Source: an uncultured bacterium
GTDB taxonomy: Bacteria > Bacillota_I > Bacilli_A > Acholeplasmatales > Anaeroplasmataceae
Reading direction: 5' to 3'
Assembly (NCBI GenBank): GCA_949291115.1
Contig: CASETY010000007.1
Span: 1 to 64,000 of the forward strand
DNA length: 64,000 nt
Shown here in pieces: positions 1 to 64,000 of the stretch; positions within the stretch are counted from its first letter, which is position 1; each line of letters opens with the position of its first letter. The notes under the pieces are model-generated. The model saw only the letters and a list, made by a program, of their open reading frames with translations, was not told where the DNA came from and did no database searches. A program made the position numbers and the translations under genes.

Positions 1-35
1 TGATTAAATTTTAATCACGAATCCCCTAGGGGATT
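1..35. repeat. Two adjacent palindromes at window start
   Basis: Positions 1-17 are a near-palindrome (TGATTAA..TTAATCA) and 20-35 are a perfect 16-bp palindrome, AATCCCCTAGGGGATT. No gene overlaps them. They may be an operator or part of a terminator for a gene left of the window. There is no T-tract directly after the second palindrome on either strand, so a terminator is not well supported. The rest up to 96 holds nothing I recognise. Confidence 0.4.
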
Positions 36-96
36 GAATACTTCAATTAAATAATACACCTTTTTTATTTGTGTCCTTGACTTTGGGTACTATTTA

Positions 97-684
97 TTAC
101 TTAGCATAGCCACCTTTTTCGATTAAGTAATCACCATAATTATATTTTAAACAAGTGTTGTAAGTTGTTGATTTACCATTGTCTGTAACGGTATAAGTTA
201 AATATAAATAAGTTTCTGGTTTAGGGAAAGGAATCATAAAGTTACTTCTAGTAATGACAGGGTCTAAATTAGAAACAGTGGCACTACCAGTAGAAAAATT
301 ATGATTAGTTGTGTTTACAGTAACAGAAGAAGAAGCTTCATTAAGGCCAACCCAATTTGCCTTCATGCCAACCCTAAAACTCATATTAGAAACAGTACCA
401 TCATATGTTTCTTTTATCAAAGCTACTTTATAAGTAGCTTTTTTGCTTTCAATATTGAAATCAGTACATTTTAAAGTGATTTCCATTTTATCAAAGTCAT
501 CATAATCATAATAAGCAATATCTGTTGGCTTGTCATTTTCACCAAAGACAGTAGTTAGTAAGTCATTGTCACTAACTCTGTTAGACGTATAAGTAACTAT
601 ATAATAGATAGGTATAATTATAATAAAGATGCTTAAAAAAGCTATTAAATATACAAATTTACGAGGTATATGTCTTTTTTTCAT
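97..684 (-). CDS. Membrane-anchored extracytoplasmic protein, unknown function
   Basis: A 195-residue protein with a short basic N-terminus (MKKRHIPRK), one strongly hydrophobic segment at about residues 10-30, and then a polar, Thr/Ser/Asn-rich domain of beta-strand character. This is the pattern of an N-terminally anchored or secreted domain outside the membrane. There is no lipobox cysteine. It is transcribed divergently from hrcA and has its own promoter. I do not recognise the family. Confidence 0.7.
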   Translation of the reverse strand: MKKRHIPRKFVYLIAFLSIFIIIIPIYYIVTYTSNRVSDNDLLTTVFGENDKPTDIAYYDYDDFDKMEITLKCTDFNIESKKATYKVALIKETYDGTVSNMSFRVGMKANWVGLNEASSSVTVNTTNHNFSTGSATVSNLDPVITRSNFMIPFPKPETYLYLTYTVTDNGKSTTYNTCLKYNYGDYLIEKGGYAK

Positions 685-702
685 AATTTAATCACCTTAT
701 TT

Positions 703-731
703 ATTATACTAATTATTTATTTACTTTGCAA
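703..731 (-). promoter_or_regulatory. Promoter of the 97-684 gene
   Basis: On the minus strand there is TTGCAA (731-726) and TATAAT (708-703) with a 17-bp spacer, about 20 bp before the start codon. An AAGGTGAT ribosome-binding site follows. Confidence 0.6.
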
Positions 732-751
732 GAATAAGAAAATATAAATAT

Positions 752-821
752 TTGGCACTATTTTATTGACAGTGCTAAAAGAAAGTTATATAATATTATC
801 GCACTTTGAGGTAGAGAGTGC
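752..821 (+). promoter_or_regulatory. Heat-shock promoter with two CIRCE operators
   Basis: A consensus sigma-A promoter, TTGACA (766-771) and TATAAT (789-794) with a 17-bp spacer, is bracketed by two CIRCE-type inverted repeats. The first is TTGGCACTA-N9-CAGTGCTAA at 752-778 and covers the -35 box. The second is GCACTT-N9-GAGTGC at 801-821 and sits at the transcription start. CIRCE is the known operator of HrcA, encoded by the next gene, so this is an autoregulated operon. Confidence 0.93.
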
Positions 822-837
822 AAAAAGAGGTGAAAAA

Positions 838-1851
838 ATGCCATCAGATCGTCAAAAATTAATCTTAAAAGCAATTATTGAAGATTATGTGATTACGCAA
901 GAACCAGTCGGTTCTAAAACTTTAACAGAAAAACCTTATTTGGACTTTTCATCAGCGACAATTCGTTATGATATGCAACATCTAGAAGAAGCTGGTTATT
1001 TAGAAAAGACTCATACATCTTCTGGTAGGGCACCTTCAGAAAAAGGTTATCGTTTTTATGTTGATAATTTATTAACTCGTGATGAAAATGTTAAAGATAT
1101 TTATGATGGTATTAATCATATTGTTTCTAACAAGTATTTAACTAAAGAAGAAATAATGCAAAGCCTTTTGAACTATGTTTCTGATAAGACAGGTTATTAT
1201 TTATCTTTACTTGGTTCTAGTGCTTGTTACGCAAGAGTAAAAAAGATGGAAATTGTTCCTTTAAATGATAAAGATTGCCTCTTATTAATTGTTACTAATT
1301 CTGGTGTAGTTAGAAGCCAAAGAATTAGTGTTCCTAAAGATTTTAAACTAGAAGATCTTTTAAAGATTATGCAAATGTTCGATGTGGCAATGTATGATCA
1401 AGCGATTTATGAAATTAGAGATGTCTTGTCTAAAGAAGCTATGAAACCAAGAATTAGACAAATGGTGGATTTTAGAGATGATATTTTAAATTTCATGATT
1501 AAAGGATTTGCTAGTTTCTTAAATAATGAATGTTATCAAAGTGGACTAGCTAAATTATTTAAACAACCTGAATTTCAAAATTATCAGGTTATGCAAAAAA
1601 TTGTCAAAGCCATCGATGAAAACAAACTTAATAACTATATGCTTGAAAGAGGCCATGGCCTAAAAGTTTATATCGGTAGTGCTAATCAAGAAATTGGTCT
1701 TGAAGATTGTACAATTATAACGGTTCCGTATTTCTTAGATGAAGATGAATATGGAACCATCCTATTGGTTGGTCCTAAACGTCTTAACTATAAGAAGACA
1801 ATTCCTGTTATGGAATATCTCGCTAATAGTTTAAGCAAGATTTATAAATAG
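838..1851 (+). CDS. hrcA: Heat-inducible transcription repressor HrcA
   Basis: HrcA represses the chaperone operon by binding CIRCE; the two CIRCE sites directly upstream support this. The 337-residue protein starts MPSDRQKLILKAI, with an N-terminal winged helix (GSKTL, SSATIRYDM) followed by the HrcA ligand-binding-like domain. I chose the ATG at 838 because it is preceded by AGAGGTG (826-832). A longer reading frame from a TTG at 766 begins inside the -35 box and cannot be the start. It is the first gene of hrcA-grpE-dnaK-dnaJ. Confidence 0.95.
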   Translation: MPSDRQKLILKAIIEDYVITQEPVGSKTLTEKPYLDFSSATIRYDMQHLEEAGYLEKTHTSSGRAPSEKGYRFYVDNLLTRDENVKDIYDGINHIVSNKYLTKEEIMQSLLNYVSDKTGYYLSLLGSSACYARVKKMEIVPLNDKDCLLLIVTNSGVVRSQRISVPKDFKLEDLLKIMQMFDVAMYDQAIYEIRDVLSKEAMKPRIRQMVDFRDDILNFMIKGFASFLNNECYQSGLAKLFKQPEFQNYQVMQKIVKAIDENKLNNYMLERGHGLKVYIGSANQEIGLEDCTIITVPYFLDEDEYGTILLVGPKRLNYKKTIPVMEYLANSLSKIYK

Positions 1852-1861
1852 GAGGTACATC

Positions 1862-4295
<2,434 letters not shown>

Positions 4296-4302
4296 TATAA
4301 AT

Positions 4303-4330
4303 GAAGGGTCACTTAAAGGCCCTTCTTTAT
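4303..4330 (+). terminator. dnaK-dnaJ intercistronic hairpin
   Basis: GAAGGG (4303-4308) pairs with CCCTTC (4320-4325) and is followed by a short T-rich stretch. It likely reduces, rather than stops, transcription into dnaJ, or stabilises the dnaK end of the message. Confidence 0.55.
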
Positions 4331-4354
4331 CTTTATTAAAAGGAGGAAGTTTAA

Positions 4355-5479
4355 ATGGCTAATAAAAGAGATTATTATGAAGTCTTAGGTGTTCCTAAAA
4401 ATGCTAGTCAAGATGAAATAAAAAAAGCCTTCCGTAGTTTAGCTAAAAAATATCATCCAGATATTAATAAAGAACCAGGAGCAGAAGAGAAATTTAAAGA
4501 AATAAACGAAGCTTATGAAACCTTAAGTGATGAAGAAAAACGTAGCCGTTATGATCAATTCGGTTTTAATGATCCTACCGGTGGTTTTGGTGGCGGTTCT
4601 GGTTTTAGTGGTTTTAGCGGTGGTTTTGGTGGCTTTGAAGATATCTTTAGTCAATTCTTTGGCGGAGGTTCAAGAAGAAGCAGCAATGGTCCGGAACAAG
4701 GCCGTGATGTAGAAAGAAAAATGGACATTTCATTTGAAGATGCTGTTTATGGTTCTAAGAAAAAGATTCGTTTAGCAGTGGAAGAAACATGTACAGCTTG
4801 TGGTGGTAGTGGTGCTTATTCTAAAAATGATATTCATACTTGTCCAGATTGTCATGGTACTGGTTATATTTTAAAACGCACCCAAACTATTTTTGGCATG
4901 ACGCAAACGCAAACAGTATGTCCACATTGTCACGGTACAGGTAAAGTTGTAACTAAAAAATGTGATGTTTGTGGTGGTGCTGGTAAAGTTAGAAAAACAA
5001 AAGACGTTGAATTAACGATTCCTGAAGGTATTCAAAGCGGTATGTCTTTAAGATTAGAAGGATATGGTGCTTCTGGTGTTAATGGCGGTCCAAACGGCGA
5101 TTTATACATTACTTTCAATGTTTTACCACATAAACTATTTACTCGTGAAAATAATGATATTTATTTAAGTGTACCAATTTCCTTTAGTCAAGCCGCCCTT
5201 GGTGATACCATTGATGTACCTACTTTATGGGGCGATGAAAAACTAAAAATTCCAGCTGGTACCCAAAGCGATACTAAATTCCGTATTAAAGGTAAAGGGG
5301 TTAAAAATCCAAAGGGTTTAGGCAGAGGTGATCAATATGTTATCATTAAAGTTAAAACTCCAACTTCTTTATCTAAGGAAGAAGAAGAATTATTTAAGAA
5401 ATTAAGTAATGTTGAAAAAGTCGAAAAGAAATCAGCTTGGGATAACTTTAAAGATAGTATAAAGAACCTATTTAAATAA
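4355..5479 (+). CDS. dnaJ: Co-chaperone DnaJ (Hsp40)
   Basis: Type I J-protein of 374 residues. The order is the J domain with its HPD motif (KKYHPDINK), a Gly/Phe-rich linker (about 75-115), four zinc-finger repeats of CxxCxGxG type ([32 protein letters not shown]), then the C-terminal substrate-binding beta domains. It stimulates DnaK ATP hydrolysis. AAAGGAGG precedes the ATG. Last gene of the heat-shock operon. Confidence 0.97.
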
Positions 5480-5484
5480 TTATT

Positions 5485-5516
5485 AATGGCGTAAGACAAT
5501 CTTGCGCCATTTTCTT
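5485..5516 (+). terminator. Intrinsic terminator after dnaJ
   Basis: AATGGCG (5485-5491) pairs with CGCCATT (5505-5511), with further pairing inside (AAGA/TCTT), and is followed by TTTCTTTATTTT. It ends the heat-shock operon. Confidence 0.85.
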
Positions 5517-5533
5517 TATTTTAAATAAAAATT

Positions 5534-5542
5534 TGTTATAAT
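5534..5542 (+). promoter_or_regulatory. Extended -10 promoter for rsmE operon
   Basis: TGT-TATAAT at 5534-5542 is an extended -10 box 35 bp before rsmE. No good -35 is visible. Confidence 0.5.
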
Positions 5543-5576
5543 ATTAAATTAGGAGTTTAAAGAAAGGAAAATAACC

Positions 5577-6314
5577 ATGCAGAAATTTTTTATTGAAGAA
5601 GTAGATTTTAATAACCATACTTTACCAAATGATTTAATTTATCAAGCTAGTAAAGTTTTAAGATATCAAATTAATGATCAATTCATAATTGGAGTAAATA
5701 ATAAAAATTATTTAGTAAGAATAACTAAAATCAATTTAAAAGAATTAATATATGAAATTATTGAAGAACTACCTATTAATAATGAATTAGATGTTAGAGT
5801 TACTATTATTGAAGGTTATCCTAAAGGTGATAAATTTGAAGAAATTATAAAACATTCAACAGAGCTTGGTGCATATGGTTTCATTCCTTGTTTAATGGAA
5901 AGAACGCAGTTTAAAATTGACCAAAGTAGATGGCCTAATAAAATAGAAAGATTTAATAAGATTATAAAAGAAGCCAGTGAACAATCAATGCGTAATATTA
6001 TTCCTTATTTAACTAATTTTAAGAAATTAAAAGAAATTGATTTTTCAACTTTTAAATATGTTTTTGTTTGTTACGAAGAAATGGCTAAACAAGGCGAAAT
6101 AAAAGGATTTAAAGAAACTTTAAAAACTTTAAATATAAATGATAATATCGCCTTTATAATTGGTCCAGAAGGGGGAATTAGTCCTTCTGAAATTGAGTTT
6201 TTAAAAACTATTCCTAATACCATTTTCATTAGTTTAGGTAAAAGAATATTAAGATGTGAAACAGCCCCTTATTATTGTTTAAGTGCTGTTTCTTATGAAA
6301 GGGAATTGATTTAA
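5577..6314 (+). CDS. rsmE: 16S rRNA (uracil-1498-N3)-methyltransferase RsmE
   Basis: A 245-residue SPOUT-class methyltransferase that uses S-adenosylmethionine to methylate U1498 in the ribosomal decoding region. An N-terminal PUA-like domain (about 1-70) precedes the knotted SPOUT domain with IGPEGGISPSEIEFL and the C-terminal LGKRILRCETAPYY motif typical of RsmE. In many Firmicutes rsmE lies close to dnaJ, as here. Its stop overlaps the next start (TAATG). Confidence 0.93.
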   Translation: MQKFFIEEVDFNNHTLPNDLIYQASKVLRYQINDQFIIGVNNKNYLVRITKINLKELIYEIIEELPINNELDVRVTIIEGYPKGDKFEEIIKHSTELGAYGFIPCLMERTQFKIDQSRWPNKIERFNKIIKEASEQSMRNIIPYLTNFKKLKEIDFSTFKYVFVCYEEMAKQGEIKGFKETLKTLNINDNIAFIIGPEGGISPSEIEFLKTIPNTIFISLGKRILRCETAPYYCLSAVSYERELI

Positions 6315-7597
6315 TGTTAAAAGTTGGTTTTATAACTTTAGGATGTAAAGTAAATATTTATGAATCAAATGCTTTGGAAGAATTATTAATTAAAGAAGGA
6401 TATAGTATCACTACTATAAGTAGCGAATGTGACATCTTTATTATTAATACTTGTTCAGTTACTAATACAGCTGATCAAAAATCTAGGCAAATGATTAGTA
6501 AGTGTAGAAAATTAAATAAAAAAGCAGTAATTTGTGTACTTGGTTGTTATATCCAAACTAGTAAGAATAGTGATTTAGATGCTGATGTAATTATTGGTAA
6601 TGGTAATAAAGAAGAATTAATACCCTTATTAAAAGAAACTATTCAAACTAAAAATAAGCAAGTAAAAATTATTGATGTTATGAAGAAGAAAGATTATGAC
6701 AATCTATTAGTATCTACTTATGATCATGCTAGAGCTTTTGTGAAAATAGAAGATGGGTGTAATCAATTTTGTGCATATTGTATTATTCCTTATGCTAGGG
6801 GGCCAATTCGTTCTAAAAAGGCAGATGTGGTAATTGAAGAGATTAAACATGTGGTTAAAAATGGTTTTAATGAAGTAGTGTTATCAGGTATTCATACTGG
6901 CAAATATAATGATAATGGTTTTAAATTAAGTGATTTAATAGAACGTATTCTTAAAGAAACTTCTTTAAAGAGACTACGTTTATCTTCTATTGAAATTAAT
7001 GAAATTGATGATAAATTATTAAAATTGATGGAAGAATCATCTGTTTTAGCTAATCACTTACATTTACCTTTACAAAGTGGTAGTGATGAAGTTTTAAAAA
7101 CAATGAATAGACCATATGATAAAGCTTATTTTTATGACAAAATAAAAGCAATAAGAAAAGTTAGACCTAATATTTGTCTTACTACAGATGTTATTGTTGG
7201 CTTTCCAACCGAATCAGAAGCTTATTATGAAGAAAGTAAGGATTTCATCAAAGAAATTAATTTTAATTATTTACATGTTTTTCCTTATTCTAAACGTAAT
7301 GGTACTAAAGCCGCTTCTATGAAAGATTTAAATGGTTTAATTAAAAAAGTACGTTCACAAGATTTAAATAAATTATCTTTAGAATTAAAAGCTAAATATT
7401 ATAATGATAATGTTGGTAAAATAGAAGAAGTCTTATTTGAAGAAAGAGATGGTAAATATTTAGTTGGTCATACTTCTAACTTTATTTTAGTTAAGATTTT
7501 AACTAATGATGATAGTTTAATTAAAAAGATAGTTAGGGTTAAATTAACTAAATATGAAGATGATAATATGTATGGTGTGATAGAAGGAAGTGAGTAA
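6314..7597 (+). CDS. mtaB: tRNA t6A37 methylthiotransferase MtaB
   Basis: Radical-SAM enzyme that adds a methylthio group to t6A37 of tRNA, making ms2t6A. The 427-residue protein has the N-terminal UPF0004 domain with three cysteines (LGCKVN, NTCSVTN, LGCYIQ), the radical-SAM cluster motif CNQFCAYC, and a C-terminal TRAM domain. The TLGCKVNIYES start separates MtaB from MiaB and RimO. Translationally coupled to rsmE through TAATG; the same rsmE-mtaB order is common in Firmicutes. Confidence 0.93.
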   Translation: MLKVGFITLGCKVNIYESNALEELLIKEGYSITTISSECDIFIINTCSVTNTADQKSRQMISKCRKLNKKAVICVLGCYIQTSKNSDLDADVIIGNGNKEELIPLLKETIQTKNKQVKIIDVMKKKDYDNLLVSTYDHARAFVKIEDGCNQFCAYCIIPYARGPIRSKKADVVIEEIKHVVKNGFNEVVLSGIHTGKYNDNGFKLSDLIERILKETSLKRLRLSSIEINEIDDKLLKLMEESSVLANHLHLPLQSGSDEVLKTMNRPYDKAYFYDKIKAIRKVRPNICLTTDVIVGFPTESEAYYEESKDFIKEINFNYLHVFPYSKRNGTKAASMKDLNGLIKKVRSQDLNKLSLELKAKYYNDNVGKIEEVLFEERDGKYLVGHTSNFILVKILTNDDSLIKKIVRVKLTKYEDDNMYGVIEGSE

Positions 7598-7599
7598 AA

Positions 7600-9150
7600 T
7601 TGAGTGTTTTAGAAGTTACAAACTTAACATTCTCATTTGGCAATAAAATAATTTTAGAAGATGCTAACTTTGTTATGCAAAAAGGCGAACATATTGGCTT
7701 AGTTGGGATGAATGGTGAAGGTAAATCAACTTTCATCAAACTAATTACTCATCAAATTACTCCTGATGAAGGTAAAATAGTTTGGGCTAAAAACTTAACA
7801 ACTGGTTATTTAGACCAATATTTAACTCTTGAAAAAGGTAAAACAATTAAGCAAGTATTGGAAGAAGCTTTTAAAGAACTCTTTAATAAAGAACAAAAAA
7901 TGTATGAGTTATATGATAAATTAGCCTTAGATGATACTAATAGTGAAGCTGTTTTAGAAGAAATAGGTGAAATTCAAACACTTTTAGAACAAAGTGATTT
8001 CTATAATTTAGATGCGAAGATTACAGATGTAGCTTATGGGCTAGGCTTAAAAGAAGTTGGTTTAGATAAAGACGTTAGCATGTTATCAGGTGGTCAACGT
8101 AGTAAAGTTTTACTAACTAAGTTATTATTAGAAGAGCCAACTATTTTAATTTTAGATGAGCCTACTAACTTTTTAGATGAAAATCAAATAGCTTGGTTAC
8201 GTGATTATTTATTAAATTATCCTAATGCTTTTATTTTAGTTTCTCATGACCGAGCTTTTATGAACGAAGTAATAAATGTAGTTTATCATATAGAAGATGC
8301 CACTTTAACGCGTTATAAAGGCAATTTAGATGGTTTTGATGAAATGTATAATATTAAAAGACGTAATCAAAACCAAGCCTATGAGAAACAACAAAAAGAA
8401 ATCCAAAAATTGGAGACCTTTATTGCGAAAAATAAAGCAAGGGTAGCAACTACTAATCTAGCTAAATCTAAACAAAGAATTTTAGATAAGATGGAAATTA
8501 TAGATAAAGCTAAAGAATTAGTCAAACCAACTTTTATCTTTAAAAAAGGTAATTCGTCTGGCAAATTCGTTTTTAATTTAGAAAATGTGGTAATTGGTTA
8601 TGACCATCCTTTATCCCATCCTTTAACTTTTTCAATTCTTAGAGGGGAAAAAGTATTAATTAAGGGAGTTAATGGAATTGGTAAATCAACACTTTTAAAG
8701 ACAATGCTTACTATAATCCCTAATTTAGAAGGAAAAGTAGAAAAAGATTATAATCTAGAATTTGGTTATTTCGATCAGGAACATGATTTTCCCTATGTTA
8801 CCGCTATTGATTTTGTGTGGCAATATTATCCTGATTTAACTAATAAAGAAGTAAGAGGTTTATTAGCTGGTGTTGGTATTAACAAAGATAAAGCCGAAAG
8901 CTTGATGCCTGTTTTATCAGGTGGTGAAAAAGCCAGAATTATGTTACAAATTCTTGGTAATAAAGAGACTAATACTTTAATTTTAGATGAGCCAACTAAC
9001 CATTTAGACAAATTAGCTAAAGAAGCCTTAAAAGAAGCTTTATTAAATTATAAAGGGACTATTATTTTAGTTTGTCATGAAAACGAATTTTATGAAGGAC
9101 TAGTAGACCGAATAATTAATTTAGAAGAATATAGTACTAAAATAGTTTAA
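7600..9150 (+). CDS. ABC-F family ATPase
   Basis: Soluble protein of 516 residues with two ABC ATPase domains and no membrane segments. Walker A motifs are GMNGEGKST and GVNGIGKST, signatures LSGGQ and LSGGE, and Walker B blocks LILDEPTNFLDE and LILDEPTNHLDK. The charged linker (about 245-300) is the ABC-F hallmark. ABC-F proteins act on ribosomes, either as translation factors or antibiotic-protection proteins; the subfamily is not decided here. It starts with TTG, two bases after mtaB. Confidence 0.9.
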   Translation: MSVLEVTNLTFSFGNKIILEDANFVMQKGEHIGLVGMNGEGKSTFIKLITHQITPDEGKIVWAKNLTTGYLDQYLTLEKGKTIKQVLEEAFKELFNKEQKMYELYDKLALDDTNSEAVLEEIGEIQTLLEQSDFYNLDAKITDVAYGLGLKEVGLDKDVSMLSGGQRSKVLLTKLLLEEPTILILDEPTNFLDENQIAWLRDYLLNYPNAFILVSHDRAFMNEVINVVYHIEDATLTRYKGNLDGFDEMYNIKRRNQNQAYEKQQKEIQKLETFIAKNKARVATTNLAKSKQRILDKMEIIDKAKELVKPTFIFKKGNSSGKFVFNLENVVIGYDHPLSHPLTFSILRGEKVLIKGVNGIGKSTLLKTMLTIIPNLEGKVEKDYNLEFGYFDQEHDFPYVTAIDFVWQYYPDLTNKEVRGLLAGVGINKDKAESLMPVLSGGEKARIMLQILGNKETNTLILDEPTNHLDKLAKEALKEALLNYKGTIILVCHENEFYEGLVDRIINLEEYSTKIV

Positions 9151-9162
9151 GGGAGTAATTTT

Positions 9163-9876
9163 ATGTTAAAGATTAATAATGTGTATAAGAGTTATAAAAA
9201 TGGGGTTATGGCCAATGATAATATTTCTTTAACCGTTAATGATGGAGAAATTTATGGCTTTATTGGTCCTAATGGGGCTGGTAAATCAACTTTAATTAAG
9301 GCGATAGTAGGCTTACATGATTTTGATAGTGGTAGTATTTCTTTAGATGATTTGTCTATTAAAAACAACCCTCTAGCTTATAAAGCTAAGCTTGCTTATA
9401 TACCAGATAATCCTGATTTATATGAAAATATAAAAGCGATTAATTATTTAAATTTTATCGCGGATGTTTTTAAAATAGATTTAAAAACTAGAAAAGAAAA
9501 AATTGAAAAATACGCATCCTTATTTGAAATAAAAAATAGCCTTAATATGCCAATTAAAAGCTTTTCGCATGGTATGAAACAAAAACTTGCGATTATTGGA
9601 GCTTTAATTCACAATCCTAAATTATTAGTAATGGATGAACCATTTGTAGGCTTAGATCCAAAAAGTAGTTATGATTTAAAAGAATTATTAAAAGAATTAA
9701 CTAAAGAAGGAACTATTATTTTCTTTTCTTCCCATGTTTTAGAAGTAGTAGAAAAGCTATGTGATCACATCGGCATAATTAATAAAGGTAAAATTGTTTA
9801 TGATGGTAGCTTTAGCGAAGTTAAAAAAGATAGTAGTTTAGAAGAATTCTTCTTGGAGTTAACAGAAAATGAATAA
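9163..9876 (+). CDS. ABC transporter ATP-binding subunit
   Basis: A 237-residue single ABC domain with Walker A GPNGAGKST, the signature SHGMKQKLAI, Walker B LLVMDEPFVGLDP and the switch histidine in FFSSHVLEV. It most resembles exporter-type ATPases of the CcmA/YxlF group. It overlaps the following permease gene by 8 bp, so the two form one transporter. Substrate unknown. Confidence 0.9.
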   Translation: MLKINNVYKSYKNGVMANDNISLTVNDGEIYGFIGPNGAGKSTLIKAIVGLHDFDSGSISLDDLSIKNNPLAYKAKLAYIPDNPDLYENIKAINYLNFIADVFKIDLKTRKEKIEKYASLFEIKNSLNMPIKSFSHGMKQKLAIIGALIHNPKLLVMDEPFVGLDPKSSYDLKELLKELTKEGTIIFFSSHVLEVVEKLCDHIGIINKGKIVYDGSFSEVKKDSSLEEFFLELTENE

Positions 9877-11437
9877 TTTTATTAGTTTATTAAAATTAGA
9901 ATTAGATGATTCTTTTAACAAAAGCGAAAAGAAAAATTATACTTTAAAAACCCTTATCATACTTGGCTTAATAATAATTATTATATTTTCTTTGTTTATT
10001 AATTTCATGTTATATGAATCATTTAGATTAGTAACTAACGCTCTTTATATTTATCCTTTAATCTTAAGTGTAGGGGTTTTGATATTAACTTTTTTTACCT
10101 CTATTTATAGAGTTAAATCAACTATCTTTTCTTTTAAAGATAGAGTCAATTTGACGCCACTTCCTTTAAAGAAAAGCTTAATTGTAAGTGTTAAATTAAC
10201 CTTAGCTTATTTAGAAGAATTAGTATTTAGCTTATTAATCTTTTTGCCATGTATTATTTTTTATAGCCAAACTGATTTAAGTTTTATTTTCTTTGGTTTC
10301 GTTTTATTAGTGACGATACCAATGTTAAGTTTATTATTAGCTTTTCTATTTGGTTTTCTTTTACAAATGTTAACGGCTAGATTTAATTTTTTAAAATATA
10401 TCGGTACCTTTTTATATATAATTTTAATTTTAGGCTCTTGTTTTATTTCATTTTTCTTTAATAATAATAACTTAGATAATGAACAAATATCGACACTTAC
10501 AATTATTAAAGATATATTTCCTTTTAATATCTTATATAATGGCTTTATATTACATAATTTAGCTTACTTTTTTGGTTATTTATTAGCTTCTATTTTAGCT
10601 TTAGTTGCAGTAATCTTTTTATATCAACTATTTTATGATAAATTCTTTAATTTATTAGAATATGTTGGCAAGAAAAAAGCTTTCTTTACTAAAGATATTA
10701 AAACAACTAAACTTTTACCAAGTTTGATTAAACAAGATCTTAAACGTTTAGTTAATGAACAAATGTTTTTTATCTCAGCTATTCTACCAGTAATCTTAGC
10801 TGGGGTAATGAGCATTGCTTTTAGTTTTATGTTTGAAAGTTCGTTTCAAAATTTAGGGTCAGAAGAGGCAAAAGTAGCGTTATACATTGTTAGAAACCTA
10901 GTTTTACCATATGTGTTATTTTTCTTTTTAGGCTTGGCTAGTTATACAGCTTATGCCATAACTTTAGAAGGTAAAAACTTTTGGATAGTTAGAACCTTAC
11001 CTATTAAAGATAGCACTTATTTAAAAGCCAAGTTAATTGAACATTACTTATTAGAAGGACCATTAATGTTAATATTTAGTATAATAATGACTGTAATTTG
11101 TAAATATAGTTTAGCCTTAAGCTTGTTTGTTATTATTGCTCCCCAAATATTTATTATTTTTATTGGTGTTATAGGCTTATTAATTAATTTAAAATGGCCT
11201 AAAATGGTTTGGAGTAATTATAAACAAATAAAAAATGCCGCATCTAATGTGGCCATGAGTTTAATTGGGATGGCTATTAGTATTGTTTTAGTTCTTTGTG
11301 GAATTTTAATTTCTTTATTTGTAAATGAAATAGTTGGAATAATTGTCGTATCTTCAATACTAATTGTGTTTTTAATAGTGGCCATTTATTTATTAAAAGT
11401 GAATGGCAGTAAACTTTTAAATAAAATAGAAGCATAG
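9869..11437 (+). CDS. ABC transporter permease, multi-spanning
   Basis: A 522-residue very hydrophobic protein with roughly 10-12 membrane segments, for example near residues 29-50, 60-80, 110-130 and repeatedly to the C-terminus. There is one large soluble stretch at about 250-290. It is the partner of the overlapping ATPase gene. The size and arrangement fit the large ABC-2-like exporter permeases of Firmicutes, but I cannot name the substrate. Confidence 0.8.
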   Translation: MNNFISLLKLELDDSFNKSEKKNYTLKTLIILGLIIIIIFSLFINFMLYESFRLVTNALYIYPLILSVGVLILTFFTSIYRVKSTIFSFKDRVNLTPLPLKKSLIVSVKLTLAYLEELVFSLLIFLPCIIFYSQTDLSFIFFGFVLLVTIPMLSLLLAFLFGFLLQMLTARFNFLKYIGTFLYIILILGSCFISFFFNNNNLDNEQISTLTIIKDIFPFNILYNGFILHNLAYFFGYLLASILALVAVIFLYQLFYDKFFNLLEYVGKKKAFFTKDIKTTKLLPSLIKQDLKRLVNEQMFFISAILPVILAGVMSIAFSFMFESSFQNLGSEEAKVALYIVRNLVLPYVLFFFLGLASYTAYAITLEGKNFWIVRTLPIKDSTYLKAKLIEHYLLEGPLMLIFSIIMTVICKYSLALSLFVIIAPQIFIIFIGVIGLLINLKWPKMVWSNYKQIKNAASNVAMSLIGMAISIVLVLCGILISLFVNEIVGIIVVSSILIVFLIVAIYLLKVNGSKLLNKIEA

Positions 11438-11463
11438 AATTTCTAAAAAAATAGAAAATGATA

Positions 11464-11492
11464 TTTACAAATTAGTATCTTTTATGTATAAT
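11464..11492 (+). promoter_or_regulatory. rpsU promoter
   Basis: TTTACA (11464-11469) and TATAAT (11487-11492) with a 17-bp spacer, 35 bp before the rpsU start, with GGAAGGAGG just before the start codon. Confidence 0.8.
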
Positions 11493-11527
11493 ATATCCCG
11501 GAATTCGTCCTTGGAAGGAGGCTTAGC

Positions 11528-11701
11528 ATGCCAAAAACGGTTGTACGCGATAATGAAAGTATCGATGACGCATTACGTCGTTTTAAACGTGATGTTTCAA
11601 AATCTGGTAACTTACAAGAGGCGAAAAAACGTCAATTTTACCTAAAACCTAGTGATGTACGTAAACAAAAACGTCAAGAGGCTCGTAAGAGATATAAGTA
11701 A
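11528..11701 (+). CDS. rpsU: 30S ribosomal protein S21
   Basis: A 57-residue basic protein starting [20 protein letters not shown] and ending QEARKRYK, recognisable as S21, which helps start translation on the 30S subunit near the 16S rRNA 3' end. It has a strong ribosome-binding site, its own promoter and its own terminator. Codon use here is richer in CGT/CGC than in neighbouring genes, as expected of a highly expressed ribosomal gene. Confidence 0.95.
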
Positions 11702-11705
11702 TAAA

Positions 11706-11731
11706 AAGGGGCTTTAGCCCCTTATTTTTTT
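11706..11731 (+). terminator. rpsU intrinsic terminator
   Basis: AAGGGGCT (11706-11713) pairs with AGCCCCTT (11716-11723), followed by ATTTTTTT. Confidence 0.92.
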
Positions 11732-11750
11732 AGAAGAAAGGAATATAAAA

Positions 11751-12464
11751 ATGAAAGTTTTAATGATGGGCGACTCAACAATGCAATTTAATAATATTTA
11801 TAAATATCCTCAAACTGGCTGGGCCCAAGCCTTAACCCTATTTTTAAAAACAAATATTAATATTTTAAATTTCGCTAAAAACGGAAGAAGCACTAAAAGT
11901 TTTATTGAACAAGGTCGTTTTAATGCTTTACTTCAAGAAGTAGAAGCAGGCGATTATGTAATTTGTTCATTTGGTCATAACGATGAAAAAGCGGCCGATC
12001 CTTTAAGATATACAAGACCTAATGTTGAATATGTAGAAAATTTAGCTTATTTTGCGAAAGAGGTTACTAGTAAAAACGCTAATATTATTTTTACAACACC
12101 TATTTGTAGACATAATTTTGTTGATGGTAAATGCGTTGAAACTCATGAAGAATACCGTAAGGCTATGCTAGATTTTTGTCATAATAATAACTATTTATGT
12201 ATCGATTTAGATGGCTTAACCTTAGATTTATATAATAAATTAGGTGAAGAAGAAACTAAAAAGTTCCACATGATTTTTAAAGAAAATGTCTATAAAAACT
12301 ATCCAGAAGGCAAAGATGATCACACCCATTTAAAGCCAGAAGGAGCTATAATGGTTGCGACTTTATTTTGTGAAGCTATTCAAAAAACAAATTCAAAATT
12401 TAATGAACTTCTTATCCCATATGAAGAACAAGATGATTTTGATAAATATATGTTACAAGACTAA
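11751..12464 (+). CDS. SGNH hydrolase, rhamnogalacturonan acetylesterase-like
   Basis: A 237-residue SGNH/GDSL-type esterase. Block I is MGDSTMQ (nucleophile Ser about residue 9), block II Gly in NFAKNGRSTKSF, block III FGHNDEK, and block V catalytic Asp/His in DHTHLKPEGA. This set matches carbohydrate esterase family 12 (RhgT-like), which removes acetyl groups from pectin. There is no signal peptide, so it would act inside the cell on imported oligosaccharides. The pectin genes at 16477-19772 support the substrate. Confidence 0.82.
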   Translation: MKVLMMGDSTMQFNNIYKYPQTGWAQALTLFLKTNINILNFAKNGRSTKSFIEQGRFNALLQEVEAGDYVICSFGHNDEKAADPLRYTRPNVEYVENLAYFAKEVTSKNANIIFTTPICRHNFVDGKCVETHEEYRKAMLDFCHNNNYLCIDLDGLTLDLYNKLGEEETKKFHMIFKENVYKNYPEGKDDHTHLKPEGAIMVATLFCEAIQKTNSKFNELLIPYEEQDDFDKYMLQD

Positions 12465-12778
12465 TGTACGAAGTAGATTTCCACAAATATACACTAAATA
12501 ATGCTTTGGAACAATTAAATATTACTATTAAATTCGCTAAAAATAGTAGATTTAAGGTAGTAGCTTTAATAGTTGGTTATGGTGCCAGTGGTAAAAGTCA
12601 TAAAATAAAAACTAATTTTGTTACTACCTTAGAAGAATATAAACAAAAGAAACTAATTAAAGATTATTTAAAAGGCGAGGATTTAGATATTTTTAATAAA
12701 AATTATCAAGAATTTAAATACAAAGAAGCTTTAAAAGAAGCTAAATATAATAAAGGAATAATATATGTGATTTTATGA
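12464..12778 (+). CDS. Small Smr-like domain protein
   Basis: A 104-residue protein. The start (VDFHKYTLNNALEQL) and the later VALIVGYGASGKSHKIKT match the layout of Smr (small MutS-related) domains: an Asp-hydrophobic-His motif, a helix, then a Gly-rich loop. Smr domains are found in nucleases acting on RNA or DNA. The motif matches are loose, so the assignment is tentative. It overlaps its neighbours on both sides (TAATG before, ATGATA after), so it is translated with them. Confidence 0.5.
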   Translation: MYEVDFHKYTLNNALEQLNITIKFAKNSRFKVVALIVGYGASGKSHKIKTNFVTTLEEYKQKKLIKDYLKGEDLDIFNKNYQEFKYKEALKEAKYNKGIIYVIL

Positions 12779-13236
12779 TAAGAGAAGTTAAAGAAAATGA
12801 ATTAGAAACATTGTTAGCCTTAATTAAAGAAATGGCTAAATATGAAAAATTAACTAACGAAGTAACTGCGACTACTAAAACACTTTATCAAAGTATTTTT
12901 ATTGAAAAGGGTTTAAAAGCTTGTTTCATTGAAGAAGAAAAAATAGTAGGTTACTTACTTTATTTCTATAACTATTCGTCATTTACAGGCACAGCTAATA
13001 TTTATATTGAAGATATTTTTGTTAAAGAAGCTTATCGTAAAAAAGGGTATGGTCAAGCTTGTTTTAAATATCTAGCTCAAGAAGCTTTGAAAATTAATGC
13101 CAAAAGAATAGACTGGGTATGTTTAGATTGGAATGAAAAGAGCTTAGCTTTTTATCAAAAAATGGGAGCTAAAAAATTAGATTGTTGGGTTTTACACCGT
13201 TTAGATGAAGAAGCTATTAAAAAGTTGGCTTCATAA
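12775..13236 (+). CDS. GNAT family N-acetyltransferase
   Basis: A 153-residue GNAT protein with the acetyl-CoA pyrophosphate-binding loop YRKKGYGQACFKYL and the C-terminal DWNEKSLAFYQKMGAKK motif. It resembles the diamine/spermidine acetyltransferase-like group (SSAT), but the substrate cannot be fixed. It overlaps the previous gene by 4 bp. Confidence 0.85.
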   Translation: MIREVKENELETLLALIKEMAKYEKLTNEVTATTKTLYQSIFIEKGLKACFIEEEKIVGYLLYFYNYSSFTGTANIYIEDIFVKEAYRKKGYGQACFKYLAQEALKINAKRIDWVCLDWNEKSLAFYQKMGAKKLDCWVLHRLDEEAIKKLAS

Positions 13237-13255
13237 AAAAGAAAGGAGAAGTATA

Positions 13256-14551
13256 ATGACTTATAAATGCATAGATAATACTTTTGATGGTAAAGGAGTT
13301 TTTATCATTGATGGTAAAAAAGTCTTTGTCAATGGTATTTTAAAAGATGAAGAAGTTGAATTAGAAAAAAAGAAACATTATGTTTTAAAGAAAGTTGTTA
13401 AGCCTTCTCCTAAAAGAATCAAAGTAGAATGCCCTTATTTTTTAGAATGTGGTGGTTGTCAATATTTAAATATTGATTATGAAGAAGAAATTAAGATTAA
13501 AGAAACTTATTTGAAACAATTATTTTATAATGAAATTAAATTAACTAAATTAGCTAATCCTTATAATTATCGTAATAAAGTTCAATATACTTTTAATACT
13601 AGTAAAACTAATAATTTAACACTTGGTTTATTTAAAGAAAGAACCAATGAATTATTTACGGTAAATAATTGTCTTTTGCATCATAAAAGAATCGAAGAAG
13701 CGGCTTACAAAGTTTTAGAAATATTAAAAAAGTATAAACTAAAAGCTTATGATAAAGACACTAAAAAAGGCATCTTAAGATATATGTTATTTAGATATAG
13801 TAATTATAAAGATGAACTATTATTGTGTTTTGTCTTAGGTAGTGAAATATTACCAAAAAGAAAAGAAATCATTAAAGAGATAGTTAATTTAAATTTAAAG
13901 ATTACGACTATCGTTGAAAACTATAATTTTCGTAATACACCAATTGTACTTGGTGAAAAAAGTAAAGTAATTTATGGTAGTGGATATATCTTAGATAAAA
14001 TAGTTGATAAAGTATTTTTAGTAGGCGAAAGCACATTTTATCAAATTAATAGTGAAGGCGTAAAAACACTTTATTCTAAAGCCATAGAAATGGCTAAACT
14101 AAAGAAAAATCAGGTGTTAGTAGATGCTTATAGTGGCGTTGGCACAATTGGTTTAATTTGTGCCGATAAAGTAAAAGAAGTTATAAGCATTGAAATAAAT
14201 AAAGAATCAGTAAAAGCAGCTATTAATAATGCCAAATTAAATAAAATTAATAATGTTAAATTTGTAGCTGGTGACGCTACTGTTAAGTTAGCAGAATACG
14301 CTAAAACTAATTTAAAAGTAGATTGCTTAATCATGGATCCACCAAGAGAAGGGTCAACTTATAAATTTATCAAAACAATTAATGATTTAAAAGTTAAAAA
14401 AGTCATCTACATATCTTGTAATCCAGAAACATTAAAAAGAGACTTAGATATCTTCCAAACATTAAATTATAAAATTGAACATATGGAAGCAGTGGATATG
14501 TTTGCAAGAACAGCTAATATTGAAACTATTTGTGTATTAAGTTTAAAATAA
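13256..14551 (+). CDS. RlmD/TrmA-type RNA (uracil-5-)-methyltransferase
   Basis: A 431-residue class I methyltransferase that makes 5-methyluridine in rRNA (or tRNA). It has a short N-terminal TRAM-like region, an iron-sulfur motif CPYFLECGGC, SAM-binding VDAYSGVGTIGL, the catalytic MDPPREGS and the nucleophile cysteine in SCNPETLKRD. I chose the ATG at 13256 (AAAGGAG upstream) over a longer frame starting at 13205 inside the GNAT gene. RlmCD-like by length and motifs. Confidence 0.88.
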   Translation: MTYKCIDNTFDGKGVFIIDGKKVFVNGILKDEEVELEKKKHYVLKKVVKPSPKRIKVECPYFLECGGCQYLNIDYEEEIKIKETYLKQLFYNEIKLTKLANPYNYRNKVQYTFNTSKTNNLTLGLFKERTNELFTVNNCLLHHKRIEEAAYKVLEILKKYKLKAYDKDTKKGILRYMLFRYSNYKDELLLCFVLGSEILPKRKEIIKEIVNLNLKITTIVENYNFRNTPIVLGEKSKVIYGSGYILDKIVDKVFLVGESTFYQINSEGVKTLYSKAIEMAKLKKNQVLVDAYSGVGTIGLICADKVKEVISIEINKESVKAAINNAKLNKINNVKFVAGDATVKLAEYAKTNLKVDCLIMDPPREGSTYKFIKTINDLKVKKVIYISCNPETLKRDLDIFQTLNYKIEHMEAVDMFARTANIETICVLSLK

Positions 14552-14555
14552 TAAA

Positions 14556-14600
14556 AATAACCATTAATTCAAGATGATTGAACTAATGGTTATTTTATTA
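14556..14600. terminator. Bidirectional terminator
   Basis: A 17-bp stem with one G-T pair, AATAACCATTAATTCAA (14556-14572) with 14578-14594, lies between two convergent genes and has T-rich flanks on both sides. It serves the methyltransferase gene and the minus-strand ybaK-like gene. Confidence 0.85.
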
Positions 14601-14607
14601 GTTAGTT

Positions 14608-15081
14608 TTATTGAATGATATTTTTAAAATCACAATCAATTACTTTAGCTAAATCATGAGGACTCATTACTATTTGATAGCCTATTTTCCCAGCTGAAAA
14701 GACTATTTCTTCTGCCATTAAAGAAGAGATATCAATTATAGTTTTATAACTGTGTTTCATACCGATAGGACTACAACCACCTCTTATATAACCAGTTACA
14801 TTTGTTAAGTCTTTTAAAGGTAACATGCTAATGCTTTTTTCCCCGACTGCTTTGCTAGCTTTTTTTAAGTCGAGATTTTCTAAAACAGGTATCATAAAAA
14901 CGTAGTACTTTTTAGTTTTACTTACTCCTACTAAAGTTTTGAAGACATTTTCAGGATTTTTATTTAATAAATTGGCTACCTCGCTACCGTTAATGAATTC
15001 TTTTTCTTTATGGGCATATTCTAATGTTTCATATTTTATTTTGTGTTCATCTAAGATGCGCATTGCATTTGTTTTAAGCAT
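14608..15081 (-). CDS. ybaK: Cys-tRNA(Pro)/Cys-tRNA(Cys) deacylase, YbaK/EbsC family
   Basis: A 157-residue editing-domain protein that removes mischarged amino acids from tRNA. Recognised by FKTLVGVSKTKKYYVFMIP, a conserved Lys-rich strand (LKKASKAVGEKSI) and the GYIRGGCSPIGMK loop that is diagnostic for YbaK. I prefer the ATG at 15081 because GGTGAT lies 4 bases upstream; a start at 15093 has no such site. Confidence 0.92.
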   Translation of the reverse strand: MLKTNAMRILDEHKIKYETLEYAHKEKEFINGSEVANLLNKNPENVFKTLVGVSKTKKYYVFMIPVLENLDLKKASKAVGEKSISMLPLKDLTNVTGYIRGGCSPIGMKHSYKTIIDISSLMAEEIVFSAGKIGYQIVMSPHDLAKVIDCDFKNIIQ

Positions 15082-15167
15082 AAAAATCACCATATATTAT
15101 TATAGTAAATTTTATTCTTTTTGGCTATATATAAGTTTTATTTGTAAGTGTTTTTTTAAATTAGCAT

Positions 15168-15196
15168 TTGAAAAATGAGCTATTTTAATGTATAAT
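15168..15196 (+). promoter_or_regulatory. Promoter of unknown gene-xpt operon
   Basis: TTGAAA (15168-15173) and TATAAT (15191-15196) with a 17-bp spacer. I looked for a purine riboswitch between here and 15233 and saw none; the leader is only about 30 nt. Confidence 0.75.
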
Positions 15197-15232
15197 AACT
15201 TTGTAGTATGGCTTTAAAAAGAAGGTGTTAAT

Positions 15233-15811
15233 TTGAAAACCAATATTAAATATAAAGCTTTAGATTTTTTAGACTTAGCTAATAAATTAATAACAAATGA
15301 ATGGGTAATTAAGGATTTACCATTTGAAATTAGAAAAGTTCAAAATGAAGGAGCTTATAATAAAGAATTAGTACCTATTAGTAGTGAAGAAGAAGATTTT
15401 GAATTAATTTTATTAGATAAGATTTTTTTAATGAATAAAGTATTAAAGAATGTTAATTCAGATATTTTAAAGCACATTAATATTTTTTTAAATGCAAATG
15501 TGAAAGATTCATTATGTTATACTGATTTTATTTTAATTCGATTTAATAAAATATTTGTTGTTGAATTTTCTTATCAACTTGTAAGTGTCGTTAATCACAA
15601 TGAATTAAAAGAAGCGAAGGTTCAATTTTTTACTCAACAAATTGAACAATGTTTAAAACGCTATTTACCAGTAGATACAGTAGTTAAGACTTTTAATTTC
15701 GTTATTAAAGATGATAAGTATAACAATGGTAATATTGAACGTTTAGCTCAAGAGATCAATAATTACTATGAAAAAACCACAAGTAAGGAATTATTAAAGA
15801 TACTAAGATGA
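15233..15811 (+). CDS. Unknown protein encoded with xpt
   Basis: A 192-residue soluble protein starting with TTG after GAAGGTG. No motif I can name. The middle (about 95-125) has alternating hydrophobic strands, including DFILIRFNKIFVVEFSY, that faintly recall a nuclease-like D..E strand pair, but the usual Lys is missing. Its stop overlaps the xpt start by 4 bp, so the two proteins are made together. Confidence 0.7.
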   Translation: MKTNIKYKALDFLDLANKLITNEWVIKDLPFEIRKVQNEGAYNKELVPISSEEEDFELILLDKIFLMNKVLKNVNSDILKHINIFLNANVKDSLCYTDFILIRFNKIFVVEFSYQLVSVVNHNELKEAKVQFFTQQIEQCLKRYLPVDTVVKTFNFVIKDDKYNNGNIERLAQEINNYYEKTTSKELLKILR

Positions 15812-16386
15812 AAGCATTAGAAGAATATATAGTTAAGTATGGACAAATTAAGTCTAAAGACATTTTAAAAGTTGATAATTTTTTAAATCAATTAGTTGAT
15901 ATTAAAATGTTAAGAGAAATGGCTAAAGAATGGTATTTACATTTTAAAGATAAAGGGGTTACTAAAGTCTTAACAATTGAAGCTTCTGGCATAGCTTTAG
16001 CTACTTTAACTGCTTCTTTATTTGATGTGCCGGTTTTATTTGCGAAAAAAGGCCTTTCTTCTAATATGAGTAGTAATTTATATCAAGCTAAAGTATTTTC
16101 TTTTACGCATAATAACATGAATAATATCTTTGTTGATAAGAATTATTTATTAAAAAATGATAAAGTTTTAATTATTGATGATTTTTTAGCTAATGGGCAA
16201 GCAGTTATGGGCCTTTTAGATTTATGTTATCAAGCTAAAGCAAAAGTAGTTGGTATTGGTATTGCGATTGAAAAAGGTTTTCAAAAAGCTGGGGATATGT
16301 TAAGAAGCAAGGGTTATGATTTAAAGAGTTTAGCTATTATTGAAGAAATGGATCCAGTTAATAAAATAATTAAGTTTAAAGGCTAA
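15808..16386 (+). CDS. xpt: Xanthine phosphoribosyltransferase
   Basis: A 192-residue type I phosphoribosyltransferase that converts xanthine and PRPP to XMP (purine salvage). The PRPP-binding loop is VLIIDDFLANGQA; the N-terminal YVKYGQIKSKDILKVDNFLNQ and IEASGIALA blocks are typical of Xpt. Coupled to the unknown gene upstream instead of the usual pbuX permease. Confidence 0.93.
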   Translation: MKALEEYIVKYGQIKSKDILKVDNFLNQLVDIKMLREMAKEWYLHFKDKGVTKVLTIEASGIALATLTASLFDVPVLFAKKGLSSNMSSNLYQAKVFSFTHNNMNNIFVDKNYLLKNDKVLIIDDFLANGQAVMGLLDLCYQAKAKVVGIGIAIEKGFQKAGDMLRSKGYDLKSLAIIEEMDPVNKIIKFKG

Positions 16387-16400
16387 TAAGCCTTTTTTCT
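16379..16400 (+). terminator. xpt terminator
   Basis: AAGGCT (16379-16384) pairs with AGCCTT (16389-16394), followed by TTTTTCTTT. The stem overlaps the xpt stop codon. Confidence 0.85.
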
Positions 16401-16445
16401 TTAGTTATTTTTTGTGCAAAAATTACCACTATTTTTTTTGTATTA

Positions 16446-16454
16446 TGGTATAAT
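16446..16454 (+). promoter_or_regulatory. Extended -10 promoter of pectin genes
   Basis: TGG-TATAAT at 16446-16454, 22 bp before the start of the FG-GAP gene; AGAAAGAAGTGAT is the ribosome-binding region. No good -35. Confidence 0.6.
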
Positions 16455-16476
16455 TTTTTTAGAAAGAAGTGATAGT

Positions 16477-18438
16477 ATGAAGTATATAGAAGAAGATTTT
16501 AAGGATTTCCCAATTGGTGAGTTTCCTTATGACCATGAACATTCGGCCTTAGGTGAATACCATTTTATAGATTATCCAGGTTATAAAGGTAATTTTTATG
16601 ACCCAATTACTAATCATCAATGGCGTAGTAAAGATGGTTCATGGCTGGTAGTTAGCGATGGGAAGAATCATTTTTTAGAACAAAATCGTGGAGATGAATC
16701 AACTAATGCTTTCAAAGATGTTTATTCATTGTTAGTTCATAAAAAATATTTATACGAACCTTATGTTTTAGAAAGTAGAATAATGCCACTTTCTATTTTA
16801 GATAATGTTGGTTATGCCTTTAGTTATCATACTTCGCGTAATTATTATGCATTTTTAATGAATGATACAAAATTAAAATTGATATATCGTTATGATGATA
16901 CTTTTGAAACTTTAGCAGAAACTAGTTATGATTATAAATCATTAGAATTTTATGATATTAGGATTGAAGTTGATTTTGATACTAAAGTATTTCTTAATAA
17001 TAACCTTGTTTTAAAAGCGAAACTTGATAGAATAGATGGAAAAGTAGCTTTTTTAGCGAAAGCATTAGTTCGTTATGATGGTTTAGTGGTTGAACTAAAT
17101 GAAGAAAATTATTTAAGACAAATAACTAAAGAAAAAGAAGAATCATTAAGAATAATTAATAAACAAAGTGAATATCCAAGACTAAAATGTATTAAAAAAA
17201 TAGATCTTCAAAATTTTGGTTCAGCTAGACAATTAAGAATAGCTAGATATGAAGGCAATTGTTACTTCCTCTTAGCACAACATCAAAAAAGATATATGCG
17301 TGATAGTTTTGCAAGGCTTTCATCTTTAACTTGTTTTGATATTGATGGCAATGTATTATGGACTAAAGGGGAACCAAATAATAATATAGAATTTACTAGA
17401 ATTAGTTGCGATTTGCCATTTCAAATAAGTGATATTAATAATGATGGTAAATTAGAAGTTATTTATAGTATTGATTTTAAAGTTTATATTTGTGATTTAC
17501 TAACAGGCAAGGTAATTGAAGAGTTTAAAACCCCAATTATTCATAATGATGAACTTGTTAAAAATGAGCCTTTCTACCACTTAAATGTTGATGCGTTAAG
17601 GGTGGCAGATTTTGAAGGGTTAGGTTACCAAGGTGATTTAATATTAAAAGATCGCTATCAAAATGTCTATGCCTTAGATAAAAATAGAAAAATATTATTT
17701 AGATATCATCACAAAAACACAGGCCATTTCCCTTATATTGATGATTTTGATGGTGATGGTAAAGATGAAATGTTTGTTGGTTATGATTTAATAGACCATG
17801 ATGGTAAAATGTTATTTAGTTTACCATTAAATAGTGATCATACTGATGAAATTATTTATACCAATTTAAAAGTAGGCGGACCTAAATATTTAATATTAGC
17901 ATCTGGTAATGAAGGAGTTAATATTGTTGATTTGAAAGGTAATATCGTAAAGCATAATAATATTGGTCATGCGCAGAGAATTAGTGTTGCGAACTACGAT
18001 CTTGGAAAAGAAGGATATGAGATAGTAGCTACTGCCTTTTGGGGTTCTCCTGGTATCACAAGAATTTATGATTGTTGTGGCAATCTTTTAAAAGAAAAAG
18101 AATTTATTACTAATGGTAATCTAGTATCTCCAGTTTTATATGATGGTAAGCATTTCTTATTTTTAAGTAATGCTAGTTTAGAAGAAGGCGGCTTGTATGA
18201 TTCTAATTTAGATTTAGTAGTGCCTTTTTTAGATGATGGTCATCCTACTTTAACTTGTGAAGTGTTTGATGTTGATGGTGATGGAATAGATGAAATAATA
18301 TGTTTTGATGAACATAATATGTGGATATATAAGGCTGAAAGTTATAGCTTAGTTGATGAAAAATATGAACGTTATAAAGAAAATGCTTTTTCTAATTATC
18401 GTGGTGAATTTATAGTATTAAAGGAGAAAAATAAATAA
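16477..18438 (+). CDS. LamG-like plus FG-GAP beta-propeller protein, PL11-like
   Basis: A 653-residue protein. About 1-215 looks like a concanavalin/LamG-type beta sandwich; from about 245 to the end are FG-GAP-type repeats with calcium-binding loops DINNDGKLEV, DDFDGDGKDEMF and DVDGDGIDEII. This layout is found in rhamnogalacturonan lyase-like and related propeller proteins. There is no signal peptide, so it would be cytoplasmic. Start ATG 16477 is right after the promoter; a longer frame begins upstream of the -10. Its stop overlaps the GH28 start region (one operon). Confidence 0.65.
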   Translation: MKYIEEDFKDFPIGEFPYDHEHSALGEYHFIDYPGYKGNFYDPITNHQWRSKDGSWLVVSDGKNHFLEQNRGDESTNAFKDVYSLLVHKKYLYEPYVLESRIMPLSILDNVGYAFSYHTSRNYYAFLMNDTKLKLIYRYDDTFETLAETSYDYKSLEFYDIRIEVDFDTKVFLNNNLVLKAKLDRIDGKVAFLAKALVRYDGLVVELNEENYLRQITKEKEESLRIINKQSEYPRLKCIKKIDLQNFGSARQLRIARYEGNCYFLLAQHQKRYMRDSFARLSSLTCFDIDGNVLWTKGEPNNNIEFTRISCDLPFQISDINNDGKLEVIYSIDFKVYICDLLTGKVIEEFKTPIIHNDELVKNEPFYHLNVDALRVADFEGLGYQGDLILKDRYQNVYALDKNRKILFRYHHKNTGHFPYIDDFDGDGKDEMFVGYDLIDHDGKMLFSLPLNSDHTDEIIYTNLKVGGPKYLILASGNEGVNIVDLKGNIVKHNNIGHAQRISVANYDLGKEGYEIVATAFWGSPGITRIYDCCGNLLKEKEFITNGNLVSPVLYDGKHFLFLSNASLEEGGLYDSNLDLVVPFLDDGHPTLTCEVFDVDGDGIDEIICFDEHNMWIYKAESYSLVDEKYERYKENAFSNYRGEFIVLKEKNK

Positions 18439-19772
18439 TGAAAAACACTGTAATAAAGCCAATTTTTAATAATTTTGAAGTTGACGCATCTAAATATAGC
18501 GGCCCCTCTTTTATTCAAGATGCAATTGATGAAGTAGAAAAAAATGGTGGTGGGTATGTTTATATACCTAAAGGCTATTATATTTCTAAACCTATTTATT
18601 TAAAAAGTGGCGTCTGTTTAAAAACAGAAGTTGGTACTTTTATAAGTTTTAAAAAGAATAAAGAATGGTATCCTTTATATTTAAATGATTATGAAGGTGT
18701 TAAAAGAATTAGAGCTATTTCACCTATTAATATGATTGACGCTACTAATGTTGGTATTATTGGTAAAGGTATTTTTGATGGTGATGGTTTTAACTGGCGC
18801 CCTTTAAAAGAATTTAAAGTGCCAGCTAAATTCTTTAAAGAATGCTTAGCTAAGTCAAACACTTATATTGAAACAAAAGAAGGAAAGATTTGGTATCCAA
18901 CTAAGTCTAGTTTAGAACTTGCCTTAATGGGAGATGAACCAATGCCAACTGAAGAAAATGTTAAAAAGTATCAAGATAATTTTGATTATTTTAGGCCAGT
19001 TTTTGTAAAAATTCAAAATTGTGATAAAGTATTATTAGATGGTCCTACCTTTAGAAATAGTCCGGCTTGGAATGTTCATCCTTTATTTTCTACTAATTTA
19101 ACAGTTATTAATTGTAATATTTATAATGACCATTTTGCCCAAAATGGTGATGGTATAGATATAGAATCATGTCATGATGTTTTGTTTAAAGATAATGTAG
19201 TTTCTGTTGGTGATGATGGTATTTGTATTAAATCTGGCAAAAACAGAGAAGCGCGAGCTATTAAAAAACCAACATATAATGTTTATATTTTAGATAATAT
19301 AGTTAATAGTGCTCATGGTGGTATTACTTTTGGTAGTGAAATGTCTAGAGGCATTTATGATGTTTATTGTTACAATAATACATTTGTTGGTACTGATACA
19401 GGCTTACGTTTTAAAACCCAAATTGGTCGTGGTGGTACAGTTAAAGATATCTTAATTGAAAACACAAGAATGTATAATATTAAGGAACAAGCTATTACTT
19501 TTACATGTGGTTATGAATTATATCGTATGGAAAATGAATCACGTGATGTTGTTAATCAAATAGCTGAAGATGATATTCCTGAATTTACTAATATTACTAT
19601 TAAAGATTTAGTTTGTGATGGCGCTAAAGAAGCTATTTCAATGAAAGGCTTAGAAGTTAGACCAATAAATAATATTCATTTTAAAGATATTCATATTACT
19701 GCTAAAAAGGATTATATTTTAGAACATACTAAAGATTTAACTTTTGAAAACGTAATTATTAATTTAGAATAA
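18438..19772 (+). CDS. GH28 polygalacturonase-family glycoside hydrolase
   Basis: A 444-residue right-handed parallel beta-helix enzyme. GH28 motifs are visible: QNGDGIDIES (NTD-equivalent), VSVGDDGICIKSG (catalytic Asp pair), AHGGITFGSEMSRG (His-Gly) and GLRFKTQIGRGG (RIK-equivalent). The family cleaves galacturonic-acid or rhamnogalacturonan linkages. No signal peptide, which points to exo-acting cleavage of imported pectin oligomers. Translationally coupled to the FG-GAP gene. Confidence 0.88.
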   Translation: MKNTVIKPIFNNFEVDASKYSGPSFIQDAIDEVEKNGGGYVYIPKGYYISKPIYLKSGVCLKTEVGTFISFKKNKEWYPLYLNDYEGVKRIRAISPINMIDATNVGIIGKGIFDGDGFNWRPLKEFKVPAKFFKECLAKSNTYIETKEGKIWYPTKSSLELALMGDEPMPTEENVKKYQDNFDYFRPVFVKIQNCDKVLLDGPTFRNSPAWNVHPLFSTNLTVINCNIYNDHFAQNGDGIDIESCHDVLFKDNVVSVGDDGICIKSGKNREARAIKKPTYNVYILDNIVNSAHGGITFGSEMSRGIYDVYCYNNTFVGTDTGLRFKTQIGRGGTVKDILIENTRMYNIKEQAITFTCGYELYRMENESRDVVNQIAEDDIPEFTNITIKDLVCDGAKEAISMKGLEVRPINNIHFKDIHITAKKDYILEHTKDLTFENVIINLE

Positions 19773-19835
19773 AGCTCTCCTTGTAAAAGATGGAAAAAAG
19801 TTGTAAAATAAAGAAAAAATAAAGGAGTAGTTTTT

Positions 19836-20747
19836 ATGGAAAGAAAATTAAGCTTAGTTATTTTAGCGGCAGGTATGGGTAGTCGCTATGGTGGTTTAAA
19901 ACAAATTGATCCAGTTACCGAAGAAAATGATAAAATAATTGATTTTTCAATCTATGATGCTTTAAAAGCTAATTTTAAAGAAGTAGTATTTATTATAAAA
20001 AAAGCAATTGAAAAAGACTTTAAAGAACAAGTTGGCGACAAAATAGCTAAACACATCCCAGTTAAATATGCTTATCAAGAAGTTGATAAAGTACCTAGTT
20101 GGTATGAAGTAGCTAAAGATAGAACTAAACCATGGGGAACAGGACATGCATTATTATGCGCAAAAGACTTAGTTGATAATGACTTTGCGATTATTAATGC
20201 GGATGACTATTATGGTCAAAATGCCTTTAACTTAATTTCAACTTTTAATAATGAACTTAAAGATGAAAGATTACATTTTGCCATGTTAGGCTATCACATT
20301 AAAAACACATTATCAGAAAACGGTAGTGTTGCTAGAGGTGTTTGCCAAATGGACGAAAACAATTATTTAAAAGAAATTAATGAAAGAAAAACAATTGTTA
20401 AAAAAGGCGATGGTGCTTCTTTCTTAAATGATGATGGTAAAACATGGACATATTTAAAAGGTGACACTTTAGTTTCTATGAATTTCTTCTATTTTACAAA
20501 AGAAATTTTTACTGAATTAGAAAATAAATTCAATGATTTTTTAAAAACAGTAAAAGACCCATTAAAAGAAGAATTCTACTTACCTATTTTTATTGGTGAC
20601 TTAATTAAAGAAAATAAAGCCACTGTAAAAGTCATTGAAACTAAAGATGTATGGTTTGGAGTAACTTATCAGGAAGATAAACCATTAGTTAAAGCTGAAT
20701 TTAAAAAATTAAAAGATAATAACAAATATCCAAAAAATTTATGGTAA
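19836..20747 (+). CDS. Sugar-phosphate nucleotidyltransferase
   Basis: A 303-residue protein with the nucleotidyltransferase loop LVILAAGMGSRYGGLKQ at the N-terminus and INADDYYG as the metal-binding motif. This is the fold that makes NDP-sugars from NTP and a sugar phosphate. PWGTGHALLCAK is the base-binding strand. It is similar to unnamed NTP-transferase proteins of Firmicutes; the sugar is not clear. It has an AAAGGAG site and is not tightly coupled to the pectin genes. Confidence 0.85.
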   Translation: MERKLSLVILAAGMGSRYGGLKQIDPVTEENDKIIDFSIYDALKANFKEVVFIIKKAIEKDFKEQVGDKIAKHIPVKYAYQEVDKVPSWYEVAKDRTKPWGTGHALLCAKDLVDNDFAIINADDYYGQNAFNLISTFNNELKDERLHFAMLGYHIKNTLSENGSVARGVCQMDENNYLKEINERKTIVKKGDGASFLNDDGKTWTYLKGDTLVSMNFFYFTKEIFTELENKFNDFLKTVKDPLKEEFYLPIFIGDLIKENKATVKVIETKDVWFGVTYQEDKPLVKAEFKKLKDNNKYPKNLW

Positions 20748-20756
20748 GAAAAAAGC

Positions 20757-20791
20757 GAGAATGTCTATAATATAGTGGACATTCTCTTTTT
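20757..20791 (+). terminator. Terminator before the CRISPR locus
   Basis: GAGAATGTC (20757-20765) pairs with GACATTCTC (20778-20786), followed by TTTTTATT. Confidence 0.9.
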
Positions 20792-20805
20792 ATTAACTGT
20801 TGTTG

Positions 20806-20834
20806 TTGACGTAGGTTTTAAATAAGCGTATAAT
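20806..20834 (+). promoter_or_regulatory. cas operon promoter
   Basis: TTGACG (20806-20811) and TATAAT (20829-20834), 17-bp spacer. The inferred start near 20841 gives a 140-nt cas9 leader that is antisense to the whole tracrRNA. Confidence 0.7.
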
Positions 20835-20840
20835 ATAAAT

Positions 20841-20907
20841 AAAAAAAGGACCAACAACTGGTCCATAAGATTTCGCTAAATGCTTATTTGCACTCGGTTT
20901 GTTAAAC
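20841..20907 (-). ncRNA. tracrRNA (type II-A)
   Basis: Read on the minus strand, the RNA starts with an anti-repeat: 13 nt (20908-20896) are exactly complementary to the middle of the CRISPR repeat (TGTTTAACAAACC), then a short bulge, then GTGCAAAT pairing with the repeat 5' end (with G-U pairs). Next is a nexus-like hairpin, ATAAG-C-ATTT with loop AGCG and AAAT-CTTAT, then a terminator hairpin GGACCA-GTTGT-TGGTCC and seven Ts ending at 20841. Length is about 67 nt. All parts of a Cas9 guide scaffold are present. Confidence 0.9.
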
Positions 20908-20913
20908 ACCAAT

Positions 20914-20942
20914 ATTTTAGTTTAATAAAAGCTGAATGTCAA
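20914..20942 (-). promoter_or_regulatory. tracrRNA promoter
   Basis: Minus strand TTGACA (20942-20937) and TAAAAT (20919-20914) with a 17-bp spacer. It fires away from cas9, from inside the cas9 leader. Confidence 0.85.
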
Positions 20943-20980
20943 TAGGTTTTAGTAATTTTTAGAAAGAATGGTGTTTTAAA

Positions 20981-23900
20981 ATGAATAAAGAATATACATT
21001 AGGTCTTGATATTGGAACTAATTCAATAGGCTGGGCAGTCGTAGATCAAAATTATGATTTAGTTAAAAAACTTGGCCACTGTTTATGGGGTGTTAGATTA
21101 TTCGAAGAGTCTAAAAGTGCATTAGAAAGAAGAACTTTTAGATGTGCTAGACGTAGATTACAAAGAAGAAAAGTAAGAATTGAATTGTTAAGAAGTATTT
21201 TTAATGAAGAAATAAATAAAATAGATTCTAATTTTTTCCGTCGTCTAGATGAGTCTTTCTATAAGTTAGAAGATAGAACTATAAATTGTAACGATCTGTT
21301 TGCTAAAGGAATGACTAATAAAGAATATTATAAAACATTCCCTACAATTTGGCATTTAAGAAATTATTTGTTAAAAACAGATGAAAAAATAGATATTAGA
21401 TTAGTTTATTTAGCTATTCACCACATTATTAAATATCGTGGCAATTTTTTAATTGAAGGTGAATTTAAAAAAGATGATTTAAAAGTAGTATTAGAACAGT
21501 TTAAGAGGATAAATGAAGAATTAAAAGAATTAAGAAATAAATTCACTTCCTTAGAAGAAGACGGCGATTTTGAAGGTAATATTAATTATCTTCTTACAAA
21601 AGAATTTGATGAGAATTTAATTAATGAAATTATTGATGTTTTAAGATCTAATAAAACAAAAAATGATAAGAAAGTAGAATTAAATAAACTCTTTGCTGTT
21701 GAAATAGATGGCAAGGTAATTAATAATACTGCTTATAATCAACTTGTAATCCCATTATTATTAGGAAATACTATCAATTTACAAAGTTTAACGATAGTAA
21801 AAGAATATGGCATAGAACACGATAAAGAAAAAGCTAAATTAACATTAGATGATGAAAATTTAGAAACAAATATGAATCAAGCTGCTACAGAATTTTATGA
21901 AATTAAAGAATTGATAAATACAGCTCTTCATATAAAATCAATTAAAGATTATGCCTATTTATTAAATTTTTATGGTGATTCTAACTTCTTAAGTGAAACT
22001 ATGATTAGTAAATATAACGAACATCATGAACAATTAAGTGAATTTAAAGACTTTATTAAATGCTATATTCCGGATAAATACAATGAGATTTTTAGAAAAT
22101 ATGATGAAAAATTATGTAATTATCCACATTATGTTGGCATGAATAATGTTAATAAACAAAAAAAGAATTTTTCACATTGTACACGAATTGATTTTTATAA
22201 ATATATTAAAGGTATTTTAGAAAATGTTACTGTAGAAGAAGCTAAAGTTAAGAAAGAAGAATATCTAAAATTAATTGAAAATAATAATTTTTTAGTACGT
22301 ACTAACTCAAGTGAAAATGCATCTTTTCCTAAACAATTACATTTAACAGAATTAAAAATTATGTTGGATAAACAAGCTAAATATTATCCATTCTTATTAG
22401 AAAAAAGTGATAATATAACTAATTTAGACAAGATAATTTCTATTTTCAATTATAAAAGGCCTTATTATTATGGGCCATTAAAAAATGAAAGTGAATATTC
22501 ATGGGTTGTTAAAAAAGAAGATAAAAAAATCTATCCATGGAATATTAATGAAGTAGTTGATGAAGACGAAACAGAGAAGAAATTTATTGAAAGAATGCAA
22601 AATAAATGTTCTTACTTAAAAGGCCCTAACGATTATTGCTTACCAAAAGAATCAATTATCTTTAGTAAATATAGTGTGTTTAGTTATATTAATAAGATCA
22701 AAATTAATGGTGTTAATATTGATAATAAGACTAAGTTAGATATTTATAATAATATATTCTTAACAGTTCCAAAGCCAACTCAAGTAATGATAAAAAAATA
22801 CCTAGCCAATACTAAAAATGTAAAAGCTGATGATATAAGTGGCATTGATCAATGTAACTGTAGTATGAAAAGTTATCTAAAATTTAAAGATATATTTAAA
22901 GATGAATTTAATGATAAGATTGAAATAATAGAAAATATTATTAAGGATATAGTAGTCTTCGAGGATAAAAAAATATTAGAAAGAAGACTTAAAACAATAT
23001 ATAACTTAGATGAAGAAAAAATAAAAAGAATAAAAGGTTTGGATTATAAAAAATATGGTCGTTTATGTAAAAATTTATTAGTTAATTTACCATTAACAAA
23101 TAAAGAAACTGGCCAAAAATATCGAGGAATTCTTGATGTAATGGAAAACACAACCTTAAATCTTCAAGAAATATTATTTTCACCTATCTATGAAGGCAAT
23201 AAAGCAGTAGATGAATACAATAAAAATTATGTATTAAATACAGAAACAGATCTAATGACATTTATTGATGAAAACTTAACAATTTCACCAATATATACAA
23301 GAGCTTTAGTTCAAACATATAAATTAATAGAAGAAATAGAAGATATTTTAGGTCAGAAAATAGATTATTATGTAGTAGAATGTACTAGAACTCATGAAAA
23401 GTCAGGAGTTAAAAAGTCACGTTATGAAGACATTAAAAATTTATATAAAGAATGTTTAAAATTAGCTAAAGAAGAAAACTTTGATGTTGATTTAACGAAG
23501 TTAAGTAATGAGTTAGAAAAATATAAAGAAGTCGTCAATAAAGCTGACAAATATTATTTTTATTTTACTCAATTAGGTAAAGATATGTATACGCTTAAAA
23601 ATATTGATATCACTGAGCTAGGTTCACAAAATAAGAAATATGATATTGATCATATTTTACCTCAATCTAAAATTAAAGATGATTCTATTTCTAATAGAGT
23701 ATTAGTAGAAAAAGCATATAATCATAATAAGACAAATAATTTTATTTTTGAAGCAATTAATCTTACACCTCGTCACTATACATTTTATAAAATGTTACTA
23801 GAAAAAGGCCTTATAACGCGAAAAAAATATAATTTATTAACGATGAAAGAATTAGATGAAAAGACTTTAGAAGGTTTCGTTAATAGACAAAAAGTTGCGA

Positions 23901-25243
23901 CTGATCAAGCAGTTAAATCAGTAATTACATTGCTTAAATTATATAAAAATGTTGATCCTGAGCATATTATCTATTCTAAAGCTAGCGTTGTATCACAATT
24001 TAGAAAAGATGAATTCTTAGATGTTAAAGAAGAAACAGGCGAAGTATCATTTAAAGTTAAAGATGAAAATGGTAATAATCTAAAAAAGATTTATTATAAA
24101 TCAAGAACAGCCAATAATTATCACCATGCCCATGATGCATATTTAAACGCTATTGTTGGTAGAACATTAACTAAATATTATGATAAGCTTAGTTTTGGAT
24201 TTGGAAGTAAAGCTGAAAGAACACAATTTTTAAAAGATAATTATTACACAACTAATCCAATGAAAATATTAGCTAGAGGAGTTCGAAATACACCTTGGGA
24301 ACCAAAAACAATATTACCAAAAATTGAACATAATTTATTTAATAATTATGATATTCAAGAAACAACAAGGATGTATTCACCAAATGAAATGATACATCAA
24401 GTTACCATTATTTCTCATGATGGTGGTAATGGCATTCCTACTAAAAATGTAACTCCAAACGGTAATGATTTGGATCCTAAGAAATATGGTGGATATAAAC
24501 AAGCATCATATGGTAAATTTTGTTTAATTAAAACTTATGATAAAAAAGGGAACGAACAAATTGTTTTACAACCGATACCTAAAATGTATGATAATACTGT
24601 TAAAACAATAGAGTCTTATTTAAATGCTTTATATGATAAATTTGAAATAATTAACCCTAATATTAAAGCAAACATAGTTATGGAGACAGGCAAAATTAAA
24701 TCATATGTAAGAAGTGCAGCTGGCGGTGGAACTAGATTTAATATACGAAATGCTCAAGATCGTAATTTTGATATTAATTCAATTAGAATTATTCACGATA
24801 TTGATAAATATTTTAATATTCAAGAAAAAGATAGAGATAATACTTTCAAATTTGATGGAAATAAGATTAATTTAGCTAATGTAGAAGGTCAAAAGTCAAT
24901 AGATATTACATTAGAAGATTTAGATTATCTATATAATAAAATTTATTTAATGTATGGAAAAGACATTTACGCCTTTTCTAACATTAAAAATATTTATTCA
25001 AAACTACCAAAGACATTAAACGAAAGATTTAAAAATGAAGATTATAAAGAGAAATTAGAATTAATAAATCAATTATTGAGATTGTTAAAACCAAATGAAA
25101 GTAATTCTGCTAATTTAATTTCAATTGGATTATCAAATGGTTCTGGTGAATTAAGAATTGGTAAGACATTAAGTTCAGGTACTAAATTAGTTGCTTATTC
25201 AATAACTGGTTTAAGAAAGAAAGTTTTATACGAGGTTAAGTAG
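20981..25243 (+). CDS. cas9: CRISPR-associated endonuclease Cas9, type II-A
   Basis: A 1420-residue RNA-guided DNA nuclease. RuvC-I is LGLDIGTNSIGWAV with Asp10; the arginine-rich bridge helix is RRTFRCARRRLQRRK (about 52-66). RuvC-II is YYVVECTRTHEKSG with Glu800; HNH is YDIDHILPQSK with His891 and Asn914; RuvC-III is YHHAHDAYLNAIVG with His1048 and Asp1052. All catalytic residues are present. The C-terminal part (about 1110-1420) is the PAM-interacting region. Its size and the csn2 gene put it in II-A. Weak ribosome-binding site (AGAAAG). Its stop overlaps the cas1 GTG start (TAGTG). Confidence 0.98.
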   Translation: MNKEYTLGLDIGTNSIGWAVVDQNYDLVKKLGHCLWGVRLFEESKSALERRTFRCARRRLQRRKVRIELLRSIFNEEINKIDSNFFRRLDESFYKLEDRTINCNDLFAKGMTNKEYYKTFPTIWHLRNYLLKTDEKIDIRLVYLAIHHIIKYRGNFLIEGEFKKDDLKVVLEQFKRINEELKELRNKFTSLEEDGDFEGNINYLLTKEFDENLINEIIDVLRSNKTKNDKKVELNKLFAVEIDGKVINNTAYNQLVIPLLLGNTINLQSLTIVKEYGIEHDKEKAKLTLDDENLETNMNQAATEFYEIKELINTALHIKSIKDYAYLLNFYGDSNFLSETMISKYNEHHEQLSEFKDFIKCYIPDKYNEIFRKYDEKLCNYPHYVGMNNVNKQKKNFSHCTRIDFYKYIKGILENVTVEEAKVKKEEYLKLIENNNFLVRTNSSENASFPKQLHLTELKIMLDKQAKYYPFLLEKSDNITNLDKIISIFNYKRPYYYGPLKNESEYSWVVKKEDKKIYPWNINEVVDEDETEKKFIERMQNKCSYLKGPNDYCLPKESIIFSKYSVFSYINKIKINGVNIDNKTKLDIYNNIFLTVPKPTQVMIKKYLANTKNVKADDISGIDQCNCSMKSYLKFKDIFKDEFNDKIEIIENIIKDIVVFEDKKILERRLKTIYNLDEEKIKRIKGLDYKKYGRLCKNLLVNLPLTNKETGQKYRGILDVMENTTLNLQEILFSPIYEGNKAVDEYNKNYVLNTETDLMTFIDENLTISPIYTRALVQTYKLIEEIEDILGQKIDYYVVECTRTHEKSGVKKSRYEDIKNLYKECLKLAKEENFDVDLTKLSNELEKYKEVVNKADKYYFYFTQLGKDMYTLKNIDITELGSQNKKYDIDHILPQSKIKDDSISNRVLVEKAYNHNKTNNFIFEAINLTPRHYTFYKMLLEKGLITRKKYNLLTMKELDEKTLEGFVNRQKVATDQAVKSVITLLKLYKNVDPEHIIYSKASVVSQFRKDEFLDVKEETGEVSFKVKDENGNNLKKIYYKSRTANNYHHAHDAYLNAIVGRTLTKYYDKLSFGFGSKAERTQFLKDNYYTTNPMKILARGVRNTPWEPKTILPKIEHNLFNNYDIQETTRMYSPNEMIHQVTIISHDGGNGIPTKNVTPNGNDLDPKKYGGYKQASYGKFCLIKTYDKKGNEQIVLQPIPKMYDNTVKTIESYLNALYDKFEIINPNIKANIVMETGKIKSYVRSAAGGGTRFNIRNAQDRNFDINSIRIIHDIDKYFNIQEKDRDNTFKFDGNKINLANVEGQKSIDITLEDLDYLYNKIYLMYGKDIYAFSNIKNIYSKLPKTLNERFKNEDYKEKLELINQLLRLLKPNESNSANLISIGLSNGSGELRIGKTLSSGTKLVAYSITGLRKKVLYEVK

Positions 25244-26115
25244 TGGGTTTTAGGAGTATTGTTATTAATTCCCGCTGTAAATTAGATTATTCACTTAATT
25301 ATTTAGTTGTACATAAAGGGATGGATGTGAAAAAGATTTTGCTGGACGAAATTAAGTTAATATGCATTAATAGTACACAAGTTAGTATTACTACTGCCTT
25401 AATTTCTGAATGCTTAAACAAAAAAATAAAGATTATTTTATCAGATGAAAAACATAATCCTGTAGGTGAAATAACCCCGTATTATAATAATTTTTACACA
25501 TATAGAAAGTTAAAGGAACAATTGTCGTTTACAGAAGAGTGTAAAGGTTATTTGTGGCAAGAGATTGTTAAAAATAAGATTTTAAATCAAAGTTTAGTTT
25601 TAAAAAATGCGGGTAAAGAAAAAGAAAGTTTAATTTTAGAAACTTATGTTAATGAAGTAATGATTGATGATAAACAAAATAGAGAAGGAATAGCTGCTAA
25701 AGTTTATTTTAAAGCTTTATTTGGTAGTGATTTTAGTAGAGATAATAGTTGTAAAGAAAATATATTTTTAGACTATGGCTATTCCATTCTCTTATCATCG
25801 ATTAATCGTATAGTAAAGATGTATGGTTATTACACTGAACTTGGTATACATCATATTGGTGAATCAAATTCATTTAATTTGTCTTGTGATTTTATGGAAC
25901 CACTAAGATCGTTGGTTGATTTATATGTTTTAAATGGCATTGTCAATTTAGATAACTACAAAGAAGAATATATCAAAATGTTAGAGTTGCCAGTGATATT
26001 TAATAATAGAACTTTATTTTTAGATAATGCTTTAGAAGAATATGTGGAAAGTTTATTATTTTATCTAAAAAATGGGGATATAGATAAAATAAAATTCATT
26101 AAATATGAGTTATAG
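25243..26115 (+). CDS. cas1: CRISPR adaptation endonuclease Cas1
   Basis: A 290-residue integrase of the spacer-acquisition complex. Conserved metal-binding residues are in NREGIAAKVYFKALFG (Glu), LGIHHIGESN (His) and NLSCDFMEPLRSLVD (Asp/Glu). It starts with GTG overlapping the cas9 stop and overlaps the cas2 start by 11 bp. Confidence 0.97.
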   Translation: MGFRSIVINSRCKLDYSLNYLVVHKGMDVKKILLDEIKLICINSTQVSITTALISECLNKKIKIILSDEKHNPVGEITPYYNNFYTYRKLKEQLSFTEECKGYLWQEIVKNKILNQSLVLKNAGKEKESLILETYVNEVMIDDKQNREGIAAKVYFKALFGSDFSRDNSCKENIFLDYGYSILLSSINRIVKMYGYYTELGIHHIGESNSFNLSCDFMEPLRSLVDLYVLNGIVNLDNYKEEYIKMLELPVIFNNRTLFLDNALEEYVESLLFYLKNGDIDKIKFIKYEL

Positions 26116-26425
26116 ATATATGCGAACTATTTTATTTTTTGATTTACCAACATTGACATCTAAAAATAAACGTGATTACCGTGCATTTGTAAAACTATTG
26201 ATAAAAACAGGCTTTTATAGAATACAAGAATCAGTATTTGTTAAAATGTCAATAACTCCCCAATCAGCTGCATCATGTGTTCAATATATTGATAAAAATA
26301 AGCCAAAAGAAGGAAGTATCATGATGCTTACTGTTACTGAAAAACAATTTGCAAATATGGACATTTTATTAGGTGACGTTTCTACTGATGTTGAAGTTTC
26401 TGACAAAAGGATAATTGTAATATGA
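26105..26425 (+). CDS. cas2: CRISPR adaptation protein Cas2
   Basis: A 106-residue ferredoxin-fold protein that bridges Cas1 dimers. The start MSYRYMRTILFFDLPT is typical of type II-A Cas2, which supports the ATG at 26105 and not the internal Met. Overlaps csn2 by 4 bp. Confidence 0.96.
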   Translation: MSYRYMRTILFFDLPTLTSKNKRDYRAFVKLLIKTGFYRIQESVFVKMSITPQSAASCVQYIDKNKPKEGSIMMLTVTEKQFANMDILLGDVSTDVEVSDKRIIVI

Positions 26426-27054
26426 GCCTAAAATGTATTATCAATGAAGAAAGTTTTAAATTAGATTTTGGCATAAACACATTAGTAGTTAAGAATGCAA
26501 AGATATTTAGAACAATATATAATGATTTATCTACTTATGTGAAAATTTTAGATGGAATTGATGAATGCCAACAATCGGCTGTTTTCTATATTAAAGAACC
26601 ACTAAGTATAGTCATTAATGATAAAAAAAATTTAACATATTTGTTTAAATCAATGGCTAAATTTATTAAAGAAAGCCATGAAGAAGAATATAATAAATTA
26701 ATCACAGAATTTAAATTGTTATTCAGTAATATAAGTGATGAAATTGATGGTTCAATTGAATTTGAAGAAGTAGATATTAATAAACTATTTCAATCATTTA
26801 ACGTTAAATATCAAGAAGAACAATCATCTTTTATAGAAGAATTTATTACTTATATTGATGTTGAAAATAGTGTAAATAAAATTAAACTATTTGTTTCATA
26901 TAATCTTTATAATTATTTAACTAATGAAGAATATGAGCAATTAGCTAAGGAATTACAAATTAAACAAATAATTCTATTAGATATTTGTAGATTAATTATT
27001 AACATATCAAAAGAAGAATTGTTGGTAATTGATGAAGAATGTTGTATAATATAA
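26422..27054 (+). CDS. csn2: CRISPR adaptation protein Csn2
   Basis: A 210-residue protein in the csn2 position and of csn2 size. Csn2 forms tetrameric rings on DNA ends and is needed for spacer acquisition in II-A systems. Recognised from context plus N-terminal strands (FKLDFGINTLVVKNAKIFR) and the C-terminal QIILLDICRLIINISKEELL block. Its 3' end carries the likely promoter of the array. Confidence 0.88.
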   Translation: MSLKCIINEESFKLDFGINTLVVKNAKIFRTIYNDLSTYVKILDGIDECQQSAVFYIKEPLSIVINDKKNLTYLFKSMAKFIKESHEEEYNKLITEFKLLFSNISDEIDGSIEFEEVDINKLFQSFNVKYQEEQSSFIEEFITYIDVENSVNKIKLFVSYNLYNYLTNEEYEQLAKELQIKQIILLDICRLIINISKEELLVIDEECCII

Positions 27055-27105
27055 GTGATGTTTAACAAAAATTAGAATTTCATGCAAGCCGCTAGATAGC
27101 TAGAG
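27022..27105 (+). promoter_or_regulatory. CRISPR leader and pre-crRNA promoter
   Basis: TTGGTA (27022-27027) and TATAAT (27045-27050), 17-bp spacer, lie inside the end of csn2. The leader up to 27105 is only about 50 bp and ends GCTAGAG at the first repeat, with a CTAG-rich stretch (27091-27105). The direction agrees with the tracrRNA pairing. Confidence 0.65.
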
Positions 27106-29643
27106 GTTTGCGTGGTTTGTTAAACATTGCTATTACTAAACCGTTGAGTATTGACAAGTAAAGGCATTGTGTTTGCGTGGTTTGTTAAACATTGCTATTA
27201 CTAAACTATTTGCTGAACATACGTTTGACTATTCAGGTTTGCGTGGTTTGTTAAACATTGCTATTACTAAACGAACGAAATTTTAACAATCGCAAAATCA
27301 CTGTTTGCGTGGTTTGTTAAACATTGCTATTACTAAACTGAGGTTGGCGTTGATATTAGCGTGTATGGTTTGCGTGGTTTGTTAAACATTGCTATTACTA
27401 AACATTTTAAAGGTAAAGATATCCATATTAAAGGTTTGCGTGGTTTGTTAAACATTGCTATTACTAAACACAAGCGACACTTACAAAGAAAGATTTTTAG
27501 TTTGCGTGGTTTGTTAAACATTGCTATTACTAAACTTTCAATACGGCGCATTCTCTCACCGACTGTTTGCGTGGTTTGTTAAACATTGCTATTACTAAAC
27601 AACAAACATCGATTTTATCTTACTCCATAAGTTTGCGTGGTTTGTTAAACATTGCTATTACTAAACTTAAATTAATAAAAAAGGAGTATTTAGAAAGTTT
27701 GCGTGGTTTGTTAAACATTGCTATTACTAAACTCCTTTCAATTTCTTTTTTAACCTCATCTAGTTTGCGTGGTTTGTTAAACATTGCTATTACTAAACTC
27801 CTCATAAGCTGGTACGTCTACCACACTGTTTGCGTGGTTTGTTAAACATTGCTATTACTAAACAGAAGTCGCTCGGTGTCATTATGTCATTAGGTTTGCG
27901 TGGTTTGTTAAACATTGCTATTACTAAACTGGTCAAATGGAAGATATAGGACGAAAGCTGTTTGCGTGGTTTGTTAAACATTGCTATTACTAAACTTAAT
28001 AATTCATATAAGAGGCTATAACAAAGTTTGCGTGGTTTGTTAAACATTGCTATTACTAAACAACATTTAGGAATGGACGCTGACGAGGTTTGTTTGCGTG
28101 GTTTGTTAAACATTGCTATTACTAAACTCAAGCATTTTACGATATTCTTCATTAGTGGTTTGCGTGGTTTGTTAAACATTGCTATTACTAAACTCTTCTT
28201 TTTTCATAAACAACAACTTCAAAGTTTGCGTGGTTTGTTAAACATTGCTATTACTAAACTCTAACGTCGCCAACAACAATAACAGCAAAGTTTGCGTGGT
28301 TTGTTAAACATTGCTATTACTAAACAGTGGAAAGATTACGGCATTAGGAGCGACGGTTTGCGTGGTTTGTTAAACATTGCTATTACTAAACTTGGATAAA
28401 CGACCCATCTACTGCAAAGGCGTTTGCGTGGTTTGTTAAACATTGCTATTACTAAACTATGCCAATTTTATTATTTTCCATAGCATTGTTTGCGTGGTTT
28501 GTTAAACATTGCTATTACTAAACTAAATAGCTATCGTAAAAATGTTTAAATCTGTTTGCGTGGTTTGTTAAACATTGCTATTACTAAACACAGTTCTTAA
28601 AAAATTCAAGGACAACGATGTTTGCGTGGTTTGTTAAACATTGCTATTACTAAACTTATAAAACGTTTATATACGTTAATATTGTGTTTGCGTGGTTTGT
28701 TAAACATTGCTATTACTAAACGAACTAATAATTAACTATCGACCAAATGTAGTTTGCGTGGTTTGTTAAACATTGCTATTACTAAACTGGTAAAGAAAAA
28801 TGAAAGATTTAAGAAGGTTTGCGTGGTTTGTTAAACATTGCTATTACTAAACTCTTCTTCCGCTTCTTCCGTTGTTTGGCTAGTTTGCGTGGTTTGTTAA
28901 ACATTGCTATTACTAAACTTTTAGAAAGTAAGATGTGCGATTATACGCGTTTGCGTGGTTTGTTAAACATTGCTATTACTAAACATGGAAAGAAAATATA
29001 TGAGTTATATAACTGTTTGCGTGGTTTGTTAAACATTGCTATTACTAAACTACCTATAAGAAAGAAATTGAAAATGATAGGTTTGCGTGGTTTGTTAAAC
29101 ATTGCTATTACTAAACATTTAGTTTACAAAATAGAACAGGTCTAGGGTTTGCGTGGTTTGTTAAACATTGCTATTACTAAACTAGAACCTATTTTAAAAA
29201 AGCATAATAAAGGTTTGCGTGGTTTGTTAAACATTGCTATTACTAAACGATTTATTAAGATATCAAGGTAACCAATATGTTTGCGTGGTTTGTTAAACAT
29301 TGCTATTACTAAACCTGGAACTGGTAAAACCACTAAAGCAATTGTTTGCGTGGTTTGTTAAACATTGCTATTACTAAACTTAAAGAACGCTTTAGCTTCA
29401 TTTAAATCAGTTTGCGTGGTTTGTTAAACATTGCTATTACTAAACGAAGAAGAAGAACAATATATAAAGAAAGATGTTTGCGTGGTTTGTTAAACATTGC
29501 TATTACTAAACACCGCCTTGCAAGATATCGAAAATCAATTCGTTTGCGTGGTTTGTTAAACATTGCTATTACTAAACACAACTGACATCGCAAATAAGAC
29601 TGTTGTAGTTTGCGTGGTTTGTTAACAACTTACAACTTTAATC
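27106..29643 (+). CRISPR. Type II-A CRISPR array, 39 repeats and 38 spacers
   Basis: The repeat is 36 bp, beginning GTTTGCGTGGTTTG and ending CTATTACTAAAC, and looks identical in copies 1-38. Copy 39 (29608-29643) matches only its first 18 bases and marks the trailer end. Spacers are 30 nt except six of 29 nt (spacers 1, 4, 7, 11, 26, 34). Repeat starts run from 27106 to 29608. The crRNA strand is plus because the tracrRNA anti-repeat is complementary to this strand. Spacer 34 encodes a P-loop (GTGKTTKAI), consistent with a phage or plasmid NTPase target. I noticed no spacer matching the neighbouring prophage. Confidence 0.99.
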
Positions 29644-29685
29644 AGCGGAATTTACTTTTACAATTAACACATTAAACAAAGCAAC

Positions 29686-29715
29686 AAAAAACACTTGCAA
29701 TTTATTCGTGTTTTT
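29686..29715 (+). terminator. Possible array terminator
   Basis: AAAAACAC (29686-29693) can pair with GTGTTTTT (29708-29715). It overlaps the tRNA promoter. Confidence 0.5.
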
Positions 29716-29723
29716 GGTAAAAT
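29695..29723 (+). promoter_or_regulatory. tRNA-Lys promoter
   Basis: TTGCAA (29695-29700) and TGG-TAAAAT (29715-29723), 17-bp spacer, 20 bp before the tRNA. Confidence 0.7.
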
Positions 29724-29742
29724 AATTTTCGCAAATTGATTT

Positions 29743-29818
29743 GGACCCTTAGCTCAGTTGGTAGAGCAACTGACTCTTAATCAGTGGGTCTGGAGTTCGA
29801 GTCTCCAAGGGTCCACCA
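29743..29818 (+). tRNA. tRNA-Lys (anticodon CTT)
   Basis: A 76-nt cloverleaf. The acceptor GGACCCT pairs with AGGGTCC, then discriminator A and encoded CCA. The anticodon stem ACTGA/TCAGT holds the loop CTCTTAA with anticodon CTT; the T loop is TTCGAGT. It is the likely integration site of the prophage. Confidence 0.97.
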
Positions 29819-29829
29819 AATTCGAATTT

Positions 29830-29855
29830 AAGCCTTATTAAGGCTTTTTTTATTT
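29830..29855 (+). terminator. tRNA-Lys terminator
   Basis: AAGCCTT (29830-29836) pairs with AAGGCTT (29840-29846), followed by TTTTTTATTTTT. Confidence 0.85.
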
Positions 29856-29862
29856 TTGGCGC

Positions 29863-29957
29863 TTTACTCAGAGTAAAAAAAATTGTTAGATTCTGTTAGT
29901 TTTTTTGGCTTGCTGAAGCTAGTTTTTTAACATATATATTGAGTAAAATTTGAGTAA
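29863..29957. repeat. Short repeats at the prophage left end
   Basis: TTTACTCAGAGTAAA (29863-29877) is a 15-bp palindrome; GAGTAA recurs at 29941 and 29952. Between them, TTGTTAGATTCTGTTAG (29883-29899) carries two CTAACA-type units 10 bp apart on the minus strand, the same units as in the late promoter at 46242. These may be arm-type binding sites for the integrase. The stretch 29856-30043 holds no gene I can support. Confidence 0.45.
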
Positions 29958-30043
29958 GGCATTATTTTAGTTGTGAAAATTTTACCTAATATTTAAAAAA
30001 ATAAATTATAAATGTCAAATAAAAAAGAAGCTATATATTTTCC

Positions 30044-30098
30044 TTGCATAAAAATAAATTAGTGATATAATTTAATTGGTTCAAACATTGTGAACTAA
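30044..30098 (+). promoter_or_regulatory. Promoter and operator of the AAA ATPase operon
   Basis: TTGCAT (30044-30049) and TGA-TATAAT (30063-30071), 16-bp spacer. Just downstream is an inverted repeat TTGGTTCA-N7-TGAACTAA (30076-30098), placed where a repressor would block transcription. GGAGGAG precedes the start. Confidence 0.65.
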
Positions 30099-30114
30099 TA
30101 GGAGGAGAATAATA

Positions 30115-31266
30115 ATGATTTTAATGAATTTAGAATTAGAAAACATTGTTTGTTTTAATGATTTAAAAATGAATTTATCATTTCCTAAGAAATTAGTTAA
30201 CTCTTCATTAGAATTTGAATACTTAAAAAATTATCCTAATTTTAGATATAGAAAAATAAATATTATTTATGGTTCTAATTCTACTGGCAAAACGTCTTTA
30301 GCAAAAGTAATTTTGTATATAGTTAATTTTATATCTCATAAAAATATAGAAAATTTAAAAAAGCTGAAAGGAATAGGGACAGCAAATTCATATTTCTTGA
30401 TTGATTTTGTCGTTGATAGTCATCTATATAGAGTTGAATGTTTGATAGAAAATGAGGATTATAAAATTAATGTTCAAAAGCATCAACTATTAAAGTTAGA
30501 CACTTATGAAAAAGCCACGACAGATTTTACTACAAAAAAATTTAAAAATGTCATTCGTAATATTGAAACTTTAGATGAAATAAAAGATAATTTGGGCTGG
30601 TTTTTTTCTTTCCCAGAAGATATTACTTTTCAATCGTTTATGATTTATAGTGAAAAAGCAATTAGAGAAAATCAATTAAAAATTTTGAAAACAATTTTAA
30701 TGACTCTAGATACTAATATTAAAGATGTTAAGCCTTTAAAAATAAATGCCAAAGAAGAAATTGAAGATGCCTATGTAATTGAATTACATTCAAATAAATC
30801 TATTATTTGCCAAAATGGGAAACCAGTTGATAGCAATATTTTATCTAGCGGCACAAGAACAGCATTCAACTTAGCTATTTGTTTAACTTCGATGTTATTT
30901 AATTTGAACCAGTTTTATTATTTAGATGAACAATTTTGTTATTTAAATACTGATATTGAAAAAAGCATTATTTCTTTAATTACTCAATACATAAACAAAA
31001 AAGATGAACAAGTTTTTATAACTACTCATAATTTAGATATTTCAGAGTTAAATTTACCTAAGCATTCGTTTTGGTTTTTAATTAAAGAACCTGTAGAAGA
31101 TAAACAAGCAAACATTAAAATAATGTCTGCTAGTGATATTATAATAAAGAACAACGTTAATTTAAGAAATGCTATTGAAAATGATGTGTTTAATACTGCT
31201 CCAAAACTTGAAAACATTGATAATTTAGAAAATTTAATGGTAAATGAACTAAAGAAAGGGGAATGA
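30115..31266 (+). CDS. AAA15/ABC-type ATPase, possible phage-defence effector
   Basis: A 383-residue ATPase of the SMC/ABC-like class. Walker A is GSNSTGKTSLAK (about 54-65), the signature-like motif LSSGTRTAFNLAICL, Walker B FYYLDEQFCYLN and a H-loop FITTHNLDI. The middle (about 75-230) has no recognised nuclease domain. Proteins like this sit in abortive-infection and other defence systems, but this identification rests on architecture and location (integration-end accessory zone). It overlaps a small second gene, so the two probably work together. Confidence 0.75.
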   Translation: MILMNLELENIVCFNDLKMNLSFPKKLVNSSLEFEYLKNYPNFRYRKINIIYGSNSTGKTSLAKVILYIVNFISHKNIENLKKLKGIGTANSYFLIDFVVDSHLYRVECLIENEDYKINVQKHQLLKLDTYEKATTDFTTKKFKNVIRNIETLDEIKDNLGWFFSFPEDITFQSFMIYSEKAIRENQLKILKTILMTLDTNIKDVKPLKINAKEEIEDAYVIELHSNKSIICQNGKPVDSNILSSGTRTAFNLAICLTSMLFNLNQFYYLDEQFCYLNTDIEKSIISLITQYINKKDEQVFITTHNLDISELNLPKHSFWFLIKEPVEDKQANIKIMSASDIIIKNNVNLRNAIENDVFNTAPKLENIDNLENLMVNELKKGE

Positions 31267-31268
31267 TT

Positions 31269-31451
31269 ATGGCAGAAAAAATAAACGATGGTGAAACTGC
31301 AATCACTAGATATCTTAAAAAAACTAAAAAAATACAATTACATTTAAATCCAGATAAGGAACAAGATTTAATTGATTTTTTAGAAACAAAAGAAAATAAA
31401 ACTAAATATATTAAAAAACTTATCAGGAACGATATGGAGCAAACTAAGTAG
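31269..31451 (+). CDS. Small ribbon-helix-helix-like partner protein
   Basis: A 60-residue charged protein (MAEKINDGETAITRYLKK...). The pattern of a short strand (IQLHLN) followed by two helices ending KYIKKLIRND resembles ribbon-helix-helix DNA-binding proteins. I chose ATG 31269 over 31263 because the AAAGGGG site is then 8 bases away. A clear paralogue lies at 31938-32126. It follows the ATPase gene directly and may be its repressor, acting at the 30076 operator. Confidence 0.7.
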   Translation: MAEKINDGETAITRYLKKTKKIQLHLNPDKEQDLIDFLETKENKTKYIKKLIRNDMEQTK

Positions 31452-31472
31452 GTGTAAAAGCCTACTTTTTTT
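31446..31472 (+). terminator. Terminator of ATPase operon
   Basis: AAGTAGG (31446-31452) pairs with CCTACTT (31461-31467), followed by TTTTTT. Confidence 0.88.
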
Positions 31473-31491
31473 TGCGTGTAAACAAGTAATT

Positions 31492-31544
31492 GACCAAATC
31501 GACCAATTCTCGACCATTGACAACTCTATGACAAGTGCTGACAA
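31492..31544. repeat. Cluster of six GAC(C/A)A direct repeats
   Basis: GACCA at 31492, 31501 and 31512 and GACAA at 31519, 31530 and 31540, spaced 7-11 bp, lie upstream of the small-toxin promoter. They may be binding sites for a regulator on one face of the helix. Confidence 0.5.
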
Positions 31545-31596
31545 GAAAAAATGTCATAATGTTTCAATAAAATTCTATTTATTTAACGTAAAGCGC

Positions 31597-31625
31597 TTGA
31601 CAATTAAAGGAAACTATGGTATAAT
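31597..31625 (+). promoter_or_regulatory. Consensus promoter of the small hydrophobic peptide
   Basis: TTGACA (31597-31602) and TGG-TATAAT (31617-31625), 17-bp spacer; a perfect -35, perfect -10 and extended -10. One of the strongest promoters in the window. Confidence 0.9.
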
Positions 31626-31659
31626 AAAGCCATCTTAAAGGAAAGGAGGAAAACAAGGT

Positions 31660-31764
31660 ATGGAACAAATAAAAAACGTTCTAGCCATTATAGCTTACAG
31701 CTTTAGTATAATTGCGACACTAATTAAAGTTGTTAAAGCTATTATTAAACGACTAAAACGTTAA
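31660..31764 (+). CDS. Small hydrophobic peptide, probable type I toxin
   Basis: A 34-residue peptide, MEQIKNVLAIIAYSFSII and onward, with one membrane helix and a strongly basic tail (KAIIKRLKR). AAAGGAGGA lies about 10 bases before the ATG. Its size and charge pattern match membrane-active type I toxins. A minus-strand promoter just beyond the stop would make an antisense RNA across it. Too short for routine gene calling. Confidence 0.75.
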   Translation: MEQIKNVLAIIAYSFSIIATLIKVVKAIIKRLKR

Positions 31765-31803
31765 TTAAATTAAATATTAGAGCTTGGGGCTTAGCCCCTT
31801 GCT
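31660..31803 (-). ncRNA. Predicted antisense antitoxin RNA
   Basis: On the minus strand TGG-TATAAT occupies 31818-31810 (extended -10; weak -35 TTGCAT at 31837-31832). The transcript would start near 31803, form a 5' hairpin GGGGCTAAGCCCC (shared with the 3' hairpin of the toxin mRNA at about 31786-31798) and run antisense to the 31660-31764 coding region. The 3' end is not defined; a T-run at about 31671-31664 is one option. Confidence 0.55.
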
Positions 31804-31831
31804 ACTAATATTATACCATACCTAGAAAAAT

Positions 31832-31954
31832 ATGCAAGCTTTAGAAATTACTGCTTATATTATGATGATCGTTTCTTGTTCTTTATATTTCATTGAGTTG
31901 ATTATTAAAGCAGTTGCAAAGAAGAAAAACAAATCTAATGCCGAAGATAATTAA
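31832..31954 (+). CDS. Second small hydrophobic peptide
   Basis: A 40-residue peptide, MQALEITAYIMMIVSCSL and onward, with one membrane helix and a KAVAKKKNK tail. It resembles the peptide at 31660 in helix-then-basic-tail layout and in the order I-A-Y ... I-K-A-V. No good ribosome-binding site precedes it. Its 3' end overlaps the next gene in another frame. It could be a decayed or differently regulated copy. Confidence 0.45.
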   Translation: MQALEITAYIMMIVSCSLYFIELIIKAVAKKKNKSNAEDN

Positions 31955-32126
31955 TGATGGATTAAACAGTCATTCTAGATATGAAAAAAAACTTAAAAAG
32001 GTTCAAATTAGATTTAATACTGATTATGAACAATACTTAGTTGACTATCTAGAAACTAAAGAGAACAAGAGCGAGTATATCAAAAATTTAATTAAAGCCG
32101 ATATGGAAAGAAACAAAAGAAGCTAG
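31938..32126 (+). CDS. Small ribbon-helix-helix-like protein, second copy
   Basis: A 62-residue protein (MPKIINDGLNSHSRYEKK...) that is a paralogue of the one at 31269: both share K-I-x-N/D-D-G, RY-x-KK-x-KK, and D-Y/F-LETKENK-x-YIK-L-I-x-x-DME. The ATG at 31938 gives the full match; an upstream in-frame ATG at 31914 has no support. It overlaps the hydrophobic peptide gene by 17 bp. Confidence 0.7.
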   Translation: MPKIINDGLNSHSRYEKKLKKVQIRFNTDYEQYLVDYLETKENKSEYIKNLIKADMERNKRS

Positions 32127-32143
32127 GGCAACCTAGCTTTTTC
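32120..32143. terminator. Bidirectional terminator
   Basis: AAGCTAGG (32120-32127) pairs with CCTAGCTT (32132-32139); T-runs follow on the plus strand (TTTTTC) and, weaker, on the minus strand. It separates the accessory zone from the integrase gene and overlaps both stops. Confidence 0.85.
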
Positions 32144-33245
32144 TCTTGATGTTTTTAGCAACTTCTTCATCATCAGTTTGTGATGCGTGAATATATATTT
32201 TTGATGCAGTTTCAGGCTCGTTACCGAGTCGTTGGCTAATAGTCCATTCGTCGTAGTTCATATTTCTTAAATAGGTGGCGTGACTGTGCCTAAATCCATG
32301 CAGTTTAATTTGTGGCAATTTAGCGAGAGCACAATGTTCTTTACAAATTCGCCTTATTTTTTGTTCATTATACGGTTTTGCTCCGTAGAACATAAACCAA
32401 CTCATTTTAAATCCTTTAACTATTCGTTTAGATAAAGCTATAAAATCTTCTAATTGAAATCTAGTAATTTCATCTAAAGTGACAATTCTTTTGCTATTAT
32501 CAGTTTTAAGACTTGTAAACTGACCAATACCGTTTATTACTTGCCATTGCCTATAAATATGTAATTTTCCATCAAATTCATAGTCTTTAAATTGCAAGGC
32601 TATAAGTTCACTAATTCTTAATCCCGTATAATATAATATAGAAAAAAGAAGCTTATAAAGTTGATCTAAATAACTATTTTCAAATGTTGATATAAATTTA
32701 TTAAATTCATTTTCTGTGAATATTACCGGTTTTTTATTATCTTTCTTAATAGAATAGTCTTTAAATGGTTCTCTAAGTGGTGCTATTAAGTTTGATTCTA
32801 ACTTATAAACATCAATTCCATATTGAATTAAGTTTCGCATATTAGCTAAAATTTTGTTCTTAGAATCAACCGTTATATTTTTATTACTGAGTTTTTTACG
32901 CCATTCCAATAACGTTGTTGGTTTTAAAACATCTAGTCTAGTATGACCGATAGATATTAGATAATTGTTTTTAAACATTTGAAATCTACGTTTTGTAGTA
33001 TCTTTAATAACTTTAGTTTCGACGTATTCATCCCAAAGTTCATATAAAAAGTATCGTTGAAGATATGTGTTCGCTTCCTTATAATTTAGTTGAGATAAGT
33101 AGTAGTATTCAGCATTTAAGGCTTCAATTTTAGTTAGCATTGGTTTCCCTTGCCAAGTTCTACGGCAATAGTGAACACCTTTATAGCTACCTTGAAAATA
33201 CCAGCGTTTTTTGCCTTTGCTGTCTGTATATTTATACGCCGGCAT
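32133..33245 (-). CDS. int: Tyrosine-type phage integrase
   Basis: A 370-residue site-specific recombinase. An N-terminal arm-binding AP2-like region (KGKKRWYFQGSYKGVHY) precedes a SAM-like core-binding domain (about 60-165) and the catalytic domain with Arg in YYTGLRISELIAL, the HGFRHSHATYL box and the Tyr nucleophile in ASKIYIHAS. It catalyses insertion, probably at the tRNA-Lys gene. It overlaps the small upstream gene by 14 bp. Confidence 0.95.
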   Translation of the reverse strand: MPAYKYTDSKGKKRWYFQGSYKGVHYCRRTWQGKPMLTKIEALNAEYYYLSQLNYKEANTYLQRYFLYELWDEYVETKVIKDTTKRRFQMFKNNYLISIGHTRLDVLKPTTLLEWRKKLSNKNITVDSKNKILANMRNLIQYGIDVYKLESNLIAPLREPFKDYSIKKDNKKPVIFTENEFNKFISTFENSYLDQLYKLLFSILYYTGLRISELIALQFKDYEFDGKLHIYRQWQVINGIGQFTSLKTDNSKRIVTLDEITRFQLEDFIALSKRIVKGFKMSWFMFYGAKPYNEQKIRRICKEHCALAKLPQIKLHGFRHSHATYLRNMNYDEWTISQRLGNEPETASKIYIHASQTDDEEVAKNIKRKS

Positions 33246-33432
33246 AAATTACCTCATCAACCTTTACATTAAAGAATTTAGAGCAAAGAAAAGCAATTTG
33301 CCAAGGTAAAAATTTGCGCATTAAAATATAGTCCTCGGTTTCTTTTAAGGTTAGCCCTAAATACTCGGCTAGTTCATCACCAGTCTTTAAATTTTTAATT
33401 AATAAATTTAAAATGTTGTTTTCTTTAATCAT
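33232..33432 (-). CDS. Small phage regulator next to integrase
   Basis: A 66-residue protein with a possible helix-turn-helix (GDELAEYLGLTLKETEDYI) and a conserved tail (PWQIAFLCSKFFNVKVDEVI) seen in XRE-like phage proteins. Because it overlaps int it may be an excisionase or directionality factor. AAGGAG lies upstream. Confidence 0.6.
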   Translation of the reverse strand: MIKENNILNLLIKNLKTGDELAEYLGLTLKETEDYILMRKFLPWQIAFLCSKFFNVKVDEVIYAGV

Positions 33433-33504
33433 TGTTTTTAATTCTCCTTGTTATTTTTATAAAAAAGTATTGAAAAAAGATTTAATTTAAATTAAAATAA
33501 TCAT

Positions 33505-33598
33505 ACTGAGATTAGCTTGTGTGGATTAAAGCTGGGCTGGCTGTGCCAGTAAGACTTAATGTCGAGATGCCTTTGCTCCTGGGGCTAATCTTTTTTTT
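33505..33598 (+). ncRNA. Structured small RNA, plus strand
   Basis: A promoter TTGAAA (33470-33475) and TAAAAT (33493-33498) with a 17-bp spacer starts it near 33505. An 8-bp closing stem AGATTAGC (33509-33516) with GCTAATCT (33584-33591) is followed by a run of Ts. Inside are CTGGC-TGT-GCCAG, nested in ATTAA/TTAAT, and a GC-rich 3' half. It is about 95 nt with no reading frame. It converges on the next RNA. Confidence 0.65.
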
Positions 33599-33610
33599 AT
33601 TTATTTCAAC

Positions 33611-33725
33611 AAAAAATAAAAGGGTGCCTATTTCTAGACACCCTGCCTATATGTTTCACGTACTTAACATACGCTTAGACTTCTACCCCTAATGGGCTTA
33701 GGTCGAAATCATACCAGGTCTTGGT
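33611..33725 (-). ncRNA. Structured small RNA downstream of the DUF3800 gene
   Basis: Minus-strand promoter TTGACA (33760-33755) and TATACT (33737-33732), 17-bp spacer, overlaps the end of the DUF3800 gene. The RNA would begin ACCAAGACCTGGT (small hairpin), contain CCTAA/TTAGG and GTATGTT/AACATAT hairpins, and end at a terminator stem AGGGTG/CACCCT (33644-33639 with 33626-33621) plus TTTTATTTTTT. About 115 nt. Families of RNAs beside DUF3800 genes have been described; whether this is one of them is not tested. Confidence 0.7.
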
Positions 33726-33740
33726 ATCTATAGTATATAA

Positions 33741-34463
33741 TTATTTTGTTTTTTTGTCAATTTTAAATTTTGGCGGGTTTATTCCAAAAGTTTTGAAAGG
33801 GAATTTAGATTGCTTGATTAATTTAAATAAATCCATGTCTAAATGATATATAATTTTATGTCCAGTAAAGTTATAACTTTTCCATAATGCGTTAGCTATA
33901 TAATCTGCCATTTGGATTTCTCTGTTTTTTTTCGAGTCTAAATATTTAACAATAAATTTTTTTTCATAAGATAGAGAATAAACAAATTCTAAATTTAAAA
34001 AAGTTTCTAAGTCATTAGCGCTTTTAACTGCAGTTGAACGATTGTCGAGCAAAAGAACTATATTATATGCTTCGTTCAATATCGGTATATTGCAATTTAA
34101 TAAATAATTAATTAAATTTTTGACAAAATAATTATAAGCTAAATTTTCAGAAGCTTTAAAATTATCGAGTTGATATTTATCAATTGTTATTGAAACGCCA
34201 ATGACTTCGTTAATTTTCAATAGATCATTAATAAATGTTGCTTGCTGTTTTGGGGTTATATTAGATGACTTTAGTTCTCTATGATTATGAAAGTCTATTT
34301 TTTTAATAGTAAGCACTTCCTTTTCAATCTTTTTGTGGCAACTTTTAACTTTGTTAATATTAGTTGTTAAATATCCGCCAATTATAAAATAACGTTCATT
34401 TTTTAAATGCATTGCGCCACTTTCATCTAAAACTAAATAACATTGTTTATGACCATCATTCAT
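33741..34463 (-). CDS. DUF3800 domain protein
   Basis: A 240-residue protein with the DUF3800 pattern: an N-terminal strand with LVLDESGAM, a second strand FIIGGYL, a middle acidic site LLLDNRST and a C-terminal QMADYIANALW. This arrangement of acidic residues is RNase H-like, so a nuclease role is possible but unproven. It lies between the ImmA-like gene and a structured RNA with its own promoter, so the RNA may be its partner or target. Confidence 0.85.
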   Translation of the reverse strand: MNDGHKQCYLVLDESGAMHLKNERYFIIGGYLTTNINKVKSCHKKIEKEVLTIKKIDFHNHRELKSSNITPKQQATFINDLLKINEVIGVSITIDKYQLDNFKASENLAYNYFVKNLINYLLNCNIPILNEAYNIVLLLDNRSTAVKSANDLETFLNLEFVYSLSYEKKFIVKYLDSKKNREIQMADYIANALWKSYNFTGHKIIYHLDMDLFKLIKQSKFPFKTFGINPPKFKIDKKTK

Positions 34464-34482
34464 TTTTTATCATCCCTTTCGC

Positions 34483-34908
34483 TTAATAACTATGAATTTC
34501 TAAAATTCCTTTTTGATACATATATCTAATAGCATCTTCAACTGATAGTTGACTTATATTTAAAATATCGGCTATTTCGTAAGGTTCATATTCCTTGCAA
34601 AATAGCTCTTTTATTTTATCTAAAGGTAGAAAATTCTTACACATATAATTGATTGCTCTTGTTTCTTGCTTGTTTATACGCTTACTAGTACTCTCAAAAT
34701 TATAAAAAGAAGAAGTATTGTAATGCGCTAATTCATGTTTAATAAAGTGTACTTTATCTAATGTGGGGAGTTCTTTGTTTACAAAAATACCTATGTTTTG
34801 AAAAGCTTTAATAATAACAGATTCAAACGAAGCATCTATTAAGTCTTTTTCGTAATATTTAATATTGTTATCATATAAATATTGTTCTAGTTCCTCAAGT
34901 TCAGTCAT
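34483..34908 (-). CDS. ImmA/IrrE-type metallopeptidase
   Basis: A 141-residue zinc-peptidase with HELAHY (HExxH) at about residues 57-62. In ICEBs1-like and phage systems ImmA cleaves the repressor to induce the element; here the repressor gene is immediately upstream in the operon. I chose ATG 34908 because GGAGGT lies 5 bases upstream; a start at 34944 has none. The C-terminal part contains a helix-turn-helix-like stretch (YEPYEIADILNISQLSVEDAI). Confidence 0.85.
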   Translation of the reverse strand: MTELEELEQYLYDNNIKYYEKDLIDASFESVIIKAFQNIGIFVNKELPTLDKVHFIKHELAHYNTSSFYNFESTSKRINKQETRAINYMCKNFLPLDKIKELFCKEYEPYEIADILNISQLSVEDAIRYMYQKGILEIHSY

Positions 34909-34969
34909 TCTATACCTCCGTGTTAACCGTTTTTGTTTAAGCATAGAGTAAAATAAAAAGAGTATGCTA

Positions 34970-35287
34970 TTAATTTTTATTCTTATCGGCTAACATTTGA
35001 GCCAAGTTCATTATAGTTTCTTTATCTTTGTCAGTAAGGTCTTGTTCTAAGCCACCAAGTGCGAAAGTAGTATTAGTAAATTTAGGATTACGAACATCAG
35101 ATTTCCCTAACAAGTAGTCTGTACTTACGTTGAAATAATCAGCAAAAATAATTGCATTTTCAGCAGTTATTCCTCGTTCCCCTCTTTCAATCATAGCTAT
35201 GGCAGATGGTGACATCTTTAAATCTTTGGCTACATCGTAAATCGTTTTATTTTGTTCTTTTCTTAATGTTCTAATTTTGGTTATCAT
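34970..35287 (-). CDS. CI-like XRE repressor
   Basis: A 105-residue repressor with an N-terminal XRE helix-turn-helix (TIYDVAKDLKMSPSAIAMIERGERG) and the typical FNVSTDYLLGKSD ending of the domain. The C-terminal 35 residues are variable and probably receive the ImmA signal. Divergent from the cro-like gene across a 150-bp control region. Likely keeps the lysogenic state. Confidence 0.92.
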   Translation of the reverse strand: MITKIRTLRKEQNKTIYDVAKDLKMSPSAIAMIERGERGITAENAIIFADYFNVSTDYLLGKSDVRNPKFTNTTFALGGLEQDLTDKDKETIMNLAQMLADKNKN

Positions 35288-35437
35288 TTTTTCATCCCCT
35301 TATGTTTATATTTTAACATAAGTGAACAAAAAGTGTTAAAAAATGTAACAAAATGCACAAAATGTGTTGACAAACAATTTTTAATGCACTATAATAGCAC
35401 CAGAAAAGCACTAATAGTGCACTAGGAGGTGAATAAA
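35288..35437. promoter_or_regulatory. Lysogeny/lysis switch region
   Basis: Rightward early promoter TTGACA (35367-35372) and TATAAT (35390-35395), 17-bp spacer. Leftward repressor transcription starts in the A/T-rich part. TGTTA/TAACA, GTGCATT-like and TGTG-rich half-sites at about 35315-35370 probably bind the CI-like protein. A perfect palindrome GCACTAATAGTGC lies at 35408-35420, just after the rightward start. Confidence 0.8.
35408..35420. promoter_or_regulatory. Operator palindrome GCACTAATAGTGC, copy 1
   Basis: Perfect 13-bp palindrome between the rightward -10 and the ribosome-binding site of the cro-like gene. A degenerate relative (GCACTATAATAGCAC, 35386-35400) overlaps the -10 box. 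Confidence 0.75.
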
Positions 35438-35638
35438 ATGAAAAATAAGTTAAAAGGTTATAGAGTAATGGCAGGATTTACTCAAAAAGAAATGGCGGAA
35501 GCAATCGGTATTAGTTTAAAGTCGTTTTTGGATAAAGAAAATGGTAAAAAAGAATTTAGTTTAGAAGAAGCTAAAGCAATCACTAAATTAATTAATGACA
35601 AAATAGAAGTTAATTTCAACGATATTTTTTTAGATTAA
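35438..35638 (+). CDS. Cro-like XRE regulator
   Basis: A 66-residue XRE protein with GFTQKEMAEAIGISLKSFLDKE as the helix-turn-helix (shown here at its start). First gene of the early operon; the position and size fit Cro. AGGAGG is 8 bases before the ATG at 35438; the upstream GTG at 35429 overlaps the Shine-Dalgarno region. It is flanked on both sides by identical operators, so it probably controls itself. Confidence 0.88.
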   Translation: MKNKLKGYRVMAGFTQKEMAEAIGISLKSFLDKENGKKEFSLEEAKAITKLINDKIEVNFNDIFLD

Positions 35639-35642
35639 AAGT

Positions 35643-35675
35643 GCACTAATAGTGCTCGCTATATTCTAATAGTGC
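35643..35675. promoter_or_regulatory. Operator palindrome copy 2 and a half-site
   Basis: GCACTAATAGTGC at 35643-35655 is identical to 35408-35420; a degenerate copy ending TAATAGTGC follows at 35667-35675. They lie right after the cro-like stop codon. Confidence 0.75.
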
Positions 35676-35691
35676 AAAACTGGAGGTAAAA

Positions 35692-35961
35692 ATGGAAAGT
35701 AAGAAACAACTAATAGCTAAGTTAAGAATATTAGAAAAACCGTATATTAGCTTTTCCGAGCTACGAAAAATAATGGGGATAAGTAGTGAAAGACTAAATA
35801 CCATTAAAGCAGTAGTAAATAAACAAGAAAAATTCAAATGTCCTTATCATAAATATTGGATAGATGGTGATGCAGTGCTTGATTTGTATGGTATTGATAA
35901 AAAACAACTAGTAAGAAATATAAAAAATAAATTAAAGGAGTTTGAAAAGAATGATAACTAA
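35692..35961 (+). CDS. Small early phage protein, DNA-binding-like
   Basis: An 89-residue protein with a possible winged-helix or excisionase-like core (YISFSELRKIMGISSERLNTIKA, seen from its start) and a basic tail (KKQLVRNIKNKL). Good AGGAGGTA-like ribosome-binding site (TGGAGGT). Its end overlaps the next gene's start. Confidence 0.65.
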   Translation: MESKKQLIAKLRILEKPYISFSELRKIMGISSERLNTIKAVVNKQEKFKCPYHKYWIDGDAVLDLYGIDKKQLVRNIKNKLKEFEKNDN

Positions 35962-37900
35962 ATTAAGTATTGAAAATGTAGGCAATATTAAAAAAGCCGA
36001 ATATGATTTAAGTTCTAAATTAAACGTTTTTGAAGCTGATAATGGCGTTGGTAAAACTAACACACTAAACGCTTTTAGTTATTTGTTAGCTAAAAGAATA
36101 TTTAGCGATAATGGCAAATCAGAAAATGAATTCACTTCATTAATACCTATTAATGATGATAGAGCAATAGCTAGTGTTTTTATAACAACTGATTTAGGTC
36201 AGGAGTTTGGATTTAAATTCTATAATGTTTATCAAAAAACAAGAGGTAGTAACGAAGAAGTATTTAAAGGAAGAACAACTGATTATTATTTTAATGGTGT
36301 TAAATGTAAAAACATCTCAGAGTTTGATAGCTCATTTAATATAGCTTTTAACTTAGATAAGTTAAGAAATATCAAAGTTAATGATAGTAAATTTAACGCA
36401 TTAGCGTTAATCACTGATGTGTTCTATGCATTTTCAAAAATTGACTATAAATTACTTAGAGAACTAGTTATTCATTTTACGGGAGATGTTAGTTTTGAAG
36501 ATTTGATTAAAACAAATCCTGAGTTTATTAAGCTAAAAGATGATGTAATTAAATATAATGGTCGTTTAGATTTAGCACGTAAGAATTACAAAGCAATGTC
36601 GTTAGAATTGTCAAAACAAATCGATGTTAAGCAAGGTATTTTGGATGGATTAGACATTGATTTTGACGAATCTAAATTGGAAGAGTTAGAAAATAAAAAG
36701 TTAGAAATTGAATCTTTAAAGCAAACCGATTTAAAAGATAGTGATACTAGTCTAAGTGATTTACAACTACAAGTAATGAACGCTGAAAGAGCTTATTTAA
36801 ATAGTAAAACTAATGATTATCAAAATAATCAAAATACTAAATTAAATGAAGCTATTGATCAAGTTAATGTAGCTAAAGAAAAGCTACATAGTTGTGAAAT
36901 AACACTTAAAGACTATGAATCAAAACTACATGTAATTAATGAACAAGGTAAACTTAACAAATTAAAATATGAAAGTTTAACTAATGATATTGAGAAGTTA
37001 CAACTAGAATTATCTGAAGTTATTGCCAATCCAGACAAATGTCCAAATTGTGGATACGTTTTAAATGAAGATAAACAAGAAGCTAAAATAAACATCTTAA
37101 AGAATAAAATTAATGATTTGCTTGAGCAACGTAAATTACCAGTTGAAGAAACTAAAATGCTTGTTAAAGATAAAGAAATGTTAAATGAATTTATCAGTCA
37201 AGCCAATAGTGATTTAGACTCTTTAAAAGCCGATTTAAGTGACAAAGAAGCAATCCTTAATAAAATTAAGGAAGAGCCATTTAATCCAATAAGCGAAGCT
37301 ACAAACAAGCTAAAAGACGCTTATTTGGAGTTAAAAGAAAAACTTAGTGAAGAAGAACAAAAACATTCTGATCTAATGTTTGATGTTGAACAAAAATATG
37401 CCGAAGAATGTCTAAAAATTAATAAAGAAATAGAACCACTATTACAAGCTAAGTACAATTTAAAACTTTATAAAAAGACTGAAAAAGAAAAAACAGTACT
37501 AGTTAATGAATTAAATGAAGTAGAAGCTCAATATACTCTTTGTGACAACTATATTAAAACAAGAATTAAATGCATCAATGATAAAACATTTGAGACATTT
37601 GGTATTGAGTTTGAAATGTTAAAAGAACAAGTTAATGGTGGGCTTGAAGAAGTGTGCTATCCAGTATTAAACGGCAAAACTTATAATCAATTAAATCGTG
37701 GTTTAAAAGAGTATTTGGGAGCTAAATTCATTACTAAAATCAAAGAATTAACGGAAGTTACAGGGATGCCAATATTAATAGATAATGCTGAATCTTTAAG
37801 CAATAATAGTTTATTAAAAATTGTTGAAATGGGTAGTCAAATAATAGCTACACGAGTAGTAAGTGGCAAAGATAAAATCGAGTTAGTTAAAGGTGATTAA
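35951..37900 (+). CDS. Rad50/SbcC-like ATPase with zinc hook
   Basis: A 649-residue SMC-like ATPase: N-terminal Walker A (ADNGVGKTNTL, about 29-39), long coiled coils (about 210-350 and 380-520) around a zinc-hook CPNCGYV, and a C-terminal half-domain with Walker B (PILIDNAESLS). Such proteins pair with a nuclease to process DNA ends. The RecT and MBL-fold genes downstream make a recombination module. Start ATG 35951 (AAAGGAG about 10 bases before) is preferred to a TTG at 35942. Confidence 0.82.
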   Translation: MITKLSIENVGNIKKAEYDLSSKLNVFEADNGVGKTNTLNAFSYLLAKRIFSDNGKSENEFTSLIPINDDRAIASVFITTDLGQEFGFKFYNVYQKTRGSNEEVFKGRTTDYYFNGVKCKNISEFDSSFNIAFNLDKLRNIKVNDSKFNALALITDVFYAFSKIDYKLLRELVIHFTGDVSFEDLIKTNPEFIKLKDDVIKYNGRLDLARKNYKAMSLELSKQIDVKQGILDGLDIDFDESKLEELENKKLEIESLKQTDLKDSDTSLSDLQLQVMNAERAYLNSKTNDYQNNQNTKLNEAIDQVNVAKEKLHSCEITLKDYESKLHVINEQGKLNKLKYESLTNDIEKLQLELSEVIANPDKCPNCGYVLNEDKQEAKINILKNKINDLLEQRKLPVEETKMLVKDKEMLNEFISQANSDLDSLKADLSDKEAILNKIKEEPFNPISEATNKLKDAYLELKEKLSEEEQKHSDLMFDVEQKYAEECLKINKEIEPLLQAKYNLKLYKKTEKEKTVLVNELNEVEAQYTLCDNYIKTRIKCINDKTFETFGIEFEMLKEQVNGGLEEVCYPVLNGKTYNQLNRGLKEYLGAKFITKIKELTEVTGMPILIDNAESLSNNSLLKIVEMGSQIIATRVVSGKDKIELVKGD

Positions 37901-37901
37901 G

Positions 37902-38075
37902 ATGGAAATGAGAGAAATATTAATCAATACTAAAGCTGATAAAGAATACTATTTAATCTATGATAAAACAACTAATAAATTTCTTTATCGTATTAGCAAA
38001 ATAAACAAAAAAGAAGATGTAATTAAAAATTACAAAAGTTTAAAAGATGTATCAAATGTTATTGTAGAGGAGTAA
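37902..38075 (+). CDS. Small early phage protein
   Basis: A 57-residue soluble protein (MEMREILINTKADKEYYL...) starting one base after the Rad50-like stop, with AAAGGTGA upstream. No known domain. Confidence 0.6.
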   Translation: MEMREILINTKADKEYYLIYDKTTNKFLYRISKINKKEDVIKNYKSLKDVSNVIVEE

Positions 38076-38079
38076 GTTT

Positions 38080-38175
38080 ATGGATGATGACAAAATAAAA
38101 TGGCATGAAATAGTCATACCAATTATAATTTCAGCTATTGCTGCTATTATTACTACGATTTTAATGAATAAATAG
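38080..38175 (+). CDS. 31-residue membrane peptide
   Basis: MDDDKIKWHEIVIPIII and onward, an acidic N-terminus, one membrane helix and a short NK tail. GAGGAG sits just before it, overlapping the previous stop. Its last 15 bp overlap the end of the convergent minus-strand gene. Too short for routine gene calling; membrane role inferred only from hydrophobicity. Confidence 0.6.
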   Translation: MDDDKIKWHEIVIPIIISAIAAIITTILMNK

Positions 38176-38505
38176 ATTAGTTAAAACAGATGCAACGACA
38201 CCGATTATTATAGGAACAATGATATTAAAAGTTAGATATTTAATAATTTTATTTCTATTTATTTGGTAATAGTCTATTGCTTTTGATGTTAGATTGATGA
38301 CAGTTTGCAAACCTTGTTTAGACCTAGAAATATAAAAAGTTAAATAACCAGAGTTTTTAAGATAACTGATATGCTTATTAAAAATAAAATAATTAATTTT
38401 TAAGTCTGTATAAAAAGTATCGTTTACAACAATCATATCAGTGTCTAGGTTGTTTTTATCAATTTTGATTAAATATCTTAATATTTTACGTGTTGTTTTA
38501 TTCAT
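38161..38505 (-). CDS. Winged-helix protein with C-terminal membrane segment (moron 1)
   Basis: A 114-residue protein on the strand opposite to the early operon. Residues about 1-85 look like a winged helix (RKILRYLIKI ... YLKNSGYLTFYI ... INLTSKAIDYY); residues about 88-112 are a membrane helix ending NLFIH. It has its own promoter, TGA-TATAAT (38537-38529, minus), and AGGAGG. The same design is repeated at 39826. Confidence 0.72.
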   Translation of the reverse strand: MNKTTRKILRYLIKIDKNNLDTDMIVVNDTFYTDLKINYFIFNKHISYLKNSGYLTFYISRSKQGLQTVINLTSKAIDYYQINRNKIIKYLTFNIIVPIIIGVVASVLTNLFIH

Positions 38506-38563
38506 AAAATTAAGCCTCCTATGGCTATATTATATCAAAACTAAATTTAGAGGAGTAAATAAA

Positions 38564-39544
38564 ATGGAAAATAAAAATCAAGTTGCAAAAAATAATAATC
38601 AAGTAAGTTTTAGTGCTTACATTAATTCAAAAGGTAGCCAACAAGCTATCAAAAATACACTGCAAGACACAGTTAAATGTCAAAGATTTACAGCGTCAAT
38701 AATTAGTGCTGTATCAGTTAACCCATCATTAAAAGAGTGCGACCCAGCTACAGTTCTAACAGGGGCTTTAATTGGTGAGGCTTTAAACTTATCACCTAGT
38801 CCTCAATTGGGTCATTACTATTTAGTCCCTTTTGAAAACAAGAAACTTGGTGTTAAACAAGCCAACTTTATATTAGGATATAAAGGCTATATTCAATTAG
38901 CCATTAGAAGTGGTCAATATAAATCAATTAATGTTATAGAAGTTAGAGATGGTGAATATAAAGGGTTAGACCATTTAACAGGTGACGCAAAAATAGAGTT
39001 TATTGAAAACGATGAAGAAAGATTAAATAAAAAAGTCGTTGGTTATTACGCTTATATTAAATTAACGAGTGGATTTGAAAAGTCTTTATATTGGTCAAAA
39101 GAAAAGATGTTAAAACACGCTGATACCTATTCAAAAGCATTCGATTTAAAAAGCTATAGCAAAATATTAAATGGTGAAATTAAAGAAAACGAACTTTGGA
39201 AATATAGCTCATTCTGGTACAAAGATTTTGATTCAATGGCATTTAAAACATTGCTTAGACAAATCATCTCTAAATGGGGAGTTATGTCGATTGAAATGAG
39301 AGATGCTTATAGTGCTGATGAAACTTATGGTGATTCATTAACCGATAGAAATTATATTAATGCTGAATACGAAGACAGCACTCCAGAACAAATAGTAGAA
39401 GAACAAACTAAGCAAATTGAAGAAGCTAAAGAGTCGAAGAAACTTATTATTAAAGATGCTAAAGAAGCTGATGTTGACAAATTTAATGATAATTACAATG
39501 AAGAAAAATTGACTATTAATGATGATGTATTTAGTAATTTTTAG
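38564..39544 (+). CDS. recT: RecT-family single-strand annealing protein
   Basis: A 326-residue RecT protein. The core (VSVNPSLKECDPATVLTGALIG, from its start; LGHYYLVPFENK; FILGYKGYIQLAIRSG; KSLYWSKEKMLKHADTYS) is typical. It anneals complementary single strands during phage recombination. ATG 38564 has GAGGAG upstream; the longer frame from 38441 runs through the promoter of the minus-strand gene. Confidence 0.95.
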   Translation: MENKNQVAKNNNQVSFSAYINSKGSQQAIKNTLQDTVKCQRFTASIISAVSVNPSLKECDPATVLTGALIGEALNLSPSPQLGHYYLVPFENKKLGVKQANFILGYKGYIQLAIRSGQYKSINVIEVRDGEYKGLDHLTGDAKIEFIENDEERLNKKVVGYYAYIKLTSGFEKSLYWSKEKMLKHADTYSKAFDLKSYSKILNGEIKENELWKYSSFWYKDFDSMAFKTLLRQIISKWGVMSIEMRDAYSADETYGDSLTDRNYINAEYEDSTPEQIVEEQTKQIEEAKESKKLIIKDAKEADVDKFNDNYNEEKLTINDDVFSNF

Positions 39545-39552
39545 GAGATAAA

Positions 39553-39861
39553 ATGAAAAGGAAAATTAAAGATAATGAATTGAAATTGTATCAATTTATT
39601 TTTGAACGATTAAAAAATAAAGACACCTTTTCAGTGGCTTTTGTACTAGAAACTTATATTGATAATCTAGATTATAAAACAACGGAATATTTAGAAAAGT
39701 TTAAAAAAGATAGAGTTTTTAGAGTGGTAGAAATTAAGAAATTTTTGGAAGAAAACTATATAGATGTTAAATATTATAAATATCAAGAAGATGATAATTT
39801 GCTCAAAAAAAGTAGTTATTTAGATTTAATGAATGAAAAGTTCAATAACTGCAATAATTAG
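39553..39861 (+). CDS. Small early phage protein, unknown
   Basis: A 102-residue, Lys/Glu-rich soluble protein (MKRKIKDNELKLYQFIFERL...). AGGAG precedes the ATG. Its end overlaps the convergent minus-strand gene by 36 bp. No domain recognised. Confidence 0.6.
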   Translation: MKRKIKDNELKLYQFIFERLKNKDTFSVAFVLETYIDNLDYKTTEYLEKFKKDRVFRVVEIKKFLEENYIDVKYYKYQEDDNLLKKSSYLDLMNEKFNNCNN

Positions 39862-40248
39862 TGTTAATGCAGAAAAAATACAAGTCGCGATCAAAGAATA
39901 TTTTGCAACCTTTAAAGTTTTATTTGCTAATTCTATGTTAGTTTTTGGATTTATGATTTGATTAATAAAAATAAATAATTCATTTAATCCACTTGCGGTT
40001 AATGAATAAGTCCCTTGCTTTACATCATTGTATTGGCTTTCAGTTAGTGATATTTCAAGTAGATTTTTCCTTGCTAAATTCCGTAATATATTTTCAATTA
40101 CTGGGTATTTTGTTGGATAGCTTACTTTCTCAGCTGGGAAGAATATATCTAAATTATGTTTAGCCATTATATATAAGTCATCGAAATCAGCAAAATTATT
40201 TTTATCAAAAATTTCGTTCATTATTAAATATTCTTGTATTGTAATCAT
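39826..40248 (-). CDS. Winged-helix protein with C-terminal membrane segment (moron 2)
   Basis: A 140-residue protein on the opposite strand to the operon. Residues about 1-95 are winged-helix-like (VIENILRNLARKNLLEISL ... GTYSLTASGLNELF), and about 112-138 are a membrane segment ending ELFIH, like moron 1. It has a promoter TGA-TATAAT (40281-40273, minus). The same TTAATTTTATG sequence surrounds both start codons. Confidence 0.72.
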   Translation of the reverse strand: MITIQEYLIMNEIFDKNNFADFDDLYIMAKHNLDIFFPAEKVSYPTKYPVIENILRNLARKNLLEISLTESQYNDVKQGTYSLTASGLNELFIFINQIINPKTNIELANKTLKVAKYSLIATCIFSALTLIIAVIELFIH

Positions 40249-40297
40249 AAAATTAAAACCTCACTTTTACATATTATATCATAGAAAGGGGGATATA

Positions 40298-40966
40298 ATG
40301 AACATCTATAATTTCGCTAGTAGCAGTCTTGGCAACTGCTATCTAGTTGAATTTAATAATAAAAAAATACTTTTAGAATGTGGTATTTCAATCAACAAAA
40401 TAATAGCCAAATTAAGCGGTTTATCATTAAATTTAAATGATATAGATGCTTGTATTGTTTCACATGAACATAGCGATCATTCACTATCTAAAAAGCAGTT
40501 ACTAAAAAGAGGAGTTCGAGTAATTGAAGATAGCATTACAACTAATGAAATTGTAGTAAAAGCTATCCCCGTGTTACACGGCGAAACTAAATGTAATGCA
40601 TATATTATACAAAACGAAAATGAAATATTATTCTTCGCCACCGACTTTGTCAAATTTTGTAATTTAGAGGATTTAAAGTTAGTATTATCTACTAATTTTA
40701 ACACCATAATGATTGAATGTAATTACTTGGATTCTTTACTTGAAAATGCTAGTGATAGTATTAAAACCAAACGGCAAATTAACACTCATTTAAGCTTAAA
40801 TGGATGTTTAGCATATCTAAGCAAAATGAATTTAAGTAACTGCAAAGCAATTTATTTAATGCATTTAAGCGATAAATATAGCGATGAATTAATAATGCAA
40901 GCACAAGTATATAGCCAAACCAAGTTAACAACCTATGTTTGCAAGAAAAATGGAGGTTTTATTTAA
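40298..40966 (+). CDS. MBL-fold metallo-hydrolase
   Basis: A 222-residue metallo-beta-lactamase-fold protein with the metal motif SHEHSDH (about 52-58), and later His and Asp residues (VLHGET, FATDF). In phages this family next to RecT and Rad50-like genes probably serves as the nuclease. That function is inferred from context. Overlaps the next gene by TAATG. Confidence 0.85.
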   Translation: MNIYNFASSSLGNCYLVEFNNKKILLECGISINKIIAKLSGLSLNLNDIDACIVSHEHSDHSLSKKQLLKRGVRVIEDSITTNEIVVKAIPVLHGETKCNAYIIQNENEILFFATDFVKFCNLEDLKLVLSTNFNTIMIECNYLDSLLENASDSIKTKRQINTHLSLNGCLAYLSKMNLSNCKAIYLMHLSDKYSDELIMQAQVYSQTKLTTYVCKKNGGFI

Positions 40967-41775
40967 TGGCAGATATTAAATGGATAAAAATAGCAACTGA
41001 TATATTCGATGATGAAAAAATAATGTTAATTGAAGCATCTGGTGATGACTGCTATGCAATTATTACAGTTTGGTTTAAATTGCTATGTTTAGCTGGCAAG
41101 CAAAACAATGGTGGAATATTTATGCTAAATGATAAATTAGCTTATAACGAAGAAATGTTAGCGACAATATTTAGAATGAAAGCAACCACTATTAGAAAAG
41201 CTTTAGATATGTTTGAAGAGTTTGGGATGATTGAACGCATTGAGGGAGTAGTTAGTATCCCCAATTGGAACAAGCATCAAAGTTTAGAGAAACTTGAAAA
41301 ACAAAAAAAGCTTAGAAATGATTATATGAAAAAGTATATGAAAGCTAAGAGAGAAAGTGAAAAAGCAGCATCTAAAAACAATGTTAATATTAACGTTAAT
41401 GCTAACGTAACAAAAATGTTAACTGATGTTAACTCCCTAGAAGAAGATAAAGAAATAGAAGAAGAGTATAAGAATAAGAATCCTTCTTCTTCAAAGAAGG
41501 AGTGTGAGGGAACAACTCCCACACTTGATGAAGTTAAATTATTTTTTGAAGAAGAAGAAATTAAAATAGATCCTATTAAATTTTTCAATCATTATTCTTC
41601 AAATGGTTGGAAAGTTGGTAAGGATGTCATTAACGATTGGAAATCGATTGCAAGGATTTGGAATAACAATTTTTTAAAATCAAAATCTAAACAAGAAGAC
41701 CAAAGTAAATTAGAAGATTGGCAAAAAGACTACTTTGAAAATATGATGAAGGAGTTTGATGACAATGAAGAATGA
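40966..41775 (+). CDS. Phage replisome organiser / DnaD-like replication protein
   Basis: A 269-residue protein whose N-terminus (MADIKWIKIATDIFDDEKIML ... FKLLCLAGKQNNGGIF) is the winged-helix replisome-organiser domain. A Lys/Asn/Val linker (about 115-165) follows, then a C-terminal block (LFFEEEEIKIDPIKFFNHY) like those of Firmicute phage initiation proteins. Probably loads helicase at the phage origin. Confidence 0.85.
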   Translation: MADIKWIKIATDIFDDEKIMLIEASGDDCYAIITVWFKLLCLAGKQNNGGIFMLNDKLAYNEEMLATIFRMKATTIRKALDMFEEFGMIERIEGVVSIPNWNKHQSLEKLEKQKKLRNDYMKKYMKAKRESEKAASKNNVNINVNANVTKMLTDVNSLEEDKEIEEEYKNKNPSSSKKECEGTTPTLDEVKLFFEEEEIKIDPIKFFNHYSSNGWKVGKDVINDWKSIARIWNNNFLKSKSKQEDQSKLEDWQKDYFENMMKEFDDNEE

Positions 41776-42148
41776 GAAACAAGCGATTAGAAGTTGGCGA
41801 CTATATGACTTTCTAATGGAGTGTTATAGGGATTCAATGCTCCACTCTAAGTTTATCAGCAAAGAAGAAATAGCTAGAGCGTTGCCAACTTACTATAACG
41901 TGTTTGATAAGTCTACACGATATTTAAGAGAGATAGAATCAGATGTTGAGTTTTTGAACACTAATTTAGACCCAACGCAACACATTATAGTGTCAAACAA
42001 AGATGGTTATAAAATAGCGTCTTTGGAAGACTACAAAGACTACATTTTAAAGCGTAAAGAATATTTAGCTAAATACGCCAAACGAACTAAATTGATTGAA
42101 CAAAAGTATCAAATGGCACTAAACGAGCCAACTTTATTCGATGTTTAA
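41759..42148 (+). CDS. Small replication-module protein, unknown
   Basis: About 129 residues, helical, rich in Lys, Tyr and Glu, ending NEPTLFDV. It overlaps the end of the replisome-organiser gene. Candidates for the start are ATG 41759 and 41765; the AAGGAG site fits the second slightly better. No domain recognised. Confidence 0.6.
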   Translation: MTMKNEKQAIRSWRLYDFLMECYRDSMLHSKFISKEEIARALPTYYNVFDKSTRYLREIESDVEFLNTNLDPTQHIIVSNKDGYKIASLEDYKDYILKRKEYLAKYAKRTKLIEQKYQMALNEPTLFDV

Positions 42149-42272
42149 TCACAGACATTTAATTTTAGGCTATTTTTAGGCTCGTAGCGCTCATAAAAGG
42201 TTAAAAAGGTATAATTTATCGTCCGAGCATAAAACGAGCTTAAAATAGCTAATTTAAGGAGGTAAAAGAAAA
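42149..42272 (+). promoter_or_regulatory. Intergenic region with repeats and a hairpin
   Basis: Contains the direct repeat TTTTAGGCT at 42163 and 42174, GCTCG (42180) facing CGAGC (42224 and 42235), and a TATAAT at 42210 without a clear -35. It may be a phage replication origin or a control region for the pcfK-like gene. Confidence 0.35.
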
Positions 42273-42698
42273 GTGAAACTTACTGAATATTTTAGAATTC
42301 AAGAAGATTTAAAATCAGACTTGAATGGTGAATATCAAAAATTAATTAGAGACCATATTATTTCACAAGCTAATGAAGAGTTAGAAGAGAAAATAATTGC
42401 TTCTGGTAAAAACATACCTGATTGTTTTAACTTTGTACTAAAAGAATTAGAAAAAGAGTACATAGAAAAAAACGGAAGAACTACAGGTGGTTATGCTTGC
42501 AGTGACAGACACGTTTATAGCATTGCAATGCATTATTTCGATGAAAATTCTATAGTAAAGGAAGCGATTAAACCAAGCAAAAAAGTAGAAAAGAAAGAAA
42601 CAATAATTCCAAAAGAAGATAAGAAAACCAAGGTAAAAAAGCCATCTAAAGAAGAATTATTCGAAGAAAAATTTGGCGGAATGACTTTATTTGGTTAA
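42273..42698 (+). CDS. PcfK-like protein
   Basis: A 141-residue protein with N-terminal helical region containing TTGGYACSDRHVYSIAMHYF and a lysine-rich linker, ending FGGMTLFG. This matches PcfK proteins of phages and conjugative plasmids. GTG start with GGAGGT upstream. Adjacent to PcfJ as usual. Confidence 0.82.
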   Translation: MKLTEYFRIQEDLKSDLNGEYQKLIRDHIISQANEELEEKIIASGKNIPDCFNFVLKELEKEYIEKNGRTTGGYACSDRHVYSIAMHYFDENSIVKEAIKPSKKVEKKETIIPKEDKKTKVKKPSKEELFEEKFGGMTLFG

Positions 42699-42699
42699 T

Positions 42700-44046
42700 A
42701 TGAAGCTAGATGATTTATTTACAAACAAAAGTGTTGATTTAAAAGAATTAGCAACAACATTAAAAATTTATACTTTAGATGATTTTTTGGAAAATTTACC
42801 TAGTTTTAAAGATTTTAAAAACACGTATTATTTAGTCAAAAGTGAAGTTTTAAATGAATTTGACGGCACTAAAGTTATAGATAGAATTTTTGCTTTTACA
42901 TACCGCAAGGGAAATATATTGTGGCAAGAAGTTATTAGAAAGTTTGAAGATTCTAATTGCTGTTTAGTAAAAAATATGTATTTAACTAGCGGATATGCTG
43001 CAGGTTATCATGTTGCTTGGAATAGAAAAACGAAAAATTATTATTTTGACTATGAGTACGATTTAGATGTTTGGTATGAATATGACAAGCGTTTTGGTGA
43101 TGGCTTGTACACAAAAAATATTACAACAGAAGAAGAGTATCAAAGTATCATATGTGAAAGAACTGATTTAAAGTATTTATCTTGGAATTTCAAAGGACTG
43201 CTTTCTTACTTAGTTACTGTTTACAAACATTATCCAGAACTTGAAATTTTAGAAAAACTAGATTTACCACAGTTAATTAATGCAACTTGTTTAAATTATA
43301 TTCGTAAAAATAAATCTTTTGTAAGTTTTTTATTAAAGCATAAAAATGATAAGCAAAGCTCATTTATCGATTTTAAGAAAGCTTATCTTGAAAATAAAGA
43401 CAGCAACGACTGTAGAATGGAACGTTTAAACAAAATTTATGTTCGAAGAATATTTAGCAGTGGCGAAATTAAAAACGAAGTTGTTTTAGCTAATAGAGAA
43501 AAAATAAATAACTATTTAGAAAAAAACAACATAGATATTCGTTCATATGCTGACATGATTAAAGCAATGGAAGTATTTGAAGTTGACTTTAACGACACTA
43601 AAAACATAATGCCAAGGAATTTTAAAGAAATTCACGATCGTTATTGTGAAGCTTATCATTTAAAACTCAACAAAGATTTAAACGACAAACTTAAAATAGC
43701 CAACGAAAAATATAAAGCTCTTGATTTAACATATAAGCAATTTCACTTTAAATTACCAAAAGAAAAATGTGAATTTATAGATGAAAGTAAGCGTATGGAT
43801 AATTGTGTTGGATATATGAATTACGATGAAAGAATGGCTAACGGCAAAATTTTAATAGTTTTCATTAGAGATGAACAAGATAATTCACTAGCTACTATGG
43901 AATTTAATTTAGATTCTGCTAAGGTGGTTCAATTACGTGCAAAACACAATTCAAAAGTAAGTGAAGAATTAGAAAAATTAGTAAACAAGGTTTGGCTACC
44001 TAAAGCGAAAAAATTTATTAGTAAAATGCAGTTTAAGGAGGCATAA
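42700..44046 (+). CDS. PcfJ-like protein
   Basis: A 448-residue protein. The C-terminal third (RMDNCVGYMNYDERM, ILIVFIRDEQDNSLATMEF, KVVQLRAKHNSK) carries the conserved PcfJ signature. PcfJ is common in phages and ICEs of Firmicutes; its molecular function is not known to me. ATG at 42700 follows the pcfK stop by one base. Confidence 0.85.
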   Translation: MKLDDLFTNKSVDLKELATTLKIYTLDDFLENLPSFKDFKNTYYLVKSEVLNEFDGTKVIDRIFAFTYRKGNILWQEVIRKFEDSNCCLVKNMYLTSGYAAGYHVAWNRKTKNYYFDYEYDLDVWYEYDKRFGDGLYTKNITTEEEYQSIICERTDLKYLSWNFKGLLSYLVTVYKHYPELEILEKLDLPQLINATCLNYIRKNKSFVSFLLKHKNDKQSSFIDFKKAYLENKDSNDCRMERLNKIYVRRIFSSGEIKNEVVLANREKINNYLEKNNIDIRSYADMIKAMEVFEVDFNDTKNIMPRNFKEIHDRYCEAYHLKLNKDLNDKLKIANEKYKALDLTYKQFHFKLPKEKCEFIDESKRMDNCVGYMNYDERMANGKILIVFIRDEQDNSLATMEFNLDSAKVVQLRAKHNSKVSEELEKLVNKVWLPKAKKFISKMQFKEA

Positions 44047-44047
44047 A

Positions 44048-44170
44048 ATGGACTATAAAAGAATAATAAGAGATGGCTATGGTAAATTAGCCGAATATTT
44101 AATTTCATTCGTAGAAAAAAATGACTATTCATTAGATCAAAATGGAAATGTAATAAAAGATAAGGAGTAA
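44048..44170 (+). CDS. Small phage protein, 40 residues
   Basis: MDYKRIIRDGYGKLAEYL and onward, ATG directly after the PcfJ-like stop with AAGGAGGC upstream. Unknown function. Confidence 0.65.
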   Translation: MDYKRIIRDGYGKLAEYLISFVEKNDYSLDQNGNVIKDKE

Positions 44171-44176
44171 GAAAAA

Positions 44177-44782
44177 ATGAAAGAATTAAAAGTAAAATTA
44201 ACATTTTTAGAAAGTATTTTAGGTACACAAACTGGTGATAAGGATGTATATCGTTCATTTATTGGAAGCAAAGCACCAGATGCTAGAACAATTGAAGATG
44301 AAGTAGAAGCTGTAGGACAAGATGAAGTTATAGATAAAGCTAAAACTTGGTTCCCAAGAACTGAAGATGGTAGACCATTCATTTATGATTATTGGCTAAG
44401 AGGATTCTTTAAATCAGCTTGTAGTGCTTTAAGAAGCATTAAAGATACTAAGTCAAGCAAAGTTAAAGCTTATAAAAAGAAAGTAGATTTAAATATCTTT
44501 ATTAAAGACAGAAAAAATATCATTGAAGACTATAACTTAGAAGATATTACTGAATGTCAAAGACCTTTAAGATGTTCAACTATGCAAGGTGAAAGAGTTT
44601 CAATAGCAATCAGCGAAGAAATCCCAGCGGGTGCCACAGTAATATTTACTATTCAATGTTTAGATGATGGTGATATTCCACTAGTTAAAGAATGGTTAGA
44701 TTTTGGCAAGTTTAACGGCTTAGGACAATGGCGTAATTCAGGACACGGAAAGTTTAAATGGGAAGAATTAGAAAATGAATAA
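44177..44782 (+). CDS. Conserved phage protein with RAMP-like glycine-rich end
   Basis: A 201-residue protein of a family I recognise only as widespread in Firmicute phages: LKVKLTFLESILGTQTG, SFIGSKAPDARTIEDEV, QRPLRCSTMQGERVSI and GLGQWRNSGHGKFKWEE. The C-terminal Gly-rich loop and beta-alpha-beta pattern resemble RNA-binding RAMP proteins (Cas7/Cas5-like), but this is only a resemblance. It overlaps the next gene by 8 bp. Confidence 0.72.
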   Translation: MKELKVKLTFLESILGTQTGDKDVYRSFIGSKAPDARTIEDEVEAVGQDEVIDKAKTWFPRTEDGRPFIYDYWLRGFFKSACSALRSIKDTKSSKVKAYKKKVDLNIFIKDRKNIIEDYNLEDITECQRPLRCSTMQGERVSIAISEEIPAGATVIFTIQCLDDGDIPLVKEWLDFGKFNGLGQWRNSGHGKFKWEELENE

Positions 44783-45083
44783 AGAAATTAAATATAGCCG
44801 TTTAGATTGGGATGAAAAAATAAAGAATCAAGTAGAAAAACTAGGTTTTAAATGGTATGACTATGAATTTAGTTCTAAATTTGGATGGTTTAAAACTTAT
44901 GGGGAACATGATGAATTAGAAGTTCAAATTGATAATGTTGGTTTATTTGTTAAAGAAAATGCTAAATACATTAACTACATAGGTAATATCAATTATCACT
45001 TAAATTATATCTTTAAGACTATTAGAAGCTTAAGAGAAGATATTAATACACTTATTAAGATTAAAGCTATAGACGCTTGTTAA
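44775..45083 (+). CDS. Early phage protein, unknown
   Basis: A 102-residue protein with many aromatic residues (WYDYEFSSKFGWFKTYG). No domain recognised. It is the last gene before the G-rich tract, which begins right after its stop. Confidence 0.6.
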   Translation: MNKEIKYSRLDWDEKIKNQVEKLGFKWYDYEFSSKFGWFKTYGEHDELEVQIDNVGLFVKENAKYINYIGNINYHLNYIFKTIRSLREDINTLIKIKAIDAC

Positions 45084-45623
45084 AAGCGATAAAATGGTTC
45101 AGTAAAGAGGAGCAAAGGAAAAGTAGCGTTCCGATTAGTGACGTAGTGGCACAGTTATGAGCAGCGAAGATTAGCGTTGTGTTGCTACGGCGATGAGTGG
45201 TCCAGTAATGTTACGAGATGTTTTGGTTGGGTGAAGTTTGGTTTTTGTAAGGTCGAGTGACGCGAAGGAAATGCTGCGTTTAGATTTGTGCAGTATTGGC
45301 TTAGTGGTGTAGTGCGAAGTGGCGTGGTGGTTGTGAAAAGAAGTGTATGGTCTTGGAATCGTGTAGTCGAGTATGGCGATGTTTTGGACAAGCTGGGTTT
45401 TGAATAGTGATGGCTATGTCCAGTTATGTAGTGCGAGGTGAAGTCAAGGTGATGTGTGGTTGATTATAGGTTATGCAAAGTTCAGCAAAGGCGTATGGAA
45501 GAGTGGTGCGAGGCATAATTTTAAGTTTAATCATTTATGGTTGGTTTAAACTTGCGTGGTGGTTTAAATAAAAAATAATAAATTAAGGTAGGTGAAAATA
45601 ACTCCCTATGGTCGTTTCATTTT
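45084..45623 (+). other. G-rich, C-poor non-coding tract
   Basis: A hand count over 45121-45540 gives about 144 G and 42 C in 420 nt, a composition quite unlike the flanking genes. Frequent words are GTAGTG, GTGGTG, GCGAAG and GTGCGA. I see no plus-strand gene, and the minus-strand 68-codon frame at 45185-45391 has low-complexity Thr/Pro content and is not credible. A good terminator follows at 45624. It may be transcribed as a long non-coding RNA from the early operon. Confidence 0.7.
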
Positions 45624-45655
45624 CAAGTAAAATAACCACGCTTTTACTTGTTTTT
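45624..45655 (+). terminator. Terminator after the G-rich tract
   Basis: CAAGTAAAA (45624-45632) pairs with TTTTACTTG (45642-45650), then TTTTT. Ends the early transcript. Confidence 0.88.
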
Positions 45656-45686
45656 AAAAAATATGTTAACAAGGGAGAATATTAAA

Positions 45687-45851
45687 TTGAAAAAAGAAGT
45701 TTTAATAAAATTATTAGAAGTATCTGGAGAAAATACCAAAAAAATAGTTTTAGATTTTTTTAAAAATACTGATGTTAAAGGATATCGAGAATTAATCCAA
45801 GATTTACAAGAAGCAATTAACATTGAAATGTCAAAGGTGGACAATGAGTAA
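45687..45851 (+). CDS. Small phage protein upstream of the late regulator
   Basis: A 54-residue helical protein starting with TTG (GGGAG about 9 bases upstream): KKEVLIKLLEVSGENTKK and onward. It overlaps the regulator gene by 8 bp. Unknown function; probably co-translated. Confidence 0.6.
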   Translation: MKKEVLIKLLEVSGENTKKIVLDFFKNTDVKGYRELIQDLQEAINIEMSKVDNE

Positions 45852-46236
45852 TTTTGATGAATTAATAAAGAATATAAAATTATTAAGGTACGAAAAAATA
45901 TTATTAGAAACAAAAATGAATAACATATCATTTCTTAAAAGTCCAAGTTATTCTGAACGAGTTGCTGGTGGTCTCAGGAAAGACTTAGAAGAAAAATATG
46001 CGGAGTATTCTGAGCTTTTAAAGAAATTTAAAACTATTGAACAACAACTTAGCCTTTTAGAACGAGAGTTTAATAAATTAGTAGAGCAGTTAACCAATAT
46101 TGACGACATCCTAATACTAAAGCTTTATTACATTGAAGGTCTTAATTTATTTAAAATTTCAAAAAAGCTCAATTACAACTACGGATATGTTAGACAAAGG
46201 AAGCAAAGAGCAATAAAAAAACTTAAAATTTTGTAA
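45844..46236 (+). CDS. Late transcription regulator, sigma-70 region 4-like
   Basis: A 130-residue protein with a long coiled coil (about 20-90) and a C-terminal helix-turn-helix of sigma region 4 type (ILKLYYIEGLNLFKISKK, GYVRQRKQRAIKKL). This fits ArpU/DUF1492-like late activators. The triple 10-bp repeat promoter directly after its stop is the obvious candidate target. Confidence 0.82.
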   Translation: MSNFDELIKNIKLLRYEKILLETKMNNISFLKSPSYSERVAGGLRKDLEEKYAEYSELLKKFKTIEQQLSLLEREFNKLVEQLTNIDDILILKLYYIEGLNLFKISKKLNYNYGYVRQRKQRAIKKLKIL

Positions 46237-46241
46237 AAGAA

Positions 46242-46284
46242 CTAACAGAATCTAACAGTTTCTAACAATTGTTTATGGTATAAT
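46242..46284 (+). promoter_or_regulatory. Late promoter with three CTAACA repeats
   Basis: CTAACA occurs at 46242, 46252 and 46262 at exact 10-bp spacing (CTAACAGAAT, CTAACAGTTT, CTAACAATTG), followed by TGG-TATAAT (46276-46284) and no -35 box. This is the design of an activator-dependent promoter, driving the late operon. Similar units lie at 29883. Confidence 0.78.
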
Positions 46285-46391
46285 GGTATCGTAGAAAATT
46301 AGGTAATACCTGATTTAACTACTTATTGTTTTTTTCAACTTTCTTGCTAGTGTTTGAATTTTTTTTCTTACCCTTTACCTCCCTATTATTA

Positions 46392-46440
46392 GTGGTTATA
46401 AACCACACCAAAGAAGCTTTAAATTAGCTTCTTTTTTTTC
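46392..46440 (+). terminator. Leader hairpins and terminator upstream of terS
   Basis: GTGGTT-ATA-AACCAC (46392-46406) is followed by a terminator AAGAAGCT (46411-46418) with AGCTTCTT (46426-46433) and seven or more Ts. It lies about 55 bp before terS and 120 bp after the promoter, so late transcription may need antitermination or read-through. Confidence 0.72.
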
Positions 46441-46495
46441 TTTTATTTTTAATTTTCTTTTTTTTCTTAGTTAAAAAAAGGTGGTGATTATAATA

Positions 46496-47095
46496 ATGAG
46501 TGATATTGAAAACAACAACATTGAAAATGATAAAGATATTATCATTAGTAGAACTCTTACTGATATCAAGCGCAACAAAAGTAAACGTGCAACTTACGAA
46601 GATAATGTTGAGCCTCATTTAGCTCAAATTAAGGACTGGCGCAAAATGGGTGCTACTGACAAAGAAATAGCTGACGTTTTAGGCATTCATTGCGCTACTC
46701 TTTGCAAATGGAAAAAACAACACACTGAATTAAACAAAGCTTTACGTTCGGGTACTGAACTAATGCTTTTAGAAGTTAAAGCAAGCTTGCTTAAACAAGC
46801 ACTAGGTTATCGAGAAAGAGATGTTAGGACTGTTATCAAACAAGGCGTAGTTGTTCAGCAAGAAGTTTTCGAGAAATATATCCCACCAAATGAACGTGCA
46901 GTAGCAATGATATTAAGAAATTATGATAAAGATTACATTGAAAAGGGTAAAGACGTTAATATGCAAAGCTTAACGGAAGAGCTGGCTAAGACTGGTTTAA
47001 TTAAGATTACCGATGATATTAGTGAAGCATTAAGAAAGGCTAGTGAAGAAAGTGAAGACATCAATAGCAAGTCAAATGAAGATAAGCAATGTTAA
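46496..47095 (+). CDS. terS: Terminase small subunit
   Basis: A 199-residue DNA-recognition subunit with a helix-turn-helix (GATDKEIADVLGIHCATLCK) near residues 45-70 and the conserved middle (RSGTELMLLEVKASLLKQALG). It selects phage DNA for packaging. ATG 46496 with AAGGTGGTGA upstream. Overlaps terL by about 20 bp. Confidence 0.88.
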   Translation: MSDIENNNIENDKDIIISRTLTDIKRNKSKRATYEDNVEPHLAQIKDWRKMGATDKEIADVLGIHCATLCKWKKQHTELNKALRSGTELMLLEVKASLLKQALGYRERDVRTVIKQGVVVQQEVFEKYIPPNERAVAMILRNYDKDYIEKGKDVNMQSLTEELAKTGLIKITDDISEALRKASEESEDINSKSNEDKQC

Positions 47096-48467
47096 TTTAA
47101 GTAAATTAATATTGCCAATGTTTTACAAAGTGCATACTGCAATCAAACATAAAGAGTTTACTTATTTTGATTTAAAAGGCGGTCGTGGTAGCGGTAAATC
47201 ATACTTCGTAGCTGAAGAACTAATTTTAAATATGATGAAAGATAGACAAGACGGAGTTATTAGTCATGCTTTAGCTCTTAGATTTGTAGCTAATACTTTA
47301 GAAGGTTCAATTGCTGAAGATTTACAAAGAGCAATTGACTTGCTAGGTGTTAATAGCCTTTGGAAAAGACAAAAGAATCCTAAAAGATTTATCTACTTGC
47401 CAGATAGTGAAACTCCTCAATACATTCGCTTAGAGGGTTGCGATGAACCAAGCAAATTAAAATCAATGACTTTTGCTAAAGGCTATTGTAAATATGTTTG
47501 GTTTGAAGAAACACAAGAATTTAAAAAAGCTAGTGATTTACAAAGTATTTTGCTTACTTGTTTACGTAGTAATGATAGATATCCATTTAATGGATTTGTA
47601 GTGTTTAGAACATTTAATCCAAAAGCTGAACTAAATCATTGGTTAAACATTGATATGCAGTATCAAAGAAAAGATAGATTAGTTCATCATTCTACTTATC
47701 TAGATGTTCCAAAAGGTATATTAGAACAACAATTTTATGATGAAGCTAATATTACTAAAGAGCGTAATTTTAAAGAATATCAAAATGTATTTCTAGGATT
47801 AGTAGTTGGTACTGATGGTTTATGTTATCCAATGTTTGATGTTAATAAACATGTCATAAACATTGATAAATTTAGTTTTTATCCAATGGAAAAAGTAGCT
47901 AAAGTAATAGTTGGTTGTGATGTTGGTACAGTAATAGATGCGACTACATTAAGCCCTCTTTGTTTAACAACGCTTGGAAGAATAGTAAGACTTCCAGGCT
48001 TTTATTATGATCCTACTAACTGGGGTCATGAATCTATAGCGCCAACAATTCAAGTTAAGTTAATGGAAGCTTGGTTAGATTATTGGCTATGGTATTTTAA
48101 AATAAAACACGTAGATGTTGAAATAATCGTTGATAGTGCTAGTCAAGATATAATGCTTGAGTTTAACAACTCTACTAAATATCACGCTTTATCAGTTGGT
48201 CAAAAAGATGTAATGCTTGATATGCGTAGACTCCAAAACGTTTATACAGTTCCTGATTACTTTGTAACAATAAACGCAGGCTATATTGACCCTTTAAGCA
48301 TTCCACTTAAACAAGATTATAATTATCCAAATTTAAAATTATTAGGTGATAACGATATGCTGATAGTAGAAACGTTAAGCTTAATTATTGATGATAGAAC
48401 AGGCAAGCCAATGGATGGTAACGACCATATGATAGATGCGACAAAATATGCAGTAAAAGCAATTTAA
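47076..48467 (+). CDS. terL: Terminase large subunit
   Basis: A 463-residue packaging motor. Walker A is LKGGRGSGKSYF (about 34-45), Walker B YVWFEETQEF, and the RNase H-like nuclease domain has VGCDVGT, IVDSASQD and NDHMIDATKYA. I chose ATG 47076; an upstream in-frame GTG at 47043 would add 11 residues and lies further inside terS. It cuts and moves DNA into the capsid. Confidence 0.93.
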   Translation: MKISNVNLSKLILPMFYKVHTAIKHKEFTYFDLKGGRGSGKSYFVAEELILNMMKDRQDGVISHALALRFVANTLEGSIAEDLQRAIDLLGVNSLWKRQKNPKRFIYLPDSETPQYIRLEGCDEPSKLKSMTFAKGYCKYVWFEETQEFKKASDLQSILLTCLRSNDRYPFNGFVVFRTFNPKAELNHWLNIDMQYQRKDRLVHHSTYLDVPKGILEQQFYDEANITKERNFKEYQNVFLGLVVGTDGLCYPMFDVNKHVINIDKFSFYPMEKVAKVIVGCDVGTVIDATTLSPLCLTTLGRIVRLPGFYYDPTNWGHESIAPTIQVKLMEAWLDYWLWYFKIKHVDVEIIVDSASQDIMLEFNNSTKYHALSVGQKDVMLDMRRLQNVYTVPDYFVTINAGYIDPLSIPLKQDYNYPNLKLLGDNDMLIVETLSLIIDDRTGKPMDGNDHMIDATKYAVKAI

Positions 48468-48479
48468 GGAAGTGATAGA

Positions 48480-50078
48480 TTGAATATGAATATTAGAACA
48501 TCTAATGTAGAAGTTGGTGTTGAAGACGTTAAAGACCTTATTAAAGCTACAAATAATTACTTAAATGGTTCTGAAGATAACTATTTACCAGTAGCTATGC
48601 GAGCTTTATTAAAAGCCTACCCAGATAGCTTAGGTATTGAAGATGAAAGTTATATGATAATGTTTCCATTTTACGATAGAATAGCTATTCAAAATAATTT
48701 TTTGGCAATGCAATGGGCTAATGGATTTGTTCCTTTAATTCATAGAAATGTATTGAATTCAAAAACTTGTCCTGTGATAGCTGATATCTTAACAAGTAAA
48801 ATTATTGGTAACATTTCAATTGAAGGTGAAAGCGATGATGATGTTAAAGTAGTTAGAAATAGTATCGTAGATTTTCAAAACAAGATGCTTCAATTAGAAA
48901 GTGATGTGCTAATTAGAGGAGAAGCTTGTATTACTACTAACTTCTTTAAAGATAAAGATGGAAATTTTAAAGTGTCACTCGAAGTTTATCCTTTAGCTAG
49001 ATACCAAGTATTAAAAGAAGTTGATGATAAAATTTATGATGCTTATTTGTTTAAATCACTATTTGATGGCGAAAATAGTTATTGCAATTATTTGTTTGTT
49101 GAACATCGTTATTATAAAGTTAGAAATGGTCAAAAAGTAGCTTTTTTAGAATATAACATTTTAAAGAATGCTTGGGTTAAAAAATCACAGTCTTTAGTTA
49201 AGCAAGAAATTAAAACAGCTAAATTAGAAGTTGATGCTATTCCAAAAAATATATTGAATAAGCTCGGAGATATTCAAATTAACAAACCTATTGAAATTTT
49301 AAATCTAGGAGTTTATAGATTTAAAAACACTGCCACCAACAAATTAGCAAGATATACAGATATCGGTGAATCACAATTCATCAACGTCACAGGCTTTATG
49401 CAAAGTTTAGAAAACACACTAACTTATCAAGAAATAGATAAATATGTTGGTAGAGCTAGAGTTATGGTTCCGCAGTTTTCAGGAGCTAAAAATGGATTGT
49501 TGCAAGGTTCTAACAAAAGAGGATTTAATATATTAGATTACTCGTTTATGACTCCATATACGGCTGAAACAGGTAGCCTTGATAGTAAAGCACCTATAGA
49601 ACCAATTCAGTTTAATTTAAGAAGTGCTGATTGGAAATTAGCATTAGAACAAGCAGAAGCCAAGATTTGTGTTAGATGTGGTCTATCAATACTTGATTTT
49701 GATCCATCACTTGCAACGACGATGCGTACTGCTACTGAAGTTAATTATATGAATGATATCACGGCTAATACAGTTAAATCAAAACGTGCACTTTTAAAGA
49801 ATGAATTAGATAGATTACTTAGTGAAATAGCAGTAGAGTTAAATTTAGATGTTAAAGTGTTTGTAGTGTTTGACCCAACAACTATTATTGATAAAGTACA
49901 AAACCAAACATTAATCTTACAACAATATCAATCTGGATTAATTAGTCTTGATACCGCCGTTAAACAACTACATCCTGAGTGGAAACAAGAAGAAGTTGAA
50001 GCCGAACTAGATAGAATTAATTTAGAGCGTGGTGGAACTAGAGTTGATGATAATTTTAACAATATATTAGGTTTGTAG
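48480..50078 (+). CDS. Phage portal protein
   Basis: A 532-residue protein of SPP1 gp6-like type: N-terminal stem/wing, central crown, and RFKNTATNKLARYTDIGESQ, SLATTMRTATEVNYMN, then a helical C-terminus. Forms the dodecameric DNA portal. The TTG at 48480 is 7 bases after AAGGA; ATG 48486 is the alternative. Confidence 0.85.
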   Translation: MNMNIRTSNVEVGVEDVKDLIKATNNYLNGSEDNYLPVAMRALLKAYPDSLGIEDESYMIMFPFYDRIAIQNNFLAMQWANGFVPLIHRNVLNSKTCPVIADILTSKIIGNISIEGESDDDVKVVRNSIVDFQNKMLQLESDVLIRGEACITTNFFKDKDGNFKVSLEVYPLARYQVLKEVDDKIYDAYLFKSLFDGENSYCNYLFVEHRYYKVRNGQKVAFLEYNILKNAWVKKSQSLVKQEIKTAKLEVDAIPKNILNKLGDIQINKPIEILNLGVYRFKNTATNKLARYTDIGESQFINVTGFMQSLENTLTYQEIDKYVGRARVMVPQFSGAKNGLLQGSNKRGFNILDYSFMTPYTAETGSLDSKAPIEPIQFNLRSADWKLALEQAEAKICVRCGLSILDFDPSLATTMRTATEVNYMNDITANTVKSKRALLKNELDRLLSEIAVELNLDVKVFVVFDPTTIIDKVQNQTLILQQYQSGLISLDTAVKQLHPEWKQEEVEAELDRINLERGGTRVDDNFNNILGL

Positions 50079-50079
50079 T

Positions 50080-51660
50080 ATGAATAACACGGACGATAAT
50101 ATTGTAGTCCTTATTGAAGATACCACCCTAAAATTACAAAAATTATTATCAACAATGGTCAACGATAGAATTAAGCGTGACATTATAGGTACTGAAGCTA
50201 AAAGAATCATTAATGAATGTGTAAAAAAATTACAGCAAGCAAATTGTGATAAAGACTTTGTAGAAAAACAAAGACAAGCATTTATGCTAACATTCACTAA
50301 TTGGTATAACCGTATAACCCTAGATTTAGCTAAATTAGCACAAAAAACTAAGAACCCTACATTTTATCAATCTTATAAAGAAATCACTGGTATAGAGCCT
50401 AAAATAAGCGGAAAATCGATTATTATAAACGCAGGTGTTAAAAATAATTATGAAACTGGTGGGGTATATAATATTCGTGATTACTTTACTACTGGTGAAA
50501 CTGGTTATTCGCAAATGTTTGTTGAAGATTATCAAAAAAGAGTAAATAGGGAAATAATGAGAATAGCTAGTATGAATGTTGTTTTAGTTGATAGAAAAGG
50601 TAGAACAATGTCTGCTAGAAACCTCGCCGAAATGCAAGTCAGATATGAAGAACAAGTCAAAGATTTTGAAAAACTTGATAAAAAAGGAGTTAAATATGTG
50701 GTTGCTACATCACACGCTAATGCTAGTGAACGTTGTCAGCCATGGCAAGGAAAGATATTTGAATTAGATGCTAAAGTTGGCGAAGTGACTATTGGCAAAA
50801 CCATACAACATGGTGAACCAACACCAAAAGGAAAAATGCCAGATGGTAAAAATTATTACTCCCTTAAAGAAGCAATGGAAAAAGGATTTTTAGGCTATAA
50901 TTGTAGGCATCGTATTATTGAATATAAAGCTAGTATGACAATGCCAAAAAGTTATACTGAAAATAAAATTAATAGTGAGCGAAATATTGAAAAGACTGCT
51001 AGAAGCCTAGAACGTAAAATTAGAAATGCTAAAAAGAAATCAATGCTCGCTAATACTTCTGATCAAAGAAAAAGGTATCAAGAAGAGTCTAAAAAGCTTC
51101 AAGATACTTATTGGAACTATTGTAAAGAACATGATTATCCAGTAGCTGAATGGCGAACTAGAGTATCATTAAATGAACGTGAAGGAATTAAAAGTGGTGG
51201 CATTAGTAGTGAGATTAATAGTAACAACAAAGGCATAACTTATGAGCAAATGAAATTAAGCAATTTATCTAGTGATAAAGCTGTTGAATATAAACTAAAT
51301 AAAATAAAAAGTAAAATTAGTGAGTATGAGAGCTATGGTATATTAGAAACGGATTTTTCTAAAAGTCTACCTAATATAAAGAAAATTGATAGAACTATAG
51401 TATTAACGAAAGAAAGAAAAAAGCATATTCTAGATAGGCATATTGAAATAAGACCACACATTCCGCATTTAATAGAATATATAAATTCCCCAGATGGTGT
51501 TGAAGTTGATGAAAAGAGTAGTAATACATTGAACATTTATAAATTCGTTGATAAAAAGCATGTTATATATATTACTATCAAATTTAATGAACTTAACAGT
51601 AATAATAGCAATTCAATTATAACAGCTAGATATATGAATAAAAAGCGCATAAAAAAATAA
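50080..51660 (+). CDS. MuF-type minor capsid protein with BECR-type toxin domain
   Basis: A 526-residue protein. About 1-330 is a minor capsid (MuF-like) protein with a cysteine-bearing core (HANASERCQPWQGKIF; FLGYNCRHRIIEY). The last 110 residues are a separate domain with KKHILDRHIEIRP, SPDGVEVDE, VIYITIKF and NSIITARYMNKKR, the pattern of phage Barnase/EndoU/ColicinE5-RelE-like nucleases. Such proteins are packaged in the virion. No obvious immunity gene follows. Confidence 0.8.
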   Translation: MNNTDDNIVVLIEDTTLKLQKLLSTMVNDRIKRDIIGTEAKRIINECVKKLQQANCDKDFVEKQRQAFMLTFTNWYNRITLDLAKLAQKTKNPTFYQSYKEITGIEPKISGKSIIINAGVKNNYETGGVYNIRDYFTTGETGYSQMFVEDYQKRVNREIMRIASMNVVLVDRKGRTMSARNLAEMQVRYEEQVKDFEKLDKKGVKYVVATSHANASERCQPWQGKIFELDAKVGEVTIGKTIQHGEPTPKGKMPDGKNYYSLKEAMEKGFLGYNCRHRIIEYKASMTMPKSYTENKINSERNIEKTARSLERKIRNAKKKSMLANTSDQRKRYQEESKKLQDTYWNYCKEHDYPVAEWRTRVSLNEREGIKSGGISSEINSNNKGITYEQMKLSNLSSDKAVEYKLNKIKSKISEYESYGILETDFSKSLPNIKKIDRTIVLTKERKKHILDRHIEIRPHIPHLIEYINSPDGVEVDEKSSNTLNIYKFVDKKHVIYITIKFNELNSNNSNSIITARYMNKKRIKK

Positions 51661-51769
51661 GTTTCTACTGATGGAAGCCTCCCCATCATCTCCCTCTCAT
51701 AAATATATGAGCGTAAGGCATAGTTGGCTCTCTGTGTAAAACACAACTTTACTACCTAGTAGAAACTTA
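51658..51769 (+). ncRNA. Cloverleaf-like structured RNA 1
   Basis: A 12-bp closing stem, TAAGTTTCTACT (51658-51669) with AGTAGAAACTTA (51758-51769), encloses three hairpins: GATGG/CCATC (51670-51674 with 51683-51687), CTCAT/ATGAG (51696-51700 with 51707-51711) and one around TGTGT/ACACA (51733-51745). No reading frame. Its 5' end overlaps the MuF gene stop. Confidence 0.7.
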
Positions 51770-51831
51770 TTTATCTATTTATATTTTAGAGCATAGTTTT
51801 AATTAAATCAAGAGGTTTGTAAAAAAATAAA

Positions 51832-51925
51832 AAAAGATTAAGCTTAACTTGGTGAGTTGGACCCAAGATTTCCCCGAAGGGCGATAAGAAACTCCAAAAT
51901 CTCTATCCTTTAAACTTAATCTTTT
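51832..51925 (+). ncRNA. Structured RNA 2
   Basis: An 11-bp closing stem, AAAAGATTAAG (51832-51842) with CTTAATCTTTT (51915-51925), encloses CTTGG/CCAAG (51848-51852 with 51863-51867) and CCC-CGAA-GGG (51872-51881). GAGTT (51854-51858), in the first loop, could pair with AACTC (51890-51894) as a pseudoknot. Both RNAs are followed by the same 18-bp motif with one mismatch (51771-51788 and 51924-51941). Confidence 0.65.
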
Positions 51926-51976
51926 ATCTATTTATATTCTAAACTACAAATTAAGTTTTGTAAAGGAGTTGTTATC

Positions 51977-52090
51977 ATAAATGACAAAGAAAAAGACTTA
52001 GAAAATTTAGGACTTGCAATTGGCATTTTTGTTGTAGGGTTTATAGTTGGCATTGTAATAAGTTTTATATTCGTTAAATTAAGATGTTGA
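51977..52090 (+). CDS. Small membrane protein with non-standard start
   Basis: A 37-codon frame whose first recognisable residues are NDKEKDLENLGLAIGIFVV, followed by one membrane helix and VKLRC. AAAGGAG (51962-51968) lies 8 bases before an ATA codon at 51977 and 5 bases before an ATC at 51974; no ATG, GTG or TTG fits this frame. Its own terminator follows. Either it uses a rare start codon or the base at 51977-51979 is altered. Confidence 0.5.
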   Translation: MNDKEKDLENLGLAIGIFVVGFIVGIVISFIFVKLRC

Positions 52091-52107
52091 TTAAACATCT
52101 TTTTTTA
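52082..52107 (+). terminator. Terminator
   Basis: AGATGTT (52082-52088) pairs with AACATCT (52094-52100), followed by TTTTTTT. Confidence 0.85.
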
Positions 52108-52112
52108 TACTT

Positions 52113-52161
52113 GTTGAAGCTGTGAAACATTAAAACAAAGCACTGGTTGAAGTTATGAAAC
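52113..52161 (+). repeat. Direct repeat GTTGAAGYTRTGAAAC
   Basis: GTTGAAGCTGTGAAAC (52113-52128) and GTTGAAGTTATGAAAC (52146-52161) differ at two positions. They lie before the scaffold gene, with a small GGTG/CACC hairpin at 52193-52209. I see no gene between 52108 and 52233. Confidence 0.4.
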
Positions 52162-52233
52162 CTAAAAAACGAAACAATCATTTTAAATCTATGGTGGAGG
52201 CTACACACCTAAAAACAGCCTAAAGGAGAAGAA

Positions 52234-52785
52234 ATGAAAACAGAAATTTTACAAGAATTATTAACTAGTGGTAAAGACCACAAAGAAATCATTGATGAGA
52301 TTATGCGCTTAAATGGTGAAGATATCAAAAACACGCGTGAAACATTTAAAGTTGATAATAGCAAGTATGTTGATATTTCTAAATATAATGAATTACTTGC
52401 TGAAAAGGATAAGATATCAAATGATTTTATAAATGTTAATAATGATTTTAGTGCTTATAAAGAAAGCACAAAAGACTATGCTTCAATTAAAGAAAAATAT
52501 AATGGATTATTAAAAGAGAACGAATTTAACAACAAAATAGCTGTTTTAAACGGTTTAAATTGTAAGCATAGTGATTTATTAGTAGATAAGCTTGATTGGG
52601 CTAAATATGACCAGGAAAAGAAAACATTTGATGAAGAATATATAAACGGCGTTAAGAGTAAATATAGCGACCTATTTGATGTTCAAGATAAGAACTATGT
52701 TCCAAATGTTAATCCTGGTACAGCTGGTGTTTTTAATTCACACAAACCAAATGAGCTATCTATGGAAGATTTAAGAAAATTATAA
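52234..52785 (+). CDS. Scaffold protein (GP20-like)
   Basis: A 183-residue acidic, coiled-coil protein (YNELLAEKDKISNDF...) with a C-terminal tail ELSMEDLRKL, in the position between portal/MuF and capsid. Its pattern matches phage minor structural GP20 scaffolds that guide capsid assembly. AAAGGAGAAG precedes the ATG. Confidence 0.8.
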   Translation: MKTEILQELLTSGKDHKEIIDEIMRLNGEDIKNTRETFKVDNSKYVDISKYNELLAEKDKISNDFINVNNDFSAYKESTKDYASIKEKYNGLLKENEFNNKIAVLNGLNCKHSDLLVDKLDWAKYDQEKKTFDEEYINGVKSKYSDLFDVQDKNYVPNVNPGTAGVFNSHKPNELSMEDLRKL

Positions 52786-52808
52786 AAATGAAAGGAAGTT
52801 ATTAAATT

Positions 52809-53684
52809 ATGGCAAATTCAGAAAATATTGCTTTAAACAATACTATTGCGTATATTACTAAATATTTAAATGACCCAGAAAATTTATATGGTGTTTTAAG
52901 AGCAAGTTTAAAAACAGGAGACTTAGAAACACGTTTCGTTGATTTTATTGGTGCTAATATGATTAGCTATCCAGTATTCCCAATGTCAACAGATGAAATG
53001 CCTGACTATTCAAAGAAAAATGGCTACACAATTATTGATGAAGATTTAGAACGTCAAACAATCAAATGTTCACAAGACAAAGGTTATCAAGGAAGAATTG
53101 ATGCAGAAGATTTAAACGATAGTGGATTAACTGCAATTGCTATTATTAACAACAAAGTTAGACAAATGGAAGTTCCTTCAATTGATAAATATCGTTTAAA
53201 TAAATTAGTTACTGCTCCAGGTGCTGTAGCTAAATACAGTGTAAACTTAACATCTATGGATCCATTTGATTTATATGATGTAGCTATTGAAAGTTTAACT
53301 AATAATGAAATCCCTGTTGAAAATACTATTTTATATGTAACCCCTGATTTCTATAAAGCAATGAAATCAAGTGATAGATTACGTAGAACTATTAATGCAC
53401 AAGGTGATAGTGGTGTTGTTAATACTAATATTTATTTAATTGATGACGTTACTAAAGTCGTTGTTGTTCCAACTACTAGAATGCCTGCAAATGTTAAATT
53501 TATTTTAGTTCAACCTTTAGCAGTAGTTACTGCTATTAAACGTAACGTTACATATGTTAAATATGAACCAGAAGATTATGATGGTATTATGATTAATCGT
53601 AGATTAATCCATGACATTTTCCCTCTTGCTGATAGAACAAAAGGTATTTACTACGGTACTACAGCAGAGTCATTAGAAGAATAA
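52809..53684 (+). CDS. Major capsid protein
   Basis: A 291-residue protein directly after the scaffold; strong AAAGGAAG site; higher use of common codons than its neighbours, consistent with high expression. Motifs: NLYGVLRASLKTGDLETRF, GYQGRIDAEDLNDSG, VVPTTRMP. HK97-fold capsid shell. Confidence 0.88.
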   Translation: MANSENIALNNTIAYITKYLNDPENLYGVLRASLKTGDLETRFVDFIGANMISYPVFPMSTDEMPDYSKKNGYTIIDEDLERQTIKCSQDKGYQGRIDAEDLNDSGLTAIAIINNKVRQMEVPSIDKYRLNKLVTAPGAVAKYSVNLTSMDPFDLYDVAIESLTNNEIPVENTILYVTPDFYKAMKSSDRLRRTINAQGDSGVVNTNIYLIDDVTKVVVVPTTRMPANVKFILVQPLAVVTAIKRNVTYVKYEPEDYDGIMINRRLIHDIFPLADRTKGIYYGTTAESLEE

Positions 53685-53703
53685 TGATATTACTTAATGT
53701 ATG

Positions 53704-53724
53704 TTAGGGGCTATTTAGCCCCTA
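53704..53724 (+). terminator. Hairpin after capsid gene
   Basis: AGGGGCT (53706-53712) pairs with AGCCCCT; there is no T-run, and a repeated TACTTACTAT stretch follows. Probably protects the capsid mRNA or weakens downstream transcription. Confidence 0.5.
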
Positions 53725-53770
53725 CTTACTATTACTTACTATTACTTTAGTTTGAAAACAAGGAGGCTAT

Positions 53771-54172
53771 ATGACCCCTAAATTATATACAAAATTAATA
53801 ACTGTAAAAGATATAGAGTCACAATTTGGCTATGATTTAAAGTCAATGGTTACAATTGGTGGTTTTGGTTCGGCAAAAGATGCAGTTGAATCTTGGTTAG
53901 ATGAAGCTTGTGAAAGTATTAATGATTTAATAATGACTAAATGTGGCTTTGTATATGCTAAAAAATTAAATGAATATATTGCTAATCCTGCTAATAAAGA
54001 TGACGATGTTTATACTGTTATGTATTGGGCACAAATGTATGAAATGCGCTTCTTTATTGATAATGGTAGATTTAGTGCAGTAGGTAAAATAGATAATACT
54101 AGAAAAAAACATAGTGAAGAAGCAATAAGGCTTCTTTATAGTGCAGGTATATTAAGAGATGTGGTGATGTAA
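53771..54172 (+). CDS. Head-tail connector protein
   Basis: A 133-residue alpha-helical protein in the gp15/gp6-like connector position (WLDEACESINDLIMTKCGF). It seals the portal with the following proteins. Start ATG with AGGAGG. Confidence 0.65.
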   Translation: MTPKLYTKLITVKDIESQFGYDLKSMVTIGGFGSAKDAVESWLDEACESINDLIMTKCGFVYAKKLNEYIANPANKDDDVYTVMYWAQMYEMRFFIDNGRFSAVGKIDNTRKKHSEEAIRLLYSAGILRDVVM

Positions 54173-54173
54173 C

Positions 54174-54503
54174 GTGGGAATTAACACTATTCACGATTAT
54201 GCAGATGATTATATGATTAGTGATAATTTAACTAATGGTACTAAGATTAGAGGCAATGTTTTAGAAAATGTTAATTTTAATCGATTTGAAGCTATAACAG
54301 GTATTCCTAGAAATAAAGTATCAATGGTAATTAGAGCTAATGGTTGGTGTCAAGTATCTATTAATGATAGAGTTAAAGTTCCAATTGATGGCAAAATATA
54401 TCGTGTTGTTTCTATACTAAATAACTTTGATAATCCACTTGAATTTAAAAGAAGAAAGGATTCTGGCAACTTTACAGGAGCTAGTGACATTTATTTAGAA
54501 TGA
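54174..54503 (+). CDS. Head closure protein
   Basis: A 109-residue beta-rich protein starting with GTG, in the head-closure (gp16-like) position. KVPIDGKIYRVVSILNNF is typical. Overlaps the next gene by 4 bp. Confidence 0.65.
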   Translation: MGINTIHDYADDYMISDNLTNGTKIRGNVLENVNFNRFEAITGIPRNKVSMVIRANGWCQVSINDRVKVPIDGKIYRVVSILNNFDNPLEFKRRKDSGNFTGASDIYLE

Positions 54504-54814
54504 TCATATTGAATGAACAACAACTAAATGAATTATTAAATATATTGAAACAACATGCACCAGTCAGAACAGGTAACTTAAAAAACAATGGTATTCAAGG
54601 AATAGCTAATATTCAAAACGGATTATATATGTGTCAAATTGGTTATCCAGCCACTGGTGGTTATCCTGCGACTGAAGACTATGCGCTATATACTCATACT
54701 AAAAATAGGACTTCTAAAGGTTGGATAACAAGAGCAATAAATGAGTGGATATCAAAATTAAAAAGTGATTTAAATAATGAAATAGAAAGTGGGCTTGATT
54801 TCGATGAACTATGA
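54500..54814 (+). CDS. HK97 gp10-like tail-completion protein
   Basis: A 104-residue protein with the gp10 signature APVRTGNLKNNGIQG and ATGGYPATEDYALYTHTK. It overlaps neighbours on both sides. Confidence 0.75.
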   Translation: MIILNEQQLNELLNILKQHAPVRTGNLKNNGIQGIANIQNGLYMCQIGYPATGGYPATEDYALYTHTKNRTSKGWITRAINEWISKLKSDLNNEIESGLDFDEL

Positions 54815-55616
54815 AAAATTAACTGAATTAATAGCATCAACATTAAATGATGGTAAAGAATTGTTTGATTTAAAGTTCGTTAAAAACAATGAAGATTTTA
54901 ATGAAGACAATTTGATCTATGATAAGTTTATACATGGCGTAGTTAATTTAATGTCCAGAACTCCAAACACCATTCAAATGACGGATAATTCAGCAAATGG
55001 TATAACTGCAAATGGTACAGAAGTTTATCAAATTCAATTACTTGCTCCAATAACGTTTGATGATGAAATAAAAATGGAAAGTCAAATTAATAACTTTCTA
55101 ACAATATTTAATAACCAAACTATTGAAATAGAAGATACAACATTTTTCACAACACAAACATCAGTAATCAATTGGTCTAAATATCCATCACTTATTAACG
55201 GAGAAGAATATCAACTTATAATTATTCAATTTACAGCTATTACATTTACTAATTTTTTATTTGGTAATGAAAGAAGTTTAAAAATCAATAACGAAGTACT
55301 TGACTGTATAGTAGACGTGTCTTTATCTTCAAATAAAATGCTAAATACTGTAGTGTTAAATGGGGTTTCTGTGGCATATACACAAGATAACGGAACTCAA
55401 TGGAATTTAATTATTGATCTAATTTATAACAAAAATAGTGTATTACATAGAACTTTAATCAGTGACTTTTATATGAAAAAACAATATAGCATTGAATATA
55501 AGATTGATGCATTAGAATTTGATGTATCTAATGCAAGAATGCAGTCTTATGTTTTACAAGATATTACAGGTGATGTAATTAAATTACGCTTAACATTCAC
55601 ACAAGGCGGTATTTAA
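54804..55616 (+). CDS. Possible tail terminator/tube fusion protein
   Basis: A 270-residue beta-rich protein. The N-terminal half (about 1-145) resembles tail-terminator proteins (EIKMESQINNFLTIFNNQTI) and the C-terminal half resembles tail-tube domains (KLRLTFTQGGI at the end). Start ATG 54804 overlaps the gp10-like gene. The fusion reading is inference; it could be a single unknown tail protein. Confidence 0.5.
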   Translation: MNYEKLTELIASTLNDGKELFDLKFVKNNEDFNEDNLIYDKFIHGVVNLMSRTPNTIQMTDNSANGITANGTEVYQIQLLAPITFDDEIKMESQINNFLTIFNNQTIEIEDTTFFTTQTSVINWSKYPSLINGEEYQLIIIQFTAITFTNFLFGNERSLKINNEVLDCIVDVSLSSNKMLNTVVLNGVSVAYTQDNGTQWNLIIDLIYNKNSVLHRTLISDFYMKKQYSIEYKIDALEFDVSNARMQSYVLQDITGDVIKLRLTFTQGGI

Positions 55617-55617
55617 T

Positions 55618-56094
55618 ATGGCGAGTCAAGGTAATGCAAGAATAGATGTTTATATTCACACCAATGAGCAAGGTGAGCAGACTAGTACTATTCAAGATAA
55701 TAGTAGTAATAAAGCCATGAGTGAAGCAGCCCCTAAAACAGTAGAAGGAGCTAATTCTAAAAAACAAATGAAAGGTTTGGCTACAGCAGCAATGATAGCC
55801 ACTGGGATGTTTAATTATATGACATCTAATGTTGGTAAATATACAGGTAATTCACATAATCAAGCTATAGTTAATAATATTCAACAAGCAATTCAAATAG
55901 GAGCAATGGCTATTGTTAATCCTTATTTAGCCATAGGAGCAGTGGCTGTTCAAGGTATATCATATGCTCTTGATGAGAATTGGCGAAAGCGCCAAGAATC
56001 AGTAGAATTAGGACAAGCAAGAGCTCGTGCTGGTTATTCAAGTAGTGCAGCAGTTACAAGGAGAACTAATTATGGAAGTGGAAATTCGAATTAA
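55618..56094 (+). CDS. Short membrane-active tail protein, possible mini tape measure
   Basis: A 158-residue protein with two hydrophobic segments (LATAAMIATGMFNYM; MAIVNPYLAIGAVAVQGI). It is in the place where a tape-measure protein is normally coded and is far shorter than usual. It might be an ejection protein or short tape measure. Overlaps the next gene by 23 bp. Confidence 0.5.
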   Translation: MASQGNARIDVYIHTNEQGEQTSTIQDNSSNKAMSEAAPKTVEGANSKKQMKGLATAAMIATGMFNYMTSNVGKYTGNSHNQAIVNNIQQAIQIGAMAIVNPYLAIGAVAVQGISYALDENWRKRQESVELGQARARAGYSSSAAVTRRTNYGSGNSN

Positions 56095-58330
56095 TAACGT
56101 TTGGAAGTATATTACTAATGATGTTATAGGTGCAATAACAATTGATAGACGTGCCGATGAAGTCCTAGATAGTGGAAGTTTTACTTTCATTAGCACAGAT
56201 ATTGACTATAATATCCCACCATTGACATTATGTAAAATAGATGATGAAATATGGTTATGTTCAAGCGAATGTAACGAAGTAATGCCTACAAATCCTAGAG
56301 AATACAATCATAACGTTACATTGATTGAAGCAACGTATTATTTACAATGCTATATTGTAGGCACAAAAGCAATGTCCAATACAGGAAGTATGTATCCTAC
56401 AAACGAAAATAAAATTGAAGCAATTCGCCTTTTTATCAACAACAAATATGAATTAATTTTTGGTGACAAAGCTAATAAATTTTATTTTAATTATGGAGAA
56501 ATTAACACTGATTCTAGATGGAAAGAAGAACGTGAATATATGTTTGGCGCAGGAACTACAATGTTTCAAGCCCTTCTTGAAATCGGTAAAAGTTGTAATT
56601 CAATTCCACGAATATCTAGAATTGATGAAAACAGTGATAGTTTAGATTTTTATATAAGTTGGGATAGATTAGATAATCCTACTTCTATTTCACTCGATAG
56701 CTCTAAAATAATAAGTAGGCAATATTATCAAAGTGTTGACCAATACACAGCAATTTTAGAAAGTGAAGTAAGTGATATTGTTGATAGAACAACTGTTAAT
56801 AAAGTCAACGGGTTGACAGTTAGAAGTGAAAGCTATATAATCGAAGCAGATAATCAGGTTTTATTGCTGCCAACAAGAGTTGAACGAGTAACTAAGTTGG
56901 AAGCTAAGTTGAATACTAACTTGCATTACCATTATGTGTTCTATGATTGTTCACAATATTTTAATTCAGATAAGGCATGGGAAGATATTGATTCTGGAGA
57001 ACTTACGTCACAAATTCAAAAACTATCTGATTGGTCAAAATATTTTACTAATCAAAATGTCTATTATAATATTGTAAGCATATTAGGTCCTAATTATGAA
57101 GTTAGATTTAGTAGATATGGTGCATCTGAATATCCGTATGATAAAGATTGTTTAATAGTTACTACGGAATTCTTACTCACAAAAATTAATATTGATTTAT
57201 CAGGCGTAATATTAGAAAAATCACAATATGATTTATTGAATGCGTTAGATAAGCCTAAATATTGTTATTACACATATAATGATAATGTTATTCGTGGTAT
57301 CTATGAATATGAACATGATGATTTTTGGGGAGAATTGGTAAGTAGTGCTAGTAATCCAATGCTTTATTATTTTTTGAAGACATCAAATGGTCTTCTTGAC
57401 CCTCAAAAAATAGGCAATACTAATTATCTTTATTATAAAGGTGCATCAATAGATGATGTAAATAACTTAAGTATTAATCCAATAGATTGGACTTTCAATG
57501 TTGAATATATCCCGATATCTTCGCTTTATTTAATCTCTAAATGTAATAAAGTTCCATTTAACGAAGATGAAATTAAAAATGTATCAAGAGGTATTGAATT
57601 GTCAAGTTCAATGACTGATTTTGACTTGATTAATAAAAGCATTGATAAAAATAATAAGATGTTAGGTATGCCTGAGGTTAGTATTGAATATTATGGTGAA
57701 GATGTTAATATTAAGCCAACTAGGTCAATGATTATTAAAAATCAAACTTATTATATTTCAAGCGTTCAAATCACTAAGATGTTAGAACAAACAAGAACGG
57801 TCATTAATTTAGTAAGTGACTATAGTAAAATTGCTGAAGTTTATGGCGTTAAAAGTCAATTTGAAAGTACTAGATTACCATTAAATAACATCATAGATAG
57901 AGTAGTTTATTGTGGTGAATTTGAAGAAGCTGATAGTAGAGATAACGGTATTCAATTATTAGATTATAATGGATTGTTTAACTTATTTAAAATAGGAGCA
58001 TTGTTTAAAGATGGTGATGACACTTATTTGGCAGTTGAAGCTGTAGATAATTATTGTTTTGATTATCAAAGTAATTATAATAGCAGTTTAACTGATAACA
58101 TATACGAAAATAAGCAAATTCCATATGCTAGAGATGATAATGAATATGCGATTTATAACATTAGACTTGGTTATTTAGATGAAAATATTTCGCTAGCTAA
58201 TTCTAAAAAACTTCCAAATTATGGATCAACATATGTGAATTTAGATACTGGTGCTAGTCAAAAAAAGGTCACAGTTTATAAGGATGCTAGAGAAAAATTA
58301 ATTTTTGTTTGTAAAATAAAATATAAGTAA
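56072..58330 (+). CDS. Tail-tip/baseplate protein, Tal-like
   Basis: A 752-residue structural protein of prophage-tail type. The beginning (EVEIRINNVWKYI; DRRADEVLDSGSFTF) is characteristic of Tal/gp58-like tail-associated proteins that form the tip. The rest is beta-rich. ATG 56072 has AAGGAGAA upstream. Confidence 0.75.
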   Translation: MEVEIRINNVWKYITNDVIGAITIDRRADEVLDSGSFTFISTDIDYNIPPLTLCKIDDEIWLCSSECNEVMPTNPREYNHNVTLIEATYYLQCYIVGTKAMSNTGSMYPTNENKIEAIRLFINNKYELIFGDKANKFYFNYGEINTDSRWKEEREYMFGAGTTMFQALLEIGKSCNSIPRISRIDENSDSLDFYISWDRLDNPTSISLDSSKIISRQYYQSVDQYTAILESEVSDIVDRTTVNKVNGLTVRSESYIIEADNQVLLLPTRVERVTKLEAKLNTNLHYHYVFYDCSQYFNSDKAWEDIDSGELTSQIQKLSDWSKYFTNQNVYYNIVSILGPNYEVRFSRYGASEYPYDKDCLIVTTEFLLTKINIDLSGVILEKSQYDLLNALDKPKYCYYTYNDNVIRGIYEYEHDDFWGELVSSASNPMLYYFLKTSNGLLDPQKIGNTNYLYYKGASIDDVNNLSINPIDWTFNVEYIPISSLYLISKCNKVPFNEDEIKNVSRGIELSSSMTDFDLINKSIDKNNKMLGMPEVSIEYYGEDVNIKPTRSMIIKNQTYYISSVQITKMLEQTRTVINLVSDYSKIAEVYGVKSQFESTRLPLNNIIDRVVYCGEFEEADSRDNGIQLLDYNGLFNLFKIGALFKDGDDTYLAVEAVDNYCFDYQSNYNSSLTDNIYENKQIPYARDDNEYAIYNIRLGYLDENISLANSKKLPNYGSTYVNLDTGASQKKVTVYKDAREKLIFVCKIKYK

Positions 58331-58348
58331 AGGTTTGGTGTTTTAATT

Positions 58349-58525
58349 ATGGAATATAGATTTGTGTTAGGTATTATTTTTATAATTGCTTCCATAGCCA
58401 TATTTATATGGGGGTTGGTTTGGTCATTCAGCAATATTTATGCTGGAGGAGCTATAATGTGTATGGCTTTTATGGTGTTCTTGTTTGGTTTTAGTGTTGT
58501 ACGTTATATTAAAAAGCATTCTTAA
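58349..58525 (+). CDS. Small two-helix membrane protein
   Basis: A 58-residue protein, MEYRFVLGIIFIIASIAI and onward, with two membrane helices and a basic tail (RYIKKHS). GTTTGGTG precedes it; the ribosome-binding site is weak. It may be a phage membrane effector or holin-like; no closer assignment. Confidence 0.6.
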   Translation: MEYRFVLGIIFIIASIAIFIWGLVWSFSNIYAGGAIMCMAFMVFLFGFSVVRYIKKHS

Positions 58526-58549
58526 AGAGGTTTTAACCTCTTTTTATTT
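58524..58549 (+). terminator. Terminator within the tail region
   Basis: AAAGAGGTT (58524-58532) pairs with AACCTCTTT (58535-58543), then TTATTTT. The stem overlaps the stop codon of the small membrane gene. Confidence 0.85.
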
Positions 58550-58579
58550 TACAAAAAATTACTCGGAAGGAGTGATAAA

Positions 58580-59836
58580 TTGGAGATTATTTTAAATAAT
58601 GAATTTAACATAGTTAAAACAACTGATGAAAATATAATTAAAGGTAGTAATTCTTTTGATAATATTAATTTAATTATACCAAAAGACGCAGTAAATAATC
58701 TTTATCCAACAGTAACTTATAGGAGAGCAGATGGTAGAACATTCGGTCCAACAACAGCTAATAGCACTACAAATGACGATACTAATTACACTTATACTTT
58801 TAATCCATCAAGTAATGTTTTAGCTGTTGAAGGTGTTCTCGAGTTTACATTTACAATTAATTTTGAAGATAGTAATGCTAATGTCATCAAAACTAAAAAT
58901 GTAGCTATGTGCTTTGCTGAAATCTATGATGCTGTAATTAGTGGCAATATGATTCTTGTTGGTGGCGAAGAAGCTGTTGAAAATGTATTAACAATAGTTG
59001 AGACACTTCAATCGCAAACTTCTAATAATTCTACAAAGATTGCTAATAATGAAAATGAAATAAACAAAATAAAACAATCTTATTTAAAGAAAGTAGAATA
59101 TGATGCCACTACTTATAAATTTACATTTACTAAACAAGATGATAGCACTGTAACATATGACTTACCTATCGAAAGCTTAGTTGATGATGTTGTTTATAAA
59201 GATCATATTATTACTTTTACAATGGCTGATCAAGCAACAACTTATAAAGTTGATTTAACAGAGTTTTATCATCCTATAGTTGAAGCTAATTGGGATGGTA
59301 TAAGTGATAAATTTAGCTTGGTTAGTGAAAATAATAATCTAACAAATGAAAAAGCTATTTTAAAAGTTAAAATAGGTAGTATAACTATAGATTCATACTA
59401 CATGGCTAATGAAAATGGCAAGTTAATATTTACGGGGTCTATGACCTTAAATAATGTTGTTAATACAGTCTTTTTCATTACTTCTAATAGGAAAGATTTT
59501 ATAGTTAGATATGAATATAAAACTATTCCTAATATCACAGCTAGTGTAGAAGGTCTAGAGCCAAATGAAAAGCCAACAGTTAAGGTGACTACAAGTGATG
59601 AAAAAGACAATGTAGACTTATCTTTTGCACTTCCTAGAGGTTATGACGGATATGGTGTATTAAGCTTAAATATCGATGATAATGGTGATTTAATAATGAG
59701 AACTGATGGTATAGATGGACATAAGTTTTCAATTAATGGTGGTAATTTAGTTTATAGTTTTGAAGAACTAAACGAAATGATGCTTAAAGCACAAACAATA
59801 AATATTAAAGACGTAAGTAAAAAACAGAGGTGGTAA
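58580..59836 (+). CDS. BppU-like baseplate/receptor-binding protein
   Basis: A 418-residue protein whose N-terminus (NNEFNIVKTTDENIIKGSNS; VTYRRADGRTFGPT) matches the BppU N-terminal domain. A coiled coil (about 138-165) and beta-rich distal parts follow. TTG start with GGAAGGAG upstream. It probably holds fibre proteins. Confidence 0.78.
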   Translation: MEIILNNEFNIVKTTDENIIKGSNSFDNINLIIPKDAVNNLYPTVTYRRADGRTFGPTTANSTTNDDTNYTYTFNPSSNVLAVEGVLEFTFTINFEDSNANVIKTKNVAMCFAEIYDAVISGNMILVGGEEAVENVLTIVETLQSQTSNNSTKIANNENEINKIKQSYLKKVEYDATTYKFTFTKQDDSTVTYDLPIESLVDDVVYKDHIITFTMADQATTYKVDLTEFYHPIVEANWDGISDKFSLVSENNNLTNEKAILKVKIGSITIDSYYMANENGKLIFTGSMTLNNVVNTVFFITSNRKDFIVRYEYKTIPNITASVEGLEPNEKPTVKVTTSDEKDNVDLSFALPRGYDGYGVLSLNIDDNGDLIMRTDGIDGHKFSINGGNLVYSFEELNEMMLKAQTINIKDVSKKQRW

Positions 59837-59841
59837 TTATA

Positions 59842-60807
59842 ATGGAAGCTTTAATTTTAGGACGTGTTGTAGGTAGCCAATGGTACAGTGGTACTGCTAC
59901 TAATGACACTGAAATTTCATCACAATTAACAAGTGCAGGGTATACCGCATTAGAACGTGATTTGTATATTAATACATCAAATGGTGATTTATTTTGTTTC
60001 TTAGCTAATAGCTCAAATTTTAGTTGGCAAAAAATTGGTAATCTAAAAGGTGCTACAGGTGAAGGATTTAAGATTTCTAAAATCTATACTAGTGTAAGTG
60101 CTATGAATGCTGGATACGCTAATGATGGTGTAGCAGTTGGTGGATTTGTAATTATTAATACAGGCAATGTAGAAGATGCCGATAATGCTAAATTATACGT
60201 TAAAGGCACAACTGCTTATGAATATTTAACTGACTTATCAGGTTCTCAAGGTATTCAAGGTCCTGCATCTGTATTCGATAGTGCAGTTACCGTATCTACT
60301 ACAAGTGCGTCAACAGCAAGTGTAACATTAACAGGTGCTGGTACAGAAGAAAGTCCATTTAAATTTACTTTTGCTATCCCTAAAGGCGATACAGGCGCAG
60401 CTGCAGGATTTGGTACACCTACTGTTGATAACAGTGAAGCTAATCAAGTTGGTACAGCTAGTGTTGAAGTATCAGCAAGTGGTCCAGATACAGCTAAAAT
60501 ATTTAATTTTAAGTTTACTAATTTAAAAGGTGAAAAAGGTGCTACAGGAGCAGCAGGTGAAAGTGCAGAAATTACTAACGTAACAGCTACTGTAGACGCT
60601 AATGTAGGTACTCCGCAAGTTCAAGTAACTATGGGTGGCACAGCTTTACAAAGAACATTTGCATTAGATTTTAAGAATCTTAAAGGTGTTAAAGGTGATA
60701 CGGGTGCTACAGGTGCTCAAGGTCCAAAAGGTGATACTGGTGCTAATGGTAAAACACCTACATTATCTATAAATGATAAAGGCGAATTAGTCGCTACATA
60801 TGAATAA
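59842..60807 (+). CDS. Tail fibre with short collagen-like repeats
   Basis: A 321-residue protein starting [17 protein letters not shown] with AGAGGTGGT upstream. Ala/Thr/Val-rich repeats with Gly-containing ladders, ending in collagen-like [19 protein letters not shown]. Fibre or decoration protein. Confidence 0.75.
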
Positions 60808-60818
60808 GGAGATTAAGT

Positions 60819-61571
60819 ATGGCAACAACAACTAATTTAGGTAGAGTTAGAATAGTTCCAAAAGGCACTTGGACGAGTAATACTGCATATAAAGCCTTAG
60901 ACTTAGTTACACTTAACGGCAGTTCATATTTATGTATAGCAGATGTTCAAGGTTCAAGTGAACCCGCTTCGGATTTCACACATTGGCAATTAATCGCATC
61001 TAAAGGAGAACAAGGTATCCAAGGCGTGCAAGGTCCACAGGGTCCTCAAGGTGTTAAAGGCGACACTGGAGCGCAAGGACCTCAAGGAGTAAAAGGTAAT
61101 AAGGGCGACAAAGGAGACAAAGGTGATACTGGACCTCAAGGCGCTCAAGGACCACAGGGTCCAACAGGTCCACAAGGACCTAGTGGTGGGAATATAATCC
61201 AAGAAGTTGTTTACGGGGATGGAAGCACTGATGTTGATATCATATCTGGGGATAATGTATCTAAAGCATATAGAATAGATGTGTGTATAACTTGGGGTCA
61301 ATCAATGAGCCCTGAAGATATTACGGATGCCCAATTCACACTGGAATTCCAAGGCGGGTCAGTACAGGGACTTTTACAAAATGACCAACAAATTTTTGTA
61401 ACACTTGTTAAATCATTTGAAGGTGATTTTTTTATTGATAAATGTTCTAGCAACGGTTCATCTTATAATAACGACATAAAAAAAATAACAAATTATTTAA
61501 GATTCGGTTATCAGGGGCAATATTCATCAAATGAATTTTGTGTCCAAAGAAGATTTTATTTAGGAGAATAA
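60819..61571 (+). CDS. Collagen-like tail fibre
   Basis: A 250-residue protein. Residues about 1-60 resemble the small carbohydrate-binding-type head ([18 protein letters not shown]), 61-125 are about 20 Gly-x-Y repeats ([16 protein letters not shown]...), and a globular C-terminal domain follows. It forms a triple helix and may bind the host. Confidence 0.88.
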
Positions 61572-61572
61572 T

Positions 61573-62070
61573 ATGTATTTAGTAGGTTCAAAATTATTAG
61601 GATTAAAAAATCCAAGTGACGAAGATTATATAGATATTGTAGAAGACAATAAAAATTATAGAAAATTAATAGATGGTAAAGATGTTAATTTTAGAAACAA
61701 AGATTTATTAATAAAAATAATGAATTTTGAAGCTGATTTTAATCAGTGGGCTTTAGCAATGTCATGGAATTACCAATTAGATGCTGATATCATTAAGCAA
61801 GACTTTCCTATAGAATACCACATTTTAGAGCACAAAGAAGCATTGCAAAAATTTTTAAATGAAATTAAAAATAAAAGAGAAAGAAATTATCACCCAAATA
61901 TTTATGATAAAAATAAATGTATGTTTAAAAGTTGCTATCATATAGCTTATAACAAATTCATACTTGAAAATAATTCTATTATTTTAACTCCTGAGCAACT
62001 AGATATTGTTCAAAAAATCCATGATCATAAAATGACATGGGAAGAATACCTTAGCAGAACAACTTATTAA
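61573..62070 (+). CDS. Nucleotidyltransferase-like protein in tail operon
   Basis: A 165-residue protein whose start (YLVGSKLLGLKNPSDEDYID) recalls the G-S-x-L-x-G-L ... D-x-D-Y signature of nucleotidyltransferase-fold proteins. The later part (about 75-165) is helical. This is a weak, motif-only match; it sits one base after the collagen-like fibre gene, and the function there is unclear. Confidence 0.55.
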   Translation: MYLVGSKLLGLKNPSDEDYIDIVEDNKNYRKLIDGKDVNFRNKDLLIKIMNFEADFNQWALAMSWNYQLDADIIKQDFPIEYHILEHKEALQKFLNEIKNKRERNYHPNIYDKNKCMFKSCYHIAYNKFILENNSIILTPEQLDIVQKIHDHKMTWEEYLSRTTY

Positions 62071-62099
62071 TCTAAAAAACATTTGGGAGCGAATGAAAA

Positions 62100-62372
62100 A
62101 TGAATGAGAATGAGTTTAAAGCGCCACTTAAAAATGGAATATTAGTTATGCTTAATCCAAAAACAAGGAAAACAGAGTTTGTTGATCTATTTGAATTAGA
62201 AATAGTTGACGCACGGAAAAAAGGCTTTGTTGATGGATTTAAAGTTGGTGAATATTTTCAGTTATTAGAACATAATATTTCAGAATTAAGAGAAGCTAAT
62301 CAAAAATTAAAATCAAAACTTAATACTTTAATTGAGCATGTAAAAGAAATTAATGGAAGGAGTTTTAAATGA
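62100..62372 (+). CDS. Small coiled-coil phage protein
   Basis: A 90-residue protein with a C-terminal coiled coil (ISELREANQKLKSKLNTLIEH). Its stop (TGA at 62370-62372) is one base before the next start. XkdX/XhlA-like position, but no clear match. Confidence 0.55.
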   Translation: MNENEFKAPLKNGILVMLNPKTRKTEFVDLFELEIVDARKKGFVDGFKVGEYFQLLEHNISELREANQKLKSKLNTLIEHVKEINGRSFK

Positions 62373-62373
62373 T

Positions 62374-62970
62374 ATGTTAGCCATTAATATTGCTGAGTTT
62401 TTGAGAATTGTAGCCACTAATTGTAGCGAAGGTTTAGCATGGCTTTTAGGCATTTTAGGAACTGTTGGAACTGGAACTATAATTGGAGCTATAATAGCGA
62501 TAATCAAATCTAAAATACAAAGTAAAAAATTAATAGAAAGTGTTAATGAGAGTAATAAAGTCAATGCTAATTATTTAAAGGAACAAGTAAAAGAATTTGA
62601 AACCAAAATTAATGAAGCATTAAGTAAAACTGAAACTAATGTTGATAAATATGGTAAAGACAATTCTTTGATTGGTGAATTATTGTTAATGATATCATCA
62701 AAGCTAGGGTTTACTAGCGATGAGATAGTTAAAGTAGCTAATAAATATAAAGAGTTGCCACTAGCTAAAGATGATGTAGCATCTTCAATAGTCAAAGATG
62801 TAACTAAAGAAATTGACGCTAAAGAACAGCTTAAAGATGAAGAAACTAGAATGTTAAATAACCAAATTGAAAGTTTAAATCAAGCTCTTAATAGTTTAAA
62901 AGAACAAGAAAATGATAAAATATCAAATGAAGCAAACAAAGATAATATTGGGCTTAGAATAAGCTTATAG
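62374..62970 (+). CDS. Membrane protein with coiled coil, possible holin accessory
   Basis: A 198-residue protein with one or two membrane segments (about 17-43: LAWLLGILGTVGTGTIIGAI) and a long C-terminal coiled coil. ATG 62374 is placed after GGAAGGAG; an upstream ATG (62353) overlaps the previous gene. In phages such proteins accompany holins. Confidence 0.55.
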   Translation: MLAINIAEFLRIVATNCSEGLAWLLGILGTVGTGTIIGAIIAIIKSKIQSKKLIESVNESNKVNANYLKEQVKEFETKINEALSKTETNVDKYGKDNSLIGELLLMISSKLGFTSDEIVKVANKYKELPLAKDDVASSIVKDVTKEIDAKEQLKDEETRMLNNQIESLNQALNSLKEQENDKISNEANKDNIGLRISL

Positions 62971-62987
62971 AAAGGGGCTTTGATAAA

Positions 62988-63446
62988 GTGAAAAAAGCCT
63001 TTGAAAAATGGATTAACATTTGGAACTCAAAAGCATTATTTATTCCAAGAATAGTTGCTTGGATAACGTTAGTAGCAATTGTTCCAATTGTATTAATTAA
63101 TCAAAAATTTGTATTATTTAGTCGTGATACTGGTGGTATCGATTTTAATGCGTGGGGGCTTGTAGCACTATTAATTAGTGCTATAGCCCTTTATGTATTA
63201 TTAGGATATATTATTAATGCTTTTGAATATTCGTTTATTATTCAATGTTTAAATGGTTTTAGGAAATGTTTAATTTGGATAGGATTAGCTTATTTGGGTT
63301 GTGTTTGTATTAATAATAATATTGAAAAAATCCAATACATTTTAAAATGGTCTTTCGTAAGTGTGGCTTGTGGAATTATTATAAATCCACTTCCTAGATG
63401 GTCATATAAGACTAAATATAAGCGAGTTAAAGAGGAACTTAAATAG
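62988..63446 (+). CDS. Four-helix membrane protein, holin-like
   Basis: A 152-residue protein with about four membrane segments (IPRIVAWITLVAIVPIVL; WGLVALLISAIALYVLL; LIWIGLAYLGCVC; WSFVSVACGIII). GTG start, AAAGGGG upstream. Consistent with, but not proof of, a holin. Confidence 0.55.
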   Translation: MKKAFEKWINIWNSKALFIPRIVAWITLVAIVPIVLINQKFVLFSRDTGGIDFNAWGLVALLISAIALYVLLGYIINAFEYSFIIQCLNGFRKCLIWIGLAYLGCVCINNNIEKIQYILKWSFVSVACGIIINPLPRWSYKTKYKRVKEELK

Positions 63447-63448
63447 CT

Positions 63449-64000
63449 ATGAATTTAAAAAATATTAAGAATTATCAAGATACTATAATATTTATTATTG
63501 AAGTTGTAATTTTAGAAGCTATTGTATTGTTCACACAATTATTAAGCGTTGAATTCGAATTTACAAAAATCAAATATGACATCTTTGTATTAAATTTTTT
63601 CATAAGTGTTTTTGCTAAAGTATTATCTACGCAATATTCGAGTAAAAAGACATTGTTAAACACTGAAATTGTTAATAGAGAAAAAATCATAATTGATTTA
63701 TTTTGTGACATTTTAAATCAAAATAAAATGATTAAATTTGATGAAGTATTACATTATGAATGTGAATTAAAAAAATTAGATAAAGCTTTAGTTTATTTGA
63801 ATAAAAAGAAATATCAATTAAATAGATATAAAATTTCAAATAAACAACCTAAACCACACATACTTAATAGTTTATCTATGATAGAAGAAGATGTTAACAA
63901 AGTTATACTATTAAAGAAAACATTAATAAGTCATAAATATGAAGAATATGAAGAGCATGAAAAAGTATTTAAATTTTTAGATATTAATAAAATAAAGCAA
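63449..64000 (+). CDS. Membrane protein, partial at window end
   Basis: An open frame of 184 codons from ATG 63449 to the window edge. Two membrane segments near residues 10-35 and 45-60 (IIFIIEVVILEAIVLFTQLL), then a charged, helical cytoplasmic part. Starts two bases after the previous stop. The end is outside the window. Function unknown. Confidence 0.6.
   Translation, partial: MNLKNIKNYQDTIIFIIEVVILEAIVLFTQLLSVEFEFTKIKYDIFVLNFFISVFAKVLSTQYSSKKTLLNTEIVNREKIIIDLFCDILNQNKMIKFDEVLHYECELKKLDKALVYLNKKKYQLNRYKISNKQPKPHILNSLSMIEEDVNKVILLKKTLISHKYEEYEEHEKVFKFLDINKIKQ

Follow-up and report, generated by a model that had tools for sequence, protein, structure and literature searches.

Two convergent small RNAs in a prophage lysogeny module: a divergent DUF3800-I-type RNA beside a DUF3800 gene and a putative orphan of a DUF3644-associated RNA family

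The sequence analyzed here (the window) covers the first 64,000 nucleotides of contig CASETY010000007.1, from an uncultured bacterium of the Anaeroplasmataceae, and it contains the lysogeny module of a prophage. Along the minus strand, this module comprises a CI-like repressor with a family match to HTH_3 (34970-35287), an ImmA/IrrE-like gene (34483-34944), a DUF3800 gene (33741-34463), an xis-like ORF (33232-33432) and a tyrosine integrase (32133-33245; PF00589, E 2.9e-18) that is 76% identical in genome G002. The ImmA/IrrE-like gene is a conserved prophage gene beside the cargo site described below; it returned no match in a family search and is likely of this type from its position and HELAH motif, and it has a homologue in another prophage, L228. 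The small conserved ORF at 33232-33432 is excisionase-like by position, also gave no family match and is near-identical in L228. The gap between the DUF3800 gene and this ORF holds two non-coding elements in convergent orientation.

The prophage seemingly starts beyond a tRNA-Lys gene (29743-29818), whose 3' end has no att repeat that we could find within the window. A CRISPR-like array with 15 copies of the 28-mer GTTTGCGTGGTTTGTTAAACATTGCTAT lies directly upstream of the tRNA (28600-29740). On its other side, between the tRNA-Lys and the integrase, the plus strand encodes an AAA/RecF-like ATPase (30115-31266; PF13304, AbiEii-type description) that may be another cargo gene at this end of the prophage. 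It is followed on the same strand by two small ORFs (31263-31451 and 31914-32126) whose products, FLETKENKTKYIKKLIRNDME and YLETKENKSEYIKNLIKADME, resemble diverged copies of each other; the second has no useful Pfam match. Farther along the window, a GP20-b RNA (RF03003) at 52145-52222 on the plus strand scores 36.5 bits, just over the gathering score of 36.2.

The DUF3800 gene encodes 240 amino acids and matches PF12686 with 50.1 bits (E 6.4e-13) against a Pfam cut-off of 21; it is the only DUF3800 homologue we found in this genome. DUF3800 proteins are RNase H fold nucleases that occur beside noncoding RNAs and at some Cas12a2 and Cas13 loci (PMC10910872, PMC12669027). Eight residues (D13, S15, G16, E63, K65, D140, S177 and D187) are invariant across 28 homologues, and all are present in the window protein, which thus keeps the putative catalytic D13, E63, D140 and D187 intact. 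We modeled the protein with AlphaFold, using the window sequence and viral homologues as input, and obtained a structure of moderate confidence (pLDDT 68, pTM 0.71). Its best Foldseek match is RNase HII (1eke; E 1.6e-5, probability 1.00), and the top 22 matches are all RNase H2/HII structures, so the window protein is predicted to be an RNase HII-like nuclease with an RNase H fold. Peptide patterns of this protein found no counterpart in viral contigs, and a broad DUF3800 alignment was too diverse for use as a search query. Phage homologues of about 25% identity occur in Streptococcus satellite phages (MK448537.1, MK448651.1 and MK448417.1), where DUF3800 and the integrase are neighbors separated by an unannotated stretch of several hundred bases; an Rfam scan of these three loci found no DUF3800 RNAs, DUF3800-I included.

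The first of the two facing elements is encoded on the minus strand. An initial annotation of the window had placed an RNA here with a near-consensus promoter and an intrinsic terminator, and both are present. The promoter (33732-33760, TTGACA-17-TATACT) matches 11 of 12 positions and overlaps the last DUF3800 codons, and the terminator (33621-33644) has a 10-bp stem followed by the U-rich UUUUAUUUUUU. The annotation also had the RNA starting inside the DUF3800 gene. The -35 box does lie within the last codons, but the likely start, at about 33725, falls past the stop codon, giving a predicted transcript of about 33725-33611. Its predicted fold (-36.3 kcal/mol, z -3.1) is equaled by 2 of 200 shuffled sequences.

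Permissive searches with Rfam models identified this transcript as a divergent member of the DUF3800-I type (RF02969). The match (33611-33743) covers model positions 1-115 with 32.7 bits (E 0.003 in 461 nt), and a genome-wide scan with the same model returned it as the single match (E 0.0017), overlapping the end of the one DUF3800 gene detected. Because the score falls short of the RF02969 cut-off of 44.2 bits, we describe it as divergent DUF3800-I-type and not as a curated member. The window RNA shares with the family the conserved hairpin UAAGCGUA..UAAGUACG, the closing stem, the terminator and a directly adjoining DUF3800 gene; it differs in lacking the model's first hairpin, in its gene-first order and in a promoter placed inside the gene end. 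Gene-then-RNA order recurs with the closest DUF3800 that we found in other genomes (L004, about 50% identical), where a 32.6-bit DUF3800-I match follows the gene at a chromosomal, non-prophage site between tRNA-Arg and ruvA. Three further loci (L013, L058 and L060) share this gene-first order, and in all four the RNA has a closing stem of 6-7 bp at matching positions, a comparison to which we give little weight because the stem length is not above that in shuffles.

The minus-strand RNA is of a published DUF3800 RNA type, and its link to DUF3800 is kept in other genomes. DUF3800-I RNAs are present in 36 of the 392 genomes of our phylum sample. Of 34 loci examined, 20 have a DUF3800 gene no more than about 1.5 kb away; gene and RNA most often abut, and the RNA may be 5' of, 3' of or opposite the gene in both orientations. 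At the other 14 loci there is no DUF3800 within this distance, so the RNA may also act apart from the gene. Several genomes (G517, G553, G603, G551 and G541) have more than one DUF3800-I RNA, many without a close DUF3800 gene, and one G517 locus (C1:718426-719346) has five in tandem over about 0.9 kb. A MAFFT alignment of DUF3800-I RNAs was too ragged (41% identity) for us to build a model from it. At another DUF3800 gene end (L029, 2131-2244, minus strand), we found a match to RmaA (RF02629) at 36.6 bits against 57 (E 0.007); this element could be a further DUF3800-linked RNA.

The second element, on the plus strand, faces the first and has its own promoter and terminator, as the initial annotation described. 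The predicted transcript (about 33505-33598) follows a promoter (33470-33498, TTGAAA-17-TAAAAT) that matches 10 of 12 positions and is identical in the sister prophage L066, and its closing stem, GAGATTAGCUU/GGGGCUAAUCU, leads into a run of eight U residues. There is no credible coding sequence in either RNA, in agreement with the earlier reading of both as non-coding. That both are folded was borne out by folding energy for the minus RNA; for the plus RNA, folding alone is unconvincing (z -1.8, unremarkable against shuffles), yet this RNA proved to be covarying and conserved. Promoter-like sites in the region are at chance level, with 15 observed and 14.6 in shuffles. Since promoters are at chance level and folding is convincing for the minus RNA only, the case for the plus RNA rests on conservation. 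Neither RNA passes an Rfam gathering scan of the window, and permissive Rfam matches of the plus RNA to snoRNA and Hfq-RNA families are chance matches, none of them credible.

In a DNA search across 395 genomes, three others proved to have copies of the plus RNA, at 86, 77 and 71% identity. None of these copies adjoins a DUF3800 gene; all three are found at the 3' end of a DUF3644-type gene. A two-block pattern, run against genome and viral contigs, extended the family to 41 distinct RNAs outside the window, a count of distinct sequences and not of independent events. The hosts are Bacillota, Actinobacteria (Corynebacterium), Ruminobacter, a Gastranaerophilales genome and phages; blastn against INPHARED phages found no members. 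The family is absent from Rfam 15, and no Rfam family matched it at gathering score. When compared with the family model R1, which was built without the window, the window RNA (33502-33607) scores 81.6 bits (E 3.7e-18), and it has kept the core that is invariant in the family, along with the closing stem, terminator and promoter.

Comparison of the aligned members establishes a conserved, covarying structure. Standard pairs make up 98.9% of the paired cells, and 10 pairs differ on both sides; the covariation score exceeds that of all 500 shuffles, and it collapses when the partner is shifted by a single column. The invariance of the inner helix P2 is partly made by the search, whose pattern fixed P2 letters, and two members found through their proteins (L390 and L394) vary there. 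Hairpin P4 is visible in nearly all members, with a stem length barely above that in shuffles, and many members have a -10 box shortly before the closing stem. Variable positions are concentrated in helices P1, P3 and P4, with compensatory changes, and mean identity is 0.885 at unpaired positions, 0.776 in P1 and 0.69 in the P4 region. A guide function, which had been suggested earlier, would call for a variable unpaired segment beside a conserved scaffold. We found no such segment in the plus RNA, and a guide role is less likely because the variation is structural and most junction and loop positions are conserved.

The plus RNA has a different protein neighbor from the minus RNA. The three copies found by DNA search adjoin genes that encode DUF3644 (PF12358, lowest E 2.8e-51) together with an EC042_2821-like C-terminal domain (PF18740), or its C-terminal part. 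With the DUF3644 profile, 27 of the 41 distinct RNAs outside the window have a convergent DUF3644-type gene whose stop codon is at or near the RNA 3' end, and two more cases (L090 and L100) were added to these. In the reciprocal direction, searching 306 genomes with PF12358 gave seven genes above the cut-off; the RNA accompanies all six that have the C-terminal domain and is missing from the one that lacks it. Judged by this association, DUF3644 is the regular partner of the plus RNA. The arrangement is not obligately antisense, because in L394 the RNA follows DUF3644 on the same strand. In L106 (1932-2930, plus strand), the N-terminal half of the protein is PLD-like by sequence reading, with no library match, while the C-terminal domain and the plus RNA are kept; this combination suggests that the part linked to the RNA is the C-terminal domain.

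PMC3710099 places DUF3644 among the HEPN families, and R102-N103-x3-H107, an R-N-x3-H motif, is conserved in these proteins. Sequence searches found no relatives in the PDB, and a Foldseek search with a DUF3644 model placed HEPN structures highest in probability with no significant E-value. The proteins adjoining the plus RNA match models of the PADLOC defense candidate PDC-S19 (up to 5.6e-142). PDC-S19 is a protein-only candidate whose models have no RNA component, and its protein is absent from the window; the literature we searched contained no description of an RNA associated with DUF3644. About 12 plus-RNA loci are without DUF3644, so the RNA may function without this protein. At five type I restriction-modification loci (L085, L092, L093, L094 and L140), a family member lies directly 3' of hsdM and faces it. 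In one of them, L093, hsdM and the RNA are separated by a short remnant of the DUF3644 C-terminus, which points to a replacement at these loci like the one we propose for the window.

One family member (L119) matches a DUF3800 RNA model, DUF3800-VII (RF02967), at 27.5 bits (E 0.0011; cut-off 36.2). The two RNAs share a closing stem, an inner helix GGAUAA/AUCC, two hairpins and a U-tract, a likeness that hints at a wider RNA clan; they differ in partner, which for the plus RNA is DUF3644 and not DUF3800. The window RNA does not match DUF3800-VII up to E 10, and fourteen other members match none of the DUF3800 RNA models. Blastn of the DUF3800-VII consensus against plasmids and a pattern scan of viral contigs found no DUF3800-VII loci, so the relation consists of a single sub-threshold match. 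The L119 RNA itself (4139-4246, minus strand) lies in a prophage and overlaps the 3' end of a gene that reads as Abi_2/AbiF-like.

How an RNA of this family comes to face a DUF3800-I-type RNA is suggested by L228, a sister prophage from the same genus that is 74-80% identical along the lysogeny module. There, DUF3644 lies between the ImmA-like gene and the plus RNA, and DUF3800 is absent from the site. In a blastn comparison, homology between the window and L228 ends at 33596, the 3' end of the plus RNA, and resumes at 34461, the DUF3800 start codon. These exact breaks mean that an 865-bp cassette (33597-34461, minus strand) of DUF3800 and its DUF3800-I RNA sits in the place of DUF3644. Neither DUF3644 nor a remnant was found at the window site, and PF12358 found no match in the window's own genome (about 91% complete; this search had no positive control, and the same model detected the G002 gene). 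Sequence comparison thus demonstrates the partner association and the cassette boundaries, and on this basis DUF3644 appears to have been replaced in the window, leaving the plus RNA as an intact orphan. The window RNA shares a rare middle-hairpin subtype with L065 and L100, whose DUF3644 C-termini are alike. The order in L100 is DUF3644 tail, plus RNA, DUF3800 and a strong DUF3800-I RNA (65.6 bits), so the plus RNA there is convergent with the DUF3644 C-terminus and merely neighbors a separate DUF3800/DUF3800-I pair. As judged from these comparisons, both small RNAs are real, are conserved elsewhere and are members of different systems.

We consider it probable that the slot between the repressor and integrase genes is a cargo site for RNA-nuclease modules, holding DUF3800 and its cognate DUF3800-I RNA at present together with a plus RNA orphaned from a replaced DUF3644 module. 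The initial annotation had instead suggested one guide- or antitoxin-like DUF3800 system with two RNAs; one RNA might, for example, be an antitoxin or scaffold and the other a guide or regulator. That both RNAs sit beside DUF3800 in the window and in L100, with plus RNAs of the same rare subtype, speaks for such a system, as does the weak DUF3800-VII match of the L119 relative. However, these are two of about 100 loci; the plus RNA is missing at about 60 other DUF3800/DUF3800-I loci, the sister prophage pairs it with DUF3644 and has no DUF3800 at the site, the L100 and L065 plus RNAs are also convergent with a DUF3644 C-terminus, and the fourteen members without a DUF3800 model match count against it as well. 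Together these observations make a two-RNA DUF3800 system quite improbable, and the expectation that the plus RNA would be conserved near other DUF3800 genes did not hold outside L100. The RNAs might also be cis-antisense or terminator elements that regulate the mRNA of the convergent gene without binding protein, given that most plus RNAs overlap the convergent stop codon or end a few bases from it. This account has little chance of being right: the L394 RNA is on the same strand as DUF3644, the most conserved letters lie within the RNA, away from the overlap, and conservation extends across phyla, and the presence of the RNA follows the C-terminal domain of the protein.

Other alternatives concern what the plus RNA does in the prophage. 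It adjoins the xis-like and integrase genes, and its flanks are conserved in the sister prophage, so the RNA or its promoter region could act as a lysogeny switch over excision and integration, with the cargo gene incidental; but elsewhere the RNA follows DUF3644 with no adjoining integrase (as in L067) or stands beside hsdM at restriction-modification loci, and we regard a switch as highly improbable. A more substantial alternative is that the orphan mimics an antitoxin, as a counter-defense or anti-addiction element that shields the lysogen from DUF3644 nucleases of the host or of rival phages. A pseudo-ToxI is the means by which phage PhiTE escapes ToxIN. The window RNA has kept its core, stem, terminator and promoter with no DUF3644 found in the genome, orphans recur, some of them in apparent prophages (L097 and L117/L209), and the L093 remnant fits this reading too. 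Recent loss of the partner accounts equally for an intact orphan, though, and the genome's incompleteness weakens the absence of DUF3644; we judge such an antidote unlikely. Under the cargo-site reading, the orphan may be either a relic or an antidote. A bolder extension would make the plus RNA the unrecognized half of PDC-S19, bound by the C-terminal domain and restraining swappable HEPN or PLD-like nucleases, with orphans serving as antidotes and the slot refilled by the DUF3800 pair. We hold this full version to be rather unlikely.

The closest functional parallel for DUF3644 with the plus RNA is AbiF and its RNA. In a Clostridioides difficile prophage, the HEPN protein AbiF (RNQCAH) is toxic and is neutralized in cis and in trans by the RCd22 RNA, which it binds directly (PMC12373285). 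The abiF RNA (RF03085; RCd22 in phage phi027) likewise pairs a prophage HEPN RNase with the R-N-x3-H motif and an adjoining structured RNA of about 100 nt that has its own terminator. The likeness has limits: Pfam does not call DUF3644 with its EC042_2821-like C-terminal domain Abi_2, the plus RNA is usually convergent at the gene 3' end and not upstream, and the window is without a HEPN protein. RF03085 gave no match up to E 10 in the RNAs we scanned, and the window proteins that we scanned include no Abi_2. A small structured RNA beside a nuclease gene on a mobile element is also the layout of type III toxin-antitoxin systems (ToxIN, CptIN and TenpIN). They differ in that the window RNAs are single-copy and lie 3' of the gene or face it, with no tandem repeats 5' of a toxin, in their protein folds and in the separate promoters of RNA and gene here.

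From these precedents, our best functional guess is that the locus would be an antitoxin-like RNA-nuclease module in the prophage lysogeny region, and the most likely mechanism would be type III-antitoxin-like control of nucleases, as with AbiF. The slot between the repressor and ImmA-like genes and the excisionase and integrase genes would take up modules of RNA and nuclease. In the window, the DUF3800-I RNA would be transcribed from its own promoter at the DUF3800 3' end. By analogy to AbiF, each RNA would bind its partner protein and keep the nuclease in check, and in DUF3644 the RNA-contacting part would presumably be the C-terminal domain. Disturbance by another phage might then free the nuclease and halt growth. 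The analogy is indirect for the module now in place because the chemistry of DUF3800 is RNase H-like and not HEPN, and we infer RNA restraint of the RNase HII-like DUF3800 nuclease on that footing.

These findings describe a widespread structured RNA outside Rfam 15 that is tied to a HEPN-protein defense candidate by searches starting from the RNA as well as from the protein. If the pairing is confirmed, half of the system would be overlooked wherever PDC-S19 proteins are assayed on their own, and DUF3644 with its RNA would be a second HEPN/RNA pair beside AbiF, the proposed ancestor of Cas13. That the C-terminal domain occurs with either a HEPN or a PLD-like N-terminus leads to a testable hypothesis of modular RNA binding. 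The DUF3800/DUF3800-I pair is predicted to be a small natural unit, 865 bp long, in which the function of this pairing could be studied. Finally, the exact exchange of cassettes suggests that different RNA-nuclease modules compete for one slot in the lysogeny module of these prophages.
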